DNA from: Priestia megaterium
GTDB lineage: Bacteria; Bacillota; Bacilli; Bacillales; Bacillaceae_H
Reading direction: 5' to 3'
Assembly: GCF_009497655.1 (NCBI RefSeq)
Contig: NZ_CP023317.1
Location: 509,001-573,000, forward strand
Length of the DNA: 64,000 nt
The position numbers were made by a program, and so were the translations under genes. This document shows, piece after piece, positions 1-64,000 of this stretch (its first letter is position 1; each line of letters begins with the position of its first letter). The notes under the pieces are model-generated. The model saw only the letters and a list, made by a program, of their open reading frames with translations, searched no databases and was not told the origin of the DNA.

Positions 1-1485
1 GGCGGTCTACGCTATTTAAAACAGTTTGAAGTTAAAATGGTAGCCGAAGTTGGTAAAGAACGTGCCATTGTATATGAAAATGGCCCTCATGTAACGACTC
101 CGGAGTGGATGCTGTTACCTTTCCATACGGGTGGAACATTTGGGAAATTCTCAACTTCAATTGGACTGCGCGTATATGATTTCTTAGCAGGGGTAAAACG
201 TGCAGAGCGCCGCAAAATGTTTAGCGCAGAAGAAACGCTTAGACGCGAGCCACTGGTGAAATCTAAAGAGTTAAAAGGCGGCGGTTACTACGTTGAATAT
301 AAAACAGATGATGCACGTTTAACGATTGAAGTAGCTAAAGAAGCTGCTGCAAGAGGAGCAGATTTAGTCAATTACACAAAAGTGGAAAACTTCATCTACG
401 ATAAAGGAAAAGTAGTAGGGGCTGTTGTTCGCGATCAGCTTACGAATAAAGAATATAATATCTATGCAAAAAAAATCGTCAACGCTGCAGGTCCATGGGT
501 GGACACGCTGCGTGAAAAAGATAATTCAAAAAAAGGCAAGCAGCTTCAACTAACAAAAGGAATTCACTTAGTTATTGATCAAGAGCGCTTTCCGTTAAAA
601 CAAGCCATTTACTTTGATACACCTGACGGACGTATGGTATTTGCGATTCCGCGTGATGGAAAAACATACGTAGGCACAACAGACACGGTCTATAAAGAAG
701 ACGCTAGACATCCGCGTATGACTGTAAAAGACCGTCAATATGTTGTTGATGCAATTAACTATATGTTCCCAACGGTTGATATTACAGTAGACGACGTAGA
801 ATCAAGCTGGGCGGGTGTTCGTCCACTTATTCACGAACAAGGAAAAGATCCTTCTGAAATTTCGCGTAAAGATGAAATCTGGACATCAGAATCAGGTTTA
901 ATTACAATCGCTGGAGGGAAATTAACTGGGTACCGTAAAATGGCTGAAATTGTCGTAAATCGCGTAGCTGAAGATTTTAAAGCAGAAGGACGCGAATTTG
1001 AAAGCTGTCAAACTAAACATTTACCGATTTCTGGAGGTAATGTAGGAGGTTCAGGCGGGTTCCCAACGTTTGTAGAGCAAAAAGTCAAAGAAGGCATCAA
1101 ACTAGGGTTATCACGTGACGCTGCTGAAAAGCTTGTAAAACGCTATGGCTCAAACGTAGACAAAGTATACCGCTACATGATTGAACGTCCGGATCAGCTA
1201 AAAAACAGCGATCTTCCAGCTAGTGTATTTTTGCAAATTCAATATGGTATCGAAGAAGAAATGGTTTCGAAACCAGTGGACTTCTTCATTCGACGTACGG
1301 GCGCTTTATTCTTTGATATCAACTGGGTAAGAAGCTGGAAAAAACAAGTGATTGCTCATATGGCCGAAGAGTTAAAGTGGACGCCTGAGCAAACAAAAAC
1401 TTATACGGATGAATTAGAACAGCACCTTCATGACGCAGTTGTACCAGTAGATGAAAAAGTTAACCGTATGACAGGTATTTCATGA
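1..1485 (+). CDS. glpD: Aerobic glycerol-3-phosphate dehydrogenase, 5' truncated by the window
   Basis: FAD-dependent, membrane-associated enzyme that oxidises glycerol 3-phosphate to dihydroxyacetone phosphate and passes electrons to the quinone pool. The frame is open from base 1 ([17 protein letters not shown]), so the ATG at 37 is internal. The visible 494 residues lack the N-terminal FAD-binding motif; the family is about 555 residues long. Seen: the substrate-side stretch [20 protein letters not shown], the [10 protein letters not shown] segment typical of DAO-fold enzymes, GTTDTVY, and the C-terminal GlpD extension. In B. subtilis glpD also precedes pgcA, which matches the next gene. 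A long weak hairpin separates the two. Regulation by GlpP cannot be judged because the promoter lies outside the window. Confidence 0.95.
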
Positions 1486-1579
1486 TAAAATAAAAAAGTA
1501 CCTCAAAATTTGTCAATACAGCCATAATATAATAGCAGGAAGTCAAATTTTGACGAAGAAATATAATATGACTGTTAAA

Positions 1580-1613
1580 AAAAGAGAAAGACGATTACTC
1601 GTTTTTCTCTTTT
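1580..1613 (+). terminator. Hairpin downstream of glpD
   Basis: Fifteen-base arms (1580-1594 and 1599-1613, one G.U pair) enclose the loop TTAC. The 3' arm is itself T-rich, so it probably serves as an intrinsic terminator, although no separate U tract follows. Confidence 0.5.
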
Positions 1614-1649
1614 CATACATATTTACATTTATATAAGGGGGCTTTTTTT

Positions 1650-3404
1650 ATGAGTTGGAAAGAAACGTATACATCTTGGATTAATCACCCAAATTTAGAT
1701 CCTGAATTACGTCAAAATTTGGATGCAATCAAAGGTGATGAAAAACAATTAGAAGATAGTTTTTACAAAACATTGGAATTTGGAACAGGCGGAATGCGTG
1801 GAGAAATTGGAGCGGGTACAAACCGTATGAATACATATACAATCCGAAAAGCTTCTGAAGGCTTTGCTGAGTACATTAAACAAGCTGGCGAAGAAGCTAT
1901 CAAGCAAGGCGTAGTCATTGCATATGATTCTCGCCACAAATCGCCTGAATTTGCGATGGAAGCAGCAAAAACATTAGCAAGCCACGGAATTAAAACGTAT
2001 GTATTTGAAGAGCTAAGACCAACACCTGAACTTTCATTTGCAGTGCGTGAGTTAAACGCATTTGGAGGTATTGTTATTACAGCGAGCCACAATCCTCCTG
2101 AATATAATGGATACAAAGTATATGGTCCAGACGGTGGTCAGCTGCCGCCAAAAGAAGCTGATGAACTAGTTGGCTTTGTAAATGCTGTGGAAAATGAACT
2201 TACATTAGCTGTTCAATCTGAAGCGGAGCTAAAAGAAAAAGGTGTTATTGAAATGATTGGTTCAGCGATTGACGAAGCATACAATGAGAAGCTAAAAACG
2301 ATCTTAATTAATCCAGAGCTAGCTTCTGAAATAGGTAAAGACTTAAAGGTAGTTTTTACACCTCTACATGGTACAGCTAATAAGCCAGTTCGCAACGCGC
2401 TTCAATCCATCGGTTACGGAAATGTTACGGTTATTGAAGAACAAGAACTTCCTGATCCGAATTTCTCGACGGTTAAATCTCCGAATCCTGAAGAGCCGGC
2501 TGCATTTGAATATGCTGTTCGTAAAGGAAAAGAAATTGATGCCGATATCTTAATCGCAACGGATCCAGATGCAGACCGTTTAGGAATTGCTGTCAAAGAT
2601 CCAAGCGGCGAATATGCGTTATTAACAGGAAACCAAACCGGTGCTTTATTGCTTCACTATTTGCTTTCTCAAAAGAAAGAAAAAGGCGTGCTGCCTGCTA
2701 ATGGCGTTGTGTTAAAAACGATTGTAACGTCAGAAATCGGCGCACAAATTGCTCGTTCATTTGGATTGCAAGTTGTTGACACTCTAACAGGTTTTAAATT
2801 TATCGGTGAAAAAATTAAGCAATATGAGCAAACGGGCGAGTATACATTCCAATTCGGCTATGAAGAAAGCTACGGCTATTTAATTGGTGACTTTGCTCGT
2901 GACAAAGACGCTGTACAAGCAGCCATTCTAGCGGTAGAAGCTTGTGCTTATTATAAAAAGCAGGGCATGACGCTATATGAAGCGCTTCAGCAAGTGTTTA
3001 CTAAATATGGTTTCTATCGTGAAGGTCTGAAATCTTTAACGCTTAAAGGAAAAGAAGGATCTGAGCAAATTCAGCATATTTTGGCTACATTTAGAAATGA
3101 GCCTCCTACTGACATTGCAGGGTTAAATGTTTCGGTTGTAGAGGATTATACATTAAGTGAGCGCCAGCATATTAAAGCAGGAAAAGTAGAAGAGATTACA
3201 TTACCAAAATCAAATGTATTAAAATATATCTTAGAGGACGGTTCTTGGTTCTGCCTTCGTCCGTCTGGTACAGAGCCAAAGGTGAAGTTCTATTTTGGCG
3301 TCGTGTCAGAAGATGAAGCAACGAGCATTGCCCATTTAGAAGCTGTACAAACAGCTGTAATGGGTGAAGTGGAGCATGTACTAGATAAAGTGAAAACGGT
3401 ATAA
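1650..3404 (+). CDS. pgcA: Alpha-phosphoglucomutase
   Basis: Interconverts glucose 1-phosphate and glucose 6-phosphate, feeding UDP-glucose for lipoteichoic acid anchors and wall teichoic acid glycosylation. The 584-residue protein shows the whole phosphohexomutase set: the phosphoserine loop [13 protein letters not shown] near residue 144, the metal-binding loop DPDADRLG near residue 305, the sugar-binding stretch FGYEESYGY near residue 400, and the phosphate-binding loop RPSGTEPK near residue 540. The start is supported by the run AAGGGGGC upstream. The gene is monocistronic between two hairpins. Length and position downstream of glpD match B. subtilis PgcA (YhxB). Phosphomannomutase activity is an alternative, but context favours PgcA. 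Confidence 0.93.
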
Positions 3405-3409
3405 AAATA

Positions 3410-3440
3410 AAGCCTGCTCAAACTTGAGCAGGCTTCTTTT
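3410..3440. terminator. Bidirectional terminator between pgcA and bioY
   Basis: Perfect 12-bp stem, AAGCCTGCTCAA (3410-3421) with TTGAGCAGGCTT (3424-3435). T-rich flanks lie on both strands, so it can serve both convergent genes. Confidence 0.85.
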
Positions 3441-4047
3441 AGGATACTTTATTTGATTGCGTATTTGACAAATATGAAGAAGATCGTAGGGCTTTATAAA
3501 TTCTCGGAGCAAGCATAGCCCCAAGAACAGTGAAAATAAGATCCTTTACGGCAAACCACGACATAATCTTCCAAGCAGCTGCGTATGTCATTGCAGGAGC
3601 TTCAAGCCAGTAGTTAACCGCTATATACATATACGTAGTACCAATTAAATAAATAACGGCAATACCAACTAGCGATGAAATTAAAAAGATAGAAAAAGTC
3701 GGCTTGCCGCGCATTTCCATAATTTTTCCTGTGATAAATGCAGCGACAATATAAGAAAGCAAAAAGCCGCCGGTGCTTCCAAATAAAATACCAATTCCTG
3801 CTTTAAATTGAGCAAATACCGGAGCGCCGGCAATGCCAATTAATACATATACAATCATCGAAATAGAACCCATTCGGCTCCCAAGTAAAAGTCCTGCTAA
3901 TATAACAAAAAAAGGCTGAAGCGAAAGAGGCACGCCGCCTACTTGTAAAAAAGGTGCCCAAGAAGTAATGTTTGCACCAATAGCCATAAGAGCTGCAAAC
4001 ATACCAGCTAATGTTAAATCTAATGTGCGAAACCTTTTAGTATTCAT
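3439..4047 (-). CDS. bioY: BioY family biotin transporter (ECF S component)
   Basis: Substrate-binding membrane component for biotin uptake. It works either alone or with a shared ECF energy module, which is not encoded here. The 202 residues form about six hydrophobic segments with the family features LTLAGMFAALMAIGANIT near the N-terminus and the glycine-rich FGSTGGFLLSYIVAAFITG in the middle. The ATG at 4047 has a GGGAGG Shine-Dalgarno sequence at good spacing. The gene stands alone. No classical BirA operator (TTGTAAAC...GTTTACAA) is visible, but two identical 12-mers sit directly upstream and could be an operator for another regulator. Confidence 0.9.
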   Translation of the reverse strand: MNTKRFRTLDLTLAGMFAALMAIGANITSWAPFLQVGGVPLSLQPFFVILAGLLLGSRMGSISMIVYVLIGIAGAPVFAQFKAGIGILFGSTGGFLLSYIVAAFITGKIMEMRGKPTFSIFLISSLVGIAVIYLIGTTYMYIAVNYWLEAPAMTYAAAWKIMSWFAVKDLIFTVLGAMLAPRIYKALRSSSYLSNTQSNKVS

Positions 4048-4061
4048 ATATGTTCCTCCCA

Positions 4062-4095
4062 GTATGTACTGAAATATCTTAGCGTATGTACTGAA
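4062..4095 (-). promoter_or_regulatory. Tandem 12-bp direct repeat upstream of bioY
   Basis: GTATGTACTGAA occurs at 4062-4073 and again, identically, at 4084-4095. The copies are offset by 22 bp, close to two helical turns. On the bioY strand the second copy ends just before the Shine-Dalgarno sequence. The spacing suggests a protein binding side by side on one face of the DNA, or an element in the 5' leader. The function is inferred only. Confidence 0.4.
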
Positions 4096-4200
4096 GATTG
4101 TACGTCGAATTCACTTTTATGTCAACGATAAAAATAAATATGTTTACATATATTATTTGATGTTTTTTGAAATAAAATATGCATATTTTTAGTGCAACAT

Positions 4201-4233
4201 AAAAAAATAAAGAAGGGAATTCATCCCTTCTTT
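4201..4233 (-). terminator. Terminator of the yhdB-like gene
   Basis: Stem AAAGAAGGGA (4209-4218) with TCCCTTCTTT (4224-4233), followed on the minus strand by a T-rich run. Confidence 0.8.
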
Positions 4234-4257
4234 GTCCAAGTGTGTGTATCAAAAATA

Positions 4258-4509
4258 CTAGTACAATGATTCTTCCAGAAGCTCCGGGTTGTGCTCCGAA
4301 TATTCCGTTGCATGATCAATGTAGCGTAGTAAAGAATAGAGCTCTTCTTGAATGATGCGGTAGTTTCGTTCAAAATTGTAGGCGTGCAAAAAATGTTCAA
4401 TCTTTTTTGAAAGAAAATCGTCGTCTGTTCGAACCATTAAAATTAATAAGTTATCCCATTGTGAACGGTGTGTGTAATATAAAGCTCGATCATAATCAAT
4501 TACATCCAT
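4258..4509 (-). CDS. yhdB: Small YhdB-like protein of unknown function
   Basis: 83 residues, acidic, rich in aromatic residues and leucine, with no signal peptide or membrane segment. The segments DRALYYTHRSQWD and HFLHAYNFERNY look like a small helical protein. B. subtilis carries a similar-sized gene, yhdB, in the same pgcA-to-spoVR interval, which is the basis for the name. I do not know a function. The Shine-Dalgarno sequence (AGGAGG on the minus strand) lies partly inside a perfect CTCCT/AGGAG hairpin at 4521-4534, which could limit initiation. A terminator follows immediately. Confidence 0.7.
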   Translation of the reverse strand: MDVIDYDRALYYTHRSQWDNLLILMVRTDDDFLSKKIEHFLHAYNFERNYRIIQEELYSLLRYIDHATEYSEHNPELLEESLY

Positions 4510-4830
4510 TAATAACGTTCCTCCTTTTGAGGAGTTGAAATTAGTGTATGATATTTGCGGGAATTCTTACGCTGTAAATGTTGGGCAAAAGACCAGTGCA
4601 TAATTAAAAGAGGTTGTAGTCATTATGTAAGAAGAATAAACGTACAGCACCAGCTAAATGATAAGAAAGGCAAAGAATGATGCAGCGTAACACTTAAATT
4701 ACATCCATTATTTAAGACAACTAAATAAAAATCCCCTTTTCTTGAAAAAATAAAGCTTCTTTTTGATGAAAACACATGAATTGACATGTTTGTACATAGA
4801 TTGAAGTAAGGAGTGAAAGGGGGAGCTGTC
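4510..4830. other. Intergenic region upstream of the yhdB-like gene and spoVR
   Basis: Divergent control region. It holds the SD-masking hairpin at 4521-4534 for the minus-strand gene. At the right end, 22 bases before the spoVR start, a CATAGATT box resembles a sigma-E -10 element (6 of 8 positions), but the matching -35 is poor. I see no small gene in between. Confidence 0.35.
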
Positions 4831-6240
4831 GTGAAAGAAGCAGATTATAAGCAATTATACCGTGCGATTGATGAAATTACGGAAATAGCTAGCGGTTTCG
4901 GCCTGGATTTTTATCCGATGCGCTATGAAATTTGCCCGGCAGATATTATTTATACGTTTGGTGCATATGGGATGCCAACTCGTTTTTCACATTGGAGCTT
5001 TGGAAAACAATTTTACAAAATGAAATTACACTACGATCTTGGATTGAGTAAAATTTATGAATTAGTTATCAATTCAGATCCTTGTTATGCATTTTTATTG
5101 GATTCCAATGCGCTTATTCAAAATAAATTAATTGTAGCTCACGTGTTAGCTCACTGTGACTTCTTTAAAAATAACAGCCGTTTTGCCAACACGAAACGGG
5201 ATATGGTAGAAAGTATGGCAGCGACCGCTGATCGAATTAAAGAATACGAAGTAAAGCACGGTAAGCGTGAAGTAGAAAAGTTTTTGGATGCTGTCTTATC
5301 GATTCAGGAACATATTGATCCGTCTCTTATGCGTGCCAAGCTTTCTTGGAGCATAGATGATGTAGAATCATCGGAAGAAGAAATCATTTCTCCTTATGAT
5401 GATTTATGGAATTTGGATTATAAAGAAAAGAAAAAACCAAAACCTCCAAAGTCTTTTAAAAAATTTCCGCCTCAGCCTGAAAAAGACATCTTATTATTTA
5501 TTGAAGAATACAGTCCTTATTTAGAGGATTGGCAGCGGGATATTTTAACGATGATGCGAGAAGAAATGCTTTATTTCTGGCCGCAGCTTGAAACAAAAAT
5601 TATGAATGAAGGCTGGGCTTCTTTCTGGCATCAACGCATTATTCGAGAAATGGACTTAACGAGTGATGAAGCGATAGAATTCGCGAAGCTAAATGCAGGG
5701 GTTGTGCAGCCGTCCAAGACGGGAATCAATCCATATTATTTGGGATTAAAAATCTTTGAAGACATTGAAGAACGCTACAACAATCCAACCGAAGATATGA
5801 TTCGCCGGGGCGTCGAGCCCGGGTCAGGAAGAGAGAAGATGTTTGAGGTACGTGAGGTTGAATCAGATATTTCCTTTATCCGCAATTACTTAACAAAAGA
5901 TTTAGTTATGCGGGAGGATATGTACTTATTCCAAAAACAAGGAAAAGACTATAAAATCGTCGATAAAGAGTGGACAGAAGTTAGAGATCAGCTTGTTAAT
6001 ATGCGCGTAAACGGAGGATTTCCTTACATCACAGTAACCAATGGAGACTATTTAAAAAATGGAGAGCTCTATTTAAAACACTGGTATGAAGGAATTGAAT
6101 TAGATGTTAAATACTTAGAAAAAGTGGTACCGTACGTTCATCAGCTTTGGGGCCGACCGGTTCATTTAGAAACGATGATGGAAGGCAAGCCAATTGCCTT
6201 CACGTATGATGGGAAGACAGTGCATCGAAAACATTTATAA
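4831..6240 (+). CDS. spoVR: Stage V sporulation protein SpoVR
   Basis: Conserved protein needed for normal spore cortex formation in B. subtilis, made in the mother cell under sigma-E; its biochemistry is unresolved. I place the start at the GTG at 4831 (469 residues, beginning [17 protein letters not shown]), because a strong AAAGGGGGA lies just upstream. An upstream GTG at 4813 would put that Shine-Dalgarno sequence inside the coding region. Family hallmarks are [19 protein letters not shown] near residue 20 and [12 protein letters not shown] near residue 260. The single gene ends in a strong terminator. The following Fur-boxed gene is separate. Confidence 0.93.
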
Positions 6241-6245
6241 AAAGG

Positions 6246-6270
6246 AGACCGCTTAAACAGCGGTCTTTTT
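6246..6270 (+). terminator. Terminator of spoVR
   Basis: AGACCGC (6246-6252) pairs with GCGGTCT (6260-6266), followed by a T run. Confidence 0.85.
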
Positions 6271-6333
6271 GTGCTTCTGTAATTTTATTATCCATATAAA
6301 TTGAAAAAATAAAATTACTATGCAATAATTTGG

Positions 6334-6348
6334 TGAGAATCATTTTCA
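6334..6348 (+). promoter_or_regulatory. Probable Fur box
   Basis: TGAGAATCATTTTCA matches the 7-1-7 Fur consensus TGATAATNATTATCA at 12 of the 14 defined positions. It ends 18 bp before the heme-monooxygenase start, where bound Fur would block transcription. This predicts derepression in low iron. Confidence 0.7.
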
Positions 6349-6366
6349 TTTAGAAAGGGAGATAAG

Positions 6367-6696
6367 ATGTTTGTTGTAAACGCAAGTTTTGAAACGGAAA
6401 AGAAATTTGAAGAACGGCTCAAGCAAAAAGCTAAGAAAAACAAAACAGAAATTGAGGAAGCCAAAGGAAATTTATCGTTCGAATGCTGGAAAAAAGATTC
6501 CGCGGATAAAGTCGAATATATCTTTGTATCCAAGTGGGAAGAAAAACAGTTCTTTCAAGCTTGGATTTCAAGAGAAGAACATGTGAATGAACATAAAGAA
6601 GCGAATAAAAAGAAAACGAAAGCATTTTCTGAAGCTATGGAAATCAAGAAAACGCTGCGTTTTTATGAGGCGGTAGAAGAAGACATTCTTTCCTAA
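6367..6696 (+). CDS. IsdG/HmoA-type heme-degrading monooxygenase
   Basis: A 109-residue antibiotic-biosynthesis-monooxygenase (ABM) fold protein. Members of the IsdG/HmoA branch open the heme ring with oxygen and release iron. The catalytic triad of that branch is visible with the right spacing: Asn5, Trp66 and His76, corresponding to Asn7, Trp67 and His77 in IsdG. The C-terminal half is lysine-rich (NKKKTKAF). A Fur box just upstream supports an iron-acquisition role. B. subtilis HmoA (YetG) is the closest analogue I know, though similarity outside the triad looks modest, so I give no symbol. A second heme monooxygenase, hmoB, lies at 57075-57581. The substrate is inferred. Confidence 0.75.
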   Translation: MFVVNASFETEKKFEERLKQKAKKNKTEIEEAKGNLSFECWKKDSADKVEYIFVSKWEEKQFFQAWISREEHVNEHKEANKKKTKAFSEAMEIKKTLRFYEAVEEDILS

Positions 6697-6706
6697 AAAA
6701 GCACGC

Positions 6707-6745
6707 TTGACTTTCATAAATGTTGTAACTATAATGATTACAACA
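6707..6745 (+). promoter_or_regulatory. Sigma-A promoter overlapped by an inverted-repeat operator
   Basis: TTGACT (6707-6712) and TATAAT (6730-6735) are separated by 17 bp. The perfect arms TGTTGTAA (6721-6728) and TTACAACA (6738-6745) flank the -10 box. This is the geometry expected of autorepression by the Rrf2 protein encoded 18 bp downstream. Confidence 0.8.
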
Positions 6746-6762
6746 AAATAGGAGTGAGAGTA

Positions 6763-7194
6763 ATGAAAATTAGCAGTCGATTCACCGTGGCCGTTCACAT
6801 ACTGTCTTTAATTAAAGTAGATAGCAGTCATCCTAGTACTTCAGAGTGGATTGCTAGCAGTGTAAATACAAATCCTGTTGTTATAAGACGAGTAATTGGG
6901 ATGTTAAAGAAAGCTGGACTTGTGGGCGTAAAAGCCGGAGCTGGCGGAGCTTATCTATTGAAAGATTTAGAAGAGATAACGTTGTTAGACGTTTATCGAG
7001 CGGTAGCGGCTGTGGAAGAAGGAGAATTGTTTCAAATGCATGAAAATCCGAATGTGGAGTGTCCTGTAGGAGCCAATATTCAAAGTGTCCTTGAATTGAT
7101 TTTAAAACGTTCTCAAGATGCCATGGAACAAGTCTTAGCCGATGTGACGATGAAAGAATTAGTGACGGATTTAATAGCAAAAATAGATGCATAA
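6763..7194 (+). CDS. Rrf2 family transcriptional regulator, YwnA-like
   Basis: 143 residues starting MKISSRFTVAVHILSL. The ATG at 6763 is preferred because GGAG precedes it by 8 bp, whereas the GTG at 6754 overlaps that Shine-Dalgarno sequence. The N-terminal winged helix-turn-helix spans roughly residues 1-80, with NTNPVVIRRVIGMLKKAGLV as recognition region and GAGGAYLLKD as wing. In B. subtilis, nsrR sits beside spoVR. NsrR has three clustered cysteines for a nitric-oxide-sensing Fe-S cluster, whereas this protein has a single cysteine (ECPVG), so it cannot be that sensor. The C-terminal stretch HENPNVECPVGANIQ resembles YwnA. A near-perfect operator overlaps its own promoter. The signal is unknown. 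Confidence 0.85.
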   Translation: MKISSRFTVAVHILSLIKVDSSHPSTSEWIASSVNTNPVVIRRVIGMLKKAGLVGVKAGAGGAYLLKDLEEITLLDVYRAVAAVEEGELFQMHENPNVECPVGANIQSVLELILKRSQDAMEQVLADVTMKELVTDLIAKIDA

Positions 7195-7212
7195 TAACAT
7201 GCGTCTGTTCGT

Positions 7213-7248
7213 AAAAAAACGGAGAAACCCAGGTTTCTCCGTTTTTTT
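7213..7248. terminator. Bidirectional terminator
   Basis: CGGAGAAAC with GTTTCTCCG (7220-7241), flanked by seven A and seven T residues. Serves the Rrf2 gene and the convergent oxidoreductase gene. Confidence 0.9.
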
Positions 7249-8242
7249 ATAGCTTCACAATTGTTCGTCCTCGAGCTTGTCCTTTTAATAAAGTAGGAAG
7301 AACCTGAGGGAGATCTTGTAAAGAAACTTCCTGCTGAATGAAAGGTTCGAAGCTTTCAGGTTTAAAGTCATTAGCGAGTCTATTCCAAATCTCTTTTCGA
7401 GTAGGCATTGGACAGTAAACAGAATCGATGCCGAGTAAATTAATCCCTCTCAAAATGAAGGGAAAGACCGTTGTTGGCACTTTGCCTCCAGCTGTTAGCC
7501 CGCTGACCGCTACAGAGCCTCCGTACTGAATTTGACTGAGGACAGAAGCTAGGGGCTCTCCACCCACAGGATCCACTGCAGCGGCCCATTTTTGCTTGCC
7601 TAATGCTTTTAATTTGCCGTTATAAACGTCTTCACGCGCTACAATAGAGGAAGCGCCAAGCTCTTTCAAATAAGCTGCTTCCGAGCTTTTTCCTGTACTT
7701 GCTTCCACTGTGTAGCCTAATTTTGAAAGAATGGCAACCGCAAAGCTTCCTACACCTCCCGTAGCCCCTGTTACAAGCACAGAGCCGTTAGATGGACTAG
7801 TATGGTTTTCCTCTAAGCGATGCACAGATAAAGCAGCTGTAAAGCCAGCTGTTCCGATAATCATTGCTTCTTTTAACGTCAAATTTTCAGGAAGAGGGAC
7901 AATCCATTCGCTGCGTAAGCGCGCATACTCACTGTAGCCTCCAAAGTGTGATACGCCAATGTCATAGCTTGTTGCGATGACACGATCACCTTCTTTAAAA
8001 TCAGGGCTGTCAGAAGATACAACGATTCCTGCTAGGTCAATACCTGGAACAAACGGATAGCTTGTCACAATATTGCCGTTTGCGATGCTGGCTAAGCTAT
8101 CTTTATAATTCACCCCTGAATAATGAACGCGAATAAGTACATCGCCTTCTGGCAAATCGTTTAGCGTCAGTTCTTGGACAGACGCCTCCACTTGTTCTTC
8201 ACCTGTTTTATCTACTACTAATGCTGAAAATGATTGCTTCAT
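7247..8242 (-). CDS. YhdH/YhfP-type NADPH-dependent quinone/acryloyl-CoA oxidoreductase
   Basis: Zinc-independent medium-chain dehydrogenase/reductase. Relatives (YhdH, AcuI) reduce acryloyl-CoA or quinones with NADPH. The start is placed at the ATG at 8242 (MKQSFSALVVDK, 331 residues), which has AAAGGAG at good spacing. The longer frame to 8284 has no ribosome binding site. Seen: the family stretch GVNYKDSLA near residue 45, PFVPGIDLAG near residue 65, and the nucleotide-binding glycine motif VTGATGGVGSFAV near residue 150. Zinc ligands of classical alcohol dehydrogenases are absent. The gene stands alone. B. subtilis YhfP is the closest relative I recall. The exact substrate is unknown. Confidence 0.85.
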   Translation of the reverse strand: MKQSFSALVVDKTGEEQVEASVQELTLNDLPEGDVLIRVHYSGVNYKDSLASIANGNIVTSYPFVPGIDLAGIVVSSDSPDFKEGDRVIATSYDIGVSHFGGYSEYARLRSEWIVPLPENLTLKEAMIIGTAGFTAALSVHRLEENHTSPSNGSVLVTGATGGVGSFAVAILSKLGYTVEASTGKSSEAAYLKELGASSIVAREDVYNGKLKALGKQKWAAAVDPVGGEPLASVLSQIQYGGSVAVSGLTAGGKVPTTVFPFILRGINLLGIDSVYCPMPTRKEIWNRLANDFKPESFEPFIQQEVSLQDLPQVLPTLLKGQARGRTIVKL

Positions 8243-8421
8243 TTTATTTCTCCTTTCTATACTGAGATGTATATGCCTATACATAGATTACCTTATTTCT
8301 ATACCCATTATAGAAAATAGTAAAAGAAGTTCATAATACTTTGATTACCAAAGAGGCCATTTCATTATAAAATAGCGGTACAGCTATTACGTAGCGATAC
8401 ATAGAAAAGAGGAGAAGAGAC

Positions 8422-9366
8422 ATGAGCACAAACATATATTTTAACCATGATGCAGGGATTGATGATTTAGTATCCCTTTTTTTACTGCTGCAAATGGATG
8501 ATGTAAAGGTAACGGGGGTATCTGTCATTCCTGCTGACGGATACTTAGAGCCAGGTATCAGCGCAAGCCAAAAAATTATTGATCGTTTTGGAAGTTATGA
8601 TATCGAGGTAGCCAAATCTACTTCACGTGGTATGAACCCATTTCCAAAAGAATGGCGCATGCATACGTTTTATGTAGATGCACTGCCAATTTTAAATGAA
8701 AAAGGGAAAGTGCAAACAAAAATAAGTCAGCTGCCTGCTCATGATCATTTAATTGAAACATTGCAGCACACAGACGGAAAAACGACTTTATTATTTACAG
8801 GACCGCTAACTGATTTGGCAAGAGCACTTGAAAAAGCGCCTGAAATAGAAGAGAAAATTGATAAGTTAGTGTGGATGGGCGGTACATTTCAAGAAGTAGG
8901 AAATGTGCAGGAGCCTGAACATGATGGAACGGCGGAATGGAATGCTTTTTGGGATCCAGAAGCAGTAGCAAGAGTATGGGAAAGCAGCATTAAAATTGAG
9001 ATGGTTGCTTTAGAAAGCACGAATCAAGTTCCATTAACGCCGGCTATTCGCCAAATGTGGGCTTCACTTCGCAGGTATGAAGGAGTAGACTTTGTAGGGC
9101 AGTGCTACGCGGCTTGCCCGCCGCTTGTGCATGTTGAAACCAATTCGACTTATTATTTGTGGGACGTACTCACAACAGCATTTACAGGGAATTCAACACT
9201 TGTGAAGGTAAAAACCGTTTCGAGTATTGTGTATACAGAAACACCAAGACAAGGAAGAACAGAAATTTCTGAAGAGGGACGACCTGTAGACGTCGTGTAT
9301 GACGTCACAGCTGAAGCATTCTTTACGTACATTACAGATTTAATGAAAAAAGCAGTAGCCAAATAA
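8422..9366 (+). CDS. Inosine/uridine-preferring nucleoside hydrolase family protein
   Basis: Hydrolyses the N-glycosidic bond of a ribonucleoside for base and ribose salvage. The 314-residue protein opens with the calcium-site motif NHDAGIDDLV at residues 8-17, the equivalent of the family's DTDPGxDD, with Asn replacing the usual first Asp and Ala replacing Pro. Further motifs are LLFTGPLTDLARAL near residue 118, VWMGGTF near residue 150, and AEWNAFWDPEA near residue 171, which supplies the substrate Asn and Asp side chains. GGAG lies 9 bp upstream of the ATG. No partner transporter adjoins it. Substrate preference cannot be read from sequence. Confidence 0.88.
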   Translation: MSTNIYFNHDAGIDDLVSLFLLLQMDDVKVTGVSVIPADGYLEPGISASQKIIDRFGSYDIEVAKSTSRGMNPFPKEWRMHTFYVDALPILNEKGKVQTKISQLPAHDHLIETLQHTDGKTTLLFTGPLTDLARALEKAPEIEEKIDKLVWMGGTFQEVGNVQEPEHDGTAEWNAFWDPEAVARVWESSIKIEMVALESTNQVPLTPAIRQMWASLRRYEGVDFVGQCYAACPPLVHVETNSTYYLWDVLTTAFTGNSTLVKVKTVSSIVYTETPRQGRTEISEEGRPVDVVYDVTAEAFFTYITDLMKKAVAK

Positions 9367-9368
9367 AG

Positions 9369-9402
9369 AAAAAGGTTGCACGTGAAAATGTGCAACCTTT
9401 TT
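9369..9402. terminator. Bidirectional terminator
   Basis: AAAAAGGTTGCAC (9369-9381) pairs with GTGCAACCTTTTT (9390-9402). It sits between the convergent nucleoside hydrolase gene and tcyC. Confidence 0.9.
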
Positions 9403-10135
9403 AATGAATCATATTCAAGAATTGACGTGTCCGCTCTTGTTGAGGATTTGAAAATATTTGATCCGGTGTACCTCTTTCCATAATGACACCTTGATCCATA
9501 AAAATAACTTCATCTGCTACTTCACGGGCAAAGCGCATTTCATGAGTTACCACCACCATCGTCATTCCTTCTTTTGCCAGGTCTTTCATCGCTTGAAGAA
9601 CGTCTCCTACAAGCTCAGGGTCAAGAGCTGAAGTAGGCTCATCAAATAGCATAACTTTTGGGTCCATCGCCATTGCTCTGGCGATGCCAACACGCTGTTG
9701 TTGTCCGCCAGACAGCTGGAAAGGGTAAAAGTCGAGCTTATCGCCTAAGCCAACGCGTGTTAACAATTCTTTACCTCTTTTTTCTGCCTCTTGAGTAGAA
9801 ACGCCTTTTACAATTACAGGACCTTCCATAACATTTTCAAGCGCACTTTTATGAGGAAATAAGTTATAGTTTTGAAAGACCATACCTGTTAGGCTTCGAA
9901 ATGAAGTAATGTCTTTTTTACGAACAGGTTTGTTGAAATTCATGCTTTTTTTATCAAGTTCAATCGTGCCGTCTGTTGGGATTTCTAAAAGATTTAAGCA
10001 ACGTAAAAAAGTAGTTTTACCCGATCCAGAAGGACCAATTAATACAATTACCTTGCCCTGTTCAACTTCTAAATCAATCCCTTTTAATACTTGCAAATCA
10101 CCGAATGATTTATGCAAATTTTTGATATTAATCAT
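9401..10135 (-). CDS. tcyC: Polar amino acid (probably L-cystine) ABC transporter ATPase
   Basis: 244-residue ATPase of the polar amino acid uptake family. Walker A is GPSGSGKTT near residue 34, the signature is LSGGQQQR near residue 142, and Walker B is [13 protein letters not shown] near residue 162, followed by the switch histidine in VVVTHEM. It is the last gene of a three-gene operon and starts 30 bp after the permease stop. The cystine assignment comes from the binding protein, which closely resembles B. subtilis TcyA. Other polar amino acids remain possible. Confidence 0.85.
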
Positions 10136-10165
10136 ATGAAAAACTCCTTTAGCTACTCGAAACGG

Positions 10166-10879
10166 TTATTTAGATACGTAACGATCTAGTCTTATTTCAA
10201 TGCGTCCTTGGATAATGGATAAGATTGTACACATAATCCAGTACAAGAGCGCTGCTTCACTATAAAGAAGTAAAAATTCATAGTTAGTCGAAGCAATTTC
10301 TTGAGCTTTACGGAACATCTCAGAAACAAGAATAAGCGATGCAAGTGACGTATCTTTAATAAGGCTAATAAAAGAGTTAGATAATGGCGGAATCGATACA
10401 CGTGCTGCTTGCGGTAAAATAATCCGTCTTAACGCTTGGGAATAGGTCATACCAAGTGAGTAGCCAGCTTCCCACTGTCCTTTAGGAATAGATTGAATCG
10501 CTGCTCGGATAATTTCAGATGCATACGCACCTACACTTAATGAAAATCCAATAATAGCAGAGATAAATGGGTCAATTGTTATATCTAAATTGGGTAAGCC
10601 GTAGAAAATAATAAATAATTGCACAAGCAGCGGTGTACCTCGAATAATCGATACATAGATGCGCGCAATTATATTTAAAACTTTTATAGATGATAAACGA
10701 GCCAAGGCTGTTAAGACAGCTAAAATGATACCGAGTACAAACGTGATTAATGTTAGTGGAATAGAATATTGAATAGCTCCCTTTAGCATTGGTAAGAGAG
10801 ATGATTGAGCGATTGAAATCAATTGATTCAATCGCTCTCCATCAGGAAAAATATTATTTAGGAGAAACATCTTCGCCAA
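10166..10879 (-). CDS. tcyB: Polar amino acid (probably L-cystine) ABC transporter permease
   Basis: Membrane subunit with about five transmembrane segments and the His/Glu/Gln-family signature ([17 protein letters not shown] near residue 80; [22 protein letters not shown], the EAA loop, near residue 137). The 237-residue frame overlaps the upstream binding-protein gene by 26 bp. The exact start is uncertain: ATG at 10879, ATG at 10870, or a TTG near 10837 preceded by GGAGAG are all possible, and the hydrophobic core is unaffected. Operon order is tcyA-tcyB-tcyC. Confidence 0.85.
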
Positions 10880-11675
10880 ACCATTTCTTAGAAATTTTTG
10901 CGTATGTTCCGTCTTTTTTCATATCTTTCAATGCTTTGTTTACTTCATCCACTAACTTACCGCTGTCTTTTCTAAACATAAAGCCGCTTGCAGCACCATC
11001 GGATTTTTCATCCGCGATTTTGATAGGTGCGTTAGGGTGCTTTTTCTTATAGTCAAGGAACGATAATTTATCGTTGATTGTAGCATCAACACGGTTTGCG
11101 CTCATTAGTTCTACTGCTTGAGCAAAACCTTCAGCACTCGTAATGTTTGCACCATAAGATTGAGCCATGTCTTTGTAGTTACTTGTTAATGACTGTGCTG
11201 ATTTTTTTCCTTTTAAATCTTTAAATGATTTGATATCTTTTTCGTCTTTACGAACAATTAATACGGCGCCTGACTGGATGTATGGGTCAGAGAAATCGTA
11301 TTTCTTTTGACGATCTTCACGAATACCCACTTCATTAGCAATCATGTCAAAGCGTTTAGCATCTAATCCGGCAAACATGCCATCCCACTGTGTTTCTTTG
11401 AACTCAGCTTTTACGCCAAGACGTTTAGCTACTTCTTGAGCCAATTCTACATCAAACCCAGTTAGCTTTTGTTTGTCATCATGAAAAGTGAACGGAGGGT
11501 ATGTACCTTCAGTTCCAATTGTTAATACGCCATCTTTTTTCACTTTATTATATAAATCCTCTTGTGAAGATTTATTGTCTCCATTGTTTGCTTCATTTTT
11601 TGAGCTAGAACCGCATGCGGCAAGCACAACTGTGAAAGCTAATAGTAGCGACAAAAGTGCAGCAAATTTCTTCAT
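10854..11675 (-). CDS. tcyA: L-cystine-type amino acid binding lipoprotein
   Basis: Extracellular solute-binding lipoprotein of 273 residues. Lys-Lys and a hydrophobic core are followed by the lipobox VLAAC (Cys21), then a polar linker. The binding domain begins [18 protein letters not shown], typical of family 3 binding proteins. [18 protein letters not shown] and [13 protein letters not shown] closely match what I recall of B. subtilis TcyA, which is why cystine is proposed. A clean sigma-A promoter lies upstream. CymR control is likely by analogy, but I could not identify a convincing CymR box. No S-box leader is present. Confidence 0.85.
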
Positions 11676-11718
11676 TTTCTAAACCCCCTAGTATTCTGAT
11701 AGGAAATGATACTCTGTG

Positions 11719-11747
11719 ATACTAAACAAGAACACAGCAAAAGTCAA
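11719..11747 (-). promoter_or_regulatory. Sigma-A promoter of the tcyABC operon
   Basis: On the minus strand, TTGACT (11747-11742) and TAGTAT (11724-11719) are 17 bp apart. A TGATACT direct repeat (about 11707-11724) overlaps the -10 box and could be part of an operator. Confidence 0.7.
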
Positions 11748-12016
11748 CAAAAAAAACTTATACGATTAATGTGACTTAAAATAAGGGAAATATACCTTCT
11801 ATACACGGTTTGTCATAAGGATACAGAAAGATTTTAAAATTTGGATTAAGTGGATTTTTAAGGGATATTTGAGGAGTAAAAAGGAAGTTTCATGCGACGA
11901 TTTTCTCTTTCATTTTTTCATGACTTTTGGTGCAATAAACATATAGTTAAATGTTAAGGTAGAAATAAATTCCTTATGGTACACTTAAAGAAGAATTTAT
12001 GAAACGGAGCGATATG
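11748..12016. other. AT-rich intergenic region between tcyA and crcB
   Basis: Divergent upstream region. I looked for a fluoride (crcB-type) riboswitch before the CrcB pair and saw no match to its conserved GGNGAUGG...CUGAUGA core. No small gene or clear terminator is visible. Confidence 0.4.
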
Positions 12017-12415
12017 ATGAAAGCCATAAACTTAATCTCAATTGCCTTTGGTGCTATCGCTGGTACATATGCGCGTTATTTGCTAAATCTTTCCTTATTA
12101 TATACGGGCTATCCAATAGGAACGGTAATTGAAAACCTATTAGGAAGCTTCATACTAGGCCTATTAACAGGATTTTTTGCGTGGAAAAAGCCAAAAGAAT
12201 GGATAAAGCTTGGACTAGGAGTTGGCGTGTGCGGCGGTTTTACAACGTATTCAACCTTTGCAGGAGACGTCATTTCTCTCACTCAGCACCATTTATTTTG
12301 GGGAGCCATTTATGTCATTGTCTCTTTAGTAGGTGGAATCCTTCTTGCTTTAGCAGGCTATCTATGCGGTGAAGCGGCAGGGAAAAATTTAGTGAAAGTA
12401 CATGAGGTGAAGTAA
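12017..12415 (+). CDS. crcB: Fluoride efflux channel subunit CrcB/Fluc, first copy
   Basis: Small four-helix membrane protein that exports fluoride as a dual-topology dimer, or as a heterodimer when two genes occur together. I choose the ATG at 12017 (132 residues, MKAINLISIAFGAIAG) because GGAG precedes it by 7 bp. The in-frame ATGs at 11999 and 12014 are less well served. Family marks: GTYARYLLN near residue 15, a conserved Asn in IENLLGSF near residue 39, and GVCGGFTTYSTFAGD near residue 70, whose Thr/Ser/Phe residues line the pore. The stop codon touches the start of the second copy, implying co-translation and a heterodimer. Confidence 0.9.
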   Translation: MKAINLISIAFGAIAGTYARYLLNLSLLYTGYPIGTVIENLLGSFILGLLTGFFAWKKPKEWIKLGLGVGVCGGFTTYSTFAGDVISLTQHHLFWGAIYVIVSLVGGILLALAGYLCGEAAGKNLVKVHEVK

Positions 12416-12802
12416 ATGAGCATAGTGAGCTTGGCACTTGGCGGGGCAGCTGGAGGAATATGCCGTTATCTTTTGGGTTTAAAAGTTACAAAAACAGTTT
12501 CAAACCCTCCTTTTCCAGTCTCAATGCTGTTTGTAAACTTGCTCGGTGCGTTTGGGCTTGGTCTTTTTTACGGTAGTTATTATGGAAAGGTTCCGAGTCA
12601 TGCTTATGATGATTCAATATTTTTAATGATTGGCATTGGGTTTTTTGGTGCCTTTACCACTTTTTCAACGTTTAGTGTGGAAACCGTACAGTTAATTCGG
12701 GAAAAATCTTATCGGAAAATGTTGGCGTACGTGGGGATTTCAGCATTTGGAACAGTTGGTTTATTTACAGTCGGTTTACTGGCAGGAACGTTTTTATTAT
12801 AA
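12416..12802 (+). CDS. crcB: Fluoride efflux channel subunit CrcB/Fluc, second copy
   Basis: 128 residues with the same architecture as the preceding gene: GGICRYLLG near residue 13, FVNLLGAFGLG near residue 40 with the pore-lining Asn, and GFFGAFTTFSTFSVE near residue 79. The ATG immediately follows the stop of the first copy, and GAGGTGAAG lies inside that gene's end. In bacilli, adjacent crcB1/crcB2 genes make opposite-topology halves of one channel. Charge distribution (Arg/Lys in different loops) fits that idea but was not computed. Confidence 0.9.
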   Translation: MSIVSLALGGAAGGICRYLLGLKVTKTVSNPPFPVSMLFVNLLGAFGLGLFYGSYYGKVPSHAYDDSIFLMIGIGFFGAFTTFSTFSVETVQLIREKSYRKMLAYVGISAFGTVGLFTVGLLAGTFLL

Positions 12803-12853
12803 GTAAAGAGAACGTTTCTAGTAGGGAAAAACAAAAAGACGGAGAAGTAGAGA

Positions 12854-13069
12854 ATGGATAGAAAAGCAGAAGTTTGGAAATACATTTTGTTGATTGTAGC
12901 TGTTGCAGGTCAGATCATTGGTTTTTTATTTTTATTTATAAATGTTGTGGCGGCATTTATTTTTTACGGTTTTTATATTCTAACTTTTATTATGTTACTC
13001 CTGCTGTTTATATGGGATCGGAAAAAGGAAAAAGACAAAGAAGAATTTGACGACTATACCGATTACTAA
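12854..13069 (+). CDS. Small two-helix membrane protein of unknown function
   Basis: 71 residues with two adjacent hydrophobic helices (about residues 10-30 and 33-54), then a strongly charged tail (WDRKKEKDKEEFDDYTDY) that probably faces the cytoplasm. GACGGAGAAG precedes the ATG. It follows the crcB pair by 51 bp and may be co-transcribed with it, since no terminator separates them. No family recognised. Confidence 0.6.
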   Translation: MDRKAEVWKYILLIVAVAGQIIGFLFLFINVVAAFIFYGFYILTFIMLLLLFIWDRKKEKDKEEFDDYTDY

Positions 13070-13171
13070 CTATATAAAAAGCAGAATGATTCGGTGCGCC
13101 GGGCCTCTTAGTAAAGAAGCTTAAAAGATACATCTATAAAAGGAAGAGAGCCGTAAGAGCATAAAGAGATA

Positions 13172-13199
13172 TTGTATTTACATCTAGTTGTGTTATAAT
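13172..13199 (+). promoter_or_regulatory. Sigma-A promoter of the thiamine operon
   Basis: TTGTAT (13172-13177), a 16-bp spacer and TATAAT (13194-13199), about 30 bp before the riboswitch. Confidence 0.65.
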
Positions 13200-13227
13200 T
13201 TTAAGTGCAAAAACAAAATCAATAAAT

Positions 13228-13320
13228 AGCAATCACTAGGGGAGCTTTTTGAAGCTGAGACGGATGTATTTCGGACCCTTTGAACCTGATCTGGTTTGGA
13301 CCAGCGTAGGGAAGTGGCGA
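13228..13320 (+). ncRNA. TPP riboswitch (THI element)
   Basis: The conserved thi-box features occur in order: ACTAGGGG at 13235, GCTGAGA near 13254, ACCCTTTGAACCTGATCTGG at 13275-13294, and ACCAGCGTAGGGAAGTGG at about 13299-13316. It lies between a sigma-A promoter and a strong intrinsic terminator, so thiamine pyrophosphate should stop transcription before tenI. The aptamer's 3' part would have to compete with the terminator through the GATCATG...CATGC linker; I did not model the alternative fold. Confidence 0.95.
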
Positions 13321-13345
13321 TCATGTTTACATAACGATGCATGCT

Positions 13346-13374
13346 AACCACTCTACGTTGTAGAGTGGTTTTTT
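13346..13374 (+). terminator. Riboswitch expression-platform terminator
   Basis: AACCACTCTAC (13346-13356), loop GTT, GTAGAGTGGTT (13360-13370), then TTTT. Eleven perfect pairs. Confidence 0.92.
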
Positions 13375-13450
13375 GTATGTAATAAAGCCCTCTGCACAAG
13401 ATGAAGTGATTGAAATTTCTCTTTATTCTGAGTGGAAAGGTTTCGATCAT

Positions 13451-14074
13451 GTGGATATTCCTAAATTTCATGTCATTACAACAGATAAGCAGCCAATCGA
13501 AGAGCTTCAAAAAATTTTAACGGCTATCGCGCCTTTTGCGGGCGCCATTCATATTAGAGAAAAAAAGAAAACGGCAAAGCAGATTCAATGTTTACTAGAA
13601 AGCCTACCATTTTGTCGCTCTAAAATTATTGTGAATGACCGAGTTGATGTAGCGCATGCTTTAAAAGCAAAAGGTGTACAGCTTGCCTATCATAGTTTAG
13701 ACGTTTCGTTTGTTATAGACGCATTTCCTTCTCTTATTGTTGGAAAGTCAGTTCACTCTGTGGAAGAGGCTTTAGAAGCTGAAAAAGATGGTGCTCACTA
13801 CATTTTATACGGACATATTTATTCAACACATTCAAAAAAAGAATTAAAAAGTCGAGGGATAGCGGCACTAAAAGAAGTAGTAGACGCTGTGCAGATACCG
13901 GTTATTGCCATTGGAGGAATTACACCTGTAAATGCCAAAGAGGTACTTCAAACAGGAGCACACGGTATAGCCGTGATGTCTGGTGTCATGCTTGCGCAAG
14001 ATCCCCTGAAAGCGATTAAACAATATTCTCATATATGGACATCTGGAGGTGGAGAAAATGAAGCAGCATTATGA
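13451..14074 (+). CDS. tenI: Thiazole tautomerase TenI
   Basis: TenI isomerises the thiazole carboxylate made by ThiG to the aromatic form used for coupling. I place the start at the GTG at 13451 (207 residues, MDIPKFHVITTDKQ), after GGAAAGG. Upstream starts would fall in the riboswitch terminator. The (beta/alpha)8 fold resembles ThiE, with RE at the end of HIREKKK, and GRSVHS replaced by GKSVHS near residue 95. The glycine-rich phosphate site reads AIGGITP near residue 158. First gene of the operon. In B. subtilis tenA precedes tenI; here no tenA lies between riboswitch and tenI. It overlaps thiO by 17 bp. Confidence 0.88.
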   Translation: MDIPKFHVITTDKQPIEELQKILTAIAPFAGAIHIREKKKTAKQIQCLLESLPFCRSKIIVNDRVDVAHALKAKGVQLAYHSLDVSFVIDAFPSLIVGKSVHSVEEALEAEKDGAHYILYGHIYSTHSKKELKSRGIAALKEVVDAVQIPVIAIGGITPVNAKEVLQTGAHGIAVMSGVMLAQDPLKAIKQYSHIWTSGGGENEAAL

Positions 14075-15185
14075 TGTACTGTTAATCGGAGGAGGTATAA
14101 TCAGCTCTTCTATCGCTTATCATTTGTCAAAACAAGGAGCGTCAGTAGCTATTCTTGAACGCAATCAAGTTGGTTGTGAAGCTTCAAGTGCAGCCGCTGG
14201 TATTTTAGGTGCTCAAGCTGAAATTGATGAAGAAGGTCCTCTTTTAGACCTTGCTATTAAGAGCAGAAGCATGTTTCCTGAACTGGTGAAGGAACTAAAA
14301 GAAAAAACGGCTATCGACGTAGAGCTCATTCAAAAAGGCTTATTAAAAGTCGCTGTAACAGAAGAAGATGCACACGTATTAAAGAAAAAAGCCGCTCAGC
14401 ACCACCGGTGGGACAAAGATGTAAGATGGATCGATGTAAAAGAAGCGCGTTTGTTAGAACCCGGGCTCTCTCCAGACATATACGGAGCCATTACAATACC
14501 GGGAGACGGCCAGCTAGCTCCGGCTAAGTTAACACAAGCTCTTGCTCATGGAGCCTTGTATCACGGAGCAGATGTATTCGAATACTGTGACGTTCACTCT
14601 CTGATTATGGAAAATGAAACAGTAAAAGGGGTACAGACGTCCAAAGGCTCTTTTTATGGAGAAAAAGTAGTGATTGCAGCAGGCTCATGGGCTAAACGCT
14701 TTATTTCTTCTGAACATTTAGGCGAGGTGTTTCCTGTAAAAGGAGAGTGTATTGCTCTGCAAAGTTATAAGCCCCTGCTTTCTAAAACGATTTTTTTAGA
14801 TGAAGGTTTTTACTTAGTCCCTAAGACTGGTGGAAGAATCGTAATCGGGGCAACTAAGCTGCAGCATGATTTTACTAAGACCGTTTCTGCACAAGGTATT
14901 CAATTTTTGCTGAATAAAGCTTCTGCGCTTCTGCCGGCCATTAAAGAAGCCACATTTGAAAAAGCATGGGCTGGTCTTCGTCCACAAACAAATGATGGCT
15001 GGCCTTATTTAGGAGAGCACCCTGAAATAGCGAATCTGCACATGGCTTTTGGCCACTACCGAAACGGTATTTTATTAAGCGCTGCAACTGGAAAAATTAT
15101 GGCTGATGCTTTGTTAGGGAAAAAGCCAAATCATTCATTCTTTACATCATTTCAGCTAACGAGAGCAATGGAGGGAGTTCATTGA
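14058..15185 (+). CDS. thiO: Glycine oxidase ThiO
   Basis: FAD enzyme that oxidises glycine to the imine needed for the thiazole ring. 375 residues from the ATG at 14058, which has GGAGGTGGAG upstream; the alternative start at 14049 overlaps that Shine-Dalgarno sequence. The dinucleotide fold GGGIISSSIAYHLSKQG starts at about residue 11, and EASSAAAGILGAQ near residue 43 is typical of the DAO family. The C-terminal GLRPQTNDGWPYLG and HYRNGILLSAATG line the substrate and FAD sites. Translationally coupled to tenI and to thiS, whose TTG start overlaps the thiO stop. Confidence 0.92.
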   Translation: MKQHYDVLLIGGGIISSSIAYHLSKQGASVAILERNQVGCEASSAAAGILGAQAEIDEEGPLLDLAIKSRSMFPELVKELKEKTAIDVELIQKGLLKVAVTEEDAHVLKKKAAQHHRWDKDVRWIDVKEARLLEPGLSPDIYGAITIPGDGQLAPAKLTQALAHGALYHGADVFEYCDVHSLIMENETVKGVQTSKGSFYGEKVVIAAGSWAKRFISSEHLGEVFPVKGECIALQSYKPLLSKTIFLDEGFYLVPKTGGRIVIGATKLQHDFTKTVSAQGIQFLLNKASALLPAIKEATFEKAWAGLRPQTNDGWPYLGEHPEIANLHMAFGHYRNGILLSAATGKIMADALLGKKPNHSFFTSFQLTRAMEGVH

Positions 15186-15385
15186 ATCTAATTATTAACG
15201 GTAAGACCGTCACTGTCGGAGATGAAATTGAAACGGTCGAGCACTTGCTGCAGGCTCAGAGTCTGCATGAGCGAGTTGTAATTGTTGAATTAAACAAGAA
15301 TATTTTGCAAAAAGAAGAACATAGCGATGCATGCTTAAAAGATGGAGATACATTAGAAGTTGTTTCATTTGTTGGAGGAGGATGA
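15182..15385 (+). CDS. thiS: Sulfur carrier protein ThiS
   Basis: 67-residue ubiquitin-like carrier ending in the required Gly-Gly (FVGGG), which is adenylated by ThiF and then carries sulfur as a thiocarboxylate to ThiG. The start is a TTG overlapping the thiO stop codon, with GGAGGG 6 bp upstream, so translation should be coupled. The beta-grasp core is [15 protein letters not shown]. Confidence 0.92.
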
Positions 15386-15390
15386 AGAGT

Positions 15391-16158
15391 ATGTTAAAAA
15401 TTGGACAATATACATTTAATTCACGTTTATTATTAGGAACAGGGAAATTTCCGGACTTTACGACTCAGCGTCAAGCGGTAGAAGAGTCGGAAACAGAAAT
15501 TTTAACATTTGCTGTTAGACGAATGGATATTTTTGATCAAAATCAGCCTAATTTATTAGAAGCACTTGATGTGAAGCGTTTCACTCTTTTGCCTAACACT
15601 GCTGGAGCAAAAAATGCAGAAGAGGCCGTACGTATTGCTAAATTAGCAAAGGCTTCTGGACTTTGTGACATGGTGAAAGTAGAAGTAATTGGATGTGATA
15701 AGACGCTGCTTCCTGATCCAGTTGAAACATTAAAAGCTAGTGAAGAACTGTTAAAAGAGGGCTTTACCGTTTTACCTTACACATCAGATGATGTTTTACT
15801 TGCGCGTCGTTTAGAGGAGTTAGGCGTACATGCCATTATGCCAGGAGCGTCGCCTATCGGTTCAGGTCAAGGTATTATTAATCCGTTGAACATGCGTTTT
15901 ATCATTGAACAATCAACCGTTCCAGTAATTGTAGATGCAGGTATTGGAACGGCTTCAGACGCAGCTCAAGCTATGGAGCTAGGAGCAGATGGTGTGTTAT
16001 TAAATACAGCTGTTTCAGGAGCAAAAGATCCTGTGAAAATGGCTCGTGCTATGAAGCTAGCGATTGAGGCAGGAAGAGCAGCATTTGAAGCAGGACGTAT
16101 TGAAAAGAAACAATATGCAACGGCAAGCAGTCCAACAGAAGGGATGAGTATCGGTTGA
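15391..16158 (+). CDS. thiG: Thiazole synthase ThiG
   Basis: Makes the thiazole phosphate carboxylate from deoxyxylulose 5-phosphate, glycine imine and ThiS thiocarboxylate. I use the ATG at 15391 (255 residues, [20 protein letters not shown]), which has GGAGGAGG 9 bp upstream and matches the usual family length. An ATG at 15382 adds three residues. The catalytic lysine lies in [10 protein letters not shown] near residue 98, and the phosphate site is [20 protein letters not shown] near residue 180. The TTG of thiF overlaps its stop. Confidence 0.95.
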
Positions 16159-17174
16159 TTAATCGTTATTCCCGCCAAGAATTGTTTCAACCTATTGGAA
16201 AAGGCGGACAGCAGCAAATTCAAGAAAAGCATGTTCTGATTGTAGGAGCAGGTGCTCTTGGAACAGGGAACGCCGAGGCCCTTGCACGAGCGGGAGTAAA
16301 GAAAATAACGCTCATTGACCGCGATTATGTAGAGTGGAGTAACCTTCAGCGTCAGCAATTGTATAGTGAAAAAGATGCTGATAAAAGAATCCCAAAAGCA
16401 GTTGCCGCTAAAAAAAGGCTTCACGATATTAATCATGATGTAAAAGTAGAAGCCCACGTAGCGGACGGTACCCCTCAAGTTTTAGAACAGCTTGTTGAGG
16501 GGGTAGATGTTATGATTGATGCAACCGATAATTTTGACACACGCCTTGTAATGAATGATTTATCACAAAAATATGATATTCCTTGGATTTACGGAGCATG
16601 TGTAGGAAGTTACGGAATTAGTTATACTATCATACCAAGTGAAACACCGTGTTTATCCTGTTTGCTTGAATCTGTACCGCTTGGAGGGTTAACATGTGAT
16701 ACAGTGGGGATTATTAGTCCTGCTGTACAAATGGTAGTCGCTCATCAAGTAACAGAGGTGTTAAAAATATTAGTTGGAGACTGGAATGCGCTCAGGAGGG
16801 AACTTGTTTCGTTTGACGTATGGAAAAATGAGTATACGAGCATCAATGTGAACGTATTTCGCAAATCTGCTTGCCGCTCATGCGGCAGTGAACAAACGTA
16901 TCCCTTTTTACAATATGAAAATCAAACGAAAACAGCTGTGCTATGCGGAAGAAACACGGTACAAATCCGTCCGGGCAAATCAGCCAAGCAGCCGCTGCAG
17001 TCTTTAGGTGAACGATTAAAAGAAAAAGGATATAAAATTGAACAAAATCCGTATCTGCTTTCTTTTTATGTAGATGATTACCGTTTAGTGATGTTTCAAG
17101 ACGGGCGCGTCTTTGTCCATGGAACAAACGATATAGTAGAAGCAAAGTCACTTTATCATCGGTATATTGGGTAA
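16155..17174 (+). CDS. thiF: ThiS adenylyltransferase ThiF
   Basis: E1-like enzyme that adenylates the ThiS C-terminus. 339 residues from a TTG at 16155 that overlaps the thiG stop. The nucleotide-binding motif [13 protein letters not shown] begins near residue 31, and [16 protein letters not shown] near residue 55 carries the conserved Arg finger and Asn. Zinc ligands are CLSC near residue 170 and CRSCGS near residue 240. The C-terminal 60 residues are more divergent. Sixth-from-promoter order thiS-thiG-thiF matches B. subtilis. Confidence 0.92.
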
Positions 17175-17196
17175 GAAAGAGATGGAGGTTTCAAGC

Positions 17197-18006
17197 ATGA
17201 CAGTACCAAAAGCATTAACCATTGCTGGATCAGACAGCGGTGGAGGAGCAGGCATTCAAGCAGATTTAAAAACATTTCAAGAGCGTGACGTTTTTGGCAT
17301 GTCTGTTATTACAGCTGTGACTGCACAAAATACAGTTGGCGTTCAAGGAGTTTATCCTTTAGAAGTAGAAGCAGTTGAAACGCAGTTAGATTCAATTGCG
17401 ACTGACTTATTTCCTAATGCAGTGAAGACAGGTATGTTGTTCAGTGCTGATATTATTTACGCAGTGGCTCGTAAAATCAAACAGCACGGACTGCAAAATG
17501 TTGTAGTTGATCCCGTTATGATTGCAAAAGGCGGTCAATCTCTTCTTCAAAGAGAAGCTATACAGGCTCTAAAAGAATTATTGCCCCTTTGTGAAGTCAT
17601 TACGCCGAACATACCGGAGGCGGAAGTCATCACGGGGAAAGAAATTCACACGATTGAAGACAGAAAAGAAGCGGCAAAACAGATGCATGAGCTAGGTGTA
17701 AAGCACGTGGTAATTAAAGGCGGACATGACCAATCTCATCAGGATATGATTGATCTAGTGTATGATGGTCATACGTATGTTGAAATCAAGCATGAAAAGA
17801 TGAATACAAAGCATACACACGGGACGGGATGCACGTTTGCTGCTTGCGTCACGGCTGAACTAGCGAAAGGCAAAAGCGTAGTTGAAGCAGTTCAAACCGC
17901 TTCGGATTTTGTTCACTATGCGATTAAGCATACGCTTGAACTTGGTTCGGGACACGGTCCTACTAATCATTGGGCGTATAGAAAATACTTTCGTTCAAAT
18001 ATATAA
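17197..18006 (+). CDS. thiD: Hydroxymethylpyrimidine (phosphate) kinase ThiD
   Basis: Ribokinase-fold enzyme that phosphorylates HMP and HMP-phosphate in thiamine synthesis. I use the ATG at 17197 (269 residues, MTVPKALTIAGSDSGGGAG) with GGAGG 8 bp upstream; a start at 17167 would overlap thiF and contain the Shine-Dalgarno sequence. Substrate loop GSDSGGGAGIQADLKTF, central VVDPVMIAKGG near residue 105, and anion-hole/catalytic Asp motif HGTGCTFAACVTAE near residue 209. Last gene before a strong terminator. Confidence 0.92.
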   Translation: MTVPKALTIAGSDSGGGAGIQADLKTFQERDVFGMSVITAVTAQNTVGVQGVYPLEVEAVETQLDSIATDLFPNAVKTGMLFSADIIYAVARKIKQHGLQNVVVDPVMIAKGGQSLLQREAIQALKELLPLCEVITPNIPEAEVITGKEIHTIEDRKEAAKQMHELGVKHVVIKGGHDQSHQDMIDLVYDGHTYVEIKHEKMNTKHTHGTGCTFAACVTAELAKGKSVVEAVQTASDFVHYAIKHTLELGSGHGPTNHWAYRKYFRSNI

Positions 18007-18038
18007 AAAAACGTGCCTACAATCTAGGCACGTTTTTT
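18005..18038. terminator. Bidirectional terminator between thiD and gpmA
   Basis: CGTGCCTA (18012-18019) pairs with TAGGCACG (18025-18032), flanked by seven A and six T residues. Confidence 0.92.
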
Positions 18039-18762
18039 ATGAAGAAGGAATATGTGTCGGAATTTCTCCATCGATGCCTAAATAATAATGTCTAATGGGC
18101 TTTAAATTATCATCAAGCTCATACACAAGCGGTACGCTTGTGGGAATATTCAAGTTCGCAATGCCATCAGGTGAAATGTTATCCAAATACTGCATCAGAG
18201 CTCTAATCGTATTACCGTGAGCGGAAATAATAACCTTTTTGCCAGCTTTAATAGAAGGAGCAATAGTTTTGTTCCAATATTCTAGAACCCGCTTTTCTGT
18301 ATCGGCTAAGTTTTCCGTTACAGGAAATTGTCCCTTGGCTAATTCCTTATACTTAGGGTTGGAAGCTTCATAGCGAATATCTGTTGTCTCTAAAGCAGGA
18401 GGGCGTTCGTCCATCGACCTTCTCCACAAATGCACCTGCTCTTCTCCAAATTTTTTTGCGGTTTCTTCTTTGTTCAAACCTTGAAGAGCCCCGTAGTGTC
18501 GTTCATTCAGTCTCCAAGATTTATATACAGGAATCCACATGAAGTCCATTTGATGTAAGACAATCCATAGAGTACGAATGGATCGTTTTAAAACAGAAGT
18601 ATAGGCGATATCAAAAGCATATTCGTTTTTTTTTAGCACTTTTCCGGCTTCTCGCGCTTCTTGCAATCCATTTTTAGAAAGGTCTACATCCGTCCAGCCT
18701 GTAAATTTATTTTCAAGGTTCCATACGCTTTGTCCATGCCTAATCAACACAAGTTTTATCAT
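18037..18762 (-). CDS. gpmA: 2,3-bisphosphoglycerate-dependent phosphoglycerate mutase
   Basis: Interconverts 3- and 2-phosphoglycerate by a histidine-phosphatase mechanism. The phosphohistidine motif is [10 protein letters not shown] near residue 5. Substrate-binding regions are [25 protein letters not shown] near residue 86, and the second catalytic His in [14 protein letters not shown] near residue 183. Two adjacent ATGs exist; the second, at 18762, has better spacing from AGGAG (241 residues). Bacilli use the unrelated GpmI as main glycolytic mutase, so this is likely an auxiliary enzyme. The gene is monocistronic. Confidence 0.88.
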
Positions 18763-18943
18763 CATGTTCTCCTTTCAACAGTGACTAAGGACTCTATTCT
18801 TTTTTATTATGAGAAGGAAAGTGTTTTTTATCCTAAAGCCGGGGAAAGGAGTTTTTAACATTTAGAAAAAGTGATGCTGAAAAGTAAAGCTTTAACTTTT
18901 TTACGCATATGATAAAAATAAAAAAGGGAAGGGAAGATAGTGG

Positions 18944-19141
18944 ATGAGTGACCAAGAACGTCAGATTCAAGCGCTGCACGGCCAGATTGAAGATTTAAAA
19001 GAAGAAATTTATCAGATGAAGCTTGATATTAGCACATTAGAGAAAGAAAAAGGAAAGCCTGTTTTGACACCGTCTCTCGTTGGTCAAATAGGAGGTTTTG
19101 TTCTAGGTGGATTAGCTATAATTGGTATTTTTTGGATGTAG
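18944..19141 (+). CDS. Small coiled-coil membrane-anchored protein
   Basis: 65 residues. Residues 1-37 form a charged heptad-like helix (QIQALHGQIEDLKEEIYQM), followed by a glycine-rich hydrophobic C-terminal segment (QIGGFVLGGLAIIGIFWM) that looks like a tail anchor. GAAGGGAAG precedes the ATG. No family recognised; it could be a small adaptor at the membrane. Convergent with the SDR-like gene and separated from it by a perfect inverted repeat. Confidence 0.6.
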   Translation: MSDQERQIQALHGQIEDLKEEIYQMKLDISTLEKEKGKPVLTPSLVGQIGGFVLGGLAIIGIFWM

Positions 19142-19169
19142 AACTTTTCGTTTTGAAAACGAAAAGTTC
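19141..19169. repeat. Perfect 14-bp inverted repeat between convergent genes
   Basis: GAACTTTTCGTTTT (19141-19154) and its exact complement (19156-19169) around one G. No U tract follows on either strand, so it may act as a shared transcription barrier or as mRNA 3'-end protection. Confidence 0.6.
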
Positions 19170-19179
19170 TCCTGATTTT

Positions 19180-19800
19180 TCAATAAGCAATTCCAACGCG
19201 GCATTTTGGGAATTTTTGAGCCCATATTTCATGGTAGGTAAAGTGAGCGGTATCTCCCGTTGAAATTTTAACGGCATCTGCTGGCAAAATATCTTTTTCC
19301 ACTCGGTATGTGCCTGTTACTTCACCATCAGGCAAGTAGGTTGGGCATATAACGGTCCAGTTTAGGTCACTTTCCTTCAAGTGTAAGTATCCTTTTAAAT
19401 GATCTTCTGCTGCTCTGGTCGTTTTACGCTTCGATTCATTTGATTGAAAACGATACTTTTCCGGTTCTGTTCGTGACTGTAAAATACCTGCAGTTCCGAT
19501 AGTAAGAATACGATGAACGCCGTAATGCTTCATGCTGTTTATAATAAGCGGAATACTTTTTGAAATGGTCTCTGCACCATCTGTATTTAACGCGCTGACT
19601 ACGATATCTTGGTGCTTGAGGGCAAAGCTGATATTTTCTTGATCAAGGACATCGCCTTGTAAGATATGTAGGTTTGGATGACTAATCTTTAGCTTATTGC
19701 GGTCTCTAACAAGTACCGTAACGTCGTTTTCATCTTTTAGCATCATTTTTAATAAAGACTGTCCAACTCGTCCTGTTGAGCCTAATAGTAAAATTTTCAT
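19180..19800 (-). CDS. NAD(P)-binding atypical short-chain dehydrogenase-like protein
   Basis: 206 residues of the NAD(P)H-binding (NmrA/BVR-B-like) family. The N-terminal motif LLLGSTGRVGQSL begins at residue 4, VLVRDRNKL follows the second strand, and TVICPTYLPDGEVTGTYRVE lies near residue 150. The active-site Tyr-x-x-x-Lys of classical SDRs is not obvious. ATG at 19800 is preferred, with GAGGGG 9 bp upstream. A 7-1-7 palindrome lies 43 bp upstream. Role unknown; such proteins often respond to redox stress. Confidence 0.8.
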   Translation of the reverse strand: MKILLLGSTGRVGQSLLKMMLKDENDVTVLVRDRNKLKISHPNLHILQGDVLDQENISFALKHQDIVVSALNTDGAETISKSIPLIINSMKHYGVHRILTIGTAGILQSRTEPEKYRFQSNESKRKTTRAAEDHLKGYLHLKESDLNWTVICPTYLPDGEVTGTYRVEKDILPADAVKISTGDTAHFTYHEIWAQKFPKCRVGIAY

Positions 19801-19842
19801 TGGTTGCACCCCTCTATAAAAGATAGTATCTATTCTTTAGAA

Positions 19843-19857
19843 TATACAATTTGTATA
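19843..19857 (-). promoter_or_regulatory. 7-1-7 palindrome upstream of the SDR-like gene
   Basis: TATACAATTTGTATA is a perfect 15-base inverted repeat around a central T, placed where a MarR- or HxlR-type repressor would bind. The regulator is not encoded nearby. Confidence 0.4.
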
Positions 19858-19985
19858 CTTATTCATAATAAAAAGCATGTGTAGCATAAAGTAATACAAA
19901 GTTGATGAAGAAAATATTCAACATCAAAAAAATTTGATATGATAAAAAGACAGAAAAATCAAAAAAATAGGAGAGTGAATGTCTT

Positions 19986-21251
19986 TTGGGAGACTTGCCT
20001 CTGAATCAAATGATGATATTAGTCGTTTTGCTTATGTTATCAGCTTTCTTTTCATCTGCTGAGACAGCCTTTTCAAGCGTAAATAAAATTCGTTTAAAAC
20101 ATTACGCTGAGAAAAAATATCGAGGAAGTAAAAAAGCGCTGCATATTGCTGAACACTTTGAGCAGACGCTATCGACAATTTTAGTAGGAAATGTTGTCGT
20201 AAACATTGCTGCGTCCTCTTTGGCAGCTAAAATTGCCCTCGATGTGTTTAAAGGAAACCTAGCACTTGTGATTAGTATCATCGTTATGACCATCATCATT
20301 TTGATTTTTGGTGAAGTCTTGCCGAAATCGTTAGCGAAAGAGCATGCCGAATCTTTTGCGCTGAGGATTTCTTCCTTGTTATTTCTTATTATTAAATTAT
20401 TAACCCCGATTTCCTTCTTATTTTTACAGGTGAGAAAAGGAGCTTCTCACTTGTTAGCGTCTGCTCCTACACCAACGATTACAGAAGATGAAATTAAAGT
20501 GATGGTAGATTTAAGCGAAGAAGAAGGAACGATTAATAATATTGAAAAAGAGCTAGTTCATCGTTCACTCAATTTTAATGACATTGTGGTGGGGCAAATT
20601 TTAAAACCTAGAATAGATGTCACAGCGGTTGACGTAAATGCCGATATTGATTCGGTTTGTCAAATGTTTCTTGAAGAGAGATATTCGAGAGTCCCTGTAT
20701 ACGAAGATCATATTGATAACATTATTGGCATTTTATCAGAAAGAGAATTTTTAACCTGTTTAGTCCAAAGAAAAGAGATTTTTATTCGTGATTTGTTGAG
20801 ACAACCTATTTTTGTAGTAGAATCCATGAAAATATCTGTACTATTGCCAGAGCTTCAAAAAAGTAAGGTGCACATGGCAATTGTAGTTGATGAGTTTGGT
20901 GGAACGGCCGGTCTTGTGACCTTAGAGGATATATTAGAAGAAATTGTGGGAGAGATTTGGGATGAACATGATGAAGCTGTTAAGTATGTACATCAGATAG
21001 GGGAAAAGGAGTACGAATTTAACGCAGACATCCCTATTGATGAATTTTTAACCTATGTAGCAGTTAGTTCTCCTGACAGTACGTGCCATACCTTAGGGGG
21101 ATGGATATATGAGCAGTTTGATCATATTCCTGCTAAAGGAGACTTTTTCTCATATGAAGAGATATTGTTTACCATTAAGGAAGTAGAAAATCGACGCATT
21201 CGCAAAGTTTCCGTAAAATCATTTGCGAATAAGAATGAGGAAGCTGATTAA
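19986..21251 (+). CDS. CNNM/CBS-domain membrane protein (CorC/HlyC family)
   Basis: 421 residues. An N-terminal DUF21/CNNM membrane domain (about residues 1-180, with the signature SAFFSSAETAFSSVN at 19-33) is followed by a CBS pair (about 205-325, ILKPRIDVTAVDVN and VDEFGGTAGLVTLEDILEEI) and a C-terminal CorC-HlyC domain (about 340-415). Homologues are linked to magnesium efflux. The start is a TTG at 19986 with AGGAG about 12 bp upstream; an ATG at 20010 is an alternative that shortens the N-terminus by eight residues. Bacilli have several paralogues, so I give no symbol. Confidence 0.85.
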   Translation: MGDLPLNQMMILVVLLMLSAFFSSAETAFSSVNKIRLKHYAEKKYRGSKKALHIAEHFEQTLSTILVGNVVVNIAASSLAAKIALDVFKGNLALVISIIVMTIIILIFGEVLPKSLAKEHAESFALRISSLLFLIIKLLTPISFLFLQVRKGASHLLASAPTPTITEDEIKVMVDLSEEEGTINNIEKELVHRSLNFNDIVVGQILKPRIDVTAVDVNADIDSVCQMFLEERYSRVPVYEDHIDNIIGILSEREFLTCLVQRKEIFIRDLLRQPIFVVESMKISVLLPELQKSKVHMAIVVDEFGGTAGLVTLEDILEEIVGEIWDEHDEAVKYVHQIGEKEYEFNADIPIDEFLTYVAVSSPDSTCHTLGGWIYEQFDHIPAKGDFFSYEEILFTIKEVENRRIRKVSVKSFANKNEEAD

Positions 21252-21263
21252 AAGAAATTAGAA

Positions 21264-21289
21264 AGCGCTCCAAGAGATCTTGGAGCGCT
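21264..21289 (-). terminator. Hairpin at the SASP gene 3' end
   Basis: AGCGCTCCAAG (21264-21274) pairs perfectly with CTTGGAGCGCT (21279-21289). A T-rich but interrupted tail follows on the minus strand, so it most likely terminates the SASP mRNA. Confidence 0.7.
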
Positions 21290-21316
21290 AAAGCCATAAT
21301 ATGAAATTAGTTAATA

Positions 21317-21535
21317 TTAGTACTTGCCGCCTAAGTTTTGCTCAGCTAATTGTACTAAACGTTTTGTGATTTCGCCACCAACAGATCCGTTCGCACGAGC
21401 TGTTGCATCTGGTCCTAAGTTTACACCAAACTCACTAGCGATTTCGAACTTCATTTGATCGATAGCAGCTTGAGCACCAGGAGCTACTAACTTGTTTGAT
21501 GAATTTCTGTTTGATGCGTTTTGATAATTTGCCAT
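21317..21535 (-). CDS. Alpha/beta-type small acid-soluble spore protein, SASP-C type
   Basis: DNA-binding protein that coats and protects spore DNA and is degraded at germination. 72 residues starting [20 protein letters not shown]. The germination-protease site is [15 protein letters not shown], and the DNA-binding C-terminal signature is [15 protein letters not shown]. As I remember it, the sequence equals SASP-C of B. megaterium, which is the main species clue. GAGGAG lies about 10 bp before the ATG. A sigma-G-type promoter lies 150 bp upstream, which is far for a SASP gene, and the intervening leader holds a tRNA-like cloverleaf. Confidence 0.95.
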
Positions 21536-21572
21536 GTGTATTCATCTCCTCGTTAGATAAAATAGATTGTAA

Positions 21573-21648
21573 TGGTTGAGTTAGCTGGAGTTGAACCAGC
21601 CGAGCAGATACATCGATTAGACCTGCTTGCCTACCGCGGCGTAACTCA
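21573..21648 (-). tRNA. tRNA-like cloverleaf with encoded CCA and abnormal anticodon arm
   Basis: On the minus strand 73 bases plus CCA fold as follows. The acceptor stem is TGAGTTA with TAACTCA (7 perfect pairs), then discriminator A and encoded CCA (21575-21573). The T arm is GCTGG-TTCAACT-CCAGC and fits the GGTTCRANYCC box. A 3-bp D-like arm is GCC-GCGGTA-GGC. The middle arm is AGCAGGT with ATCTGCT (one G.U) enclosing 11 bases, instead of a 5-bp stem with 7-base loop, so no anticodon can be assigned. It lies between the sigma-G promoter and the SASP start codon, on the same strand. It may be a processed tRNA-like RNA, a relic tRNA, or a leader structure. Confidence 0.7.
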
Positions 21649-21682
21649 ATGTTTGCGAGCTGTTGTGCTCGGTTGTTACTAG

Positions 21683-21713
21683 TATTATGGCGAAAGGTAA
21701 AAAAACATATACA
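21683..21713 (-). promoter_or_regulatory. Probable sigma-G promoter of the SASP gene
   Basis: Minus strand: TGTATA (21713-21708), 18-bp spacer, CATAATA (21689-21683). This fits forespore sigma-G promoters. The predicted transcript starts near 21676 and would include the hairpin at 21656-21671 and the tRNA-like element. Confidence 0.7.
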
Positions 21714-21828
21714 TAGAAAATTATTGGTAATTTATAGAAATTTTTGTGTGGAGTTTGATAAAGAGTAAGAGAGTTTTATTCCGTGCATATTATAGGTACA
21801 TATTGATCAGGTAAAGCGAGGTGTGCGG

Positions 21829-22071
21829 ATGTCGATTTGTTCCTTATGTAATGGGTTTAGTGATGTACAAATGACGTGTAAAGCATGTGGAGAAGTGCTA
21901 GGGGATATGGGAAAAGTCAGCGATTATTTTGATGATTACAGTGCTTACATGGAAATCGATCAGTTAAAAGTAGAAAATGGGTATCCTAGTGATTTAGCAA
22001 ATCACCAATGTATTCATCTCTTTTATTGCTCTACTTGTCACAGTGAGGAATTGAAGCAAATACAGGAATAA
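21829..22071 (+). CDS. Small zinc-ribbon-like protein of unknown function
   Basis: 80 residues from the ATG at 21829 (MSICSLCNGF), with GAGGTG just upstream. Three Cys-x-x-Cys pairs (CSLC, CKAC, CSTC), plus HQC and a conserved HLFYCSTCHSEE end, indicate zinc binding. The middle is acidic (DYFDDYSAYMEID). No family assigned; similar small proteins occur in spore formers. A terminator follows at once. Confidence 0.65.
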   Translation: MSICSLCNGFSDVQMTCKACGEVLGDMGKVSDYFDDYSAYMEIDQLKVENGYPSDLANHQCIHLFYCSTCHSEELKQIQE

Positions 22072-22096
22072 AAAAAGACCCCTAAGGGTCTTTTTT
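22071..22096. terminator. Bidirectional terminator
   Basis: GACCC (22077-22081), loop CTAA, GGGTC (22086-22090), flanked by A and T runs. Shared with the convergent msmX gene. Confidence 0.88.
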
Positions 22097-23204
22097 ATTC
22101 GTGTTCAGCACGGATGCGCTGTTCAGATTCTGCATCAAAGAAATGTGCTTTGTTCATATCTAATGCTAAGTCTAGAGACTGAAGCGGTTTAATATCTGTT
22201 CTTGAATCTACGCGTGCTACAAAATCTTGTCCGCCAAGTTTAGAATAAAGCATGGTTTCAGCTCCCATTAACTCGGATACATCGACTTTAATGGTAACTT
22301 TTGTGCCGGGTGAAGATTCAATAAATACAGGCTCATCATGGAAATCTTCAGGACGGATGCCTAAAATAATTTGTTTATTTAAATATCCTTGCTCGCGAAG
22401 TATTTTCATTTTACCTTCCGGAACTGCAAGAAGAGAATCGCCTACTTGAACCTTTCCGTCTTTTAACGTTCCGGTTAAGAAGTTCATAGCAGGAGAACCA
22501 ATAAACCCGCCTACAAATACATTTTCAGGTTTTTCATATACTTCTTTTGGTGTACCAACCTGCTGGATAATCCCATCTTTCATAACAACCAGACGAGAAG
22601 CCATTGTCATTGCTTCGGTTTGGTCATGTGTTACGTAAATTGTCGTTGTACCCAAACGCTGGTGAAGCTTCGCAATTTCAGAACGCATTTGCACACGTAA
22701 TTTCGCGTCTAAGTTTGATAAAGGTTCGTCCATTAAGAAGACCTTAGCATCACGAACGATTGCACGACCTAGAGCTACACGCTGACGCTGTCCGCCGGAT
22801 AATGCTTTTGGCTTGCGCTCTAAGTATTGCTCAAGTCCTAAAATACGAGCGGCATCTTTTACGCGGCGTTCGATTTCATCTTTTGGTAATTTACGAAGTT
22901 TTAAGCCGAAAGCCATGTTGTCATATACGCTCATATGCGGATACAATGCGTAGTTTTGGAATACCATTGCAATATCGCGATCTTTTGGAGCAACGTCATT
23001 TACACGCTTGCTGTCAATATAAAAATCACCTTTGGAAATTTCCTCTAGCCCTGCAACCATACGAAGCGTTGTCGATTTCCCGCAGCCTGAAGGCCCAACA
23101 AATACAATAAATTCTTTATCTTGAATGTGAAGGTTAAAATCTTTTACCGCCGTCACATCTTTATCATACATTTTATAAATATGTTCTAAACGTAATTCAG
23201 CCAT
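22095..23204 (-). CDS. msmX: Multi-sugar ABC transporter ATPase MsmX
   Basis: Shared ATPase that energises several sugar importers (maltodextrin, arabinan, melibiose and others in B. subtilis). The start is set at 23204 (369 residues, [14 protein letters not shown]), because AAGGGGG lies 8 bp upstream; the frame extends further but without a ribosome binding site. Walker [10 protein letters not shown] near residue 37, signature LSGGQRQR near residue 134, Walker [17 protein letters not shown], and a C-terminal regulatory OB domain ([10 protein letters not shown]). The gene stands alone, as MsmX usually does. A CcpA-like site lies 28 bp upstream. Confidence 0.92.
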
Positions 23205-23231
23205 TTCCATTTCCCCCTTGTATGTACTCTG

Positions 23232-23245
23232 TGAAACCGTTTTCT
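23232..23245. promoter_or_regulatory. Possible cre (CcpA) site upstream of msmX
   Basis: TGAAACCGTTTTCT fits the TGNAANCGNWNNCW core. Location in the msmX leader would allow catabolite control of a shared sugar ATPase. Confidence 0.45.
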
Positions 23246-23294
23246 TAACTCTAGTGTAATTTTTTTTAATGAAACGGTAAATGGCAAACATGCA

Positions 23295-23340
23295 CAAAAA
23301 AAAGAAAGAGTTTTCGTGCACTATTTACGAAAACCCTTTC
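23295..23340 (-). terminator. Terminator of the PucR/CdaR-type gene
   Basis: GAAAGAGTTTTCGT (23304-23317) pairs with ACGAAAACCCTTTC (23327-23340), one mismatch, followed on the minus strand by a run of T. Confidence 0.8.
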
Positions 23341-23343
23341 ATT

Positions 23344-24246
23344 TTATTTTTTATCCTGCGAATTTTTTAACGCAAGAATAGCTAAGTAAGCAGACACAGC
23401 TCCCGTGAAGTGTTTGATATCAAGGTGTGTGCGATCAATAAATTTCTCAATTCTATACTGCAAGCTGTTGCGATGCATGTACAATTTCTTAGCAGCAAGA
23501 GATACGTTTAAATTACATTCTAAATAAACTTTAATCGTTTCTAAAAGATCTCCATCATCTTTTACTAAGTCAAGTAAATGTATCATATGATTTTGGATTG
23601 CCTCTGAAGACTCTTGCAGAACCAAATGGGGTAAAACGTCGGTAAAATGGATAACATGGTTTTGTTCGACTGTATGCTTAATTTGATAAAACCATTTCTT
23701 TTCACGCTCAAAAATTAATCGCGGTGAAGACGGAAAAAAGTGAATTTGTCCTTCAAAGAACTGAATTGAAGTTTCAAAATCATGACATAGCACCTCGATA
23801 GAATCTGATAAATTTTCAGTTAAGTCATTAGGATCATCAAAGGTTTCGATAACGATACCTGATTGTTTATCAATCCACAACACAGTAATCGAGGTAGAAT
23901 ACAAGGCGTGAAGCGCATTTTCAAACTCTATTTTTTGTTCAAACAAACGTTTAATTAAAAACTGGGTAAAGCGAAAAGAATGGTGCGTATGATGAGAGTG
24001 AATGACTTTTTCAGGTGCTTTAAATAACAGGTTTGACCAATACAATTGTTCTGGCGTCAGGAAAGAAACTTCCTCATCATAAGGCGTTAAAAAAGCAGAA
24101 AGTAATGCCTGCTCTTTTTGAGACAAAGCCGTGTGTTCAATTCCAATGAAGCCTTCATCACATGAAAACCATTTGTATCGTTCAAATTGAGAAGGGATTT
24201 TAGCCTTAATCATTTTATCCCCAAATAGTGTGTGCAGCTGTTTCAT
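23344..24246 (-). CDS. PucR/CdaR-type helix-turn-helix regulator
   Basis: 300 residues. The last 60 form the PucR C-terminal helix-turn-helix: LLETIKVYLECNLNVSLAAK, then LYMHRNSLQYRIEKF, the recognition part, and a tail similar to CdaR. The N-terminal part has no recognisable sensor domain and is poorly conserved. ATG at 24246. It lies between yheE and msmX with its own terminator. The ligand and targets are unknown; neighbours include the shared sugar ATPase gene, which is a possible but unproven target. Confidence 0.75.
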   Translation of the reverse strand: MKQLHTLFGDKMIKAKIPSQFERYKWFSCDEGFIGIEHTALSQKEQALLSAFLTPYDEEVSFLTPEQLYWSNLLFKAPEKVIHSHHTHHSFRFTQFLIKRLFEQKIEFENALHALYSTSITVLWIDKQSGIVIETFDDPNDLTENLSDSIEVLCHDFETSIQFFEGQIHFFPSSPRLIFEREKKWFYQIKHTVEQNHVIHFTDVLPHLVLQESSEAIQNHMIHLLDLVKDDGDLLETIKVYLECNLNVSLAAKKLYMHRNSLQYRIEKFIDRTHLDIKHFTGAVSAYLAILALKNSQDKK

Positions 24247-24275
24247 CTGTGCTCGTTCCCTTCGGTGAAAGCTTA

Positions 24276-24485
24276 CTATTCATAAACGTGAAAAAGCATA
24301 AGCTCATGAATATAATCAATTAATTGTGTTTCATCTATTTGATTAGAAAGCGCAGTTTTCCATACAATTTGTCCATCTTTTAAATAATCAGCCTCGTAAT
24401 AAACCCGATTCATATAAAACGAGATGTGCCAGCCCGGCATTCGATTATTTTGATACAGTGGTTTAACCTGAAAATGTGCAACCAT
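24276..24485 (-). CDS. yheE: YheE-like small protein
   Basis: 69 residues from the ATG at 24485 (MVAHFQVKPLYQNNRMPGWH), with AGGAG 9 bp upstream. Aromatic-rich sequence with HELMLFHVYE at the C-terminus, matching my memory of B. subtilis YheE, which lies beside yheD/yheC there too. Function unknown. No membrane segment. Confidence 0.75.
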   Translation of the reverse strand: MVAHFQVKPLYQNNRMPGWHISFYMNRVYYEADYLKDGQIVWKTALSNQIDETQLIDYIHELMLFHVYE

Positions 24486-24551
24486 AAAGAAAATCTCCTT
24501 TCTCAAGTAGTTATTATAAGCTTACCATGAGAAAAGGAGATGAAAAATCAT

Positions 24552-25712
24552 TTAATCTAAAAATTTTGTTAATTTGTAAAATATGTTGCATATGTGTTTA
24601 GCACCTTGCGTTTGAATGTCTGTTTCATCAAAAATCATCGGTTTTGCATTCACTTCAAACAGATAATAATGACCTTGGACTGACTTTGCCATATCAAGAG
24701 AAAATTCTTCAATGAGAGGGAAGGACTTTTGAAGGACTTGCCCGCACGTATTTACAAAAGACGAAAGAAAGGAAGTATCTACTTCATCTTCAAGATCTTG
24801 AGAAGGTGAAATGCTTCCGCCGTTTAACGTATGTGTTGTAATGGAGTGATAGGGACTATGTCGAATACCGACGCCGCTAATAACATACCGGCTATCTTTG
24901 TGATGCGCTAAAATACGTAAGTCATAGCGCCGGTCTTTGAATGGCTGCGTCTCAATTGCTTCTTGAATGAGATAAGCAGACCTGGGAAGGTCAATTGCTT
25001 GTAAAGAAGAAAATTCTTCTTTGCGTGTATGATCTTGATAAATAATCGTATGCTTATCGGAAGATAATCGGAAAATTCCAGCGCCTTTACTGCTGTTAAT
25101 AGGCTTAAAATAAAGAGAAGAGTGTTTTTGCAGAAGCTTAGCAATATCAATTTCTGGTGTTAAACGATAGGTTTTAGGAAGGTGAGAAGATAATAGTGGA
25201 TGTTTTGAAAATAACTGATACACTTTCCATTTTGAAAAAAAAGCGGAATTAAAAAGGGGGATGTGCCTGCTTTTTATTTTTTTGTGTAAAGATTTCAGCT
25301 TTTTGGTTTCTGATTTTCTTCCTGGATAACGATTATATATAACGTTTGGCAGCGGCAAAGTTGTTTTGATCCACTGCTTTTTTGCCCCGTCAAAGCAATA
25401 CCCTTCAAAGAAGTGATGAGACATTGTTTCTTCAGCGAATAAAGCAAGAAGCCCGCCTTTCTCTTGCAGGGTATGATGTAAGAGTTCTAATAAAGGACGC
25501 TGTTTTACATTCAGTTTTTCCAAAACAGCTTTGTTCGTTAAAACTCCCACAATAGGACCTGCTTTTTCTCCTTTTAAACGAAGAAAAGCTTGAGTAGGAG
25601 AAATGCTTTGAGTAAAGGGAAGTTCAATTTCTTGAACTCCCCATGTGTAAGATGCTGAAGGATTATTATGAAACCACTGCTGCTTTTCTTTGTGATAGTA
25701 AATTGTAATCAT
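24552..25712 (-). CDS. yheC: YheC/YheD family ATP-grasp protein, fourth of the array
   Basis: 386 residues with an ATP-grasp fold: PNVIYNRYPGRKSE near residue 140, the nucleotide lysine in LYFKPINSSKGAGIFRLS near residue 230, and the metal motif YLFEVNAKPM near residue 355. YheC/YheD proteins are described as spore-coat-associated in B. subtilis. Their ligase reaction, presumably forming an amide with an amino acid, is not known to me. ATG overlaps the stop of the upstream gene (ATGA), implying coupled translation. It is the second yheC-like gene of the array. Confidence 0.8.
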   Translation of the reverse strand: MITIYYHKEKQQWFHNNPSASYTWGVQEIELPFTQSISPTQAFLRLKGEKAGPIVGVLTNKAVLEKLNVKQRPLLELLHHTLQEKGGLLALFAEETMSHHFFEGYCFDGAKKQWIKTTLPLPNVIYNRYPGRKSETKKLKSLHKKIKSRHIPLFNSAFFSKWKVYQLFSKHPLLSSHLPKTYRLTPEIDIAKLLQKHSSLYFKPINSSKGAGIFRLSSDKHTIIYQDHTRKEEFSSLQAIDLPRSAYLIQEAIETQPFKDRRYDLRILAHHKDSRYVISGVGIRHSPYHSITTHTLNGGSISPSQDLEDEVDTSFLSSFVNTCGQVLQKSFPLIEEFSLDMAKSVQGHYYLFEVNAKPMIFDETDIQTQGAKHICNIFYKLTKFLD

Positions 25713-27058
25713 ATGCTGATGCCTTCAGGTGTATTTAGATAGTATCCAGATAAGTAAATCGCATATTCTAGAGAAAGTTTTCTAGTTTGTTGATCTGCTT
25801 TTCGTAAGGCAGGGTGTGAAAAAATAGAGCGACCGGGCTTAGAGTTAGCTTCAAACAGCCACACGTTTCCTTGATAATCCACTCCAAAATCGAATCCAAG
25901 CTCTCCAATTAATCCGTTCAACTCCTGTTCAAGTATATGACTAATTGAGATAGCGGCATCTTTTAGCTTATTTTCAATTTCTTTTTTGTAAGAAGGGTTA
26001 GTGAATATTTTGGCTGTAGCTTCAATTTCTCCGCCGTAATCAAGATGCGTAGTGATGCTGTTGGGACCGGCTACTTTAGCAGCTAGAGCAGTAAGCACCC
26101 ATTGGTTATTCCCGTCTTTATTCGTATGCACGCGAAAGTCTACACAGCGCTTTTCTTTTTTGATTAATGAAATACCTTGCTGAGCAATGTATGAAGGATT
26201 AGTAAGTAAATATTCAAATTCTGATAATAGTTCCTCCAAGGTTTCTTTTTCTTGAACATGAAGACCTTTTTCTCCTTTGTAAGTCAGCGTGTACATGGAA
26301 TCCTTAAAAGATAGGGTATAAATGCCGCGGCCTAAGCTTCCGTTTTTCGGCTTTAAATAAACGGTTTGATGAAGAAGCAGAAGTTTTTTTATTTGCTCAC
26401 ACGAAGGACTTTCAACCGTGTAAGGTAACAAATAGGCTGTCTGCTCGTTCAGTTTTAAAAGCTCATGAATTTCCCACTTGTTGAAAAAATCAGGATTAAA
26501 AAATGGAATGCCGTAATCAGTCATCATCTTTTCTTTAATGAACTTAAAAGGAGCTAACCCCTCTGTTTTTCGATTTGGCAAACGGTTATATACAACGTTA
26601 GGAAGCGGGACTTCATGCTGTGTCCAGCCGCTTTCTTCGTAAAAATAGCCGTTTATGGTCCCGGTTTCCCAGTTGATATGATGAGTTCCAAAAATAAAAG
26701 GAAGTCCCCCTGTTATACTTGCAGTAGAAAGAAGTTTAGCTAAGTGAAGGGAACGCTTTCCAATTGGCCGCAGCAGAGAACCAGTAAAACCAGCTGATAA
26801 CACACCAATTAAAGGTCCTAAGTGAATGGTCTCATTCACAATAATAGGGTGCATCATATGAGCGAAAGGAATTTGCAGTTTTGTCATTAGCTCAGCTGAA
26901 ATCTGAATTTCTTCACATTCTGAAGATTGTATAAGGCATGGAGCTGTCATTGTTCCAAAAGCTGCTTGTTTCAAGGAGTCTTTGTAAAGAGATGCAGGAA
27001 CAGAAAGATCGCATCCTAGCTGCTCTACTACAACAAGGCGAGTAAGAGTTTTTTTCAT
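25709..27058 (-). CDS. yheD: YheC/YheD family ATP-grasp protein, third of the array
   Basis: 449 residues. The first 100 residues form a beta-rich N-terminal domain (HPIIVNETIHLGPLIGVLSA) seen in the longer YheD form. The ATP-grasp domain follows: PNVVYNRLPNRK near residue 180, VYLKPKNGSLGRGIYTL near residue 238, and LFEANSKPGR near residue 420. AAGGAG lies 7 bp before the ATG, 4 bp after the preceding stop. It is a paralogue of the first gene of the array. Confidence 0.82.
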   Translation of the reverse strand: MKKTLTRLVVVEQLGCDLSVPASLYKDSLKQAAFGTMTAPCLIQSSECEEIQISAELMTKLQIPFAHMMHPIIVNETIHLGPLIGVLSAGFTGSLLRPIGKRSLHLAKLLSTASITGGLPFIFGTHHINWETGTINGYFYEESGWTQHEVPLPNVVYNRLPNRKTEGLAPFKFIKEKMMTDYGIPFFNPDFFNKWEIHELLKLNEQTAYLLPYTVESPSCEQIKKLLLLHQTVYLKPKNGSLGRGIYTLSFKDSMYTLTYKGEKGLHVQEKETLEELLSEFEYLLTNPSYIAQQGISLIKKEKRCVDFRVHTNKDGNNQWVLTALAAKVAGPNSITTHLDYGGEIEATAKIFTNPSYKKEIENKLKDAAISISHILEQELNGLIGELGFDFGVDYQGNVWLFEANSKPGRSIFSHPALRKADQQTRKLSLEYAIYLSGYYLNTPEGISI

Positions 27059-27062
27059 AGCA

Positions 27063-28142
27063 TTACTCCTTACGATACGATAGTGTGTTAGCTAAATAGA
27101 TGCAGTAAGACAGGACATTTTTATACATGACTTCTTTTTGTTCAGGAGCTGTCTCCATTACGATTTTTCTTCCTGGTTTCGAATTTAAATCTAGAATCCA
27201 GATGCTGAAGTCTCTCGAGATACATAAATCAATACCTAATTCAAAAAGAGAAGGAAAATGATTTTCCAGCACGGACGGAATCGTTTTACAAATGGTGTTG
27301 ATTTCATCCATTACATATTGACGGTGAACGCGAGGGATGCGAGGCAGCAAGTTCTCAAAAGGTACAATAGAGGCTCCTGAACTTACATTTGTTACGATGG
27401 AGTCTCGTTCACCTTGTCTAATTCCTCTTCCAATTTCTTTCCAAGCACCATCGTTTCCTTTTTGTAATAGCAGTCTTATATCAAAAGGAGTGCGCTCATA
27501 AGGGAAAAATGAAATATGGGGCTGAGCAATATACAATACATCACGGGTCGTTTTCGTAAACCAGTTCTTAAACTCCTGAAAAGAGGAAAATAGAATGGTG
27601 TTTACAATGTCATTTTGTTGATAAGAAGCTTCAATTTCACGTCCACGCTGTCTTAATTTCACAATTCCTTTACCTTGTGAACCGTTGGCAGGCTTAATCA
27701 TTAGGCTATCATTTGTTCGAAGCAGCTGAACAAGCTGCTCTACACTTTCGATTGGAGTGGTAGGAGGAATATATGAAGATAAATAGCTATCTTTTTTAAT
27801 GGCTTCATAGACATCTAGCTTATTGGGCAATCCATGGCCTAAAAATGTAACATCTTCCCGCTGTTTAAGCCAGTTTACAATAGGGCGAGCCTTATTAGAC
27901 AGCGAGTCTTTTCGATAAAAGCAGCGATCGTAAATAAACGAAGGAAGTAAAAAGGAATCTTCTATCCATTTCTTTTGTTGTAAATCGTAGCGGAAGCCTT
28001 CAATATTTTCGGTGTTAGGATGAATGTTAAAAGGAGTAAAACGGTATATTTCAATTGAAAACTCAGAAGCATGTTTAGCAATTTCGGTCACATACTCCAC
28101 TTCTTGCTGTGGGTGAATCGTTAAAAAGCCTAATGAAATCAT
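27063..28142 (-). CDS. yheC: YheC/YheD family ATP-grasp protein, second of the array
   Basis: 359 residues from the ATG at 28142, which overlaps the upstream stop as ATGA and has AGGAGG 7 bp away. Short form without the YheD N-terminal domain: the protein begins directly with MISLGFLTIHPQQEVEY. ATP-grasp marks are SLMIKPANGSQGKGIVKL near residue 150 and ILDLNSKPGRK near residue 325, where Asp replaces the Glu seen in the other copies. Confidence 0.8.
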   Translation of the reverse strand: MISLGFLTIHPQQEVEYVTEIAKHASEFSIEIYRFTPFNIHPNTENIEGFRYDLQQKKWIEDSFLLPSFIYDRCFYRKDSLSNKARPIVNWLKQREDVTFLGHGLPNKLDVYEAIKKDSYLSSYIPPTTPIESVEQLVQLLRTNDSLMIKPANGSQGKGIVKLRQRGREIEASYQQNDIVNTILFSSFQEFKNWFTKTTRDVLYIAQPHISFFPYERTPFDIRLLLQKGNDGAWKEIGRGIRQGERDSIVTNVSSGASIVPFENLLPRIPRVHRQYVMDEINTICKTIPSVLENHFPSLFELGIDLCISRDFSIWILDLNSKPGRKIVMETAPEQKEVMYKNVLSYCIYLANTLSYRKE

Positions 28143-29485
28143 CGTAAATCCTCCTTGGCAAATTGAAAATTCGTTGCATGCAGACAATAATCAAGCAGTG
28201 CTTTTGTTGAGGGACGAACAGAGGAAGCGCTTGAATCTAATTGTTTGGAAGGTTTGACATTTACTTCAATAATCCAAGGCTTTCCTTCTTGATCAATCGC
28301 TAAATCAATACCAAATTCTGCATAAAGTTCAGACGGGTGAGAAAGCTGTGTGCAAATTTCAATCGCAATCTCTTTTAAAAGTGAAAGGATATGGCGCGTC
28401 GTTTTTGAATCATAGAGCTGAGTTAAAACTTGCTGAGGAGGATGAATATCCCCTCCACGAGCAAGATTTGAGACGAAATTGCCGGGTTTTGATACACGCG
28501 TGACAATGGACGTGATTTTCCACGTCAAGTCGTCTTTTTTATGACAGAGAATGCGGAAATCAAAAGGGCACTGTTTGTATGTCTGCAGTGAAATTCCTTC
28601 TTGGATGAGAAATCCTTGCCTTTTTAATTGACTATAAAGCGTTTCAAATAAGTCATAGAGAGATTCATATTCTTTTTCATACGTCTGTGTAAACGTTGTA
28701 TAGTCTAAAATATACTTCTCTTTCTTTGAAATTTTAAAAATATTTTTTCCTTGGCTACCATGAACAGGCTTCAGAAAAACATCGTCATGAAGTTCCAAAG
28801 CGTCAAGAAGATCTTGACGTGAACGAAGCTGATACGTTTTTGGCAAATATGGAAGCAAGTGTACAACATCTTTAAGCTGTTGAAAAACCGTCCATTTATT
28901 TAAGTAGCGTGCGTTAAAGAAAGGAACGTCATGCTCTTTCAAAAATGTTTTAAAGGTTTGAAAATCAGCGCTTTGCTCGGTTTTCCTGGCATGAATCCGG
29001 TTGTGTACGATTCCCGGAAAGGGAACGTCTGAATAAACCCATCGATCACCGCGATAAACATATCCTTTAGGGGACAATGACTTCACGTCGCTCAATTTGC
29101 TCACATAGCAAAAACACCCTAACTCCTTGCAAGCTTGAACAAATTCCTTACAAAATACAGAAATGGAGCCAAAGGGTTCTTCATCTTCTCGAACTTCTGT
29201 TACGATGCTAATCACGGGTCCCATCCTAAACGTGTTCTCTTCGTAAATGCCTCTCAGCTGATGCGTTTCATACGGAAAGCAAAAGTCTGCAAATAGAGCT
29301 TCCGACATCATGAAGCAGCATTCTCGATGCTGAAAAACAGTGGCTTTGACTTCTTTCGTGATGGAGCCTACTGTTAACGTAAACTCGTGCTTGCATTTCA
29401 CACGTGAGAACAGAGCAGAACTAATGTAAATGTCGTCGCTCATATGGTTCTCTAGTGGTTTTAGAGAAATGGTAAAAGTATTCAT
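28139..29485 (-). CDS. yheD: YheC/YheD family ATP-grasp protein, first of the array
   Basis: 448 residues, long YheD form with an N-terminal beta domain (HQLRGIYEENTFRMGPVISI near residue 75) and an ATP-grasp domain: PGIVHNRIHARK near residue 160, VFLKPVHGSQGKNIFKIS near residue 230, and WIIEVNVKPSKQL near residue 410. ATG at 29485. It heads four genes with no gaps, so they should form one transcript. A sigma-K-type promoter candidate lies 45 bp upstream, fitting late mother-cell expression. Confidence 0.82.
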   Translation of the reverse strand: MNTFTISLKPLENHMSDDIYISSALFSRVKCKHEFTLTVGSITKEVKATVFQHRECCFMMSEALFADFCFPYETHQLRGIYEENTFRMGPVISIVTEVREDEEPFGSISVFCKEFVQACKELGCFCYVSKLSDVKSLSPKGYVYRGDRWVYSDVPFPGIVHNRIHARKTEQSADFQTFKTFLKEHDVPFFNARYLNKWTVFQQLKDVVHLLPYLPKTYQLRSRQDLLDALELHDDVFLKPVHGSQGKNIFKISKKEKYILDYTTFTQTYEKEYESLYDLFETLYSQLKRQGFLIQEGISLQTYKQCPFDFRILCHKKDDLTWKITSIVTRVSKPGNFVSNLARGGDIHPPQQVLTQLYDSKTTRHILSLLKEIAIEICTQLSHPSELYAEFGIDLAIDQEGKPWIIEVNVKPSKQLDSSASSVRPSTKALLDYCLHATNFQFAKEDLR

Positions 29486-29529
29486 AAACGAATCCTCTTT
29501 TTCTTTCCTTTAGTAGGCGAATGCTGATA

Positions 29530-29557
29530 TATACTATGAGGAATTAGCCCAATCTGT
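29530..29557 (-). promoter_or_regulatory. Candidate sigma-K promoter of the yheD/yheC array
   Basis: Minus strand: AC (29557-29556), 17 bp, CATAGTATA (29538-29530), matching the sigma-K pattern AC-N16/17-CATANNNTA. Confidence 0.45.
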
Positions 29558-29672
29558 GAAGAGAATTTATCGTTTTCTGAGAAAATAAAGGTCTTAAGCT
29601 GAATTTTATATAATAATTTGTTATAGTTAGGGAAGTCAAGAAATTATAGAACTGAATTAGGAGGAACTTAAC

Positions 29673-30023
29673 GTGTCTGTAAACTTACATGATGTAGCAA
29701 ATGATTTAGAAAAAGCAATTCGTCAAAGCGACGATTACACAAACTTAAAAAACTTATATGCAGCAGTAAACGCTGATCAAGGTTCAAAACAATTATTTGA
29801 GCGTTTCCGTACAATGCAAATGGAGCTGCAACAAAAGCAAATGATGGGCCAAGAGATCACTGAAGAAGAAGTTCAGCAAGCTCAACAAACAGTTGCAATC
29901 GTTCAACAAGATCAAAATATCGCGAAGCTAATGGAAGCTGAGCAACGTATGAGCATGGTAATTGGTGAATTAAACAAAATTATCATGAAGCCACTTGAAG
30001 AACTTTACGGTGCGGCTGAATAA
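29673..30023 (+). CDS. yheA: YlbF/YmcA-family protein YheA
   Basis: 116 residues, all helical and highly charged ([41 protein letters not shown]). It belongs to the YlbF/YmcA fold, whose founding members form a complex influencing RNase Y; whether YheA joins it is unknown. AGGAGG precedes the ATG. Divergent from the yheD array, as in B. subtilis. Ends in a strong terminator. Confidence 0.85.
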
Positions 30024-30036
30024 GAGATAGAGAAAA

Positions 30037-30067
30037 GAGGAAAAGAGAAATCTTTTCCTCTTTTTTT
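30037..30067 (+). terminator. Terminator of yheA
   Basis: GAGGAAAAGA (30037-30046), loop GAAA, TCTTTTCCTC (30051-30060), then seven T. Confidence 0.92.
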
Positions 30068-30202
30068 ATGCGGAAATTCCTTCTAATTGTGCAGTTCTGC
30101 TCATAAGCTTAGTAACAAGGCTACACATGCCGACTATCATGAAAAGGTCATTTATAACCGTATCCTAACGGATTAGACATCTATGAAAGAAGGGGTTCTC
30201 AT

Positions 30203-31081
30203 ATGGCTTATCGATTGCTAGCGTTGAATATTGATGGAACCATTTTAAATAGCCAAGGGCGCGTTACAAAAGAAACGAAAGACGCAATTCAATTTGTGAA
30301 AAATAAAGGGGTTTACGTTACATTAGTAACAAACAGGCATTTTCCGTCTGCTAAAAAAATTGCTCGATCGCTTAAAGTTCATCCAGCAATGCTCATTACT
30401 CATAGCGGTGCCTTTATCGGAACATCGATAGACAAACCGATACTAGATAAGAGAATTAGCGAGGAAAAAACATTTAATCTCATTCAGCTTTTTGAAAATT
30501 TTAATTGTCATGTCCGCATTTTGCATGAAAGGTTTTCAATTGGAAATCGTGTAAAGCTTCCTAATAATATTGTAGCTAAAAGCGTGTTAAAAACGGGAGA
30601 ACCGCTCTTTTATCCCGTGCAGTTCGTAGATTCATTAGGAGATACGCTTCGTGATGAACCTGTTTCTACTCCAAAAATAGAAGTGTATTTTGCAGATCGT
30701 AGAGAAAAAGAATACGCTGAGCAAACAATTGCCAGTGCAGTTCCGGATATTGAATGGTTTTCGTATCCAAATGAAAATAGATGCTATATTACGCCAAAAG
30801 GAGCCACAAAAGCTGCCGGCGTTCGTTATGTAGCAAATCGTCTAGGGATACCGATGGAAGACGTAGTAGCCATTGGAAATTGCTATGATGATGTAGAAAC
30901 GATTGAACACGCGGGAATGGGTGTGGCCATGGGTAATTCACCAACGGAATTAAAAATGCTTGCGGATTGGGTTACTCGTTCTAATAATGAAAATGGTGTA
31001 GCATATATGGTGAAAGAATTATTTAGAAAGCAGCAGCGTCTTGGTTATCTTCATCAAATTGACAGCTTTCGTTTAAAATAA
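30203..31081 (+). CDS. yhaX: HAD-superfamily (Cof type) protein YhaX, probably catalytically altered
   Basis: 292 residues with the Cof-type HAD layout: motif I near residue 9, cap domain about 85-200, motif III lysine in TPKGATKAAGVRYVA near residue 200, motif IV near residue 230. Motif I reads NIDGT instead of DxDGT, so the nucleophilic Asp is replaced by Asn10. Motif IV reads GNCYDDVE rather than GDxxND. Classical phosphatase chemistry is therefore unlikely. A similar gene, yhaX, adjoins hemZ in B. subtilis and is reported as sporulation-associated. GAAGGGG precedes the ATG. Confidence 0.85.
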   Translation: MAYRLLALNIDGTILNSQGRVTKETKDAIQFVKNKGVYVTLVTNRHFPSAKKIARSLKVHPAMLITHSGAFIGTSIDKPILDKRISEEKTFNLIQLFENFNCHVRILHERFSIGNRVKLPNNIVAKSVLKTGEPLFYPVQFVDSLGDTLRDEPVSTPKIEVYFADRREKEYAEQTIASAVPDIEWFSYPNENRCYITPKGATKAAGVRYVANRLGIPMEDVVAIGNCYDDVETIEHAGMGVAMGNSPTELKMLADWVTRSNNENGVAYMVKELFRKQQRLGYLHQIDSFRLK

Positions 31082-31290
31082 ATAAAAGTATGTTAGTTGA
31101 AGGGAAATCCGAACGAAGAATCCAACTCGTTCGGATTTTTTTCATTGGTAGGATAAACGTCAGCTTCACGTATGTAGCTGTTTCTAACTGTTGATTGAAG
31201 GGCAAGGCGAAGACTCCTGCGTAAATCAACAGAAGTGTAACAAGCAATTCATATGAGCTTATTTGTCCCATTTGTTCGTCTGTAGGTTGA
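31082..31290. repeat. Dispersed repeat, shorter copy, with terminator hairpin
   Basis: Shares many blocks with 38373-38690 in the same order: TTAGTTGAAGGGA, AATCCAACTCG followed by a CGGATTTTTTT run, a GTATGTAG..TGTTTCTA block, and CGAAGACTCCTGCG, then AAATCAACAG. It lacks about 60 bases of the GC-rich centre present in the other copy. Its left hairpin (31106-31137) serves as the yhaX terminator. It belongs to the noncoding repeats with a GACTCCTGCG core that are common in bacilli. Confidence 0.75.
31106..31142 (+). terminator. Terminator of yhaX inside the dispersed repeat
   Basis: AATCCGAACGA (31106-31116) pairs with TCGTTCGGATT (31127-31137), then more T residues. Confidence 0.88.
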
Positions 31291-31428
31291 ATTAATGTAA
31301 TTATGGTTCAATTTCTTTTTCCGTTTGTTTCCTGTCCGCATATTCCCTTGAGCTGAGCACCTTGACCGGACATACGTAGGTTTTGTAAACTGATTACTTA
31401 GATAGAATTGATTTGAAAGGTGATTATA

Positions 31429-32928
31429 TTGAACATTTATATAAAAGGTATAGAAGATGAGCGTTTTTTACGTCCGCTTCACCGAATTTCAGATTTGTTT
31501 TTTGAAGAAAGCAACGTCTCCTTTGAGGATGATAACGAAGCTCAGCTGAAGGTCGAAGTAGAGCTAAAAGTTCATGAAGAAATTTATGCGAAAGCAGTGC
31601 TGCATGATGCTGCAACGGACAAGGTGTTTACAGAAGAGCTTTCTAAATCGTTTACGCCATATGAAACAGAAAAAGAAAAATTTAAGCAAATAAAAAATGT
31701 GGTGCTTCGCGTCTACTTATCTGTGTTACAGGAGTATACAAACATTGTTCAAAAATGGGGTATTTTAACCGGTATACGTCCAACGAAGTTGCTTCATATG
31801 AAACTGCAGTCAGGCAAAAGTAAAGAACAAGCACATCGTGAGCTAAAGGAAGAATATTTAATCACTAATGACAAAATTAATTTAATGCAGCATATTGTGG
31901 ATCGTCAACTAGCAGCTATTCCCGATTTACATGAGTTAAAGAACGAGGTAAGCATTTATATAGGCATTCCGTTTTGTCCGACGAAGTGTGCATACTGTAC
32001 ATTCCCAGCCTATGCGATTAACGGACGTCAAGGATCCGTTACGTCATTTTTAGGCGGCTTGCATTATGAGATGCGTGAAGTAGGGAAATGGTTAAAAGAC
32101 AATGACGTCAAGATTACAACCGTCTATTATGGCGGAGGCACACCAACGAGCATTACCGCTGAAGAAATGGACATGCTGTATGAAGAGATGTATGAATCGT
32201 TCCCTGATGTACAAAATATCCGTGAAATTACGGTAGAAGCAGGAAGACCCGATACGATTACGGAAGAAAAGCTAGCTGTTTTGAACAAATGGAATATTGA
32301 CCGGATTAGTGTAAATCCGCAGTCTTATATTCAAGAAACCTTAAAAGCTATTGGACGTCATCATACAGTTGAAGAAACGATTGATAAATTTCATCTTTCT
32401 CGAAAAATGGGGATGAATAACATTAACATGGACTTAATTATTGGGCTTCCAAATGAAGGTGTAGAAGAATTTCAGCATACGCTAGACGAATCTAAAAAAT
32501 TGCTTCCTGAATCTTTAACTGTTCATACGCTATCGTTTAAACGCGCGTCTGAAATGACTCAAAATAAAAGGAAATACAAAGTAGCAGATCGCTATGAAAT
32601 TGGTAAAATGATGGATTTAGCGACTGAGTGGACTCAAGAACAAGGATATGAACCTTATTATTTATATCGCCAAAAAAATATTTTAGGTAATTTAGAGAAC
32701 GTTGGATATTCATTCCCTGGTCAAGAGAGCCTGTACAATATTATGATCATGGAAGAAAAGCAGACGATTATTGGCCTTGGGTGCGGGGCATCCAGTAAGT
32801 TCGTGCATCCAGAAACAGGCATTATTACAAGGTTTGCGAATCCAAAAGACCCAAAATCGTACAACGATGGATTCGAGCACTATACGCAAGAGAAACTCAA
32901 GATTTTAGATGAATTGTTTAGGAAATAA
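31429..32928 (+). CDS. hemZ: HemZ, oxygen-independent coproporphyrinogen oxidase-like radical SAM protein
   Basis: 499 residues from a TTG at 31429 (MNIYIKGIEDERFLRP) with GAAAGGTG 6 bp upstream; the GTG at 31420 lies inside that Shine-Dalgarno sequence. The radical SAM cluster motif is CPTKCAYC near residue 187, preceded by SIYIGIPF. SAM-binding glycines are YYGGGTPTS near residue 235, and ITVEAGRPDT and NPQSY follow. It replaces oxygen-dependent steps of heme synthesis under low oxygen, with HemN-like paralogues also possible. The heme genes proper are at 60-64 kb. Synteny with yhaX supports HemZ. Confidence 0.92.
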   Translation: MNIYIKGIEDERFLRPLHRISDLFFEESNVSFEDDNEAQLKVEVELKVHEEIYAKAVLHDAATDKVFTEELSKSFTPYETEKEKFKQIKNVVLRVYLSVLQEYTNIVQKWGILTGIRPTKLLHMKLQSGKSKEQAHRELKEEYLITNDKINLMQHIVDRQLAAIPDLHELKNEVSIYIGIPFCPTKCAYCTFPAYAINGRQGSVTSFLGGLHYEMREVGKWLKDNDVKITTVYYGGGTPTSITAEEMDMLYEEMYESFPDVQNIREITVEAGRPDTITEEKLAVLNKWNIDRISVNPQSYIQETLKAIGRHHTVEETIDKFHLSRKMGMNNINMDLIIGLPNEGVEEFQHTLDESKKLLPESLTVHTLSFKRASEMTQNKRKYKVADRYEIGKMMDLATEWTQEQGYEPYYLYRQKNILGNLENVGYSFPGQESLYNIMIMEEKQTIIGLGCGASSKFVHPETGIITRFANPKDPKSYNDGFEHYTQEKLKILDELFRK

Positions 32929-32956
32929 AAAGGTCACTTTTTAGTGATCTTTTTTA
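32928..32956 (+). terminator. Terminator of hemZ
   Basis: AGGTCACT (32931-32938) pairs with AGTGATCT (32943-32950), one G.U, followed by T run. Confidence 0.8.
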
Positions 32957-33001
32957 TTTTCAGCAGGGAAATGTCGGAATCTGTTGAATATATAAGAAAG
33001 T

Positions 33002-33015
33002 TGTAAGCGTTTTCT
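33002..33015. promoter_or_regulatory. cre (CcpA) site upstream of the acyl-CoA synthetase gene
   Basis: TGTAAGCGTTTTCT matches the consensus WTGNAANCGNWNNCW at every position when the preceding T is included. It ends 27 bp before the ATG, a repressing position, so glucose should shut off this fatty-acid-use gene. Confidence 0.7.
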
Positions 33016-33042
33016 TATTATGACGATGCGAGGTGCCGCTTA

Positions 33043-34656
33043 ATGATGAATGTACAGTTAACCGTACCATCTATGATGGAAAGAGCTGAAAAGCTGTTTG
33101 GTAAAAAAGAAGTGGTTTCTAAATCTTCAAAAGGGATTCAACGTTTAACTTATAATCAGTTAATAAAACGGACTCGGCAGCTCTCTAGTATGCTAGAACG
33201 AATTGGAGTGAAGCGAGGAGAAAGAGTCGGAACGTTTGCATGGAATCATCATAGACATCTAGAGGCTTATTTTGCTGTACCGGGAATAGGCGCTGTGCTT
33301 CACACAATTAATATCCGGTTAGATTCTGAGCAAATTGTATACATCATTAACCATGCACGCGATAAAGTCATTTTACTTGATGAATGCTTTTTACCTTTAT
33401 TTGAAAGCATTCATCAAAGGCTTCCACATGTTGAAGCCTATATCCTTATGTCAGATGAAGGTGAGCTGCCAGAAACAGAGTTGCCAGTGTATCATTACGA
33501 AAATTGGATTCAGCAAGGGGATGCATCGCATTCCTTTGTTCAAGATTTAAGCGAAGAAGAACCAGCAGGCCTTTGTTATACCTCTGCTACTACAGGAGAG
33601 CCAAAGGGCGTTGTATATTCTCATCGCGCTATTTATTTACACTGTATGGCGCTAGGACTTGCTGATAGTGCTGGATTATCAGAAGGTGATACCGCTATGC
33701 CTATCGTTCCAATGTTTCATGTAAATGCATGGGGAATTCCTTTTGCTGCGGTCTGGTTTGGGACAAAGCTCGTGCTGCCGGGCGCTTTTTGTACCTCAGA
33801 GACGATTGCCTCTCTCATTGAACAAGAGAGAGTAACTCTTGCTGCAGCAGTACCTACCGTTTGGTTAAATTTTTTACAAGAGTTAGAAAAAAAGCCTTAC
33901 GCAGTTGATAGTTTGCGGGCTATTTTATGCGGCGGATCAGCGGCCCCAAAAAGCGTCATTCGAGAATTTCAGGAAAAATATCAAATTGAATTTATGCATG
34001 CATACGGAATGACGGAAACAAGCCCTGTTGTAACCGTCTCCCGCTTAAAAAGCTATCAGTACAGCGAAGACCCTGAGTATCAGCTCAGCGTAAAAGCGAA
34101 GCAAGGTTTCTTAGTTCCTGGCGTTGAAATGAAAGTAATAGGTCAAAATGGAGAAGTTGCTTGGGATGGAGTGGAAATGGGTGAGCTATTACTAAAGGGG
34201 CCATGGGTAGCTTCTGAATATTACAAGGATAAAAGAACAGAAGATACGTTTAAAGACGGCTGGCTGTATACGGGAGATATTGTGACGGTTGACGAAGAGG
34301 GAACGATCAAAATTGTAGACCGAACAAAAGATTTAATTAAAAGCGGAGGAGAATGGATTTCATCGGTTGATCTAGAAAACGCGCTGATTGCCCATGAATC
34401 TGTTTTCGAAGCCTGTGTCATAGCAGTCCCTCATAAGGTGTGGCAAGAGCGTCCAGTTGCTTGTGTCGTGTTAAAAGATGCATATAAAGGTGTCGTTTCG
34501 TCAGAAGAGCTGCTCAAATTTTTAGCGCCGCAGTTCACAAAATGGTGGCTTCCAGATGACATTTTATTTATGGATGAAATCCCAAAGACAACGGTCGGAA
34601 AGTTTTTAAAACGTACGCTTCGTGAACAAGTCCTCAATCATTATCAGAAAGGGTGA
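33043..34656 (+). CDS. Long-chain acyl-CoA synthetase-like AMP-forming ligase
   Basis: 537-residue ANL-family enzyme: activates a carboxylic acid with ATP and joins it to CoA. Motif A3 is YTSATTGEPKGVVYSHR near residue 180, A5 is HAYGMTETSPV near residue 328, A7 is GWLYTGDI near residue 406, A8 is IVDRTKDLIKSGGEWISS near residue 425, and the catalytic lysine is in PKTTVGKFLKR near residue 515. GAGGTG lies 7 bp upstream. Six bp separate it from an enoyl-CoA hydratase gene, so it likely acts in fatty acid degradation. Chain length is not predictable. In B. subtilis no such gene sits between hemZ and yhaR, as I recall. Confidence 0.87.
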   Translation: MMNVQLTVPSMMERAEKLFGKKEVVSKSSKGIQRLTYNQLIKRTRQLSSMLERIGVKRGERVGTFAWNHHRHLEAYFAVPGIGAVLHTINIRLDSEQIVYIINHARDKVILLDECFLPLFESIHQRLPHVEAYILMSDEGELPETELPVYHYENWIQQGDASHSFVQDLSEEEPAGLCYTSATTGEPKGVVYSHRAIYLHCMALGLADSAGLSEGDTAMPIVPMFHVNAWGIPFAAVWFGTKLVLPGAFCTSETIASLIEQERVTLAAAVPTVWLNFLQELEKKPYAVDSLRAILCGGSAAPKSVIREFQEKYQIEFMHAYGMTETSPVVTVSRLKSYQYSEDPEYQLSVKAKQGFLVPGVEMKVIGQNGEVAWDGVEMGELLLKGPWVASEYYKDKRTEDTFKDGWLYTGDIVTVDEEGTIKIVDRTKDLIKSGGEWISSVDLENALIAHESVFEACVIAVPHKVWQERPVACVVLKDAYKGVVSSEELLKFLAPQFTKWWLPDDILFMDEIPKTTVGKFLKRTLREQVLNHYQKG

Positions 34657-34662
34657 GTAAAT

Positions 34663-35466
34663 ATGACCGTCGAATTAAAAGTAGTAGAACTAGTTTTGCA
34701 AGAACGTGTCGCCACAATATCGTTTAACAGGCCGGATGCGTTAAATGCATTAAACGAAGAAGTGCTAGAGCAGTTTATTCAATGTTTAAAAGTTGTCGAA
34801 GAAAGTGAAGTGGACTTCTTAGTAGTAAAAGGAAACGGAAAAGTGTTTTCAGCAGGGGGAGATATTAATATGATGATGTCACCTTCACAATCAGAACGTT
34901 TTGAGCAGGTGATGGATTTAATTAATGAAGCCGTGCTGACTTTATACAGCCTGCCTCAAATGACGATAAGTGTACTGCACGGTGCGGCAGCAGGGCTAGG
35001 GCTCAGCATTGCGCTTGCTTCTGATTATATTATTGCAGAAAGACACACGAAAATTGCGATGAACTTTATCGGCATTGCTCTAATTCCAGACGGAGGCGGT
35101 CACTTTTTACTAGAAAAGCGCATCGGTTCTCATCGTGCGAAACAGCTGATTTGGGAAGGAAAGACATTAAAAGCAGAGGAAGCTCATCAATTTGGCATAA
35201 TTGATGAAATAAAAGAAGGAGATTTGGCGAAGCGTGTAGAAGATTATCTCTCATATTGGCTAAAAAAACCTTCACGTGCTTTGAAGGAAACAAAGCGAAT
35301 TTATGTGGAGACATCTATTTCACAATTAAAGCAAGTGCTTGCGCTTGAGAAAAGAAGTCAGTTTGCTATGAGCCAAAGTTCGGATCATAAGGAAGGTGTA
35401 CGTGCGTTTCTGGAAAAGCGAGCGCCTGTTTTTAATCAAAGTGAAAAAGATATTTCCGAAAATTAA
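34663..35466 (+). CDS. yhaR: Enoyl-CoA hydratase/isomerase family protein, YhaR-like
   Basis: 267-residue crotonase-fold protein. The CoA-binding and oxyanion segments are FSAGGDINMMM near residue 64 and HGAAAGLGLSIALASDYIIA near residue 105. The second catalytic position falls in IALIPDGGGHFLL near residue 136, where Asp stands in place of the hydratase Glu, as in PaaG-type isomerases. The first Glu (E144-equivalent) is not evident in HGAAAGLG. So isomerase or another crotonase activity is more likely than simple hydration. Co-transcribed with the acyl-CoA synthetase gene. Confidence 0.82.
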   Translation: MTVELKVVELVLQERVATISFNRPDALNALNEEVLEQFIQCLKVVEESEVDFLVVKGNGKVFSAGGDINMMMSPSQSERFEQVMDLINEAVLTLYSLPQMTISVLHGAAAGLGLSIALASDYIIAERHTKIAMNFIGIALIPDGGGHFLLEKRIGSHRAKQLIWEGKTLKAEEAHQFGIIDEIKEGDLAKRVEDYLSYWLKKPSRALKETKRIYVETSISQLKQVLALEKRSQFAMSQSSDHKEGVRAFLEKRAPVFNQSEKDISEN

Positions 35467-35578
35467 GTGAACTAGTTTAAAAGCCAATATTTTTGTCTAT
35501 CATATTGATAGAGCATGTTTAAAAGTTGCAAAACAGTGGTAACACAAGATAATGTAGAAACTAATGAGGTGATTGGAA

Positions 35579-35851
35579 ATGAACAAAACAGATTTAGTAA
35601 ACGCAGTGGCAACAAAATCAGAGTTAACAAAAGCAGATGCATCTAAAGCAGTTGACGCATTACTAGAAACAATTTCATCAACGCTAGGTGAAGGTGAAAA
35701 AATTCAGTTAATCGGCTTCGGTACATTTGAAGTACGCGAGCGTGCTGCTCGTACAGGCCGTAACCCTCAAACGGGTGAAGAAATGCAAATTCCAGCATCA
35801 AAAGTACCGGCATTTAAAGCTGGTAAAGAACTAAAAGAAGCTGTAAAGTAA
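35579..35851 (+). CDS. HU-type DNA-binding protein
   Basis: 90-residue histone-like protein: [20 protein letters not shown] forms the dimer helices and the DNA-binding arm carries [21 protein letters not shown] with the intercalating Pro. ATG at 35579 with GAGGTG 7 bp upstream. It is monocistronic. The main HU gene (hbs) of bacilli lies elsewhere on the chromosome, so this may be a paralogue. Very close to that family in sequence; forespore or stress-specific use is possible but not shown. Confidence 0.93.
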
Positions 35852-35854
35852 TAT

Positions 35855-35888
35855 AAAACGCCGGAAAGCTAAACCTTTCCGGCGTTTT
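35855..35888. terminator. Bidirectional terminator after the HU gene
   Basis: AAAACGCCGGAAAG (35855-35868) pairs perfectly with CTTTCCGGCGTTTT (35875-35888). Confidence 0.92.
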
Positions 35889-35891
35889 GTA

Positions 35892-36077
35892 TTAACGATG
35901 AAATAATACAAGTTTTCCGCTAGAGCTAACGCATCGATGTGTTTTTTCTAAGTAGGCAAGCTCTTCTAACTTTTTGGTGCCGATCGTCTTTGCTTCTGTT
36001 TCAGAAGCTGCTTCGAAGCTTTCATCTATTAATTTTTCTCCAGTCTTTTCAAAAGCGGTTAATGTATAAGTACTCAT
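35892..36077 (-). CDS. Small conserved protein, YhzC-like
   Basis: 61 residues, MSTYTLTAFEKTGEKLIDES, ending GKLVLFHR. Soluble, with a pattern of beta strand, acidic helix and beta strand. B. subtilis has a small gene, yhzC, in this region, and I think this is its counterpart but cannot confirm it. GGAG precedes the ATG. Function unknown. Confidence 0.65.
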   Translation of the reverse strand: MSTYTLTAFEKTGEKLIDESFEAASETEAKTIGTKKLEELAYLEKTHRCVSSSGKLVLFHR

Positions 36078-36218
36078 AAAATCTACTCTCCTCTTATAGT
36101 ATAATTGTAAGCGTATTCAACATATTTCTCGTCTTATTCCTCTAAATCCTGCTAAGGTTTACAGATATCATTTTTTTCCATACAATAAACATAGGTTTAT
36201 TTACAAAGGAGGAATTAA

Positions 36219-37118
36219 ATGTCTCTTTCTATCCGTGAAGTTTCAAAAAGGTACGGTGAATTTACAGCTGTAAATGAACTATCCTTGCAAATTCCAAAGG
36301 GTGAAGTGTTTGGTTTTTTAGGTGCAAACGGTGCTGGCAAAACAACGACGTTTCGAATGATTTTAGGGCTCATTGAACCAACCTCAGGTCACATCCAATG
36401 GAATGATAAATCTTTAACTTACAGTAGAAGCCATCTAGTTGGTTACCTTCCAGAAGAAAGGGGATTATATCCGAAATTAAAAGTCAAAGATCAGCTTGTT
36501 TATCTAGGACGGCTGCGCGGGATGAAAAAAGCTAACGTGCTGCAAGAAATGGAGCGCTGGTTATCTCGATTTAATATTCCTCAATATGCTTCAAAAAAAG
36601 TAGAAGAGCTATCCAAAGGAAACCAGCAAAAAATTCAATTTATCGCTTCCGTTATTCATCGTCCCGAGCTGCTTATTTTAGATGAACCTTTTAGCGGCTT
36701 GGATCCTGTAAACGTAGAGGTACTAAAAGAAGCGGTACTTGATTTGAAAAAACGCGGGACGACGATTGTTTTTTCAAGTCATCGAATGGAACATGTGGAA
36801 GAACTTTGTGAATATTTATGTATTATGCATCATGGTACGCCTGTTGTATATGGAAGACTGCCGGAGATCAAGCGTTCATTTGGCAAGAAAAACGTCATTA
36901 TACATGGGAAAGGTCCGTTTGAGAGAATTACGGAGCTTGAAGGTGTTGTAAAGGTGAAAAAAACGGTTGAAGGCATGATTGTTCAAATTCAGCATGAATC
37001 CGTATCGCAACTCATTTTTCAAGAACTTAAACATTTTTCATTTGTATCTAAATTTGCAGTGGAAGAGCCTTCATTAAATGATATTTTCATTGAAAAGGTA
37101 GGTGCTTCCTATGAATAA
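36219..37118 (+). CDS. yhaQ: ABC exporter ATPase YhaQ
   Basis: 299-residue ATPase of the NatA/EcsA type. Walker A GANGAGKTTT near residue 38, signature LSKGNQQKIQ near residue 131, Walker B LLILDEPFSGLDP near residue 149, and H-loop SSHRMEHVEEL. The C-terminal extension of about 80 residues is typical of the Na+ exporter branch. AAAGGAGG precedes the ATG. It overlaps yhaP by 8 bp, and the pair should form a two-component exporter for sodium or a peptide/antibiotic. Confidence 0.88.
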   Translation: MSLSIREVSKRYGEFTAVNELSLQIPKGEVFGFLGANGAGKTTTFRMILGLIEPTSGHIQWNDKSLTYSRSHLVGYLPEERGLYPKLKVKDQLVYLGRLRGMKKANVLQEMERWLSRFNIPQYASKKVEELSKGNQQKIQFIASVIHRPELLILDEPFSGLDPVNVEVLKEAVLDLKKRGTTIVFSSHRMEHVEELCEYLCIMHHGTPVVYGRLPEIKRSFGKKNVIIHGKGPFERITELEGVVKVKKTVEGMIVQIQHESVSQLIFQELKHFSFVSKFAVEEPSLNDIFIEKVGASYE

Positions 37119-38364
37119 ATTTTGGGTCATCGTTTTTCATACATATCTTAATAAATTAAAAACAAAATCTTTTATTATTACGACGATTATTACTGCTCTT
37201 ATTCTAGTTGCTCTTACAAATATGGAGAAAATTATCGACGTTTTTAATTCAGACGATAATGGCACAAATGTGGGTGTCATCTATGAAGTGGAAAGCGTAT
37301 ATACGTTGTTCAAACAAAATGTAAATGCTATGGATTCAGACATTCATTTAAAAGAATTTACGTCTGAGTCTAAGGCAAAGCAAGCGGTAAAAAGCGGGCA
37401 GCTCGATAGCTATTTACTTTTATCTTTAAACGATAAGCAGCTGCCTCAAGCTGTGTACAAAGCTAACTCTTTGGCCGAATCAAATCTTTCGTCTACCTTA
37501 GAACAGGCGGTACAGCAAACAAAAGTGGCTATGGCTACAGTGAAAATTGGTTTAGAAGAAAAGCAAATTGATCAGCTTTACAGCCCTGTTTCATTTGAAA
37601 AAGAAGCGTTAGTTGAAAATGCCAAAACAGAACAAGAGCTAAATCAAGCAAGAGGTCTTGTGTATGTTCTGCTGTTTGTTATTTATTTTGCCGTTATCAT
37701 GTATGGGAGCATGATTGCGATGGAAGTAGCTACTGAAAAATCATCCCGCGTTATGGAGATCCTTGTATCGAGCGTATCACCTATTACACAAATGTTTGCT
37801 AAAATTATTGGAATTGCACTGCTCAGCTTAACACAGCTTGCAGTGATACTGAGCGTGGGCTACACATCGTTAAAAGCCAGTGTGGAAACAAATCATAACG
37901 GCATCTTTTCTTATCTCGGATTTAATGATGTTCCGCTGACTACATTCGTGTATGCATTTGTCTTTTTCATATTAGGGTACTTTCTTTTTGCTACGCTCGC
38001 GGCTTTTTTAGGTTCTCTTGTGAGCCGTATTGAAGATGTACAGCAAATGATTACGCCCATGACCCTTGTGATTGTGGCCGCTTTTTTAATTGCTATGTTT
38101 GGACTTGGTGATCCTGAAACCACAATCATTACGGTCACATCTTTTATCCCGTTTTTTGCTCCGATGATTATGTTTTTGCGTGTAGGTATGTTAAATGTTC
38201 CTATGTGGGAAGTGAGTGTATCGATAGGGATTTTGATTGTGACGATTACTGCTTTAGCTATATTTGGTGCCCGTGTGTATAAAGGAGGAGTCCTTATGTA
38301 TGGTCAATCTACCTCTTTTAAAGATATTAAAAAGGCGCTGCAGTTAACGAAAAAAGAAACATAA
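37111..38364 (+). CDS. yhaP: ABC exporter permease YhaP
   Basis: 417 residues from the ATG at 37111 (MNKFWVIVFHTYLNKLKTKS), with AAGGTAGGTG upstream. NatB/YhaP architecture: one N-terminal transmembrane helix (20-40), a large extracytoplasmic domain (about 45-180), then five or six helices from residue 190, including YGSMIAMEVATEKSSRVMEIL, the ABC-2 signature. Overlaps yhaQ. Substrate unknown. Confidence 0.87.
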   Translation: MNKFWVIVFHTYLNKLKTKSFIITTIITALILVALTNMEKIIDVFNSDDNGTNVGVIYEVESVYTLFKQNVNAMDSDIHLKEFTSESKAKQAVKSGQLDSYLLLSLNDKQLPQAVYKANSLAESNLSSTLEQAVQQTKVAMATVKIGLEEKQIDQLYSPVSFEKEALVENAKTEQELNQARGLVYVLLFVIYFAVIMYGSMIAMEVATEKSSRVMEILVSSVSPITQMFAKIIGIALLSLTQLAVILSVGYTSLKASVETNHNGIFSYLGFNDVPLTTFVYAFVFFILGYFLFATLAAFLGSLVSRIEDVQQMITPMTLVIVAAFLIAMFGLGDPETTIITVTSFIPFFAPMIMFLRVGMLNVPMWEVSVSIGILIVTITALAIFGARVYKGGVLMYGQSTSFKDIKKALQLTKKET

Positions 38365-38372
38365 AGAAGTGA

Positions 38373-38690
38373 GAGGCTGAGACAAAAGTAGATTAGTTGA
38401 AGGGAGGTCCGGACGAACAATCTAGATTCTTGATGGAGAATCCAACTCGTCCGGATTTTTTTATTGGTATGGTGACCATAGTTTGCATGTATGTAGTTGT
38501 TTCTAGCTGTGTATTGGAGAGCAAGACGAAGACTCCTGCGGAGAAAGCGGAAGCGACGAGGAGGCTCAGCGGCTGCCGGAAAGAGAAGTCTTGCACGGAA
38601 ATCAACAGCGGTGCCTCAAGCGATTCATACTCGCTCCTTTATCCAATCTGTTTGTCTTTAGATTGTATTGATTTTGTTGTGTCATAATCT
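38373..38690. repeat. Dispersed repeat, long copy
   Basis: Begins GAGAGGCTGAGACAAAAGTA and contains a hairpin TCCGGACGA (38408-38416) with TCGTCCGGA (38447-38455) plus T run, which can terminate yhaP. The centre, CGAAGACTCCTGCGGAG and AAGCGGAAGCGACGAGGAGG, is GC-rich and self-complementary. It shares ordered blocks with 31082-31290. Short frames across it are chance. The remaining 38691-38833 is the yhaM upstream region. Confidence 0.8.
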
Positions 38691-38833
38691 CATCTCTTAT
38701 GAAAAAGCGTCTACCCGTGCATTCGGTGCCAAGCGATGGTAAAATGAAATGTAAAGAGCTGTAAATAAGCGGACGAAGCGATAAGAGCTTTGCTATCAAA
38801 TACATAGAATGAAGTGGTAAGGAGGAAAAGGGC

Positions 38834-39775
38834 ATGACAAAAGGAATTGCTCAATACGAAGTAGGAGAGCAAGTTGATCTTTATTTTTTAATTAAATCCT
38901 CAACGAGAGGAATTGCAAGCAATGGAAAACCATTTTTAACGGTAATCCTACAGGATAAAACAGGTGATATTGAAGCCAAGCTGTGGGATGCATCCCCAGA
39001 TGACGAGGAAAATTATGCTGCTCAAAAGATTGTGCGAGCTGCTGGAGAAGTAATGAATTACCGCGGGCGCAACCAGCTGAAAATACGCAACATTCGTCCT
39101 GCACAGCCCCAAGACGGAGTGCGCACATCTGACTTTTTAGAAGTGGCGCCTTTATCTCAAGAAGAAATGGTGGAACATATTACAAAGAGTATATTTGAAA
39201 TGAAAAATTCAAATGTCCAGCGCATTACTCGCCATTTGTTTAAAAAATATCAAACGGAATTTTTAGAATATCCGGCAGCAACTAAAAATCACCATGAGTT
39301 TGTATCGGGGCTTGCCTACCATGTGGTGTCTATGCTGAAGCTGGCTGAGTCATTTTCAACCCTTTATCCAAGCTTAAACCGCGACTTGCTGTACGCTGGA
39401 GTTATTCTTCATGACCTTGGCAAAGTATTTGAACTTTCAGGTCCTGTTTCGACGATATACACAGTCGAAGGGAACTTGCTTGGCCATATCTCGATTATGG
39501 TGAATGAAATTGGAAAAGCGGCGGAAGAATTAGCGATTGAAGGAGAAGAGGTCATGCTTCTTCAGCACCTTGTATTATCGCATCACGGTAAGGAAGAGTG
39601 GGGAAGTCCGAAAAAGCCGTTAATTAAAGAGGCTGAGATGCTTCATTTGATTGACAATGTAGACGCTAAAATGAATATGCTGGACCGAGCATTAACAAAA
39701 GTGAAGCCTGGTGAATTTACAGAGCGTATTTTTGCACTTGATAATCGTTCATTTTATAAACCAACGATTGATTAA
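38834..39775 (+). CDS. yhaM: 3'-5' exoribonuclease YhaM
   Basis: 313-residue nuclease that trims RNA and single-stranded DNA from the 3' end. N-terminal OB fold about residues 10-90 ([21 protein letters not shown]). C-terminal HD domain: [20 protein letters not shown] near residue 153, the His-Asp metal pair in [12 protein letters not shown] near residue 193, and [10 protein letters not shown] near residue 250. AAGGAGG lies upstream. In B. subtilis yhaM is followed by yhaL and prsA, exactly as here. Confidence 0.93.
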
Positions 39776-39840
39776 AAAGGTATAAGTCTTTCTTCCTTCG
39801 CATATAGTGGTTGTAAATAACTGTGATGGGGGATCAATAT

Positions 39841-40023
39841 ATGGTGACACTACCAATTTGGATTTATTTAGTTGTAGCAGGCATTTTCTTTAGTGGATTT
39901 ATGGCAATTCGTGCTGCACAACATGATAAGCAAGTGGATGATTCGTTTATTGAAAAAGAGGGACAAGTCTTCATCGAAAGAATGCAAGTGGAAAAAGAAA
40001 GACGCAACAGCGATTCTATCTGA
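39841..40023 (+). CDS. yhaL: Sporulation protein YhaL
   Basis: 60 residues from the ATG at 39841 (MVTLPIWIYLVVAGIFFSG), with GGGGGA 7 bp upstream. One N-terminal transmembrane helix, then a charged cytoplasmic tail with FIEKEGQVFIERM, which is the conserved signature of this family. Controlled by a sporulation sigma factor in B. subtilis. Its precise role is unknown. Confidence 0.87.
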   Translation: MVTLPIWIYLVVAGIFFSGFMAIRAAQHDKQVDDSFIEKEGQVFIERMQVEKERRNSDSI

Positions 40024-40031
40024 TTATATAA

Positions 40032-40061
40032 AAGAGCCTGTCACATGAGTGACAGGCTCTT
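40032..40061 (-). terminator. Terminator of prsA
   Basis: AAGAGCCTGTCAC (40032-40044), loop ATGA, GTGACAGGCTCTT (40049-40061), T-rich on the minus strand. Confidence 0.88.
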
Positions 40062-40065
40062 AGCA

Positions 40066-40989
40066 TTACTGCTGAGGAGTTTCTACGCCAGATTGACTAT
40101 CTGTCGCACCTTCTTCGAAAATTGGTTTTACATTTTTATCTTTGACTTCCACTTTTGCTTTATCAAGCTCTTTTTGAATCTTCTTGTTCGCTTCTGCTTG
40201 ATCTACTTTTGAACGTTTGATTTGCTGCTCAAGTTCGGGTTTCTTTTTCTCAAACGATTCTACTTTCTTTTTATCGATTAGTTTAATGATATGGTAGCCG
40301 TACTCTGTTTTGATTGGTTTACTTACTTCACCTTTTTTCAGCTTGTAAGCCGCTTCTTCAAATTCTTTAACCATTTGGCCTTCACCGAAGTAGCCTAAAT
40401 CGCCGCCGTTAGCTGCAGACTGCTGATCCGTTGAATATTCTTTTGCTAGACTAGCAAAGTCCTCGCCTTTTTTGATTTTCGCTTCTACTTCGTTTGCTGT
40501 TTTTTCGTCTTTTACTAAAATATGACTTGCGCGAATTTGAGGTTTTTGAGCTTTATATTCATCATAAGCTTTTTTCAGTTCTTTGTCCGATACCTTAATG
40601 CCTGCCGTAGCAGCTTTTTCACGGAGGATATCTACTTTTAGCATATCTTTGACTTCTTTTTCGCCTTTTTGCTTAATAACTGAATCCACCTGATCACCGT
40701 ATTGTTCTCTTAGAATGTTCAGCTGCTGATCAAGCTCTTTATCCGTTACTTTATATTTTTTACTCAATACTTTTTCTTCGGTAACGCTTCGTACGAGTGT
40801 ATTAAATTGGTCTTGTCCGATTGTATCTTTCATTTGCTTATACAAATCACCTTGAGTGATATTGCCTGCTTTTGTTTCTACAATTACTTTTGAAGAATCG
40901 TTTGCATTTGAAGCATCATTTCCCCCACTGCATGCTGATAAAGCAACGAGGCTGGCTGCCGTTGTTAGTGCAACTAAGCTTTTTTTCAT
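40066..40989 (-). CDS. prsA: Foldase lipoprotein PrsA
   Basis: Extracellular peptidyl-prolyl isomerase that helps fold secreted proteins. 307 residues. Signal peptide with lipobox LSAC (Cys20), an N-terminal chaperone part, and the parvulin domain at about residues 150-245 (ASHILVKDEKTANEVEAKIK; NGGDLGYFGEGQM; GYHIIKLIDKK). The C-terminus is low-complexity (ATDSQSGVETPQQ). GGAGTG precedes the ATG. Single-gene transcript. Essential in B. subtilis; often the limit for secretion. Confidence 0.95.
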   Translation of the reverse strand: MKKSLVALTTAASLVALSACSGGNDASNANDSSKVIVETKAGNITQGDLYKQMKDTIGQDQFNTLVRSVTEEKVLSKKYKVTDKELDQQLNILREQYGDQVDSVIKQKGEKEVKDMLKVDILREKAATAGIKVSDKELKKAYDEYKAQKPQIRASHILVKDEKTANEVEAKIKKGEDFASLAKEYSTDQQSAANGGDLGYFGEGQMVKEFEEAAYKLKKGEVSKPIKTEYGYHIIKLIDKKKVESFEKKKPELEQQIKRSKVDQAEANKKIQKELDKAKVEVKDKNVKPIFEEGATDSQSGVETPQQ

Positions 40990-41296
40990 ACGTAAACACT
41001 CCTACTCATCATTTTTACTTATGTAGCTTGACTCAAGATTTACTATATCACATTTCCTGATGTTAGCAAATGAAGTTAAAACCACGTAAATTTACATTTA
41101 TTTTCCACTAAGCATGGAGTGATTATACGCTTATGATGGCTTTTTTATAAAGCGTTTTCAAAATGGTGGACAAACTCACAGAGTAATCTCCAAACGAGAA
41201 GCAAGAGAAATAAATTATGGAGTTTGGGCTAAAAGCCTAGACGTTTTTTGAGCTGATGCATAAGATGCAGTATTAGTAAACAAAGGGGGTGCTCAA
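40990..41296. other. Intergenic region between prsA and the YjcZ peptides
   Basis: Divergent promoter region. A possible sigma-K pattern, AC followed 16 bp later by CATAAGATG, ends near 41263 before the first YjcZ gene. It misses the last base of CATANNNTA. A weak GGGCT/AGCCT hairpin is also present. No further gene seen. Confidence 0.3.
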
Positions 41297-41386
41297 ATGA
41301 GCGGATGCGGATATGGAGGCGGTTTTGCACTATTAGTTGTACTGTTTATCTTATTAGTCATTGTTGGTTGTGCATGTTACCACTAG
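41297..41386 (+). CDS. YjcZ/SscA-family small sporulation membrane protein, copy 1
   Basis: 29-residue peptide MSGCGYGGGFALLVVLFILL... ending in CYH. The glycine/cysteine head followed by one hydrophobic helix is the YjcZ family pattern; members are made during sporulation in bacilli. AAAGGGGGTG precedes the ATG. The gene is only 90 bp. Confidence 0.8.
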   Translation: MSGCGYGGGFALLVVLFILLVIVGCACYH

Positions 41387-41422
41387 GAAACAGATGAATA
41401 TAAAAGGAAAGGGGCGATAGAT

Positions 41423-41518
41423 ATGGGTTCTTACGGATGCGGATACGGCAGTGGATTTGCTCTATTAGTCGTATTATTCATCTTATTAGTTATCATCGGC
41501 GCTAGCTGTTTTTGCTAA
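41423..41518 (+). CDS. YjcZ/SscA-family small sporulation membrane protein, copy 2
   Basis: 31-residue paralogue of the preceding peptide: MGSYGCGYGSGFALLVVLF, ending in CFC. Starts 36 bp after copy 1, with GGAAAGGGG upstream. The two probably share a transcript and may coassemble in a spore membrane or coat layer. A terminator follows. Confidence 0.8.
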   Translation: MGSYGCGYGSGFALLVVLFILLVIIGASCFC

Positions 41519-41524
41519 GCCTAT

Positions 41525-41555
41525 AAAAAAGCGGTGAGACATCTCACCGTTTTTT
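41525..41555. terminator. Bidirectional terminator after the YjcZ genes
   Basis: CGGTGAG (41532-41538), short loop, CTCACCG (41543-41549), flanked by A and T runs. The T run overlaps the stop codon of the convergent 59-residue gene. Confidence 0.82.
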
Positions 41556-41733
41556 ATGTAAATGATACTTCAATATAAGATGAAACTAATAAAATGGTAA
41601 TTAATACATTAATCGTACGAAAAACTTTAGGCTGTTTTTCAGCTGGAATTTCTTTTTGAATACACAATGTATTTGTTAGTGCATTGATGTAGAATAAAAT
41701 GAATAGTGCAAATACAATAAAGAATATGTACAT
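41554..41733 (-). CDS. Small two-helix membrane protein, 59 residues
   Basis: MYIFFIVFALFILFYINALT is the first hydrophobic helix, a conserved-looking polar linker follows (CIQKEIPAEKQPKVF), and a second helix TINVLITILLVSSY runs to the C-terminus. GGGGG lies 6 bp before the ATG. Good codon pattern and ribosome site indicate a real gene. No family recognised. It converges on the YjcZ pair and shares their terminator. Confidence 0.65.
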   Translation of the reverse strand: MYIFFIVFALFILFYINALTNTLCIQKEIPAEKQPKVFRTINVLITILLVSSYIEVSFT

Positions 41734-42209
41734 AAAAATCCCCCTAACAAAATCAGTGTGACGAAGACAAAAAGTCTTATAGTCATTTATATAGTACAGC
41801 TTTGTATGAATTTACAAATATCTATATTAACATTACCAAAAAAGCGGTAAAATAGATAGTTATATATACAGTTGAACAAAGAATTTCAAAAGGTATTTAC
41901 ACAGAAATGCGGTTTTTATTTTATAAAGGGTAGTTAAGAAGTTGAGAAATAGGTTTTAAACGAAATAGCAAAGTGAATGGATAAGAAATGAGTAACAATC
42001 AGCCATTGTGCAAAAGGATTGTTAAAAAGGACAGAGGGATTTATATTAATATATGCAGTGAGTACATAATCAGTATATGAAAATCTTTATACGGTGCTAC
42101 TCAAACAGGAAATGTAATTGACGAAGAAAGAATTATTTGGAAGAACATGAATGAATCATGTACAATATGGAGTAGAGATATATGAACGTTGAAGGAGTAG
42201 GGGAAGCGG
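41734..42209. other. Gene-poor AT-rich region before yhaI
   Basis: About 475 bp. Only frames under 15 codons with no good ribosome binding site. It should contain promoters for the 59-residue gene and yhaI, but I cannot define their boxes with confidence. Confidence 0.4.
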
Positions 42210-42554
42210 ATGGAAACTTTAGAATCTCGAGTATCACGTTTAGAATATTACATAAAACTGTTATCTGGGACATCTGAACAAGAAGCTAAACCATTTATTG
42301 ATTTAGTGGTAAGAAATCAGCTTACAAAGAAGGAAGTAGAGGAAATTTTAATTCTGTGTGAAGATACAAAAAACGAATATATTGAGCAAAAAGCGGAAGG
42401 CCTAACAGACTTTGTTCCGCTTCTTACACAATTTGTTGGTATGCTGAATTATAAATTAACTCCCAGAGAGACGGTCGAATCGCTTCGTTATCAACCTTCT
42501 TATCAAGATGTGATGAATGAATTTTTTGAAATTATTCAATGGATAAGGGACTAA
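42210..42554 (+). CDS. yhaI: YhaI-like protein (DUF1878)
   Basis: 114 residues, helical and acidic: METLESRVSRLEYYIKLLSG begins as a short coiled coil, and YKLTPRETVESLRYQPSYQD is the conserved part. No membrane segment. In B. subtilis yhaI is next to hpr, as here. Function unknown. Its 3' end almost touches the convergent hpr gene. Confidence 0.82.
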   Translation: METLESRVSRLEYYIKLLSGTSEQEAKPFIDLVVRNQLTKKEVEEILILCEDTKNEYIEQKAEGLTDFVPLLTQFVGMLNYKLTPRETVESLRYQPSYQDVMNEFFEIIQWIRD

Positions 42555-42557
42555 CCA

Positions 42558-43154
42558 TTAAGAGTTTGAAATAGTCTCCTGGTGGTTCTCTTTATCTTTC
42601 TTGACAAGCTTGCCATCTTCTTCAGTGAATTCTTCTTCGATATGATGGAAAGATCGCTCGAAGATATCCATAAAATCTTCACCGTAAATTTTGCGGATGA
42701 CGGTCATTAGTTCCATAAACTCAGGGAATTTGCCGTACAAGTCGCGCAACGGAAGTGCGCCACTGAATACTGAATTATTAGAAGGTTCGTAATGTTCCAT
42801 TAAATCCAGTAAAATGGCCTCGCCTTTATCTGTCAGCTGAATGTACGTATTTCGCTTGTCGCTTTCTTTTTTAGAAAACTCAAGTAAACCTCGTTCTTCT
42901 AGTTTTTTGGAGAAGTTAAATGCAGTAGAAACATGCATAACTCCAAACTTGGCAATTTCGGAAATGGAAGCCCCGTTTAAATGATATGAAATCCACAAAA
43001 TATGATGCTCGTTAATATTAAGGTCATAAGGCTTAATCCATTGCTGCCAATCCTTCTCTACGGTTTTCCAAAGGGCTTTACTTAATTGGGCAATACGTTG
43101 GCTAAATAGAAGTGCTTCTTTCAAACTGTAATCCTGATCACTAGTCTTTTTCAT
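42558..43154 (-). CDS. hpr: Transition-state regulator Hpr (ScoC)
   Basis: 198-residue MarR-type winged-helix repressor that controls exoproteases, sporulation and peptide transport in B. subtilis. HTH region [21 protein letters not shown] near residue 62, and the wing [19 protein letters not shown] near residue 93. The N-terminal [20 protein letters not shown] is a family hallmark. GGGAG precedes the ATG. The Hpr site consensus near this or other genes was not searched exhaustively. Confidence 0.92.
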
Positions 43155-43252
43155 CTTCTCCCACCTACTTAGTCTCTTTTTTTATTTATCTTCTATTATG
43201 CCAATAAAATAAAAAATTATAAAGATGTAAATTTACAAAATTTTAAAAAATT

Positions 43253-43282
43253 AAAAAAGAAGGCGCTTTAACCTTCTTTTTT
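43253..43282 (-). terminator. Terminator of yhaH
   Basis: AAAAAAGAAGG (43253-43263) pairs with CCTTCTTTTTT (43272-43282). T-rich on the minus strand. Confidence 0.82.
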
Positions 43283-43663
43283 GTCAATTTTTTCATTGGG
43301 ATTTTTAGTTGTCTGTACATGTTCCTCTAGGTTTGACAAAGAATTTTGGATTTCTTTCAAATGATGCTGAATGGATTCCTTATGAGGGACAATTTCTTCT
43401 TTAAACTGACCAAGGGTAGTAGAAAGGTCACTTGCGATATTTTTCACTATAGTATTTCCTTCTCTGGCGGTCATTTGTACTTGTTGAGAAACAGCTTTTA
43501 TTTTTGTTGAGAGCTCTTGTTGTGAAGCGTTAACTCGGTCTTTTCGAGAACTGACACGCTGTTTAAGTTCTCGTCCTGAATATGGAGTAATAAGAAGCGT
43601 TGTAATAGCGGCTACGGTGCTTCCGATTGCTGCTCCAGCTGCTAGTTTTTTCATTCTACTCAT
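43268..43663 (-). CDS. yhaH: YtxH-domain protein YhaH
   Basis: 131 residues. A short N-terminal hydrophobic helix with small residues (KLAAGAAIGSTVAAITTLLITPYSG, YtxH signature) is followed by a long amphipathic coiled coil (about residues 35-115). Likely membrane-anchored, stress- or sigma-B-linked as other YtxH proteins. Order hpr-yhaH matches B. subtilis. Confidence 0.82.
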   Translation of the reverse strand: MSRMKKLAAGAAIGSTVAAITTLLITPYSGRELKQRVSSRKDRVNASQQELSTKIKAVSQQVQMTAREGNTIVKNIASDLSTTLGQFKEEIVPHKESIQHHLKEIQNSLSNLEEHVQTTKNPNEKIDKKEG

Positions 43664-43764
43664 TATTTATTTCCTCCTATGTAGTAAAGTAATTGCTAAC
43701 ACTTCCTTCTGACATAATCATAAAAAAATAGCATAGATTTATACAAAAGAAGGAGGTTATCAAC

Positions 43765-43955
43765 ATGGGATAGCTTTATTCATTCTTTTGATGATTAGCC
43801 TGAGTTTTTTTCTCGCTGCTTTTAAATGGTTTAGCCTTACGACTAGAACGGCATCATATCCACCTAAACACGTACTTAAACAAAAGTCTCTTACATGTGC
43901 GACAGTGGCTTTTGCGAGTTTTTTATTGGCGCTTATACTTTATTATGTAACCTAG
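43765..43955 (+). pseudogene. Small membrane-protein gene with out-of-frame start
   Basis: AAGGAGG at 43749-43755 is well placed for the ATG at 43765, but that frame reads ATG GGA TAG. The next frame, continuous from before 43765 to the stop at 43953, encodes GIALFILLMISLSFFLAAFKW..., 50-60 residues with two hydrophobic segments and the tail FASFLLALILYYVT. One inserted base after ATGGG would restore MGIALFILLM. The best in-frame start is the ATG at 43791 (54 residues), but it lacks a Shine-Dalgarno sequence. Frameshift mutation, sequencing error or a start-stop regulatory ORF are all possible. Confidence 0.5.
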
Positions 43956-44132
43956 GATGGGGAACTTAAACCTTTATTACATAGTAAGTCTTCATACCTA
44001 TTGTATGAGCTGCAAATGAAATTTAAGTGAAAAGCATCCTGTATCATTTCTTTTTAAACAACAAGTTAAGAGCCGGACTTTAGGTTGTCTCTAAAAGATC
44101 AGCAACATACTATAAATGAACCGTTTTATCTA

Positions 44133-44159
44133 AAGGTCCGCCACGCTTTGGCGGGCCTT
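44133..44159 (+). terminator. Strong hairpin upstream of the trpP terminator
   Basis: AAGGTCCGCC (44133-44142) pairs with GGCGGGCCTT (44150-44159), one G.U. A weak T run follows. It may end a transcript from the disrupted small gene. The rest of 43956-44130 holds no feature I can name. Confidence 0.5.
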
Positions 44160-44171
44160 AGCTTTTGGTGT

Positions 44172-44208
44172 AAAAAAAGAGCCTGATTCTTAACTAAATC
44201 AGGCTCTT
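44172..44208 (-). terminator. Terminator of trpP
   Basis: AAGAGCCTGATT (44177-44188) pairs with AATCAGGCTCTT (44197-44208), and T7 follows on the minus strand. Confidence 0.9.
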
Positions 44209-44212
44209 GACG

Positions 44213-44743
44213 TTACGATAATTTTGCTTTGATGCTTGTGCGTTTTAGAACGGATTGAACAATTGGATAAATAACGACCATAACGATTGTATTCACTACT
44301 GTTGCAGGTAACACAACCGCAGCAACAAGCGCCATGACGCTGTTTCCGCCCGGTAAGCCGACGATTAGCGCGGCAGCAGACAAGAATACGGTTCCTGATA
44401 CGAGCGTGCCAACAGCTGTTAAAGCAGCGGCAACTGGTGTTTTCATGCCTATTGCTTTTTTCACAAGCATAAATAATGCAAAGAAAACAAATGCTGTAAT
44501 TGGTTTATCAATCAAGTTTGCAATTTGTCCGCCAGGAAAGCTTGTTGTTAAAGCAGAAATAACTGCTGTGGTTAAGCTAACCAATGCAACATTTTTTACG
44601 CTAGGAAACAACAGGATTGCTAAAAACATCATTGTTAACATCATATCTGGCTTCATTCCAAATAAAATAGGAGGTACCACCGTGTGGAGAACCGCTCCAA
44701 TTCCGACTAATAACGCTAAAGAAACTAAAACTTTTGTATTCAT
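44213..44743 (-). CDS. trpP: Tryptophan transporter TrpP
   Basis: 176-residue integral membrane protein with five or six hydrophobic segments, e.g. VLVSLALLVGIGAVLHTVVP and GMKPDMMLTMMFLAILLFP, matching B. subtilis TrpP (YhaG), a tryptophan uptake protein. It lies between yhaH and serC, as in B. subtilis. The leader holds six regularly spaced NAG triplets reaching to 2 bases before the ATG and covering the Shine-Dalgarno sequence, so tryptophan-loaded TRAP should block translation. Confidence 0.92.
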   Translation of the reverse strand: MNTKVLVSLALLVGIGAVLHTVVPPILFGMKPDMMLTMMFLAILLFPSVKNVALVSLTTAVISALTTSFPGGQIANLIDKPITAFVFFALFMLVKKAIGMKTPVAAALTAVGTLVSGTVFLSAAALIVGLPGGNSVMALVAAVVLPATVVNTIVMVVIYPIVQSVLKRTSIKAKLS

Positions 44744-44745
44744 TT

Positions 44746-44773
44746 CTCATCTCTCCTCTTCTAAGCTAAGCTC
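44746..44773 (-). promoter_or_regulatory. TRAP binding site in the trpP leader
   Basis: Minus-strand triplets GAG, TAG, TAG, GAG, GAG, GAG, each separated by exactly two bases, span 44773 to 44746. The last three overlap the Shine-Dalgarno sequence GAGGAGAG. This is the repeat spacing bound by the 11-subunit TRAP ring. B. subtilis trpP is known to be TRAP-regulated. Confidence 0.85.
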
Positions 44774-44867
44774 GAAATATACCAATAGTGCGTCTATGCC
44801 CATTGCATATATTTACATACTGATTATAACATATTTATGTGAAAAAAGAATCAGCTAATTCTGCCAA

Positions 44868-45965
44868 TTACGCGTTTGCCTGCGCAAATTCATCCATAAA
44901 GACGGCAAGAGCTTCACACGCTTCAAGCGGCACAGCATTGTAAATAGAAGCGCGGCATCCGCCGATTGAACGGTGTCCAGCTAATCCTACAAAGCCTTTT
45001 TCTTTTGCTTGCTGTAAAAACTCAGCCGTTAGCTCATCGTTTGGTAAAGTAAACGTGACATTCATAATTGAACGGCTTTCCTCTGTAGCGTGAGGAGTAT
45101 AGAAACCGTTTGAACGTTCCATGCTTGCGTAGAGTAACTTAGCTTTTTTATGATTTTGAGCTTCAATGGCTTTAACGCCCCCTTGTTCTTTAATCCAATC
45201 TAAAACAAGTGAAAGCATATAAATACCAAACGTTGGAGGAGTGTTGTAAAGAGAATTGCTCTTTACGTGAGTCTCATAGTTCAGCATTGTTGGTAAACCT
45301 TCAGGGATACGTTTAAGCAATTCTTTCTTCAAAATGACAACTGTTACACCAGATGGTCCGAGGTTTTTCTGAGCACCAGCATAAATGAGTGAGAACTTAG
45401 ATACATCAATTTGACGGCAAAGAATGTCGCTTGACATGTCAGCAATTAAGTCTACTCCTTCAATAGAAGGGTAGTCAGCCCATTGTGTACCAAAAATGGT
45501 ATTATTGGACGTGATATGCAAGTACCCAATCTCTTCTTTTGGAAGCTTTACATCATCTAAAGCTGGAATAGAGCTGTAGTTCTCTTCTTTAGTAGAAGCA
45601 ACAACTGCTGTTTTTCCAAGTTTCTTTGCTTCTTTTAACGCTTTTTCTGACCATGATCCCGTTAGCACATATGCCCCCACTTGATCAGGAGCTAAAAAGT
45701 TCATTGGAATCATAGAGAATTGCAGGCTTGCTCCGCCCTGCAGGAATAAAATTTCATGTGTATCTGGAATATTAAGCAATTCCGTTAGTGTTTCTTTAGC
45801 ATGTGTTAATACATCTTCAAACTCTTTGCTGCGATGTGATAATTCCATCACAGACATACCTGTATTTTTGAAGTTAACTAGCTCCTCTTGAGCAAGTTGT
45901 AAGACAGGTAGGGGAAGCGCAGATGGACCTGCATTAAAATTATAAGCTCTGTTTAACGTAATCAC
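44868..45965 (-). CDS. serC: Phosphoserine aminotransferase SerC
   Basis: PLP enzyme of serine synthesis, converting 3-phosphohydroxypyruvate to phosphoserine. 365 residues from a GTG at 45965, with AGGAGG 7 bp upstream. The opening YNFNAGPSALPLPVLQLAQE and the PLP-lysine segment YAGAQKNLGPSG near residue 195 are diagnostic. GHRSIGGCRASIYNAVP near residue 330 binds the substrate phosphate. Monocistronic and close to trpP. Confidence 0.95.
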   Translation of the reverse strand: MITLNRAYNFNAGPSALPLPVLQLAQEELVNFKNTGMSVMELSHRSKEFEDVLTHAKETLTELLNIPDTHEILFLQGGASLQFSMIPMNFLAPDQVGAYVLTGSWSEKALKEAKKLGKTAVVASTKEENYSSIPALDDVKLPKEEIGYLHITSNNTIFGTQWADYPSIEGVDLIADMSSDILCRQIDVSKFSLIYAGAQKNLGPSGVTVVILKKELLKRIPEGLPTMLNYETHVKSNSLYNTPPTFGIYMLSLVLDWIKEQGGVKAIEAQNHKKAKLLYASMERSNGFYTPHATEESRSIMNVTFTLPNDELTAEFLQQAKEKGFVGLAGHRSIGGCRASIYNAVPLEACEALAVFMDEFAQANA

Positions 45966-46045
45966 ATTAATTCCTCCTCAAATTAGTTCGAACACTCATC
46001 ATACAAAATGGCTAATGACTGATGTCAGAAAGAATATCATTATAC

Positions 46046-46218
46046 TATCATGAAAACCATTGGTTGTGGAGGTAACTTTTCAAAAATTTAAATTAATCTG
46101 TAAAGAGAAAATAATAGAAAAAAGATAAATAAAAAGTATACGTAAACATGTTTTGGCAAACATGTAAATGAAATGTTTATATGCTATACTGATGGAAGAA
46201 ATAATGTGGAGGAACAGA
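46046..46218 (+). promoter_or_regulatory. padR promoter with PadR-type operator
   Basis: ACATGTTT (46046-46053 in local numbering 46146-46153) should be read as 46146-46153, and AAACATGT as 46158-46165; they are perfect 8-bp arms around TGGC and contain ATGT-N8-ACAT, the PadR operator pattern. TATACT at 46185-46190 is a likely -10 box. The upstream part, from 46046, holds nothing I can name. Confidence 0.7.
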
Positions 46219-46773
46219 ATGAGAGTATTAAAATATGCAATATTAGGGCTCTTAAATCAGGAGGAGCTCAGCGGGTATGACATTACCAGACTTTTTAAAG
46301 AAGAGGTTGGTAATTTTTGGAGCGCTAAACACAGCCAGATTTATCCCGAGCTAAAGCGATTAACAGAAGAGGGATTTATTCGCTATGAAACGGTGATTCA
46401 AGGCAAAAAATTAGAAAAAAAGATGTATTCGATAACGGAAGAAGGAAGAGTCGAGCTAAGCAAGTGGCTCACTACGATTGATCCTATTCCTGAAACAACT
46501 AAAGATGAATTTATGTTAAAAGCTTATTTTGCTTCATCCATGTCAATAGAAGAGTTAAAGCAACAAATAGATAACCAATTATCAAGCAGGAAAATGAAGC
46601 TGACTTTTTTAAAGAAACGAATGGATGATCTTTTAGAAGAAGTTAATCACCACATTACCGTTTCTTCTCCTCAATTTGGTCATTACTTGGTGCTATCTCG
46701 CGCTCAAGACCGGGAGACAAGCTATATCAATTGGCTTGAACGTACGCTGAATTTAATTGAAAAAGAACAATAA
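46219..46773 (+). CDS. PadR family transcriptional regulator
   Basis: 184 residues from the ATG at 46219 (MRVLKYAILGLLNQEELSGYD), with GGAGG 6 bp upstream; longer frames lack a ribosome site. N-terminal winged helix: ITRLFKEEVGNFWSAKHSQI then YPELKRLTEEGFIRYE is the PadR signature. The C-terminal Vir-like dimerisation helices span about residues 95-180. A palindromic ATGT-N8-ACAT operator in its own promoter suggests autorepression. It precedes a GNAT gene by 17 bp, probably an operon. PadR is typically a repressor of phenolic-acid or multidrug functions. Confidence 0.87.
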   Translation: MRVLKYAILGLLNQEELSGYDITRLFKEEVGNFWSAKHSQIYPELKRLTEEGFIRYETVIQGKKLEKKMYSITEEGRVELSKWLTTIDPIPETTKDEFMLKAYFASSMSIEELKQQIDNQLSSRKMKLTFLKKRMDDLLEEVNHHITVSSPQFGHYLVLSRAQDRETSYINWLERTLNLIEKEQ

Positions 46774-46790
46774 GAAAAGGTGAGCAGATC

Positions 46791-47234
46791 ATGAGTTGGT
46801 GCATAAAATCATTTCAAGAGCTGACAAACGATGAGCTTTATGAAATTCTACAGCTTCGCACCTCTATTTTTGTTGTGGAACAGAAGTGTGCTTACTTAGA
46901 AGTAGATGGAAAAGACAAATTTGCTTATCATTTGTTCAAAAAAGAAGATGAGAAAATTATCGCATACCTTAGAGTTTTACCAAAAGGAATTAGCTATAAG
47001 GAAGCTTCTCTTGGACGTATTATTGTAAAACAAGCACAGCGCGGTACAGGTCTCGGAAGAGAACTAGTAGCAAGAGGAATTGCTTTTCTAGAGAATGAAT
47101 TGCACGAGAAGACAATTAAAATTCAAGCTCAAAGCAGACTTCAAACATTTTATGGATCGTTTGGTTTTAGACCTATTTCCGATATTTATTCAGATGAAGG
47201 ACTCCCACACGTCGATATGCTAAAGACACCTTAG
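46791..47234 (+). CDS. ElaA-type GNAT N-acetyltransferase
   Basis: 147 residues. MSWCIKSFQELTNDELYEIL and RTSIFVVEQKCAYLEVDGKD match the ElaA subgroup. Acetyl-CoA-binding motif A is GRIIVKQAQRGTGLGRELVA near residue 83 (R/Q-x-x-G-x-G/A), then a C-terminal FYGSFGFRP motif. AAAAGGTGAG precedes the ATG. The acetyl acceptor is unknown. Co-oriented with the PadR gene. Confidence 0.85.
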   Translation: MSWCIKSFQELTNDELYEILQLRTSIFVVEQKCAYLEVDGKDKFAYHLFKKEDEKIIAYLRVLPKGISYKEASLGRIIVKQAQRGTGLGRELVARGIAFLENELHEKTIKIQAQSRLQTFYGSFGFRPISDIYSDEGLPHVDMLKTP

Positions 47235-47261
47235 AAACTTCACCATTTGTGTGAAGTTTTT
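47235..47261 (+). terminator. Terminator of the padR-GNAT operon
   Basis: AAACTTCAC (47235-47243) pairs with GTGAAGTTT (47251-47259), then T residues. Confidence 0.8.
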
Positions 47262-47416
47262 CTATTTTTAAAACGGGTAAGGTGAAAGAAACGTGTAGGG
47301 TTTAGTGGCATGCAGATAGAATCGATATGACTACTACTAAATTAGTAATTTATGAATAAGATAGATAGTGAATTTGTTTCTTTTTACTTATTCTTTGATT
47401 TTCAGTAAGTGATATA

Positions 47417-47445
47417 TTGAAGAAAGTAATAATATTGTATATAAT
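47417..47445 (+). promoter_or_regulatory. Sigma-A promoter of the acyltransferase gene
   Basis: TTGAAG (47417-47422), 17 bp, TATAAT (47440-47445). Two TGTAACA copies lie just downstream, at 47452-47458 and 47463-47469, one helical turn apart, and may be an operator in the leader. Confidence 0.6.
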
Positions 47446-47536
47446 GATTTTTGTAACAAAAATGTAACAATTACGTAATATTCTTAATATTTATTGAGAA
47501 AGAAATTTGTTGTACATATTGCTTGGAGGCATTTTT

Positions 47537-49432
47537 ATGAGTGCAAAAGAAAAGAAAAATAGGTATATATATAGTTTGGACGGACTTCGGGCCTTTGCTG
47601 TCATGGCTGTGATTGCTTATCACTTAGGCTTTGGATGGGCGTCTGGAGGATTTTTAGGAGTTGACGTTTTCTTTGTATTATCTGGGTATTTAATTACCTC
47701 AATTTTACTGGTGCAATCTTGGGAAAATCCTTTAAAGAATTTGAAGCATTTTTGGATTAGCCGTACGAGAAGACTTCTTCCAGCTGTGTATGTGATGGTC
47801 GTATTAACTGCAGCGTGGGTTATTTTATTTAACCGACCATTGTTAACAACGCTACGAGGCGATGCATTATCGTCTATTTTTTATATGAGTAACTGGTGGT
47901 TTATTTTTCATAAAGTTTCATATTTTGATAGTTTTGGATCACCGTCACCATTAAAGAACTTATGGTCACTTGCTATTGAAGAGCAGTTTTATATTGTATG
48001 GCCACTTGTTTTATTGTTGGGTTTGAAATTTATTAAAAAGAGAGGAATTCTTTCTCTATTTATTTTAGCTGGAGTAATGGCCTCAGCCATTCTGATGTCT
48101 TTTTTATATGAGCCAGGAGGAGATCCTAGCCGCATTTATTATGGAACCGATACTCGGCTGTTTGCCCTTTTAATCGGTTGTTTACTTGCATTTGTCTGGC
48201 CGATGTATCGTTTATCATCAAAAAATCTTCCAGCTGTGGGCAAGCAAGTATTAAACGCAGTAAGTATGGTAAGCTTCTTTGTATTTATTCTCTGCGTATG
48301 GAGCGTTGATGAGTATACGCATGCATCTTTTCTTTATCAAGGTGGCATGCTGCTGATTTGTTTAAACGCTGCTGTGCTGGTTGCAACGATTAGTCACCCT
48401 AGTAGCTTTTTAGGAAAAGCTTTGTCGTTTAAACCGCTTCGCTGGCTTGGTACTAGATCATACGGTATCTATTTGTGGCATTATCCGGTTATTGTTCTTA
48501 CAACACCTGTAGCCGAGATTGGCCGCCCGGTCTATTGGCATGCGCTGTTACAAGTAGGAATTACATTTATCATTGCTGAACTTTCGTACCGTTACATCGA
48601 GGTGCCTATTCGCACACGCGGTTTTCGCTATTATTTCCGGCATTACCATCCGAGAGAGCTTTTTAAATGGCGTAATCTCTCTCGTTCGAGACAAGCGGTT
48701 TTGGGCAGTCTCATTTTCTTTTTGGCGTTGTTTACAGCGGATATGACAAGCTTTGCTATTAGTACGCAGCAAAAGGATGAGACCGAAGCAAAACAAACAG
48801 AGGTTAAAATTCAAACGAATCATAAAGAAAATGCTTCAACTTCTGTCAAAGACAAGAACAAAGCGGAGGATGAAAAAACAAAGAACGCGGAAAAGAACTC
48901 CGCAGAAGAAAAATCTGATGCAAAAGAAGAACAGCAGCCGAATTCTTACAGAGATGTTCTTGCGATTGGAGATTCGGTCATGCTGGATATTGCTCCTAAT
49001 CTTAAAGAGATGCCGCTTAGTATTACGATTGACGGAAAAGTAGGAAGGCAGCTCAATGAAGCACTGCAGCTAACTCCTAGTTATCAAGCATTTAATAATC
49101 CGAACAGCGCAGTGATTATTGAGTTAGGAACGAACGGTTATTTTACCAATGAAGAACTTGAACAACTGTTAAAAGCTTTTTCACAAGCGGACGTTTACTT
49201 AGTGAATACGCGCGTTCCTCGTTCCTGGGAAAGCACCGTGAACAAGAACTTGAAAGCTGCTTCTGAAAAGTTTGATCACGTCACGCTTGTAGATTGGTAC
49301 TCTGAGGCTTCTAAGCACCCTGAATACTTTACATCAGATGGTGTCCACTTGGTACCTGAAGGATCAAGAGCATTAACAAAATTGATTGAAGAGCGTATGA
49401 ATTTAGAAGTTAAGGCAGAAAATGGTCCATAA
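47537..49432 (+). CDS. OatA-like O-acetyltransferase (acyltransferase 3 plus SGNH domain)
   Basis: 631 residues from the ATG at 47537 (MSAKEKKNRYIYSLDGLRAFAVM), with GGAGG 7 bp upstream. An N-terminal acyltransferase-3 membrane domain of about ten helices (SLDGLRAFAVMAVIAYHLGFG; SLAIEEQFYIVWPL near residue 145) is joined by a Lys/Glu-rich linker (about residues 415-470) to an SGNH hydrolase-like domain: GDSVML near residue 480, LGTNGYF near residue 530, DGVHL near residue 598 carrying the catalytic Asp-x-x-His. This is the arrangement of OatA-type cell-wall O-acetyltransferases, which confer lysozyme resistance. The acceptor (peptidoglycan or another polymer) is inferred. Confidence 0.88.
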   Translation: MSAKEKKNRYIYSLDGLRAFAVMAVIAYHLGFGWASGGFLGVDVFFVLSGYLITSILLVQSWENPLKNLKHFWISRTRRLLPAVYVMVVLTAAWVILFNRPLLTTLRGDALSSIFYMSNWWFIFHKVSYFDSFGSPSPLKNLWSLAIEEQFYIVWPLVLLLGLKFIKKRGILSLFILAGVMASAILMSFLYEPGGDPSRIYYGTDTRLFALLIGCLLAFVWPMYRLSSKNLPAVGKQVLNAVSMVSFFVFILCVWSVDEYTHASFLYQGGMLLICLNAAVLVATISHPSSFLGKALSFKPLRWLGTRSYGIYLWHYPVIVLTTPVAEIGRPVYWHALLQVGITFIIAELSYRYIEVPIRTRGFRYYFRHYHPRELFKWRNLSRSRQAVLGSLIFFLALFTADMTSFAISTQQKDETEAKQTEVKIQTNHKENASTSVKDKNKAEDEKTKNAEKNSAEEKSDAKEEQQPNSYRDVLAIGDSVMLDIAPNLKEMPLSITIDGKVGRQLNEALQLTPSYQAFNNPNSAVIIELGTNGYFTNEELEQLLKAFSQADVYLVNTRVPRSWESTVNKNLKAASEKFDHVTLVDWYSEASKHPEYFTSDGVHLVPEGSRALTKLIEERMNLEVKAENGP

Positions 49433-49484
49433 TGAGCGAGAGACGTATTGAGTTTTATATCATAAACTGATTAATAGATAAAAC

Positions 49485-49514
49485 AAAAAAAGCTTACATG
49501 TGTAAGCTTTTTTT
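49485..49514. terminator. Bidirectional terminator between the acyltransferase gene and hit
   Basis: AAAAAAAGCTTACA (49485-49498) pairs with TGTAAGCTTTTTTT (49501-49514). Confidence 0.88.
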
Positions 49515-49517
49515 GTT

Positions 49518-49952
49518 TCAAGAAAGGCGAGAAGAAATATTGCCAGCGATTTCTTGAAGTTTTTCAGGCGTGTATTCGCTTGTATGCTCTTTCCATACAG
49601 CACCGAATCCATCGCCTTCCCCGTAGCGTGGAATAATGTGCATATGATAATGAAACACGGATTGACCAGCTTTTTCACCATTATTATTCAAGATGTTTAA
49701 GCCGATTGGGCTGTATGTTTCTTTAATTGCATTTGCGATTTGAGGAACCACTTCAAATAAATTGCGCGCAATTTCCGGTGTTAGTTCGTGAATGTCTTTT
49801 TTATGTACTTTTGGAATCACCAGCGTATGACCTTTTGTTACTTGACTAATGTCTAAAAAAGCTAATACATGTTCGTTTTCAAATACTTTTGCACCTGGAA
49901 TTTCACCGCGAATAATTTTGCAAAAAATACAGTTTTCATCATGTGTGCTCAT
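49518..49952 (-). CDS. hit: HIT-family nucleotide hydrolase Hit
   Basis: 144 residues from the ATG at 49952 (MSTHDENCIFCKIIRGEIPG), with AAGGTG upstream; the GTG at 49961 is part of that Shine-Dalgarno sequence. The histidine triad is HYHMHIIP near residue 98. Zinc ligands may be CIFC at residues 8-11. Acts as an adenosine nucleotide hydrolase or transferase. Neighbour of ecsA, as in B. subtilis. Confidence 0.92.
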   Translation of the reverse strand: MSTHDENCIFCKIIRGEIPGAKVFENEHVLAFLDISQVTKGHTLVIPKVHKKDIHELTPEIARNLFEVVPQIANAIKETYSPIGLNILNNNGEKAGQSVFHYHMHIIPRYGEGDGFGAVWKEHTSEYTPEKLQEIAGNISSRLS

Positions 49953-50065
49953 TATGTTCACCTTCCGTTACTAATATAAATGTATGGGTATACATGTACG
50001 TTTATTTTACCACAAAGTAGAAATGCAATCAGCAGGCAAGAAATAGCCACTCATATTTTATACAC

Positions 50066-50097
50066 AAAAACGGGATGCAAACGATTATGCATCCCGT
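50066..50097 (-). terminator. Minus-strand intrinsic terminator downstream of the 68-nt repeats
   Basis: ACGGGATGCA (50070-50079) pairs with TGCATCCCGT (50088-50097). Minus-strand continuation is TTTTT. No annotated gene other than the repeat region lies immediately upstream of it, so it argues for a minus-strand transcript across 50100-50360. Confidence 0.8.
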
Positions 50098-50139
50098 CAT
50101 GTGAAGAAGGAAAAAACAGCTTTTAATGCAGCATATGAT

Positions 50140-50296
50140 CTTTAAGGAACACCTCATTTACGTAATTACATTGCCTAATGAAACAGTAACTTGAAAAAGT
50201 ATATTCTCTTTAACAAACACCTCATTTAAGCATTGAGCTAAAAAAATATACAATGTGAACGAAATCGTTCTTGGTCTTTGACAAACACCTCATTTA
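50140..50296 (-). repeat. Three 21-nt repeats at an exact 68-nt period
   Basis: Plus-strand copies of CTTTRACAAACACCTCATTTA lie at 50140-50160 (two differences), 50208-50228 and 50276-50296. Both spacers are exactly 47 nt and unrelated. On the transcribed minus strand each copy reads TAAATGAGGTGTTTG..., containing SD-like GAGGTG, and is followed within about 10 nt by a small hairpin (e.g. GAACGA-TT-TCGTTC). In minus-strand frames the repeats read NEVFVKD, NEVFVKE and NEVFLKD. Could be a modular regulatory RNA or tandem micro-peptide genes; not a standard CRISPR. Confidence 0.8.
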
Positions 50297-50315
50297 CACA
50301 GTAATAAATGAACAT
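50238..50315 (-). CDS. Possible 25-residue peptide spanning the first repeat
   Basis: MFIYYCVNEVFVKDQERFRS... ends at TAG. Its ATG overlaps the stop of the tiny upstream frame (TAATG), a coupling signal. A second in-frame TTG peptide containing CLNEVFVKE (50253-50158) follows. The third copy has the motif YVNEVFLKD but no start. The shared motif argues for coding, but shortness leaves it speculative. Confidence 0.3.
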   Translation of the reverse strand: MFIYYCVNEVFVKDQERFRSHCIFF

Positions 50316-50353
50316 TATTGTCTACCCATTATATATATTCTTACTACGTTCAT
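50315..50353 (-). CDS. Possible 12-residue leader peptide
   Basis: MNVVRIYIMGRQ, with a well-placed AAGGGGA ribosome site 9 bp upstream and a stop that overlaps the start of the next micro-ORF. If translated, it would lead the repeat transcript. Confidence 0.3.
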   Translation of the reverse strand: MNVVRIYIMGRQ

Positions 50354-50643
50354 GACTACCATCCCCTTATGAATCAAACATACATCGATTTACAATAAGG
50401 TTTTCTGAAATATGCCTGCTGTAGACACTTCATCCCAAATGTAAGAAGCTTTGTAATGATTAGTTGTAATCAATAACTTGTTTTCCTTCCTCCCTATATA
50501 GAATGTCCCGATATTTCGATTATATTCTGGAAAAATTAACCGAAAAGAATTGAAAACGATGTGAGGACGAAAAAGATTTGGTACAATAGAGCAAATAGCG
50601 CTTGCGCTTGTAGACAAAAAAGAACAAATAAAAGGAGATCGTG
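50354..50643. other. Region upstream of ecsA and of the repeat transcript
   Basis: Divergent region. On the minus strand a TTG frame encodes MITTNHYKASYIWDEVSTAG..., 27 residues, preceded at some distance by GGGAGGAAGG. On the plus strand, TACAAT near 50582 could be the ecsA -10 box. Neither is firm. Confidence 0.3.
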
Positions 50644-51387
50644 ATGGGTTCTTTATTGCAAATTAACAATATTACAGGGGGATATACGAAAACTCCCGTC
50701 TTAAAAAATGTATCGTTTGATGTAAATGCAGGTGAATTAGTTGGGTTAATCGGCTTAAACGGAGCCGGAAAAAGTACAACGATTAAACATATCATTGGAT
50801 TAATGGAAGCAAAAAAAGGAAGTGTATCCATTAATAATAAAACCTTTCAACAAGACCCAACAGGCTATCGAAGTCAGTTTACGTTTATTCCAGAAACTCC
50901 TGTGCTCTACGATGAATTAACATTAAAAGAACATTTGGATATGACAGCTATGGCTTATGGACTTGAGCCTCAAGCATATGAAGCACGTCTGCAGCCGCTT
51001 TTAAAAGAATTTCGTTTAGACCGGAAGTTAAAATGGTTTCCCGCGCATTTTTCAAAAGGGATGAAGCAGAAGGTTATGATTATGTGCGCTTTTTTGGTTC
51101 AGCCGTCTCTTTATATTATTGATGAACCTTTTTTAGGTTTAGACCCGCTTGGTATTCAATCTTTACTTGATTTGATGACGGATATGAAAAAGCAAGGTGC
51201 AGGCATTTTAATGTCCACACACATTTTGGCGACCGCGGAGCGCTACTGTGATAAATTTGTTATTTTACATAATGGAGAAGTAAGAGCGCAAGGAACGCTT
51301 AAAGATCTTCAAGAAGAATTTCAGATGCGCAATGCTACTCTTGATGAAATTTATATTGAATTAACAAAGGAAGAAGGCTATGAGTAA
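50644..51387 (+). CDS. ecsA: EcsA, ATPase of the Ecs ABC exporter
   Basis: 247 residues from the ATG at 50644; GGAG lies 6 bp upstream. Walker A GLNGAGKSTT near residue 36, signature HFSKGMKQKVMIM near residue 137, Walker B YIIDEPFLGLDPL near residue 160. Ecs is needed for protein secretion, competence and intramembrane proteolysis by RasP in B. subtilis. Overlaps ecsB by 8 bp. Confidence 0.93.
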   Translation: MGSLLQINNITGGYTKTPVLKNVSFDVNAGELVGLIGLNGAGKSTTIKHIIGLMEAKKGSVSINNKTFQQDPTGYRSQFTFIPETPVLYDELTLKEHLDMTAMAYGLEPQAYEARLQPLLKEFRLDRKLKWFPAHFSKGMKQKVMIMCAFLVQPSLYIIDEPFLGLDPLGIQSLLDLMTDMKKQGAGILMSTHILATAERYCDKFVILHNGEVRAQGTLKDLQEEFQMRNATLDEIYIELTKEEGYE

Positions 51388-52585
51388 GATTGACGCATTA
51401 TGGAAGCAACGATTTCAGCAGTATTTAGTGGATGTAAGAAGATATACAAAATATATCTTAAATGACCATATTAAATTAGTGTTAATTTTTGCGATTGGCG
51501 GTTTAGCCTACTATTATCAACAGTGGTTGAGTACATTAACACCTGCGTTTCCTTCGGCTGTAGTGATTGCGATCCTTATGGGATTGATTTTAACAATGGG
51601 CCAAATTCAAACGTTTTTAAAACGACCTGATTTAGTCTTTTTGCTTCCTTTGGAGACGAAGCTGCAGCCTTATTTCAAAAAATCTTTTTGGTTTACCTTT
51701 ACGATTCAGCTTTATATTTTATTATTTGCAACGGGTGCAGCAGCGCCTCTTCACGTAAAAGTAATGCATGATTCTTACTCAAATATTTTTGTGTTTTTTC
51801 TGCTATTACTCATTCTGAAAGTTGTAAACTTAGGCATGTCTTGGTGGGCCGTATGGTTTGAAGAAAAGTGGGCGAAGTGGACAGATTATATCGTCAGGTT
51901 TTTCTTAAACGCAGTTTTTACTTATTTCTTATTTTCGCATGCATACGTATTTTTTACAGGAATTGTAGCGGTAATTATGATTGCGCTAGCCGTTTATTAT
52001 CGCTCTCTTACAAAAAGGAAGCCGATTAAATGGGAAAAGCTAATTGACTTAGAAGAAAAGCGCATGGGCTATTTTTATCGATTAGCTAATTTATTTACGG
52101 ATGTTCCACAAGTCAAAGAACGAATCAAACGCCGTAGATATTTAGATTGGCTAGTAACACGTATTCCATTTCGTCAAAATGCCACTTACCATTACTTGTA
52201 CACCAGAACATTTTTGCGATCAGGAGATTATTTAAGCTTGCTCGTTCGCTTAACTGTCATTGGCGGATTTTTAATTGTAGCTGCGCCGTTTCAATACGGC
52301 AATATAGTGGTTGTTTTATTTGTTGTATACATGACGGGTTTTCAATTACTCCCGCTTTGGAAGCAGCACAAGCAAATTTTATGGCTTTCTCTTTATCCAG
52401 TCGAAGCTAAAGAACGAAAAAGGGCATTTTTGGACGTATGGAAAAAAGCGCTGTATGTACAAATTCTTGTGCTCGCCATAGTGGTGGCTTTTTCTAATAT
52501 AGTTGCTGCACTGCTTTCCTTGGCAGCAGGTGCTATATTTATTCACTTATTTGTAAATGCATATGTAAATAAAAAATTAACGTAA
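51380..52585 (+). CDS. ecsB: EcsB, membrane subunit of the Ecs ABC exporter
   Basis: 401 residues with six or more transmembrane helices. The segment LKRPDLVFLLPLETKLQPYF near residue 78 is typical of EcsB. A central cytoplasmic basic loop (LTKRKPIKWEKLIDLEEKRM) carries contacts for EcsA. It begins within the end of ecsA, so translation is coupled. Strong terminator follows. Confidence 0.92.
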   Translation: MSKIDALWKQRFQQYLVDVRRYTKYILNDHIKLVLIFAIGGLAYYYQQWLSTLTPAFPSAVVIAILMGLILTMGQIQTFLKRPDLVFLLPLETKLQPYFKKSFWFTFTIQLYILLFATGAAAPLHVKVMHDSYSNIFVFFLLLLILKVVNLGMSWWAVWFEEKWAKWTDYIVRFFLNAVFTYFLFSHAYVFFTGIVAVIMIALAVYYRSLTKRKPIKWEKLIDLEEKRMGYFYRLANLFTDVPQVKERIKRRRYLDWLVTRIPFRQNATYHYLYTRTFLRSGDYLSLLVRLTVIGGFLIVAAPFQYGNIVVVLFVVYMTGFQLLPLWKQHKQILWLSLYPVEAKERKRAFLDVWKKALYVQILVLAIVVAFSNIVAALLSLAAGAIFIHLFVNAYVNKKLT

Positions 52586-52611
52586 AAAAAGCTCCGAATG
52601 GAGCTTTTTTT
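52584..52611. terminator. Bidirectional terminator between ecsB and ecsC
   Basis: AAAAAAAGCTCC, loop GAAT, GGAGCTTTTTTT (52584-52611). Confidence 0.9.
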
Positions 52612-52622
52612 ACGTTTTTAGA

Positions 52623-53351
52623 CTACTTTTGAGACAAAGATAATATCCGAAAGCGATAGACGTTCATCGCTACTTTTGTGAGATGATCAAGAAGCTGATA
52701 ATTCGCATACGCACCTACAACAGCTCCAATTCCCGGCATCAGCTGAAACATTTTCACAACATCAATGTAATCGCGATATTCTTGTTGAAAAGCTTTCCAA
52801 TCAAGCTCAAGAAGTTCCTCTTTCTTTTCCTCCCAGCTTTCTACTACTTCGAGCAGCTTCGTTCTATGGTCGTCGCTGCAAAAGGCAAGATGAAAAATAT
52901 ACAGCATATAAATGCGTTCTTCTTTTTCTTTTACATCAAAACCATACGTCGCGGCAATGTCAAATAAGCACTTCATTTTTATGGAAAGAAGAAGTGGGAA
53001 ATCTGCTGCGCCTAAAAGGAGACCACCTGCACCAGTACCAGCTCCTTCTACAGCAGCTGTTTTTTTGTACTTAGGTATGAGCTCCAAAATTCTTTTCTCT
53101 TTTTCTTCAAACGAAAGACCGCTGACATCTCTTTTTTTAGTCGTGAAATCGGACCCAACAAGCGTGGTTTCAACCATTTTTTTTATACTTTCAGTTATAA
53201 TTCTATGGACTTTAGCAGGGATTTTTTCATTTAGTTTAAGCTGTAAGGATTTTGCGGTACGCTGAAATTTAGAAGGTCGTTTCAACATGCTAAATTTCCA
53301 ATGTTCAGCTTCTCGTAACACTTTTTCTTCATACGTATTCAAAAAAGTCAC
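52623..53351 (-). CDS. ecsC: EcsC-family protein
   Basis: 242 residues. The conserved middle, KKTAAVEGAGTGAGGLLLGA near residue 105 with ADFPLLLSIKMKCLFDIAATYG, defines the EcsC family. One or two hydrophobic stretches suggest membrane association. In B. subtilis ecsC is the third ecs gene on the same strand; here it is convergent to ecsAB, so it is transcribed separately. Function unknown. Confidence 0.88.
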   Translation of the reverse strand: MTFLNTYEEKVLREAEHWKFSMLKRPSKFQRTAKSLQLKLNEKIPAKVHRIITESIKKMVETTLVGSDFTTKKRDVSGLSFEEKEKRILELIPKYKKTAAVEGAGTGAGGLLLGAADFPLLLSIKMKCLFDIAATYGFDVKEKEERIYMLYIFHLAFCSDDHRTKLLEVVESWEEKKEELLELDWKAFQQEYRDYIDVVKMFQLMPGIGAVVGAYANYQLLDHLTKVAMNVYRFRILSLSQK

Positions 53352-53400
53352 CTCTTTTCAGTCGATATAAATACTACGTTTTAAGTGAGAAAAAGTTTCC

Positions 53401-53450
53401 TAAAATAAAACAGCAAGCAATCGTCTGTTTATCTGTACGAATGCTTGCTG
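53401..53450 (-). terminator. Terminator of yhaA
   Basis: CAGCAAGCA (53411-53419) pairs with TGCTTGCTG (53442-53450), an inner TCGT/ACGA adds four pairs, and the minus strand continues TTTTATTTT. Confidence 0.8.
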
Positions 53451-53455
53451 AATGA

Positions 53456-54664
53456 TTAATTCGCTTTTATTGCGTTTTTAGAATGAGCTTGTTCTCTTAA
53501 ATACTCAACAGCAGCCGTACCAAGCGTTTTCGCTGCGATAAGCATTGCTTTTTCGTTAAAATCAAATTTAGGATGATGATGAGGATAAGGAGCATCTACA
53601 CCTTCTGGCTGAGCTCCTGTAAAGAAGAACGTTCCTTTAATATGCTGCAAATAATAAGAGAAATCTTCTCCAGTCATGTGAGGCTCCGTTTCTTCGACTG
53701 TATGAACTTCATCGATTTGAGAAGCAGCAGAAGCAAGAAAGGCCGTTTCTTCCGGGTGGTTTACGACGGAAGGATAGCCGCGCGTATAACTCAGCTCATA
53801 AGAAGCATCAGCCGTTAAGCATGTACCTTGGACAATTCGTTCGATTTCTTTTTCGACATCATTTCGTACATCTTCATTAAATGTTCGTACCGTTCCAATT
53901 AGTCGAGCAGAATCAGCGATAATATTAAATGCATTTTCCGCTACAAAAGAACCTATGCTTACAACCGCTGAATCAATTGGATTTACACGTCTGCTTACAA
54001 TTTGCTGTAAATTAACAACAAGCTGAGAGGCGATGACGATTGAGTCTTTTGTTTTGTGGGGCTGTGCACCGTGTCCGCCTGCTCCTTTGATCGTAATTTC
54101 AAAGCGATCAGCAGCAGCCATAATAGGGCCCGTTCGATATTGAACCACACCAGTGGGAGTTAATGACCATAAATGCGTTCCGAATATCGCGTCTACACCG
54201 TCTAAGCATCCGTCTTCAATCATGGACTTGGCGCCTCCGGGAGCATACTCTTCGGCGTGCTGATGAATGAAGACGATTTTACCGGGGAGAGAATCTCTTA
54301 TTTCAAAAAGCGCTTTAGCAAGGACTAAAAGAGTAGCCGTATGACCATCGTGGCCACATGCATGCATCACGCCCGGAACAGTTGATTGATAGGGTACATC
54401 TTTTTCATCTTGAATAGGAAGGGCATCAAAGTCGGCTCTCAAAGCTACAGTAGGACCAGGTTTTCCTCCTTGAATGCTTGCTACAATGCCGTTTCCTCCT
54501 ACATTTGCTCGGTAAGAAATACCGATCTTGTCATAAAAAGACCGAATGTAGGCAGCAGTTTGAAATTCTTTAAAAGACGGTTCTGGATACTGATGCAGAT
54601 ATCGGCGAATTTGAACCATTTCATCAAATTTTTCTTCAAGTAAAGTATGTAGCTTGGAGTTCAC
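53456..54664 (-). CDS. yhaA: M20D amidohydrolase YhaA
   Basis: 402-residue metal-dependent hydrolase of the N-acyl-amino-acid/indole-acetyl-amino-acid type. Metal-ligand motifs: GVMHACGHDGHTATLL near residue 95 (His, Asp, His), HQHAEEYAPGGAKSMIEDG near residue 133 with the catalytic Glu, and ETEPHMTGEDFSYYLQ near residue 340. PHKTKDSIV marks the dimerisation domain. GTG start at 54664 after AAGGA; an out-of-frame ATG overlaps it. Removes an acyl group from small conjugates. Matches B. subtilis YhaA next to ecsC. Confidence 0.9.
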   Translation of the reverse strand: MNSKLHTLLEEKFDEMVQIRRYLHQYPEPSFKEFQTAAYIRSFYDKIGISYRANVGGNGIVASIQGGKPGPTVALRADFDALPIQDEKDVPYQSTVPGVMHACGHDGHTATLLVLAKALFEIRDSLPGKIVFIHQHAEEYAPGGAKSMIEDGCLDGVDAIFGTHLWSLTPTGVVQYRTGPIMAAADRFEITIKGAGGHGAQPHKTKDSIVIASQLVVNLQQIVSRRVNPIDSAVVSIGSFVAENAFNIIADSARLIGTVRTFNEDVRNDVEKEIERIVQGTCLTADASYELSYTRGYPSVVNHPEETAFLASAASQIDEVHTVEETEPHMTGEDFSYYLQHIKGTFFFTGAQPEGVDAPYPHHHPKFDFNEKAMLIAAKTLGTAAVEYLREQAHSKNAIKAN

Positions 54665-54889
54665 ATAACCATATCCTTTCTGTGTAAGTTGAATAAAGTT
54701 TTGAATTTTTTGACATTTTAATCATTATATCATTATCTATAAAAAAGAAAAGAATGTAAGCGTTGTTATTGAAAAAAAGTAATTGAATCATGAAATATTT
54801 TATATACATAATAGATACATAAGATGAGAAATAGGGACAAAGAATGAGTTTTTTACCAATTTTCTCGTGAGATAATAGGAGGTAACGAT

Positions 54890-55555
54890 ATGGTAGATTC
54901 ACAAACTGTATCTCTGTACAAAAAATTGATGTGGGCGTTTGGGATTGCGGGTCTCGTTTTTTTAGGAGTGTTGTTTGCTGTGTCGACAGATTCTTTTCAA
55001 GGAGACCGCTGGCTTGTTTCAGCTATAGATGACAGCACTATTCTTCAGTCAGCGTCATCTGTTTTTCACGGCCTGTCTTTTTTAGCTTCAAAAGTGATGA
55101 TTATGGTTCTTTTAGCTGTACTTATTGTTTTTTTATTTTTAAAAAAAGACTATATTGGCATGATATCCTCATTTTTACTTATTTTAAGCGGCGATATTAT
55201 TAATAAAGCAGTTAAAGATGCGGTAGAACGAGCCCGTCCTCTTGAAGGCATCGAAGGCTACAGTTTTCCAAGCGGCCATGCAATGATGGGAATTCTTATC
55301 TACGGTCTGATTTTCTTTTTTCTGATCAAGCATATAAACAATCAAAAGGTGGCCAAGTGGTATCAGCGGGCAATTACTTTAATTGTTTTGTTAATCGGCG
55401 TGAGCCGTATTCTGTTAAGAGAACACTTTTTAACAGATGTATTAGCTGGCTACAGCTTAGGGCTTATGTGGCTAATTGTAGGCATTTTCTTCTATACGCT
55501 TGTTTATGCGTATGTAAGGCCGTCAGCGGAAAAAGAGTTTCCAAAAGGTATGTAA
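54890..55555 (+). CDS. PAP2-family lipid phosphatase
   Basis: 221 residues with about six helices and the three phosphatase motifs: KDAVERARP near residue 111, PSGH near residue 125, and SRILLREHFLTD near residue 172 with catalytic His. Homologues dephosphorylate undecaprenyl, phosphatidic acid or phosphatidylglycerol phosphates. AGGAGG precedes the ATG. Membrane-located. Substrate unassigned. Confidence 0.88.
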   Translation: MVDSQTVSLYKKLMWAFGIAGLVFLGVLFAVSTDSFQGDRWLVSAIDDSTILQSASSVFHGLSFLASKVMIMVLLAVLIVFLFLKKDYIGMISSFLLILSGDIINKAVKDAVERARPLEGIEGYSFPSGHAMMGILIYGLIFFFLIKHINNQKVAKWYQRAITLIVLLIGVSRILLREHFLTDVLAGYSLGLMWLIVGIFFYTLVYAYVRPSAEKEFPKGM

Positions 55556-55572
55556 CAAATATATACATATGA

Positions 55573-55600
55573 CCCCCTTCATCAAAAGAAGGGGGCTTTT
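55573..55600 (+). terminator. Terminator of the PAP2 gene
   Basis: CCCCCTTC (55573-55580) pairs with GAAGGGGG (55588-55595), followed by TTTT. Confidence 0.88.
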
Positions 55601-55602
55601 GT

Positions 55603-56991
55603 TTAAACTAGGAACATTGCGACAATCGTTGTAACAACTAATCCAATCGCTACAGGTTTTAAATTGCGTCTAGCGAGTTCAAACGGACTGACTCCACAAA
55701 TCGCAGCAGCTGGAATGAGCGCCCATGGAATCAACGTTCCCCCTCCAACCCAAATCGCAGCAATTTGCCCCAAAGCAGTTAGCGTGGCAGCGCCCGATCC
55801 TAAAGCAGATGCAAATAAATGAGAGACAGAGCCTACGAGTGAAATACCTGAAAAGCCTGAACCGTCTAACCCTGTAATAGCTCCTAGCGCAGTTATCGTC
55901 ACAGTAGCGACCTGTGCAGTTAACGGTACAGTCGAAGCAAGCGCAACGCCTAGGTCATTGACAAGTCCATGTGATCCTTTCGGAAGAAAGTCACCAATGA
56001 TTGTTTTGAATCCAGCATCTCCTAAATAGAAAAAAGCGGCAATCGGAATAACGGGACCGAATACTTTAAACCCAAACTGCAAGCCTTCAATCAAGTAGGA
56101 AGTTGTTTGTTCGAGACCTTTTCCTTTGTGAGCAATAAGCGACACCACTACTAAAATAAATAGAGCTGTACCTCCAACGAGAGCAGTGGCATCTCCTCCC
56201 TGTAAATGAAGGGCGAACATTGCCCATACGTCTATAGCAAAGAAAAGAGGAACTATAATGGCTAAAGCCCGGCGTAATGAAGGAGAAAGAGGTGTGGATT
56301 GGTTAGAAGAGCTGCTTGTTAAAATTGTCGGTTGCGCCTGAATTTTATTGTGCTTCATATCTTGTTTTAGAAAGTAAAAAGCAGAGAGTGTGGTAACGAC
56401 TCCCATCACAATGACAAGAGGGACACTTGCTTGAACAACCTCGTGAACCGGAAGACCTGCTGCGTCAGCGGTTATCTTAGGGGCAGCTTGAATAACAAAG
56501 TCTCCTGAAAGCGCAACGCCGTGGCCGAATAAATTCATCGCTACAGCTACGCCTATAGCTGGAAGCCCTACGCGGATGGCAACTGGTAAAAGCACGGCTC
56601 CAAGTAAAGCAACGGCTGGAGAAGGCCAGAAAAAATAGGAGATGGTCATCATAACTAATCCAATAACCCAATAGGCAAGAGTAGGTGTTTTAATGAGGCG
56701 AGCAAAAGGTGAAATCATCGATTCATTTATTCCTGTAGCCATTAAGACTTTACTCATGGATACAATAATTGAAATAATTAAAATGGTAGGAAGCAGTTCT
56801 GTAATGGCATAAATGAAGCTGGAAAAAACAGCGCTGACGGAGTGGCTTAACGAAGAGGTAGCCGTTAAGGAAAGCAAAAAAATCCCGAGTATACAAAGGA
56901 TACTCGTATCTCGCCGCATAATCATAAAGCCGATAATGAAGGCGATAAAAAGGACATACATCCAATGAAGAGCTCCAAGCTCTATGCCCAT
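55603..56991 (-). CDS. yhfA: Multi-helix permease YhfA
   Basis: 462 residues from the ATG at 56991 (MGIELGALHWMYVLFIAFII), with GGGAGG 7 bp upstream. About 11 hydrophobic helices; GHGVALSGDFVIQAAPKITA near residue 160 and a C-terminal glycine-rich GQIAAIWVGGGTLIPWALIP fit an anion/organic-acid or ion-transporter-like superfamily member. In B. subtilis yhfA is in the same pbpF/hem region. Substrate unknown. Confidence 0.82.
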   Translation of the reverse strand: MGIELGALHWMYVLFIAFIIGFMIMRRDTSILCILGIFLLSLTATSSLSHSVSAVFSSFIYAITELLPTILIISIIVSMSKVLMATGINESMISPFARLIKTPTLAYWVIGLVMMTISYFFWPSPAVALLGAVLLPVAIRVGLPAIGVAVAMNLFGHGVALSGDFVIQAAPKITADAAGLPVHEVVQASVPLVIVMGVVTTLSAFYFLKQDMKHNKIQAQPTILTSSSSNQSTPLSPSLRRALAIIVPLFFAIDVWAMFALHLQGGDATALVGGTALFILVVVSLIAHKGKGLEQTTSYLIEGLQFGFKVFGPVIPIAAFFYLGDAGFKTIIGDFLPKGSHGLVNDLGVALASTVPLTAQVATVTITALGAITGLDGSGFSGISLVGSVSHLFASALGSGAATLTALGQIAAIWVGGGTLIPWALIPAAAICGVSPFELARRNLKPVAIGLVVTTIVAMFLV

Positions 56992-57074
56992 AAAAATTCC
57001 TCCCAATAGGTGATGTAGTATACAATATGACGTTTGTGCCTATTGTGATACTCGCCTACTAGGAGGATGTTTAC

Positions 57075-57581
57075 TTATTTAACTACGTGGTATGAGGTGA
57101 CATAAGAAGGGCGAGAGAAAATCGATGGCTGCTGATCCACGCCTTCTGACGTACCGCGTTTTTTGTGTGCTTCATTATAGGCTTTTGAAGACTGCCAATC
57201 GCTAAATGAACTTTCATCTTTCCATCCTGTAAAGATAATGTATGTGTCATTTTGCAGTGGACGAAGCACACGAATAGCTGAAAAGCCTGCTTCATTTTCA
57301 ATTAAACGAGCGCGTTGGCTAAATCGCTGTTCAAACAAAGGACGGCCTTCATCTGTAACTGAAATATTATTTAGTACAGCAAATCCGCTATCTGCAAGAT
57401 CTCCAGAAGCATCTAATACTTCATAAGCATGTCCTTCTTTAAAAATTGTATCTCCATCTGTTTCGTGGACTAGTGCAAATTGATCGTCATCTTTGTGAAG
57501 CAGTAATAAACGTTCACTCGGATGTTCGTCGATCAACTTTTGAAGGTAAGGGCCTGTTCCGTAAGTAATAAAGATCTTCAT
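57075..57581 (-). CDS. hmoB: Heme-degrading monooxygenase HmoB
   Basis: 168 residues. The C-terminal ABM domain (about 65-150) carries the IsdG-type triad: Asn in FAVLNNISVTDEG near residue 71, Trp in FSDWQSS, and His in AYNEAHKKRG. An N-terminal extension of about 60 residues distinguishes HmoB (YhgC) from HmoA. It cleaves heme to release iron. In B. subtilis it is next to pbpF, as here. A perfect 16-bp palindrome (57618-57633) lies 37 bp upstream; I find no Fur box here, unlike the gene at 6367. Confidence 0.88.
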   Translation of the reverse strand: MKIFITYGTGPYLQKLIDEHPSERLLLLHKDDDQFALVHETDGDTIFKEGHAYEVLDASGDLADSGFAVLNNISVTDEGRPLFEQRFSQRARLIENEAGFSAIRVLRPLQNDTYIIFTGWKDESSFSDWQSSKAYNEAHKKRGTSEGVDQQPSIFSRPSYVTSYHVVK

Positions 57582-57617
57582 GGATTATACTTCCTTTCTA
57601 ATTGGGAATTGCATACA

Positions 57618-57633
57618 ATTTACAATTGTAAAT
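57618..57633. promoter_or_regulatory. Perfect 16-bp palindrome between hmoB and pbpF
   Basis: ATTTACAATTGTAAAT contains TACANNTGTA, the core recognised by BlaI/MecI- and CopY-type repressors. It lies in the hmoB upstream region, 134 bp before pbpF. No such repressor is encoded in the window. Confidence 0.5.
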
Positions 57634-57766
57634 CATACTAAAATTATAAAATTTTACACACAAAAATTCAAAAATTGTGAACTTCTAATGAAGATGGTAA
57701 AGTAAAACATTGATGAAGTTGTTTTCCATATTATCAAAAGTTTAGCGGAAGAAAAGGGGTGGCACG

Positions 57767-59896
57767 ATGTACAAAAAAGGCTTATACGCAATTGCTGCCT
57801 TAGTTGGAATTTTTCTATTAGGATTGATTGGATATATTATCATCTTGTTTCTTGGAAACTATGTAATTGATGAGAAAAAAATCGTCATGGACTCGGCTAC
57901 GAGATTAGTCGATGAAAATGGAGACGAATTAACAAAGCTCTATGTGAAAAATCGGGACTTGGTTTCAATTGACAAGATTCCAAAGCATGTGCAACAAGCA
58001 TTTATTTCAATTGAAGATGTTCGTTTTTATGAACACCACGGAATCGATTTTAAATCTATTGGCCGAGCATTATACCGAGATATATTGGCTGGAGGAAGTG
58101 TTGAAGGAGGAAGTACTTTAACACAGCAGCTGGCTAAAAATGTGTTTTTATCGAATGATAAAACGCTGCTTAGAAAAACAAAAGAAGTAGTGGTGGCTAT
58201 TAACTTGGAGCAGCGTTACAGTAAGCAAAAACTGCTTGAAATGTATTTGAATCAAATATACTTTGGACACGGAGCCTATGGAATCCAAGCTGCATCCAAG
58301 CTTTACTTCAATAAAGATGTCTCCGAATTAACGGTAGAAGAAGGTGCACTTCTCGCTGCACTGCCAAAAGCACCGAATTCCTATTCTCCTATTTTACATC
58401 CAGAAAAAAGTATAGAACGTAGAAATGTTGTGTTAAATGCCATGCAAAAAGCAGGTTATTTATCAGCTGAAAAAAATGTCCGTTTGCAAGGAAGAACGCT
58501 GGGGTTGAACATAAAGGAGCAGGCTAAAAATCCAGCGTATTTAACCTATATCGATATGGTTATCCAAGAAGCAGAGAAGAAATACAGCATTTCGGGCAAT
58601 GAGCTTCTGCGCGGAGGTTATACGGTCAAAGTACCGATGAATATAAAAGTACAAGAAGCCGCCTACGAGCTGATGAAAGAAAATCGTTATTTTCCAGGTA
58701 CAGATAACAGTGCCCAAGGTGCTTTTGTATTAGTCGATAACAAAAGCGGAGGAGTTTTATCTGTTATGGGAGGACGAGATTATGTACAAAAATCGCTCAA
58801 CCGCGTAAATGTCAAAAGACAGCCAGGTTCTACGATGAAACCTATTGCGGTATATGGCCCTGCGTTAGAAGAAGGTCAATTCAAGCCTTATTCGTTGCTG
58901 CAAGACAAGCTTAGAAGCTACGGGGGATACACACCTAAAAACGTAGACGGGCAATATGCTAAAAAGGTAACGATGTACGATGCCCTAAAAGATTCTAAAA
59001 ACGCAGCTGCCGTCTGGACATTGAATCAGCTAGGAGTTGAAACAAGCAAGCAGTATCTCACAAAGCTAGGAATTCCGTTAGAAGATAAAGGGCTTGCGAT
59101 TGCTCTTGGAGGATTAAAAGAAGGAATTACACCGCTTCAATTAGCAGGAGCGTACCGGGCATTTGCTGAAAATGGAGAAAACATCCAACCGTACTTTATT
59201 CAAGAGATAAAAGATCAAGATGGAAAAGTGATTGCAAAAGCTGTTCCCGACACTCACAAAGCATTTTCAAAACAGACGGCTTGGTATGTGACAAAAATGC
59301 TTCAAGGAGTTGTTAAAGAAGGAACGGCAAAAAATGGAGAGTTTAAAGGAGAGTTAGCAGGAAAAACAGGGTCTACTTCGTATACGAATGTTAAAGGAGC
59401 CACAAGAGATGCTTGGTTTGTTGGATATACCCCAGATGTTGTAGGAAGCGTGTGGATGGGATATGATTCTACAAATGACCAGCACTATTTAACAAAGGGA
59501 AGTTCTTATCCAACTCTATTATTTAAAGACATTCTAACAAGAGCTGGTTACGACGAAGCTGCATTTCAAAAGCCAGCAGGCGTTAAAGATCTGCCAAAAC
59601 CAATACGTTTAGAGCAAGTTAAAGACTTAAAACAAGAATTAACATTCCATCCATTTGGTTTGCTAACGGTAAGTTTATCGTGGACACCTTCACCTGATAA
59701 AAGAGCTGTTTATTATGTTTATGAGAAAAAAGGGGATAAAGCCGAATTGATTGGCAAAGTGAAGGGAAAAGGAGCATTTGAAAAAGAGCGTGTGAATCTG
59801 CTCGACAGTCCTACTTATTATGTAGTTCCTTACAATTCCCAAACACAACAAAAAGGAAAAAAATCCAACGAAGTAACACCTGCTCTTTTTCAATAA
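57767..59896 (+). CDS. pbpF: Class A penicillin-binding protein PbpF (PBP 2C)
   Basis: 709-residue bifunctional peptidoglycan synthase. N-terminal transmembrane anchor (about 5-30). Transglycosylase domain: EDVRFYEHHGID near residue 82 with the catalytic Glu, GGSTLTQQLAKN near residue 117. Transpeptidase: SxxK in PGSTMKP near residue 356, SxN as SKN in KDSKNAAAV near residue 407, and KTG in LAGKTGSTSY near residue 533. A C-terminal fibronectin-like tail ends the protein. AAAGGGG upstream. B. subtilis pbpF is forespore-expressed under sigma-G; a CATATTA box at 57727-57733 fits a -10, but the -35 is unclear. Confidence 0.93.
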   Translation: MYKKGLYAIAALVGIFLLGLIGYIIILFLGNYVIDEKKIVMDSATRLVDENGDELTKLYVKNRDLVSIDKIPKHVQQAFISIEDVRFYEHHGIDFKSIGRALYRDILAGGSVEGGSTLTQQLAKNVFLSNDKTLLRKTKEVVVAINLEQRYSKQKLLEMYLNQIYFGHGAYGIQAASKLYFNKDVSELTVEEGALLAALPKAPNSYSPILHPEKSIERRNVVLNAMQKAGYLSAEKNVRLQGRTLGLNIKEQAKNPAYLTYIDMVIQEAEKKYSISGNELLRGGYTVKVPMNIKVQEAAYELMKENRYFPGTDNSAQGAFVLVDNKSGGVLSVMGGRDYVQKSLNRVNVKRQPGSTMKPIAVYGPALEEGQFKPYSLLQDKLRSYGGYTPKNVDGQYAKKVTMYDALKDSKNAAAVWTLNQLGVETSKQYLTKLGIPLEDKGLAIALGGLKEGITPLQLAGAYRAFAENGENIQPYFIQEIKDQDGKVIAKAVPDTHKAFSKQTAWYVTKMLQGVVKEGTAKNGEFKGELAGKTGSTSYTNVKGATRDAWFVGYTPDVVGSVWMGYDSTNDQHYLTKGSSYPTLLFKDILTRAGYDEAAFQKPAGVKDLPKPIRLEQVKDLKQELTFHPFGLLTVSLSWTPSPDKRAVYYVYEKKGDKAELIGKVKGKGAFEKERVNLLDSPTYYVVPYNSQTQQKGKKSNEVTPALFQ

Positions 59897-60092
59897 AAAA
59901 AGGAAGAGTAGGGCGATTTTTTGACATTTTTAGCAGGTGGCTATACAAGTCGTAAAGAAATGGGTATAGTGACAAGTAGAGAATATAACGTGAAACTTTA
60001 ATCAGTAGAGGAACCGGTATGTTCCTTTGCTGATTATTGTCTGTCTAATCGAAGAAAATACGGATGGAAGACAATCGAGAAAGGTGGAAATT

Positions 60093-61136
60093 ATGAGTCA
60101 AGGAACGTTTAACGATACTTTTTTAAAAGCCTGTAGAGGGGAAAAAACGGATCATGTTCCGGTTTGGTATATGCGCCAAGCAGGGCGTTCACAGCCGGAA
60201 TACCGAAAGCTAAAAGAGAAGTACTCTCTATTTGAAATCACTCATCAGCCGGAGCTTGGGGCATACGTAACACGCCTGCCCGTTGAACAGTACGGAGTGG
60301 ATGCAGCTATTTTATATAAAGATATAATGTCACCGCTTCCTTCAATTGGAGTGGATGTTGAAATCAAGTCAGGAATTGGTCCTGTCATTTCTAATCCAAT
60401 TCAATCTTTAAGCGATGTAGAAAAGCTAGGAGAAATTACCCCGGAAGAAGATGTTCCGTATGTATTAGATACGATTAAGCTGTTAACAACAGAACAGTTA
60501 AAAGTACCTCTAATTGGTTTTGCCGGTGCTCCTTTCACAGTAGCAAGCTATATGATTGAAGGAGGACCTTCAAAAAACTATAATAAAACAAAAGCATTTA
60601 TGTACACGGAACCTAAAGCATGGTTTGCGCTAATGGATAAGTTAGCAGATATGACGATTACATATGTAAAAGCGCAAATTGACGCTGGAGCAAAAGCCAT
60701 TCAAATCTTTGATTCATGGGTGGGGGCTTTAAATGTAGCGGATTATCGTTATTTTATAAAGCCTGTTATGGAGCGGATTTTTACCTCTTTGCGCGAAAAA
60801 AATGTACCTCTCATTATGTTTGGAGTAGGAGCAAGTCATTTGGCAAAAGAATGGCATGATCTGCCGCTGGATGTAGTGGGATTAGATTGGAGAACACAGC
60901 TGGATGAAGCACGTGCACTAGGCTTAACAAAAACACTGCAAGGAAACTTAGATCCTGCTATTTTGTTAGCTCCATGGGAAGTTATTGAAGAACGTGTAAC
61001 AGAAATATTAGATAAAGGGATGGCCAGTCCTGGTTACATCTTCAACTTGGGGCACGGCGTCTTTCCACAGGTTCAGCCGGAAACGTTGAAGCGTTTAACA
61101 ACCTTTATTCATGAATATTCTGCAAATAGACAATAA
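60093..61136 (+). CDS. hemE: Uroporphyrinogen decarboxylase HemE
   Basis: Converts uroporphyrinogen III to coproporphyrinogen III. 347 residues from the ATG at 60093 ([20 protein letters not shown]), with AAAGGTGG upstream; a longer frame from 60027 has no ribosome site. Diagnostic [17 protein letters not shown] near residue 21, with the catalytic region [15 protein letters not shown] near residue 72, and [16 protein letters not shown] near residue 135. First gene of hemEHY, followed 97 bp later by hemH. Confidence 0.94.
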
Positions 61137-61233
61137 ATTGTCAAATAATTTGGAGCGCTAAACTTTGAATTTTTCTTTTTATTCATGGCAAAATGAAGAC
61201 AAGTATTGAATCTAACAAAGAGGTGTCGAACAC

Positions 61234-62166
61234 ATGAGTAAAAAAGTAATGGGATTACTTGTAATGGCATATGGAACACCATATAAAGAAGAAGATATTG
61301 AACGTTACTATACACATATCCGCCGCGGACGTAAACCTTCACCGGAAGCCTTGGAAGATTTACAAAACCGCTACGAAGCAATTGGGGGCATTTCACCTCT
61401 TGCAAAAATTACGCAGCAGCAAATGGAAAGTCTAGAAAAGCGCTTGAATGAAGTACAGGATGAAATTGAATTTAAAGCGTATCTTGGCTTAAAGCATATT
61501 GAACCGTTTGTTGAAGATGCAGTAGAAGCCATGCATAAAGACGGAATTAAAGAAGCGGTCAGCATTGTGCTTGCACCTCACTTTTCAACGTTTAGCGTAA
61601 AATCCTATAATGGACGCGCCAAAGAAACAGCTGAAAAATTAGGAGGACCAATCATTCATTCCGTAGAAAGCTGGTACAGTGAGCCAAAGTTCATTCAGTA
61701 CTGGGCTACACGTGTTAAACAAACGTTTGATTTAATAGACGAAGAGAAACGCCAAAAAGCCGTATTGATTGTTTCTGCGCATAGCTTGCCAGAAAAAATT
61801 ATTGCAGCAGGAGATCCATATCCAAATCAGCTTCAAGAAACAGCGGATTTAATTGCACAAGCAGCTGGTATTGAACATTACGAAATTGGCTGGCAAAGTG
61901 CTGGAAATACGCCTGAGCCATGGATAGGTCCTGATGTCCAAGATTTAACAAGAGAACTGCATGAAGAAAAAGGCTATACGTCGTTCGTCTATACCCCGGT
62001 TGGATTTATCGCGGACCACTTAGAAGTACTTTATGATAACGACTACGAATGCAAAGTGGTGACAGATGAAATTGGGGCTGATTATTACCGTCCTGAAATG
62101 CCGAATGCACAGCCTGAATTTATCGATGGGTTAGCTACAGTTGTGTTAAAACGAATTGCCCGTTAA
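61234..62166 (+). CDS. hemH: Coproporphyrin III ferrochelatase HemH (CpfC)
   Basis: Inserts Fe(II) into coproporphyrin III in the Gram-positive coproporphyrin-dependent pathway. 310 residues. Metal ligands His in [10 protein letters not shown] near residue 183 and Glu in [12 protein letters not shown] near residue 264. [20 protein letters not shown] opens the fold, and [13 protein letters not shown] marks the porphyrin cleft. AAAGAGGTG upstream. No terminator toward hemE, but a hairpin separates it from hemY. Confidence 0.94.
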
Positions 62167-62234
62167 GTCAATATAGATTCTTTGTACGTTGAACAGGGAC
62201 GAAAAGTAACTTATAATCAATATAAAGAAAAGTA

Positions 62235-62267
62235 AGAAGCGAGCTATGGGTTTCCATAATCGCTTCT
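62235..62267. repeat. Long hairpin between hemH and hemY
   Basis: AGAAGCGA (62235-62242) with TCGCTTCT (62260-62267), and an inner TATGG/CCATA. It ends 37 bp before the hemY start and has a weak T tail, so it may partly terminate or set the level of hemY. Confidence 0.5.
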
Positions 62268-62303
62268 CTTTATATTGAATTTTACAGAAAAGGCGATGAT
62301 AAC

Positions 62304-63725
62304 ATGACGGATAGACGAAAAAAGGTTGTCATCATCGGTGGAGGAATAACAGGTCTTTCAGCTGCCTATTATTTGCAAAAAAAAATAAAGGATCATCAGC
62401 TGCCTATTGATCTTCAACTAATAGAAGCGACGCATCGGCTTGGCGGGAAAATTCAAACGGTCAAACGAGACGGTTATTTATTTGAAAAAGGTCCTGATTC
62501 ATTTTTAGCGCGTAAGCTAGCTGCTACAAAACTGGCAAAAGAAGTGGGGCTAGGTCGGGAGCTAGTCGGAAATGAAAAGGGAAAATCCTATATTCTGGTA
62601 AAAGATACACCGCATGCGCTGCCTGATGGTGCTGTAATGGGGATACCAACCAAGTTATCTCCTTTTATCACAACAGGGCTATTTTCGCCTGTTGGCAAGC
62701 TGCGCGCAGCAGCTGATTTTTTTATACCGAAGACAAAAAATCAGGATGACCGTTCGCTAGGCGTATTTTTTAGAAGACGGTTTGGTGATGAAGTTGTTGA
62801 AAATTTAATTGAGCCTCTATTATCAGGAATTTACGCAGGAGACGTTGATCGTTTGAGTTTAAGATCAACATTTCCACAGTTTTTGCATGCTGAACATAAG
62901 TACAGAAGCTTAATTGTTGGAATGAAAAAGCTAAAAGAAATTCACCCACAGCACGGTGATGATTCGGAGTTTAAAAAAAATAGCGTCTTTTTAACATTAA
63001 AAGAAGGTCTTCAATCGCTAGTAGATGGGGTAGAAAAAGCAATAGATCCTGATATTATTACAAAAGGAATAAAGGTAGAGAAAATTTATAAAGAAGATAC
63101 CACATATGAATTATCCTTAAATAGCGGGAAAGTAATAAAAGCAGACAGCGTTATTGTAACTTCTCCTCATGCAGCTGCTCAGTCTATGCTCTCGGAATAT
63201 AAAATATTCGAACCGTTAAAGCATATGCCTTCCACTTCAGTAGCTACTGTTGTGATAGCCTTTGCACAAGAAGCGCTGCAAGACAATCTAGATGCAATGA
63301 ACATCGCCGTTTCCAGAAATAGCGATTACACGATTACGGCATGCACGTGGCTAAATAAAAAGTGGCCGCATGCGGTTCCGGAAGGAAAAGTGCTGCTAAG
63401 ATGTTTAGTTGGACGAACCGGGGATGAAGCTGTGGTGGATCAGCCTGACGATGAAATTTTTAAAATTGTCCTGGAGGATTTGAAGAAGCTCATTACCATT
63501 TCTGCTGAGCCTGAATTTTACGCGGTAACGAGATGGAAGCAGTCAATGCCTCAGTATACGGTCGGACATCACGATATGCTAGATACGATGAACGAACAGC
63601 TTGAAAAAGAGCTTGCCGGTCTTTATGTAGCGGGAAGTTCATACGAAGGTCTGGGTATACCAGAATGTGTAGAGCAAGGAGAAGATGTGGCTAAAAAAGC
63701 GGTTAAATATGTGCAGCAACTGTAG
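62304..63725 (+). CDS. hemY: Coproporphyrinogen III oxidase HemY (CgoX)
   Basis: FAD protein that oxidises coproporphyrinogen III to coproporphyrin III. 473 residues. N-terminal Rossmann motif VVIIGGGITGLSAAYYLQ near residue 9, then EATHRLGGKIQTV near residue 40, KGPDSFLARK, and C-terminal FAD segment LYVAGSSYEGLGIPECVEQG near residue 435. AAAAGGCGATG precedes the ATG. Last gene of the hem cluster, with a terminator after it. Confidence 0.94.
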   Translation: MTDRRKKVVIIGGGITGLSAAYYLQKKIKDHQLPIDLQLIEATHRLGGKIQTVKRDGYLFEKGPDSFLARKLAATKLAKEVGLGRELVGNEKGKSYILVKDTPHALPDGAVMGIPTKLSPFITTGLFSPVGKLRAAADFFIPKTKNQDDRSLGVFFRRRFGDEVVENLIEPLLSGIYAGDVDRLSLRSTFPQFLHAEHKYRSLIVGMKKLKEIHPQHGDDSEFKKNSVFLTLKEGLQSLVDGVEKAIDPDIITKGIKVEKIYKEDTTYELSLNSGKVIKADSVIVTSPHAAAQSMLSEYKIFEPLKHMPSTSVATVVIAFAQEALQDNLDAMNIAVSRNSDYTITACTWLNKKWPHAVPEGKVLLRCLVGRTGDEAVVDQPDDEIFKIVLEDLKKLITISAEPEFYAVTRWKQSMPQYTVGHHDMLDTMNEQLEKELAGLYVAGSSYEGLGIPECVEQGEDVAKKAVKYVQQL

Positions 63726-63726
63726 A

Positions 63727-63758
63727 AGTGGAGCGGTGAATCAATGCTCCGCTTTTTT
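63727..63758 (+). terminator. Terminator of hemY
   Basis: AGTGGAGC (63727-63734) pairs with GCTCCGCT (63746-63753), one G.U, then T run. Confidence 0.85.
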
Positions 63759-63804
63759 GTCTACTACCCGTAGAGAAAGGTTATACTAAGAGAAGAGATT
63801 GTGG

Positions 63805-63871
63805 TTGAAAAGCAAAAGAAACTTATGCTATAGTAAAACCGTACTTGTTGACTGAAATATTCATTTGGTCA
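63805..63871 (+). promoter_or_regulatory. Promoter and operator of the TetR gene
   Basis: TTGAAA (63805-63810), 18 bp, TATAGT (63829-63834). Downstream, at 63849-63871, TGACTGAA...TTTGGTCA is an imperfect inverted repeat resembling a TGACTGAA-type TetR operator, fitting autorepression. Confidence 0.6.
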
Positions 63872-63887
63872 GAAAGAAGGGGATAAC

Positions 63888-64000
63888 GTGGCGATAGACC
63901 GAAAGCAATCAGTTGTTGATGCAGCGTCAAAATCATTTGCGCTGTTTGGATATAAAGCAACGACTATGGAGCAAGTGGCGAAGCTTGCAAATGTCGGAAA
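63888..64000 (+). CDS. TetR-family regulator, YhgD-like, cut by the window end
   Basis: Starts at a GTG with AAGGGGA upstream; 37 residues are visible (MAIDRKQSVVDAASKSFALF...). The pattern AASKSFALFGYKATTMEQVA followed by KLANVG is the TetR helix-turn-helix. In B. subtilis yhgD follows hemY, which supports the identification. The ligand domain lies outside the window. Confidence 0.85.
   Translation, partial: MAIDRKQSVVDAASKSFALFGYKATTMEQVAKLANVG

Follow-up and report, generated by a model that had tools for sequence, protein, structure and literature searches.

In spores, alpha/beta-type SASPs coat the DNA and account for much of the resistance. In the window, by which we mean the whole 64,000-nucleotide stretch of Priestia megaterium DNA analyzed here, the leader of one SASP gene contains a cloverleaf that looks like a tRNA, and the question raised by this locus is what such a structure does in front of a spore protein gene. 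The first-pass annotation had described it as 73 bases plus an encoded CCA, placed between a sigma-G-type promoter and the SASP ribosome-binding site, with a perfect 7-bp acceptor stem, a small D-like arm, discriminator A, and an abnormal middle arm (7 bp with an 11-base loop) to which no anticodon can be assigned. Direct reading and folding of the sequence confirm this description. A conserved tRNA-derived SASP leader lacking an Rfam 15 family of its own would represent a new layer of forespore gene expression, and also a natural case in which a tRNA acts in cis on the mRNA that carries it, for which the available parts of the sources offer so far the yjdF riboswitch and tRNAs grafted into synthetic mRNAs. 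Among openly licensed PMC papers, we found no published description of a tRNA-like SASP leader; the single paper in which "tRNA-like" and "small acid-soluble" occur together deals with an unrelated matter, and the portion of the BSGatlas main text at hand contains neither "tRNA-like" nor "ssp" as whole words.

Structure and conservation of the tRNA-like leader

The components of the locus are collected in Table 1. Judging from the promoter-like sequence, transcription would be expected to start about 7 nt downstream of the -10 element. The tRNA-like structure (TLS) folds by itself as a cloverleaf at -26.6 kcal/mol, compared with -18.3 +/- 2.7 kcal/mol for shuffled sequences (z of -3.07, with 2 of 200 shuffles as good), and this single-strand fold pairs the middle arm slightly differently from the arm as drawn. 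The cloverleaf is also predicted within the whole leader. A small hairpin preceding it is visible by eye in the five closest genomes and is not a conserved part of the element. Downstream, 21 nt separate the CCA from the Shine-Dalgarno (SD) sequence in the window.

Table 1. Features of the TLS-SASP locus and other features noted in the window
Feature	Position	Strand	Remarks
sigma-G-like promoter, -35 TGTATA	21708..21713	-	sequence read directly
sigma-G-like promoter, -10 CATAATA	21683..21689	-	18-bp spacer from -35; sequence read directly
Small leader hairpin CGAGC-ACAACA-GCTCG	21656..21671	-	5' of TLS; whole-leader fold
TLS, 73 nt + encoded CCA (76 nt)	21573..21648	-	most like tRNA-Gln
Acceptor stem, 5' strand TGAGTTA	21642..21648	-	pairs with 21577..21583
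D-like arm GCC-GCGGTA-GGC	21629..21640	-	fold and alignment
Middle (anticodon-position) arm	21603..21627	-	7 bp (one G-U), 11-nt loop
T arm GCTGG-TTCAACT-CCAGC	21584..21600	-	5 bp; loop TTCAACT
Acceptor stem, 3' strand TAACTCA	21577..21583	-	completes 7-bp acceptor
Discriminator A + encoded CCA	21573..21576	-	
Shine-Dalgarno GAGGAG, then ATGAAT	21546..21551	-	weak type, typical of TLS-bearing SASP genes
Alpha/beta-type SASP, 72 aa	21317..21535	-	Pfam PF00269, 73.8 bits
MsmX/UgpC-type ABC transporter ATPase	22095..23321	-	usual neighbor of the TLS-SASP locus; NCBIfam PRK11650.1, 505.4 bits
Small cysteine-rich protein	21823..22071	+	divergent from SASP gene; weak zf-CHY match, below cut-off
TPP riboswitch	13228..13329	+	78.9 bits

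General tools hardly recognize the element. ARAGORN reported no tRNA in the window or in the ten genus orthologues (L001 to L010), which, together with the missing anticodon, rules out a real tRNA gene. No Rfam 15 family matched the window TLS at gathering score, the best tRNA-like match on its strand being tRNA-Sec with 16.5 bits, far under the cut-off. For the TLS of the window and of the scanned loci, the only family to reach its cut-off was the general tRNA family (RF00005), in one of the ten orthologues (L008, 29.1 versus 29 bits).

Compensatory conservation of the acceptor and T stems across Priestia, which had been named as the check on the original proposal, is indeed found. In a MAFFT alignment of the genus (8 distinct rows), the acceptor, D, and T helices are paired in 100% of cells, with double changes in three acceptor pairs and one T pair, and the middle helix, poorly aligned by MAFFT, is paired in 70%. 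Whole-structure controls are modest at this level, as 7 of 500 shuffles attained the covariation score and 49 of 500 had as many doubly changed pairs. In an alignment of 95 copies (91 distinct), which was fitted to the structure of covariance model R1 and so leans to it, and whose rows are related (the genus alignment was unfitted), 95.0% of cells pair and 18 of the 22 pairs show double changes, including all three of the D-like arm. The 300 double-change cells compare with 80.3 +/- 9.3 after shuffling, a value matched by none of 500 shuffles, and sliding the register gave a score of at most 0.044 versus 0.355 for the true one.

The T stem and the acceptor are joined in a single uninterrupted stack, of whose 12 pairs at least 11 are present in 86 of the 95 copies; six of the nine copies below this value are second tandem copies. 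The insert that separates the T arm from the 5' strand of the acceptor ranges from 17 to 67 nt, and the middle arm is free in both length and sequence across species. The parts that are kept are thus the acceptor/T stack, the T-loop, and the RCCA end, with the anticodon-position arm free or lost. An encoded CCA is present in 87 of the 89 primary copies and in 38 of another 40, compared with 297 of the 359 tRNA genes of the fetched loci (28 of 29 for tRNA-Gln). The discriminator is A in 76 and G in 19 of the 95 copies (A in 28 and G in 12 of 40 more), and the acceptor begins with a U1-A72 pair in 86 of the 91 distinct rows. Conservation drops sharply on either side of the TLS (nucleotide 1 and A76), except that position -3 is kept as a pyrimidine and position -2 as a purine.

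Some leaders depart from the single full-length form. Tandem double TLSs were seen by eye in SASP leaders of L217, L219 to L222, L224, L225, L253, and L275 (g65, family f47), as well as in L102 (Neobacillus niacini), and the second copies are devoid of CCA in 8 of 8 model-matched rows. Minimal forms of 52 to 58 nt with one arm lost occur in L141, L142, L085, and L109. In L198 (G048), the SASP frame that follows a 111-nt TLS form looks interrupted.

Distribution and genomic context

The cloverleaf is confirmed as a real element, with a far wider spread than the first-pass annotation had implied. The TLS leader is present in 10 of 10 Priestia genomes, all copies keeping the acceptor stem, the T arm, the D-loop GG, discriminator A, and the CCA. 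Within the same family, R1 matched in 16 of 16 genomes (4 genera), in each of which the TLS precedes a SASP gene; in two of them (G014 and G015) only 58 nt are left, made up of acceptor, T arm, and one hairpin. Scanning the order with R1 at an E value of 2e-7 gave matches in 79 of 397 genomes. We analyzed the context of 69 order loci (the out-of-family R1 matches minus two in G210, plus three pattern hits), and an alpha/beta SASP ORF lies directly 3' of the element in 64 of them, L198 included. Four of the other five loci are tRNA-Gln genes, and the fifth is an isolated tRNA-Gln-like gene. The wider model R2 cannot be used alone, since tRNA-Gln genes score up to ~51 bits; 39 of 40 further R2 matches precede a SASP gene, the exception being a tRNA-Gln gene. 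The TLS was verified directly upstream of a SASP gene in at least 119 of the 397 order genomes, belonging to 19 of the 47 sampled families, a lower bound because the large scans are lossy and only part of the R2 matches were fetched. In the class scan (378 genomes, some of them in the order), run with lossy filters at a threshold of 2e-8 at which weak or shrunken forms would escape detection, the single out-of-order match was a tRNA-Gln gene. With the leader model, this gene (L299, in G651 of the same class) scores 51.1 bits.

Among 80 named SASP loci, the TLS was found in 22, always on the sense strand and just 5' of the ORF (two of them, from Domibacillus, weak), and these include loci of B. 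halotolerans, B. pumilus, B. safensis, Rossellomorea, Metabacillus, Peribacillus, and Ectobacillus. A general SASP feature can be rejected, as there was no match at the other 58 named loci or at any of 20 Priestia paralogue loci.

The C-terminal motif of the MsmX/UgpC ATPase is found in 47 of the 52 TLS loci with ~1.5-kb flanks, the five others being L180, L185, B. halotolerans L089, and two Domibacillus loci, and in 55 of 139 when short fetches are included, compared with 6 of 58 TLS-less SASP loci and none of the 20 Priestia paralogue loci. By synteny, the TLS-SASP locus is mostly one locus. The six TLS-less loci next to msmX show an empty state, consisting of promoter-like sequence, few bases, a strong SD, and the ORF. 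In the SASP protein tree the TLS label is clustered (24 changes versus 52.7 shuffled, with L089 wrongly labeled "none"), and because this tree is poorly resolved and does not establish one origin, synteny was used instead.

Likeness to tRNA-Gln and comparison with other tRNA-like RNAs

In a comparison against tRNAs of 20 isotypes, taken from the fetched clusters and including few for Ala, Ile, or Pro, 87 of 89 copies were closest to tRNA-Gln, with a median margin of 23 score units, and shuffles that keep the stems gave tRNA-Gln as the best isotype in 47 of 267 cases. Some ascertainment is possible, because the models used to collect the copies had themselves been derived from such elements; the first element, that of the window, was picked without reference to it. 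The likeness to tRNA-Gln(UUG) covers an acceptor of the TGGGYTA/TARCCCA type, a D-arm of the GCCAAG..GGC type, the T arm, the CCA, and the U1-A72 pair, a tRNA-Gln feature read by GatCAB, and the isotype comparison agrees with descent from tRNA-Gln. However, the TLS has no tRNA-type anticodon arm, its D-loop is shrunken, its discriminator is mostly A, and it sits in an mRNA leader. In a functional tRNA-Gln, the UUG anticodon would lie in a loop of 7 nt closed by a 5-bp stem, while the window has an 11-nt loop on 7 bp, and the discriminator G73 of 28 of the 29 local tRNA-Gln genes is replaced in the window by A. The remaining one of these 29 genes has discriminator A.

An isolated extra tRNA-Gln-like gene, not associated with a SASP gene, occurs in L236/L300-L304 (g51, family f3; for instance G205:C1:2445012-2445084). 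By eye, a terminator-like hairpin lies 3' of it in 5 of 5 genomes, a sigma-G-like -35/-10 pair is present in 2 of the 5, and ARAGORN assigns the anticodon UUG in three and CAG in two.

Several described RNAs share part of this architecture. The yjdF riboswitch is likewise a tRNA-mimicking cloverleaf in an mRNA 5' leader, upstream of the SD, and probably acts on translation, according to the portion available of PMC9142559. The SASP TLS differs from it in being most like tRNA-Gln, in the lack of predicted pairing between T arm and SD, and in its association with SASP genes and a sigma-G-like promoter. The family model of the yjdF riboswitch, RF01764, gave no match in the window or in the scanned loci. 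A kinship with tRNAOther of Bacillus cereus, a question raised in the first-pass annotation, is not supported. As far as the accessible text of PMC3399842 describes it, tRNAOther is also a degenerate tRNA within a larger RNA of a Bacillus, but it is a pseudo-tRNA with a Trp anticodon that lies beside a pathogenicity island and has a sigma-B promoter and Fur control. By that description, the anticodon-less, tRNA-Gln-like TLS with its sigma-G-like promoter belongs to another kind of locus, and we regard it as a tRNA-like mRNA leader of its own, outside yjdF. MALAT1, tmRNA, and other RNase P substrates also carry a tRNA-like fold as part of a longer RNA that RNase P can attack (PMC4919913, in the part consulted). 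The TLS differs from these in its position 5' of a bacterial ORF, and its cleavage by RNase P is a proposal made here. In tRNA-mRNA cotranscripts such as thrU-tufB of E. coli, a functional tRNA lies 5' of an ORF in one transcript; the layout is the same, whereas the TLS lacks an anticodon.

Translation signals and possible roles

Scored against the sigma-G consensus, a -35/-10 pair lies upstream of the TLS in 73 of 89 copies (shuffle mean of 0.58), and in its strict form in 59 of 89 (shuffle mean of 0.27). Its -10 element ends 18 to 84 nt 5' of the TLS, which is therefore expected inside the transcript. The conservation of this pair favors the sigma-G-type promoter of the first-pass annotation, and with it the idea that a sigma-G-like (forespore-type) SASP transcript would carry a tRNA mimic in its 5' leader. 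The earlier interpretation is thus partly supported, to which our analysis adds the wide spread, the tRNA-Gln kinship, and an association with weak SDs.

The distance between the CCA and the SD is constrained to 10 to 23 nt, with a median of 16 (82 of 89 copies with a recognized SD). With the start codon picked by the best SD in every group, TLS genes have a median SD strength of -10.8 kcal/mol (GGAGG in 18 and GGAGAT in 88 of 123), versus -17.1 kcal/mol for TLS-less SASP genes (GGAGG in 50 of 56), -18.7 kcal/mol for the six TLS-less genes at the msmX locus (GGAGG in 6 of 6), and -16.9 kcal/mol for the Priestia paralogues (GGAGG in 12 of 16). The SD is weaker in TLS genes than in TLS-less ones with a Mann-Whitney p of 5e-22, a value that ignores the kinship of the genes. 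The yjdF-type off state, in which the T-loop side is paired to the SD, was not seen in silico: the predicted SD-TLS pairing (secondary structure only) has a median probability of 0.012 and exceeds 0.3 in 1 of 82 copies. We can thus reject a riboswitch with an SD sequestered by the TLS, and the near-zero pairing suggests a constitutive element rather than a switch. A transcription attenuator was also rejected, as a T-run follows the TLS in only 5 of 89 copies; both results together make either type of regulation unlikely.

The best reading, to which we give an even chance, is that the TLS is a domesticated cis-tRNA and raises translation of the SASP mRNA in the forespore. In this view, an ancestor within the order would have taken up a copy of tRNA-Gln into the leader of a single alpha/beta SASP gene, 3' of its sigma-G promoter and 5' of its ribosome-binding site, and the copy would have been retained as a cis-acting mRNA element without decoding function. 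Folded in the forespore mRNA 10 to 23 nt 5' of a weak SD, it would aid ribosome loading, perhaps by docking at a ribosomal tRNA site such as the E site, and would lead to bulk production of the TLS-led SASP; a strong SD (GGAGGTGA replacing GGAGATGA) would make it dispensable. In the sections available of Trachman et al. 2022 (PMC9142559), the yjdF aptamer is a tRNA-Lys-like leader with ribosome binding when folded, and translation in PURExpress in vitro rose 2- to 6.3-fold once a tRNA had been grafted 5' of an SD. SASP leaders show the layout of this grafting experiment in natural form, with weak SDs, and enhancement is therefore taken as the most likely role. We hold somewhat more cautiously the fuller view of an order-wide natural cis-tRNA that recruits ribosomes by its tRNA shape, let the gene drop its strong SD, and may also preserve the mRNA or its ribosomes through dormancy. 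Against enhancement, a shape-based mechanism has no need of the nearly invariant RCCA, and in the accessible text of the yjdF paper an ACCA to UAAU change cost little (PMC9142559). The minimal forms may fail to build a full L, there is no obvious ribosomal reason to keep U1-A72, the weak SD could instead keep the TLS from misfolding or serve to lower expression, and the predicted accessibility of the SD is only about one half (median of 0.47 unpaired), its partners being mostly neighboring spacer or ORF sequence.

RNase P is suggested by the strictly kept RCCA and the 12-bp stack. It would cut at the TLS 5' end, so that a monophosphorylated, stacked acceptor caps the SASP mRNA against 5'-3' exonuclease and the encoded CCA blocks RNase Z from severing the TLS from the ORF; stability, not initiation, would be raised. 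We consider this unlikely as the explanation, and it is the main rival of translational enhancement or a companion that may act together with it. RNase P gauges its substrates by the T/acceptor stack, and CCA is an anti-determinant for RNase Z (PMC4919913, as far as available). The TLS has the contiguous 5+7-bp stack, the T-loop, and the RCCA tail of such a substrate, with cleavage itself predicted; the variable insert, the sharp fall of conservation at both ends, and a 5' leader of some tens of nucleotides also fit. On the other hand, RNase P has no obvious need of the D-arm motif or of U1-A72, second tandem copies do without CCA, and the CCA may be mere inheritance from tRNA-Gln. The nearly invariant U1-A72 and the encoded CCA could also indicate that the SASP mRNA serves as carrier of a separate small tRNA-like RNA of the forespore, which would work in trans by binding to GatCAB, EF-Tu, or an aminoacyl-tRNA synthetase, and the lone g51 gene, with its terminator-like hairpin and, in 2 of 5, a sigma-G-like pair, would agree with this. 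We find this improbable: the anticodon arm is unconserved, the tRNA-Gln discriminator G has mostly become A, the constrained SD spacing would be needless for a trans-acting RNA, and the lone gene, a tRNA-Gln(UUG) per ARAGORN in 3 of 5, could be an ordinary extra tRNA. A neutral relic of a tRNA-Gln gene landed by chance in the leader would explain the likeness to tRNA-Gln, but it is contradicted by the covariation, with compensatory changes across many families while flanks and middle arm are free, and can hardly be right.

Outside the stem, the two conserved bases of the 5' flank (window positions 21650 to 21651) are a pyrimidine at -3 in 87 of 89 copies and a purine at -2 in 86 of 89, and possibly represent an RNase P or leader contact.
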